From the NCBI GenBank assembly GCA_900754775.1, contig CAAEDZ010000337.1, forward strand, positions 1 to 8,426: 8,426 nucleotides of DNA, written 5' to 3'. The first letter of the stretch is position 1; every line of letters starts with the position of its first letter. Positions 1 through 8,426 of the stretch are shown here, piece by piece. The translations under genes were made by a program, and so were the position numbers. The notes beneath the pieces are model-generated. The model did no database searches and was not told the origin of the DNA. It was given only the letters and a program-made list of their open reading frames with translations. This DNA is from Clostridia bacterium (GTDB lineage: Bacteria > Bacillota_A > Clostridia > Christensenellales > Aristaeellaceae).

Positions 1-1998
1 ACGCGGGTGCGCAGCCGCGGCGCGCAGGTCTCGCTGTTTTTGCAAAAGCAGCTGGGGGCGCTGGAGAGCGCGGCGCGCACGTTCGACGCGGAGGGGGAAG
101 ACCTGCCCGCGCGCCTGAACGCGGCGCAGGAAACGCTAGGCTTTGCCTGGCTCTGCTATGTGGATGAAGACGGCTTGGGCGTGCGCGACGACGGCGCGGC
201 GGTGACGCTGGCGGACTTTCCCGGCGCGGCGGCGGCGCTGGAGGGCGAAACCCTGCTCTGCGACGGAGAGAGCGATGGCGCGCCCTGCATCCTTCTGGCA
301 ACGGGTGCGGGCGATGGCGGCGCGCTGGTTGGCTGCCTTGACGCGGAAGCGCTGGGCGCGGAGCTGGTCTCCAATGGCTCGGTCTGCCTGCTCAACGCGC
401 GGGGTCACGTCGTCGCCGCCGCGCCGGACAGCTTTCTGGAAGCGCTCATGGGGGAGGACCTCTTTGCCGCGCTGGACATGCGTGAAGATGCGCGGGAAGC
501 CCTGCTGCAAGGCGAGAGCGGCGGAAGGCTCGTGTACACCAGCCGGGGTACGATGCTGACCGCCTGGGCGCAGTTGAGCGTGGGCGATGGCTGGCGCATA
601 CTTTCGCTGGCGCCGCGCGACGAGGCCATGAGCCAATTCTCCTTTATGAACGACGCGGCGCTCATGCTGGCCGTGCGTCTGGGTGCGTGCGCGCTGGCGC
701 TGGTGGCGCTGGTGATCTGGGTGGCTTGGGCCGGCAACCGCCGCCTGCGCGCGGAAAAGCTGCGCCTGGAATGGAGCGAGGAACGATACCGCATCCTCGC
801 CGAGGGCAGCAACGAAGTCTTCTGGGAATACGATGTAATAAACGACCGCCTGCGTCTGGGCGAGAATTTCCAGCGCATGTTCGGGCGCGAGGGTTCGCAC
901 AATATCGCCGAATTTCTGGCCTTCGCTCACCCGGAGGAGCGGGAACGGCTGGAGCGCGTCTTTGGCGTTCTTTCGGGCGGCATGAGCGCCGAGACGCACG
1001 CAACGGTGGACTTCCGCGTGCGCCGGGGCGGCGAGAGCGAACGCTACACCTGGTGCCGCGCCCACATGAGCGTGCTGTTTGACAGCCGTTGCCGCCGGCG
1101 CTGGGTCATCGGCAAATTGACGGACATCTCGCAGGAGCGCATGCTTGCCGAGCGTCTGGAACAGCAGGTGCGCACAGACGCGCTGACGGGGCTGCTCAAC
1201 CGCGCCGGGCTGGAGGAGGCCATTCGCCTGCGTCTGGAGGGCGCGCCGGACAGGCCCTGTGCCGTCGTGCTGCTGGACATCGACGATTTCAAGGACATCA
1301 ACGATTTTTACGGCCACGACGTGGGCGACGACGTGCTGCGCACGCTGGCGGACTTTTTGCGCGGCCACTTCCGCGGCACGGACATCGTCGGCCGCTTGGG
1401 CGGCGACGAGTTCATGGCCCTGATGGAGGGCGTGGACAGCCGCGAAAAGCTCACGCAGGCGCTCTCGCGCCTCCGGCAGGGGCTTTCCCGCCTGCACGCC
1501 GGCGAAGTGCGCGTGGGCTGCAGCGCCGGGGCGGTACTCTTCCCCGAGGGCGGGGACTGCTTCGACGCCCTCTACAAAAGCTCCGACGTGGCTCTGTACG
1601 AGGCCAAGCGCGCCGGAAAGGGCCGCTTCAGCGTCTATTCCGGCGGCGACGGGCGCTTCATCACCCCGCAGATGCTCGAACACGTGGACTACGCCGCCTA
1701 CGCCATCGACCCCGAAACGCGCGAACTGCTGTTTGCCAACGCCAAGATGTGCGCCCGCTTCCCCACGCTGCGGCCGGGCGAGAAGTGTTACCGCGCGCTG
1801 ATGGCGGGTGCGGATGCTCCCTGCGAGGGCTGCGACATGGCAAAGCTGCTCCATCAGGCGCAGGGCGGCGGGTCGGACGAGGCCGAGGCGCTGTGCGCCG
1901 AATGGTTGCGCGCCGCGCCCACGCCGATGCGCTGGAGCGATGGCCGCGAAGTGCTGCTCTTCGCCTGCAAGCCGACAGACGCGGCAGGCGCGCCCTGA
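1..1998 (+). CDS. Membrane sensor diguanylate cyclase (PAS-GGDEF), 5' partial
   Basis: This protein probably makes cyclic di-GMP from two GTP at the inner face of the membrane in response to an external signal. The frame is open to the first base, so the true start and probably a first membrane helix lie upstream. Residues are numbered from the GTG at position 7, which has no visible ribosome site and is unlikely to be the start. Residues 1-215 look like an extracytoplasmic sensor. A hydrophobic helix lies at about 217-242, a PAS domain at about 260-375 and a GGDEF domain at about 389-544. The active-site motif GGDEF is intact at 465-469. An inhibitory-site RxxD (RGTD, 456-459) sits exactly five residues before it, which suggests product feedback. 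The tail (about 553-663) resembles a second PAS-like module with Cys594, Cys606 and Cys609 (KCYRAL, then CEGC). No EAL or HD-GYP domain is present. The family assignment is firm; the ligand is unknown. Confidence 0.93.
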   Translation, partial: TRVRSRGAQVSLFLQKQLGALESAARTFDAEGEDLPARLNAAQETLGFAWLCYVDEDGLGVRDDGAAVTLADFPGAAAALEGETLLCDGESDGAPCILLATGAGDGGALVGCLDAEALGAELVSNGSVCLLNARGHVVAAAPDSFLEALMGEDLFAALDMREDAREALLQGESGGRLVYTSRGTMLTAWAQLSVGDGWRILSLAPRDEAMSQFSFMNDAALMLAVRLGACALALVALVIWVAWAGNRRLRAEKLRLEWSEERYRILAEGSNEVFWEYDVINDRLRLGENFQRMFGREGSHNIAEFLAFAHPEERERLERVFGVLSGGMSAETHATVDFRVRRGGESERYTWCRAHMSVLFDSRCRRRWVIGKLTDISQERMLAERLEQQVRTDALTGLLNRAGLEEAIRLRLEGAPDRPCAVVLLDIDDFKDINDFYGHDVGDDVLRTLADFLRGHFRGTDIVGRLGGDEFMALMEGVDSREKLTQALSRLRQGLSRLHAGEVRVGCSAGAVLFPEGGDCFDALYKSSDVALYEAKRAGKGRFSVYSGGDGRFITPQMLEHVDYAAYAIDPETRELLFANAKMCARFPTLRPGEKCYRALMAGADAPCEGCDMAKLLHQAQGGGSDEAEALCAEWLRAAPTPMRWSDGREVLLFACKPTDAAGAP

Positions 1999-2074
1999 GC
2001 ATCCGCTGAAAAACAGAGCGGCGGTCAGCGCGCAAATGCCCATAAGTCATAAAGCGGCCCGCCCCCCGCGCGAC

Positions 2075-2113
2075 AAAAAACGCCTCCGCGAAATTTCATC
2101 GCGGAGGCGTTTT
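2075..2113. terminator. Bidirectional intrinsic terminator between convergent genes
   Basis: A perfect 10-bp stem pairs 2081-2090 (cgcctccgcg) with 2100-2109 (cgcggaggcg) around a 9-nt loop. It has six A on the left (2075-2080) and four T on the right (2110-2113). It can therefore end the rightward GGDEF transcript and, with the longer U run, the leftward murG transcript. It lies in the 128-bp gap between the two stop codons. The rest of that gap shows nothing else. Confidence 0.88.
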
Positions 2114-2126
2114 CGCGCCGCGTCCG

Positions 2127-3194
2127 TCAGCACCCGGCCACGGCATATATTTCCTTCAGCACGTTCTCCACCCCGTTGGCGGAGGGCTCCTTGTCCATCT
2201 TTTCGTAGAGCGAGCCGCGCTCGCGGTAGAGGCTGATGACCTCGGAGACCAGGCGGTCGGCGGTCATGTCCTCCTGCATCAGCACGCGGCTGAGGCCGCG
2301 GGCCTCGAACGAGCGGGCGTTGACGATCTGGTCGCCCCGGCTGGCGCCCATCGGGTAGGGGATGAGCAGCGCCGGTTTGCGCAGGGCCAGGATCTCGCAC
2401 AGGGTGTTGGACCCGGCGCGGGAGATGAGGATGTTGGCGCAGGCGTAGGCGTCGGCCATCTCGCTGTCCAGATATTCGCACTGGACGTAGCCAGCCGTGC
2501 CCAGAAGCGCCTCGTCGGTATTGCTCGGGCCGCACAGGTGCAGCACCTGGAACGATTCCAAAAGCTTGGGCAGCGCCTCGCGCACGGCGGCGTTGATGGC
2601 CTGCGCCCCGGAGGAGCCGCCCGTGACCATCAGCACGGGCCGTCCGTCGGTGAAGCCGAAGGTGGCAAGGCCCTTTTCGCGGTCGCCGTTCAATATCTCC
2701 GGGCGGATGGGCGTGCCGGTATAGACGCCCTTTTCGCCAAAGCCGCGCGCCGCCTCCGGGAAGGTGCAGAGGATCTTGCTCGCAAAGGGCGCGCAGAGCT
2801 TGTTGGCCAGCCCCGGCGTCATGTCCGATTCGTGCAGAAGCACGCGCACCTTGTGCAGCCGCGCGCCGTAGACCACGGGTACGGAGACGAAGCCGCCCTT
2901 GGAAAAGACCACGTCGGGCTTTAGCTGCTTCATCAGTTTGGAGGCCTGCCCCACGCCCTTCAACACCTTGAAGGGGTCGGTAAAGTTTTTCGGGTCAAAG
3001 TAGCGCCGCAGCTTGCCCGTGGACACGCTGTGATACGTCACCTCGGGAAAAGCGGCCACGAGGCGCTTTTCCACGCCCTCCGCCTCGCCGATGTAGTGTA
3101 CCTCCCAACCGTCCTCGAGAAGACGGGGGATAAGCGCCAGGTTCGGCGTGACGTGGCCTGCCGTGCCGCCCCCGGTCAGTACGATCCGCTTCAT
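2127..3194 (-). CDS. murG: UDP-GlcNAc:lipid I GlcNAc transferase (MurG), stand-alone type
   Basis: MurG transfers GlcNAc from UDP-GlcNAc to lipid I, giving lipid II on the inner face of the membrane, the last cytoplasmic step of peptidoglycan precursor synthesis. The start is the ATG at 3194 (355 residues). MKRIVLTGGG is the expected family N-terminus, and a GGGAGGG site (3200-3206) lies 5 nt upstream. The frame stays open back to 3452, but that extension has no family character. Visible motifs are the glycine loop GGTAGH (about 9-14), HESDMTPGLANK (121-132) in place of the usual HEQN..PG, TGGSSGA (191-197), SRAGSNTLCE (258-267) and GDQ (287-289). Full length fits the family. The HESDMTPGLANK form resembles, from memory, the second MurG type found outside the division/cell-wall cluster in Bacillus and Clostridium. 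Here too no mur or fts gene is adjacent. It is divergent from dnaX. Whether it is the only MurG in the genome cannot be seen. Confidence 0.94.
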   Translation of the reverse strand: MKRIVLTGGGTAGHVTPNLALIPRLLEDGWEVHYIGEAEGVEKRLVAAFPEVTYHSVSTGKLRRYFDPKNFTDPFKVLKGVGQASKLMKQLKPDVVFSKGGFVSVPVVYGARLHKVRVLLHESDMTPGLANKLCAPFASKILCTFPEAARGFGEKGVYTGTPIRPEILNGDREKGLATFGFTDGRPVLMVTGGSSGAQAINAAVREALPKLLESFQVLHLCGPSNTDEALLGTAGYVQCEYLDSEMADAYACANILISRAGSNTLCEILALRKPALLIPYPMGASRGDQIVNARSFEARGLSRVLMQEDMTADRLVSEVISLYRERGSLYEKMDKEPSANGVENVLKEIYAVAGC

Positions 3195-3240
3195 CAAATC
3201 CCTCCCGATGCCGGATACGTCCGTTGCTCGTGCCGGAGGA

Positions 3241-3271
3241 CGCCCTCGCGCCTGCAAAACGCGCCCTCGCG
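3241..3271. repeat. Direct repeat of cgccctcgcg in the murG leader
   Basis: The ten bases cgccctcgcg occur at 3241-3250 and again, identically, at 3262-3271. The period is 21 bp, about two helical turns. Both copies lie in the predicted untranslated leader of murG, 47-77 bp upstream of its ATG. They could be a protein-binding pair or simply reflect GC-rich composition. Confidence 0.5.
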
Positions 3272-3337
3272 GGGCCGCTTTGCATCGTTTCCTGCAGGAC
3301 TGCGTTGTTTTGACATCATTCCTGCGTACAGGCCATC

Positions 3338-3355
3338 CTTCCAGCGTTCTGGAAG
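3338..3355. promoter_or_regulatory. Perfect inverted repeat at the predicted murG transcription start
   Basis: Seven bases at 3338-3344 (cttccag) pair perfectly with 3349-3355 (ctggaag) around a 4-nt loop. The repeat starts 2 bp downstream of the leftward TATAAT and covers the predicted +1 near 3350. It may be an operator for a repressor or, if transcribed whole, a 5' mRNA hairpin. Its role is inferred from position only. Confidence 0.55.
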
Positions 3356-3356
3356 C

Positions 3357-3365
3357 ATTATAGCA
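3357..3365 (-). promoter_or_regulatory. Extended -10 promoter for murG
   Basis: Read leftward the sequence is TGCTATAAT: a perfect TATAAT (3362 to 3357) preceded by the TGn extension. No good -35 hexamer is found 16-18 bp upstream, which extended -10 promoters often tolerate. Transcription would start near 3350, giving a leader of about 156 nt before murG. Confidence 0.65.
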
Positions 3366-3379
3366 CGCCAATGCGGAAA

Positions 3380-3404
3380 AAGTTTTTAGGTCTCTGTAAA
3401 ACTT
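3380..3404. repeat. AT-rich dyad between divergent murG and dnaX promoters
   Basis: The arms aagttttt-side 3380-3386 (aagtttt) and 3398-3404 (aaaactt) are perfect reverse complements separated by 11 bp, so the arm centres are 18 bp apart. The dyad lies upstream of both predicted promoters, on the -35 side of each. It stands out as A/T-rich within GC-rich DNA. It is either an operator-like site or an UP-type A/T tract. Binding is not shown. Confidence 0.45.
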
Positions 3405-3405
3405 C

Positions 3406-3434
3406 TTTTCTTTTGCGCGCTCCTGCGCTATTAT
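3406..3434 (+). promoter_or_regulatory. Possible dnaX promoter
   Basis: A weak -35 (TTTTCT, 3406-3411) is followed after 17 bp by TATTAT (3429-3434). This is the only plausible pair in the AT-rich stretch before dnaX. An overlapping TATATT at 3433-3438 is an alternative -10. The leader would be under 30 nt and contain the GGAGG site at 3459-3463. Confidence 0.35.
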
Positions 3435-3468
3435 ATTAGCAGGGAAGTCCATTTTTGCGGAGGTCGAT

Positions 3469-5058
3469 ATGAGCTATCAGGCATTGTACCGCGCATGGCG
3501 GCCGGAGACGTTTTCGCAGATCGTCGGGCAGGACGCCGTGGTAAAAACGCTGCGCCATCAGGTGGAGACCGGGCGCGTGGCCCACGCCTATCTGTTCTGC
3601 GGCACGCGCGGCACGGGCAAGACCACCGCGGCCAAGGTGCTTTCCCGCGCCATCAACTGCCTGCACCCCGTGGATGGCGACCCCTGCGGCCAGTGTGACG
3701 TGTGCCTGCAACTCAAGCAGGAAAACAGCATGGACGTCATCGAGATCGACGCCGCCTCCAACAACGGCGTGGACGAGATACGCGATCTGCGCGAAAAGGT
3801 CAAGTACCCCCCGGCGGTGGCCAAATACAAGGTCTACATCATCGACGAGGTACACATGCTCTCCACCGGCGCATTCAACGCGCTTTTGAAAACGCTGGAA
3901 GAGCCGCCGGCCCACGCCGTGTTCATCCTCGCCACCACCGAGCCGCAGAGACTTCCGGCCACCATACTCTCCCGCTGCCAGCGCTTCGACTTCAGGCGCC
4001 TGAGCGTGGAGACGATGGTCGAACGCATGATGGTGGTGCTGGGCGGCATCGGCCGCACGGCATCGGAAGAGGCCCTGCACGAGATCGCCCGCGCCGCCGA
4101 GGGCGCGATGCGCGACGCCCTCAGCATCCTCGACGTCTGCCTTTCCTACACGGACGGGGAGGTGGACCTCGCCCTCGCGCGCGACGTACTGGGCACGGCG
4201 GGGCGCGAGTTCCTCTTTGATTTCGCCGCTGCGCTGCTTTCCAGCGACGCCCGCAGCGCGCTTTTGCAGATCGACGAACTTTTGCGCCGGGGGCTGGATC
4301 CCCAAGTGTTCGCCCGCGAGGTGGCGGAGCATTTGCGCGCGCTGCTGCTGGCGCAGACCGTGGGCGAGGCGGCGGAGGAGCTTCTGGAATGCACGCCCGA
4401 GGACGCGCAGCGCTACCGCGAACAGGCGGGCAGCGCCGTGCGGGAGCAGCTTTTCCGCCTCATGGAGCTGTTCATGCGCGTGGAGCCGGACATGAAGTGG
4501 GCCGCCGACCCGCGGGCAATGCTGGAACTGACCGCCGTGCGCGCCTGCTGCCCGGAGGGGGAGAAGGACACCTCCCTCGCCGAGCGCGTCGGGCATCTGG
4601 AAGCGGCCATCGAGCGCGGCGCGGTCGCCGCCCCGGCAAGGGAAGCGCCCAAACCCGCCAAGGCCCCCGCGCCCGCGAAGGAGCGCGCCCCCAAGGCCGC
4701 GCCGCCGCCCAGGAGCGCCGCCGAAGCGCCGCCGCAGTATTTGCAGGCGGTGGAGGCGCTTTCCAAGGCCAACCCCTCGATGCGCGCGGCGCTGGAGGGC
4801 ATGAAGTTCGCGGGCTATGAAAACGGCGTGGTGACGGCGGAGTTCGCGCGCCCGCAGCTGATGTTCATGAAGATGCTCGAGCGCAAGCGCGAGGCCATGG
4901 AGGCCGCCCTCACCGAGGCGTTTGCCGCGCCGACCAAGCTGGTGATGCGTCTGGAGGGCGAGGCCGCGCCGCAGGGCGCCGCCGCCACGCAGGCCCGCCG
5001 CGTCATCGAGCAGAGCTACGACGTCTTTGGCCGGGAGAACATCGACCTCACGGACTGA
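3469..5058 (+). CDS. dnaX: DNA polymerase III subunit gamma/tau
   Basis: DnaX is the AAA+ motor subunit of the clamp loader, which places the beta sliding clamp on primed DNA and links polymerase to helicase. The ATG at 3469 follows GGAGG (3459-3463) by 5 nt. In the 529 residues can be seen: Walker A GTRGTGKT (45-52); zinc-binding Cys64, Cys73, Cys76 and Cys79; Walker B with DEVH (126-129); sensor 1 ATTE (155-158); the SRC arginine finger (168-170); and a sensor 2 arginine in GAMRDAL (Arg215). A collar region follows to about 385. Next come a Pro/Ala/Lys-rich linker (about 386-423) and a C-terminal tau-type domain (about 424-500). I see no A-AAA-AAG slippage site like that of E. coli, so a full-length tau is the likely product. 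The usual downstream partners, a YbaB-type protein and recR, are absent; asnS follows after 111 bp under its own promoter. Confidence 0.97.
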   Translation: MSYQALYRAWRPETFSQIVGQDAVVKTLRHQVETGRVAHAYLFCGTRGTGKTTAAKVLSRAINCLHPVDGDPCGQCDVCLQLKQENSMDVIEIDAASNNGVDEIRDLREKVKYPPAVAKYKVYIIDEVHMLSTGAFNALLKTLEEPPAHAVFILATTEPQRLPATILSRCQRFDFRRLSVETMVERMMVVLGGIGRTASEEALHEIARAAEGAMRDALSILDVCLSYTDGEVDLALARDVLGTAGREFLFDFAAALLSSDARSALLQIDELLRRGLDPQVFAREVAEHLRALLLAQTVGEAAEELLECTPEDAQRYREQAGSAVREQLFRLMELFMRVEPDMKWAADPRAMLELTAVRACCPEGEKDTSLAERVGHLEAAIERGAVAAPAREAPKPAKAPAPAKERAPKAAPPPRSAAEAPPQYLQAVEALSKANPSMRAALEGMKFAGYENGVVTAEFARPQLMFMKMLERKREAMEAALTEAFAAPTKLVMRLEGEAAPQGAAATQARRVIEQSYDVFGRENIDLTD

Positions 5059-5108
5059 CGGCCAGAGCGCTGAGAAAGCCCGCCCATGCTGTCAACATCT
5101 TTGAATGA

Positions 5109-5137
5109 TTGACGTTTCGCCCCCGCGCGGGTATAAT
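5109..5137 (+). promoter_or_regulatory. Near-consensus sigma-A promoter for asnS
   Basis: TTGACG (5109-5114) is followed by a 17-bp spacer and a perfect TATAAT (5132-5137). Transcription would start near 5144, leaving a leader of about 26 nt. That is too short for a T-box riboswitch, which controls many Firmicute aminoacyl-tRNA synthetase genes. An imperfect inverted repeat (gtcaacat at 5091-5098, atgattgac at 5105-5113, one bulged base) overlaps the -35. Confidence 0.88.
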
Positions 5138-5169
5138 AGAGACTGACTTGTTGGAAAGGGGATACCCAT

Positions 5170-6564
5170 ATGACCACGTTGGTACGGGAACTGTTTGCCG
5201 CCCCGCCCGCCGAAGCGCGCGCGGGCGTGAAGGTGTCGGGCTGGGTGCGCACCATGCGCGAATCGAAGGCGTTTGCCTTTGTGGAACTCAACGACGGCAG
5301 CTATTTTAAGAACCTGCAGATCGTCCTCGAGGCGGACAAGCTGGAAAACTACCACGAACTGACGAAAAAGATCGGCGTGGGCGCGGCCATCGAGGCCGAG
5401 GGCGAACTGGTGCCCACCCCGGAGATGAAGCAGCCCTTTGAACTCAAGGCCACGGCCCTCACCGTGCTGGGCGAGAGCCCCAGCGATTACCCCCTGCAGA
5501 AAAAGCGCCACACGCTGGAATACCTTCGCACCATACAGCATTTGCGTCCGCGCGCCAACCTCTTCCAGTGCGCCTTCCGCGTGCGCTCGCTGGCGGCGCA
5601 GGCCATCCACCGCTTCTTCCACGACCGCGGCTTTGTCTACGTGCACACCCCCATCCTCACCGGCAGCGATTGCGAGGGCGCGGGCGAGATGTTCCGCGTC
5701 ACCACGCTGGACGCGGGCGAGCCGCCGCGCCTGCCGGACGGCAGCGTGGACTTTGACAAGGACTTCTTTGCCAAGCCCGTGAGCCTGACCGTTTCCGGCC
5801 AGCTCAACTGCGAGTGCATGGCGCTGGCCTTCCGCGATGTGTACACCTTTGGCCCCACCTTCCGCGCCGAAAACAGCTACACCCCGCGCCACGCCGCCGA
5901 GTTCTGGATGATCGAGCCGGAGATCGCCTTCGCCACCCTCAAGGAGGACATGGACCTGCAGGAGGAGATGATCAAGTACATCCTCGCCGCCGTGCTGGAA
6001 GAGGCAAGGCCGGAACTGGAGTTTTTGAACAACTTCGTGGACAAGGGCCTCATCGCCCGTCTGGAGAGCGTGCGCGACGCCGACTTTGCCCGCGTCAGCT
6101 ACACCGAGGCCGTGGACATCCTCACAAAGAGCGGCCAGCAGTTTGAGTACCCCGTGTTCTGGGGCTGCGATCTGCAGACCGAGCATGAGCGCTACCTGAC
6201 CGAGAAGCACTTTGGCCGCCCGGTGTTCGTCACCGACTATCCCAAGGAGATCAAGGCCTTCTACATGCGCATGAACGACGACGGCAAGACCGTGGCCGCC
6301 GCCGACCTCCTGGTGCCGGGCGTGGGCGAACTGTGCGGCGGCAGCCAGCGCGAGGAGCGGCTGGACGTGCTTACCGCGCGCACCGAGGAGTTGCACATGA
6401 AGCCGGAGGACTACTGGTGGTACCTCGAACTGCGCAAGTACGGCACCTGCAAGCACGCCGGCTTTGGCATGGGCTTTGAGCGCCTCATCATGTACCTGAC
6501 CGGCATCGCCAACATCCGCGACGTGCTGCCCTTCCCGCGCACCACGCGCAACTGCGATTTCTAA
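5170..6564 (+). CDS. asnS: Asparaginyl-tRNA synthetase
   Basis: AsnRS is a cytoplasmic class IIb synthetase that charges tRNA-Asn with asparagine using ATP. The ATG at 5170 follows GGAAAGGGG (5153-5161) by 8 nt and gives 464 residues, normal for the family. An N-terminal OB-fold anticodon-binding domain spans about 17-105 ([18 protein letters not shown]). The catalytic domain follows. It has motif 1 around 147-165 ([17 protein letters not shown]), motif 2 at [19 protein letters not shown] (231-249) and motif 3 at GFGMGFERL (431-439). The C-terminus [10 protein letters not shown] is typical of AsnRS rather than AspRS, and the large insertion of bacterial AspRS is missing. A stretch at about 181-205 ([16 protein letters not shown]) fits the insertion seen in some clostridial AsnRS proteins. 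A genuine AsnRS implies direct charging of Asn in this organism. It is probably monocistronic, between its own promoter and the terminator at 6573-6608. Confidence 0.97.
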
Positions 6565-6572
6565 GGACCGGC

Positions 6573-6608
6573 AAAACAAAGCGCCTTCCCGGCATGGGAG
6601 GGCGCTTT
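6573..6608. terminator. Terminator between convergent asnS and the DUF4375 gene
   Basis: A 13-bp stem pairs 6578-6590 with 6596-6608, with one G-U pair and a 5-nt loop (ggcat). Read leftward, the stem ends in TTTGTTTT, a good U-rich tail for the leftward gene cluster. Read rightward, the stem ends in only three T, so it is weaker for asnS but probably used. Confidence 0.82.
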
Positions 6609-6627
6609 CGCCGTTTCAGCGGGGCCT

Positions 6628-7152
6628 TCAGCGTTCAAACGCCTCGGGGTGGGCGGCGGCAAAGTCGAGCATGGCTTCTTCAAAGCCCAGTTCTTCCCGC
6701 AGCTGCACATAGGCAGTGTCAACATCGTCAAAGGGATAGGCCTCGCAGATGGCGGCGTATTCTTCCTTCCACGCTGTATCCGGCGTGGGGTAGAGGGGAA
6801 AGCCGTCCAGCGTCGCAAGGTCTATGCCGTTTTCCGCCGCGAATGCCTCGTAGGCGTCGGCGATGGGGTCAAGCCCCAGCAGGCGCAGGCTGTCTGATAC
6901 GCGCACAGCCATGGCGGGGCCTTCGTTGCAGAAAAAGGTGCAAAGGCCGCCGCAGAGCATCTCCATATCGAAAATGGCGGCCACGTAGAGCGCCCGCGCC
7001 GCCTCGGGCAGGGCGTCAAAGCCCTCGTCGTAGGTCGGGCCGCCGGCGCTGAGGCCGAGGATGCGGACATAGAGGTCGTCGTAATCCTCCCGCGCGCTGG
7101 CGGCGGGGCAGAGAAGCAGCAAAAGAAGCAGCAGACAAAGGACGCGTTTCAT
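6628..7152 (-). CDS. Secreted DUF4375/DMP19-like protein
   Basis: Function unknown. The start is the ATG at 7152, with AAAGGGGA (7161-7168) 8 nt upstream, giving 174 residues. The N-terminus MKRVLC followed by a run of leucines and ending PAASA is a clear Sec signal peptide, probably cut after Ala20 (ASA|RED). Cys15 is preceded by Leu rather than Gly, Ala or Ser, so lipoprotein processing is unlikely. The mature part (about 48-115) matches the pattern of the DUF4375/DMP19 family as I recall it: LPEAARALY, then FDMEMLCGGLCTFFCNEG (61-78) in place of the usual D-x-E-x-N-G-G-F-x-Q-F-F-x-N, then SLRLLGLDPIADAYEAF. Cys67, Cys71 and Cys75 lie in this core. Most members I know of are cytoplasmic, so the export signal is notable. 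It begins 37 bp after the radical SAM gene and could be co-transcribed with it, though it also has its own promoter. The family call rests on motif memory. Confidence 0.72.
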   Translation of the reverse strand: MKRVLCLLLLLLLLCPAASAREDYDDLYVRILGLSAGGPTYDEGFDALPEAARALYVAAIFDMEMLCGGLCTFFCNEGPAMAVRVSDSLRLLGLDPIADAYEAFAAENGIDLATLDGFPLYPTPDTAWKEEYAAICEAYPFDDVDTAYVQLREELGFEEAMLDFAAAHPEAFER

Positions 7153-7188
7153 GATCCCATTCCCCTTTCTCCCATGCGGTTTGAAGAC

Positions 7189-7217
7189 ATTATACCACAG
7201 TCGCGCCCGCTTTTCCA
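7189..7217 (-). promoter_or_regulatory. Promoter for the DUF4375 gene
   Basis: Read leftward: TGGAAA (7217 to 7212, four of six -35 matches), a 17-bp spacer, then a perfect TATAAT (7194 to 7189) with a TGn extension. Transcription would start near 7182, 30 nt before the ATG. The -10 overlaps the TAA stop of the radical SAM gene (7192 to 7190), so this promoter lies at the very end of that gene. Confidence 0.7.
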
Positions 7218-7840
7218 CCGCCCGGCAGGCGATAGGAGAATACGTCAAAGCGCGTCACGCCCATCTTCCGCAGGGCGGCGACGCTTTTTTGCACGTCCCT
7301 TTCCGTATTGTAGCCGGGGATGCGCGGCACGCGCGCCAGCACGCGCTGCGCGCCCAGCGTTTCAAGCGCCAGACGCAGGTTGAAAAGCGCGCGGGCGTTG
7401 TCCCCGCCGGTGTAGGCGCGGTAGATGGCCGGATCAACGTCCTTGACGTCAACGATCACTTCGTCGAGCGCCGGGAGCGCCGCGCGGGCGAGGCCTTCGG
7501 GAACGTTCAGGCTCGTCTCGGCGGTCAGCCGCCACGCCTTGCCGCAGCATTGGCGAAAGGCGGCGATGAAGGGCGCGTACAGAAGCGGCTCGCCGCCGCC
7601 AAAGGTCACGCCGCCGAGCGTGGCCTGAAAGTAGAGGTCGTCCACGCGCGTCATTTCGTAAAGCTCCTCCGGCGCGACCATGCGCGCGGGCGTTTCTTCC
7701 TTCAAAGCCTGCGGGTTGAGGCAGTACCTGCAGCGCAGCGGGCAGCCGCGCGCCGCCGCCAGCGTGGTCACGCCCGCGCCGTCGCTGCCCATGCGGTGGC
7801 GGCAGAGGGCGAAGAGCGGAAACAGCGGCGCGGCGCTCAC
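7190..7840 (-). CDS. Short radical SAM protein, glycyl-radical-activase-like
   Basis: This enzyme should bind a [4Fe-4S] cluster and cleave S-adenosylmethionine to make a 5'-deoxyadenosyl radical; the target is unknown. The start is the GTG at 7840, whose GTGA overlaps the TGA stop of the upstream gene by 4 nt, so the two are translationally coupled. The frame continues upstream through that gene, but that part is shadow. The 216-residue product has the cluster motif CPLRCRYC (Cys33, Cys37, Cys40), the SAM-binding GGGEPL (81-86), and later DVKD (131-134), YTGGDNA (143-149) and RIPGYNTE (173-180). These follow the order in pyruvate formate-lyase activating enzymes. It lacks the extra eight-Cys ferredoxin insert of many activases and the C-terminal SPASM Cys cluster of peptide maturases. 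No glycyl radical enzyme gene is in the window. N-terminal RHRMGSDGAGVTTL precedes the cluster and looks family-specific. The fold call is firm; the role is open. Confidence 0.9.
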   Translation of the reverse strand: MSAAPLFPLFALCRHRMGSDGAGVTTLAAARGCPLRCRYCLNPQALKEETPARMVAPEELYEMTRVDDLYFQATLGGVTFGGGEPLLYAPFIAAFRQCCGKAWRLTAETSLNVPEGLARAALPALDEVIVDVKDVDPAIYRAYTGGDNARALFNLRLALETLGAQRVLARVPRIPGYNTERDVQKSVAALRKMGVTRFDVFSYRLPGGGKAGATVV

Positions 7841-8253
7841 GCTTCGCCGCCCTCGGGCGCGACCTGACCCAGCAGCACTTCGCCCGCCTCCGGCGCGGGC
7901 AGGGCGGCGTCCGTGGGATCGTCCGTCGGGGCGATCTCGCCCAGCACGATCTCCTCCCCCGGCGCGGGCGTGGCCGCGGGGCGCGCGGCGTCGATGAGCG
8001 CCTCCACGGCGCTGCAGCCGCTCAATGCCGTCACCATGCCGGCGGCGACGCCCGCCAACGCCACCGCCTTGCACAGGCGGCGGCGCTTTGCGAGCGCTTC
8101 CTCCAACTGGCGCACTTCGGCCTCGCAGCGCGGACAGGTGCCGCGGCACTCGCCTTTGAAGCCGCATTCCTCCGTCTCCCACGGGATGTCGTTTTGCCGG
8201 GCGATCCCGGCGCGAATTTCCTTTAAGGTATGGCAGACTTCCTTGCCGCGCAT
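7837..8253 (-). CDS. Small Cys-rich protein with late membrane segment and lipobox
   Basis: Function unknown. The start is the ATG at 8253, because GGGGAGG (8261-8267) lies 7 nt upstream and MRGKEVCHTLKEIR reads as a conserved N-terminus; the frame is open further up to 8388 without a better start. The 138 residues fall into three parts. Residues 1-57 are hydrophilic and helical with a metal-site-like set, Cys30, Cys36, Cys40 and Cys43 (ECGFKGECRGTCPRCE), plus Cys7. Residues 57-80 are KRRRLCK followed by a hydrophobic stretch ending LSGC, a lipobox with Cys80. Residues 81-138 are acidic and Pro/Ala-rich, with two related motifs, GEEIVLGEIAP (99-109) and GEVLLGQVAP (124-133). I recall similar CHTLK...GTCPxCEAEVR proteins of unknown role in Clostridia and Bacteroidetes, unverified. 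The protein overlaps the radical SAM gene by 4 nt, so a joint role is likely. It could be a metal-binding anchor, a partner or a substrate. Confidence 0.85.
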   Translation of the reverse strand: MRGKEVCHTLKEIRAGIARQNDIPWETEECGFKGECRGTCPRCEAEVRQLEEALAKRRRLCKAVALAGVAAGMVTALSGCSAVEALIDAARPAATPAPGEEIVLGEIAPTDDPTDAALPAPEAGEVLLGQVAPEGGEA

Positions 8254-8377
8254 GCGTATCCCTCCCCAAATTTTACCATTTGTTGTCTTGGACGTATTTT
8301 TTCCGCGCGCGGTTCCCGGGGGCGATGCACGCGCGGGGCGGCCCCGCCATACCATGCAGCGAAGGAGCGTGATCTTT

Positions 8378-8426
8378 ATGACCAACAAGACCCTTGAACC
8401 GCTGGGCGGCGTCCGCTATTTGGGGC
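8378..8426 (+). CDS. Unknown gene, 3' partial (first 16 codons)
   Basis: An ATG at 8378 follows AAGGAG (8362-8367) by 10 nt, and the frame stays open to the window end (MTNKTLEPLGGVRYLG). It is transcribed away from the Cys-rich gene across a 124-bp gap (8254-8377) in which I find no convincing promoter for either side. Too little is visible to name a product. Confidence 0.6.
   Translation, partial: MTNKTLEPLGGVRYLG

Follow-up and report, generated by a model that had tools for sequence, protein, structure and literature searches.

Activases of the radical SAM (rSAM) superfamily characteristically install a radical at a single glycine in a large target enzyme. In pyruvate formate-lyase activating enzyme (PFL-AE), Asp16 and Asn38 are described as the residues that anchor this target glycine (PMC9326890). 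The rSAM-modified RiPPs with repeated cores include the TvgA/TvgB system, in which TvgB is described as an rSAM-SPASM enzyme that makes cyclopropylglycine at the valines of TVGG (PMC9062424). Electron transfer between rSAM proteins has also been reported (PMC10470005). In the open-access literature, to the extent that its text was accessible, we found no description of the pair that we report here, in which an activase-type rSAM enzyme is encoded together with a small protein. The pair looks like an undescribed protein-modification system and not like an activator deprived of its target: where known activases have a single glycine in a large enzyme, here there are short motifs in small membrane-anchored proteins, often several in each.

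The pair lies on the minus strand of an 8,426-nucleotide stretch of DNA, the whole of which we call the window. Its features, with the basis for each, are as follows.

8253-7837, minus strand: small-protein gene, 138 aa, with an ATG start (open reading frame and translation).
8080-8253, minus strand: N-terminal Cys domain, residues 1-58, with C7 and the cluster C30-x5-C36-x3-C40-x2-C43 (8125-8235).
8014-8073, minus strand: hydrophobic stretch, residues 61-80, with a lipobox-like LSGC end (C80 conservation and translation).
7933-7947, minus strand: glycine motif 1, VLGEI, residues 103-107, a proposed modification site (G105 conservation).
7861-7875, minus strand: glycine motif 2, LLGQV, residues 127-131, a proposed modification site (G129 conservation).
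7837-7840, minus strand: GTGA overlap, formed by the stop of the small-protein gene and the start of the rSAM gene.
7840-7190, minus strand: rSAM gene, 216 aa, activating-enzyme-like, with a GTG start (PF04055, PDB and fold matches).
7715-7783, minus strand: span from D20 (7781-7783) to N42 (7715-7717), the equivalents of PFL-AE Asp16 and Asn38.
7721-7744, minus strand: CPLRCRYC, the SAM-cluster CxxxCxxC, residues 33-40 (C33, C37 and C40 invariant in 71 aligned sequences).

These features confirm what a preliminary description of the window had reported, namely a Cys-rich protein of 138 residues and an rSAM protein of 216 residues joined by a GTGA overlap. The four-Cys cluster that it noticed is real, as C30, C36, C40 and C43 are invariant in an alignment of 79 small-protein sequences, in which C7 and C80 are at least 90% conserved. 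It was also right to call the small protein membrane-like, given that residues 61-80 are hydrophobic and end in LSGC, and the rSAM core that it recognized matches Pfam family PF04055 (E 1.7e-15). Inspection of the sequence further revealed Shine-Dalgarno-like runs, GGGGAGGG and GAGGG, ahead of both gene starts.

The surroundings of the pair in the window are ordinary, with a GGDEF-domain protein, a family 28 glycosyltransferase, a clamp-loader subunit, a class II tRNA synthetase and a DMP19-like protein. The last of these is encoded downstream of the pair (6628-7152, minus strand; PF14300, E 5.8e-14) and has a signal-peptide-like start, and at another locus (L051) an ORF similar to it also comes after the rSAM gene. 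At a relative's locus (L042, 6303-8291), the divergent neighbour is a GH25 muramidase with LysM repeats, and the start of the window's plus-strand ORF from 8378 resembles this muramidase ORF. A scan of named genome contigs returned one locus, in Candidatus Pullichristensenella stercoripullorum, where the small protein is 91% identical over its length.

The two genes keep company well beyond the window. Among 29 genomes or records with either partner, the window included, 24 have the partners adjacent (22) or fused (2), in agreement with the expectation of the preliminary description that they should be neighbours elsewhere. The other five records comprise three that are cut by a contig end, one in which the genes are apart (G016) and one with the enzyme but no partner (L089). 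This count leaves out two loci with weak small-protein matches that lack the Cys domain (L006 and L008), the more distant activases L016-L018, and L009, a repeat of the G001 contig. Since most records were located via the small protein (the exceptions being the window, L089, L090, G002 and G006), adjacency of the rSAM gene was not built into the count.

A similar picture emerges from the 250 genomes of the window's family, where 10 encode both proteins, one the small protein only, two the rSAM only and 237 neither, giving totals of 11 genomes for the small protein and 12 for the rSAM. Nine of the 10 genomes with both have the genes side by side, and all three singletons, G001 (small protein) and G002 and G006 (rSAM), lie at contig ends, the rSAM copy of G001 being cut off. 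In G016, each gene has a contig of its own, and the distances to the nearest contig end are 3.5 and 4.7 kb. Searches with the small protein outside the family detected it in 5 of 297 genomes of the order, 2 of 398 of the phylum and 11 of 341 of the class, with G001 counted in each; because this broad search used the small protein only, rSAM members without it may exist outside the family. Separate contigs from several families of the class carry the pair, as does one genome of the same phylum outside the class, and this recurrence across families indicates that the pairing is more than chance.

Scans of viral contigs for the small protein and for the fused protein revealed no relatives, and the rSAM search there returned two, L089 and L090. 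One of them, L090, carries a Cys-domain protein that the small-protein scan of viral contigs had missed; this large protein and its rSAM (4842-7314) are followed by a PARG-type gene (PF10021). In L089, the related rSAM is a 145-aa ORF that adjoins a leucine-rich-repeat protein, and no Cys domain was found in the 2.4 kb of sequence at this locus. The activase-like rSAM ORF begins within the end of the BspA-type leucine-rich-repeat ORF, the two being within 1-934. Among the cellular loci, L046, L047 and L048 come from one genus, probably Christensenella, as hinted by an rSAM named from C. massiliensis. There the pair lies downstream of Ser/Thr kinase, PP2C-type phosphatase, FHA-domain and trypsin-FHA genes, which were assigned by Pfam matches for L046 and by eye for the other two, as were the listed neighbours at the remaining loci. 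On this basis we neither claim nor dismiss a part for the pair in signalling.

The small protein is composed of an N-terminal Cys domain, a hydrophobic helix that ends in a lipobox, and a disordered tail. AlphaFold2 predicted a helix at residues 3-20, a Cys loop and a long helix at residues 41-89, with a 10-residue mean pLDDT of 82-93 over residues 1-60 and below 50 across most of the tail. The protein belongs to a sizeable family, with 193 homologues at E<=1e-3, and of 7998 candidates scored with a 17-row profile, 1294 reached E<=1e-4; several members are named as Clostridia. Known families and folds offered little guidance: the small protein matched no Pfam family at E<=1 and no Pfam or NCBIfam family above cut-off, a fold search gave six matches with none at E<=0.001, and its profile had no match at E<=1 among solved structures.

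As in bacterial lipoproteins, the hydrophobic stretch of the window's protein ends in a lipobox (LSGC), and a lipobox-like end is present in 159 of the 190 homologues long enough to check. The remaining 31 belong mostly to one paralogue group, exemplified by P0036. Bacterial lipoproteins have a short n-region ahead of the hydrophobic stretch. This is absent from the window's small protein, in which 60 residues with the predicted Cys domain come first. At one locus, L043 (G001 C190), small-protein genes occur in tandem on the minus strand (540-983 and 107-604), whereas the window has a single copy; the upstream copy, like P0036 and its relatives, is without a lipobox and has a single ICGLI site.

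We consider the repeated glycine motif in the tail to be the best clue to function. In the 79-sequence alignment, G105 is invariant and G129 is at least 90% conserved. Neither changes in any of the 18 rows from the window's own group, the window being one of them, which is weak evidence because most tail sites there vary little (18 of 58 fall below 85%). From 197 proteins we obtained 190 tails and, after dereplication, 104. In these, the pattern [LVIMT]xGx[VIPLMA], which is loose and was defined after the tails of the small-protein family had been seen, occurs 304 times, against 88.5 expected from shuffled tails. At least one motif is present in 102 of the 104 tails and at least two in 93, while two tails have none. 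The residues enriched around the tail glycines are L at position -2 (4.1-fold), M at -1 (3.5-fold), E at +1 (2.1-fold) and V at +2 (2.9-fold); the commonest residue after the motif glycine is E at +1 and, at +2, V followed by P.

The enrichment extends to five tails outside the discovery set (L039 and L077-L080), which contain 16 motifs against 4.09 expected. These five belong to a set of 17 loci, each from a different genome, with 47 motifs in total against 12.8 expected; the other 12 tails nearly duplicate members of the discovery set, so that the five alone make up the separate check. The 17-locus count left out the window, L045, L047, L050, L083, L084, L090 and the second copy in L043.

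The Cys domain is not confined to small proteins of the window's kind. In layout (a), that of the window, it precedes the hydrophobic helix with lipobox and the tail. In layout (b), represented by L049, there is no hydrophobic helix, and the protein has an N-terminal CxNGH ribbon and seven motifs. In layout (c), the Cys domain is instead C-terminal: in L050 (5889-7109) it is carried by a tubulin/FtsZ-type GTPase (PF00091, E 9.7e-24) whose gene overlaps with the rSAM gene, and in L083, L084 and L090 by a protein with an unassigned N-terminal part, next to which the rSAM gene adjoins. In layout (d), found in L081 and L082, the rSAM and the Cys domain form one chain, with the Cys domain C-terminal.

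The partners of layout (c) have single motif-like sites, ITGIL and IIGKV in L050 and TLG[LV][VIL] in L083, L084 and L090. We dropped these as support, as a shuffle control found them no commoner than chance, with 2 seen against 3.01 expected for L050, 1 against 1.83 for L083, 1 against 1.92 for L084 and 2 against 1.52 for L090. Given this lack of enrichment, the motif is not established as a feature shared by every partner. In layout (d), the fused gene is followed by one for a small lipoprotein, which has a short signal peptide and a single motif, VVGMM in L081 and LMGIP in L082, where 0.13 and 0.37 motifs were expected. The frames overlap by 8 bases in L081, and the lipoprotein gene begins 75 bases on in L082. 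Both split lipoproteins have the short n-region. We regard this layout as suggestive of a tail substrate, not as proof of one. A search for further fused loci that covered five genomes from the family of G1021, one from that of G926 and nine from the order of G1021 recovered none beyond those already known.

To relate the enzymes of these layouts, we built a midpoint-rooted tree of 27 rSAM sequences trimmed to about 205 residues, with L047, L051, L052 and L089 left out. Enzymes of types (a) and (b) cluster together in a group that also takes in L038 (99/97), the type (c) enzymes adjoin this group (88/95), and the fused enzymes group with activases (100/98). Judging from this tree, activase-type enzymes may have acquired the Cys domain on more than one occasion, or the placement of the root may mislead.

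Among solved structures, the rSAM enzyme itself is nearest to PFL-AE. Its best match among PDB sequences is 3c8f, PFL-AE (E 2.4e-24), and its AlphaFold2 model (pLDDT 92.8) best matches 3cb8, which is PFL-AE with AdoMet and a peptide substrate (E 4.1e-14, TM 0.81). The protein has both an rSAM core with CxxxCxxC in an activase fold and the Asp/Asn pair of activases, the latter assigned from the alignment to the PDB match and from the spacing to CxxxCxxC. D20 and N42 are invariant in 71 aligned rSAM sequences, and D and N occupy these positions in 100 of 100 rows checked, a set in which some proteins, the window's included, were counted twice and which contained three more distant activases. This conservation supports a glycine-centred substrate as a probable target, but it does not separate the rSAM family from activases: as ordinary activases carry the same residues, D20 and N42 do not single out a function. 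PFL-AE H202 has a role in that enzyme, and in the same alignment a different residue stands at its position in the window's rSAM. Apart from the three Cys of the SAM cluster, the 71 sequences have a single nearly invariant Cys, C99, and no auxiliary cluster is therefore visible in the enzyme. Family searches gave no SPASM match in the window's rSAM, L081 or L082, and the Pfam search gave no RRE-type match in the rSAM.

We propose, with moderate confidence, that the pair consists of a dedicated modifying enzyme and its protein substrate, the Cys domain guiding the enzyme to the glycine motifs of the tail in a RiPP-like manner. Under this proposal, the N-terminal Cys domain would bring the activase-type rSAM to the motifs, often LxGEV-like, of the disordered C-terminal tail, and radical chemistry would begin there, most likely at the glycine alpha-carbon and once per motif. 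A type (a) tail would be modified in the cytosol and then exported, cut and lipidated via the lipobox C80, most likely leaving at the surface a tail held by its lipid and lacking the Cys domain. Cutting and lipidation of this kind would agree with the split lipoproteins of type (d). That the Cys domain acts as a guide or helper is suggested by its being the constant partner of the enzyme, on either chain. Besides this domain, lipoprotein-type partners have the repeated glycine motif as their second constant feature, and that the chemistry takes place at the motif glycines is suggested by the presence of an activase-type enzyme beside repeated glycine motifs.

The preliminary description had taken the two proteins for a dedicated pair, as we do, and had offered three roles. 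Among these, modification of the small protein itself is best supported, by the tail motif and by the two loci with domain and tail on separate proteins; the lipobox, the repeated motif and the modular layout had escaped it. A more far-reaching version of our proposal, which we put forward only tentatively, is that activase-type rSAMs guided by a portable Cys domain abstract alpha-hydrogens from the glycines of short repeated motifs in surface lipoprotein tails. The products would be tails modified at multiple glycines or even bearing radicals, with the Cys domain possibly supplying an auxiliary cluster in trans, and with the FtsZ-like protein and another larger protein perhaps being targets in other lineages. 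If enzymes of this kind do act on the short glycine motifs, this would mean new chemistry and a new guide domain for RiPP-like modification, as well as a function for a large nameless protein family.

The main rival to tail modification, unlikely in our estimation but the best of the alternatives, makes the small protein an accessory whose Cys domain holds an Fe-S cluster and gives electrons or the cluster to an rSAM that acts on another molecule. The domain has four invariant Cys in addition to C7, and some members show weak matches to families of the Fe-S type, the best E values being 0.12 for Fer4_4 (24 of 79 members), 0.014 for PFLE_PFLC (8 of 79) and 0.0064 for GlcF (14 of 79). These matches are, however, weak throughout, the best single value being E 0.00049 for PaaD in 2 of 79 members, and zinc-ribbon families are also among them, so that the evidence on Fe-S versus zinc points both ways. 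The Cys spacing resembles part of the SPASM signature, and the window's small protein has a weak match to the sulfatase maturase family (E 0.019); as only 2 of 79 members match this family, we left the resemblance as an idea.

The position of the domain also bears on an accessory role. In L081 and L082 it is C-terminal on the rSAM, the side described as housing auxiliary clusters in other rSAM enzymes in the source that also supplies the precedent for electron transfer among rSAM proteins (PMC10470005). The partners of layout (c) all have the Cys domain and no motif enrichment, which favours a donor role somewhat. Yet such a role leaves unexplained both the repeated glycine motif of lipoprotein-type tails and the motif-bearing lipoprotein gene that follows the fused enzymes. 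The two readings can both be true, as the mechanism of tail modification may itself include a Cys domain that donates electrons or a cluster.

It is improbable, in our view, that the rSAM works in trans as the activase of a glycyl radical enzyme encoded elsewhere in the genome, with the small protein regulating it or tethering it at the membrane. Such a role would accord with the fold match to PFL-AE, with the retained glycine-anchoring residues and with the best family matches of the enzyme, which are to activases (TIGR02494 and TIGR02493). The fused enzymes, which group with activases in the tree, also come near the TIGR02494 cut-off, with 165.9 bits for L081 and 168.8 for L082 out of 174.35. 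The window's rSAM nevertheless misses the curated cut-offs, reaching 108 of 174.35 bits for TIGR02494 and 82.6 of 231.75 for TIGR02493, and it co-occurs closely with the small protein. We scanned ORFs of more than 80 aa at all loci and in the window for the glycyl-radical-enzyme motif and found none beside any member within the flanks read, which as a rule were 3 to 16 kb of DNA per locus, the shortest member loci being about 3 kb or less. The preliminary description had held that its reading would fail if rSAM homologues always sat beside a glycyl radical enzyme, and this is not what we see. The sole match came from the clear activase control, the more distant activase of L017, in the ORF just upstream, indicating that the scan can detect such an enzyme.

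Finally, and just as improbably in our view, the glycine motif may serve another surface protein as a signal for docking, folding or sorting, with the enzyme modifying some other residue of the tail or of the Cys domain. This reading would accord with a motif that is short and varied and is not enriched in layout (c) partners. Against it, glycine is the known target of this kind of enzyme, and no tail residues are more constant than the motif glycines (G105 invariant, G129 at least 90%).

Returning to tail modification as the preferred reading, the pair can be set beside three known systems. With PFL-AE and the other activases (TIGR02493, TIGR02494), the enzyme has in common the fold, CxxxCxxC and the equivalents of Asp16 and Asn38. 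Unlike activases, it scores under the family cut-offs, has a small Cys-domain partner and has no glycyl radical enzyme that we could find beside it. Family TIGR04133, rSAM_w_lipo, presumably comprises, to judge by its name, radical SAM enzymes paired with a lipoprotein, and the name suggests a likeness to the present pairing. The window's rSAM differs from this family, whose model has 350 positions and a cut-off of 425 bits, in that TIGR04133 is absent among its 25 best NCBIfam matches, the last of which scores 13 bits.

The likeness to TvgA/TvgB is in gene organization, since there too an enzyme gene lies near a small protein with a repeated short C-terminal motif (PMC9062424). Unlike in that system, the window's enzyme has no SPASM match, its partner is lipoprotein-like, and the constant part of the partner is a Cys cluster. 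In common with RiPP systems, an enzyme gene stands beside one for a small protein with a conserved N-terminal part and a variable, motif-bearing C-terminal part. The pair thus has all the defining features of neither class: it would work like a RiPP maturase and its precursor, and its enzyme is built like an activase.
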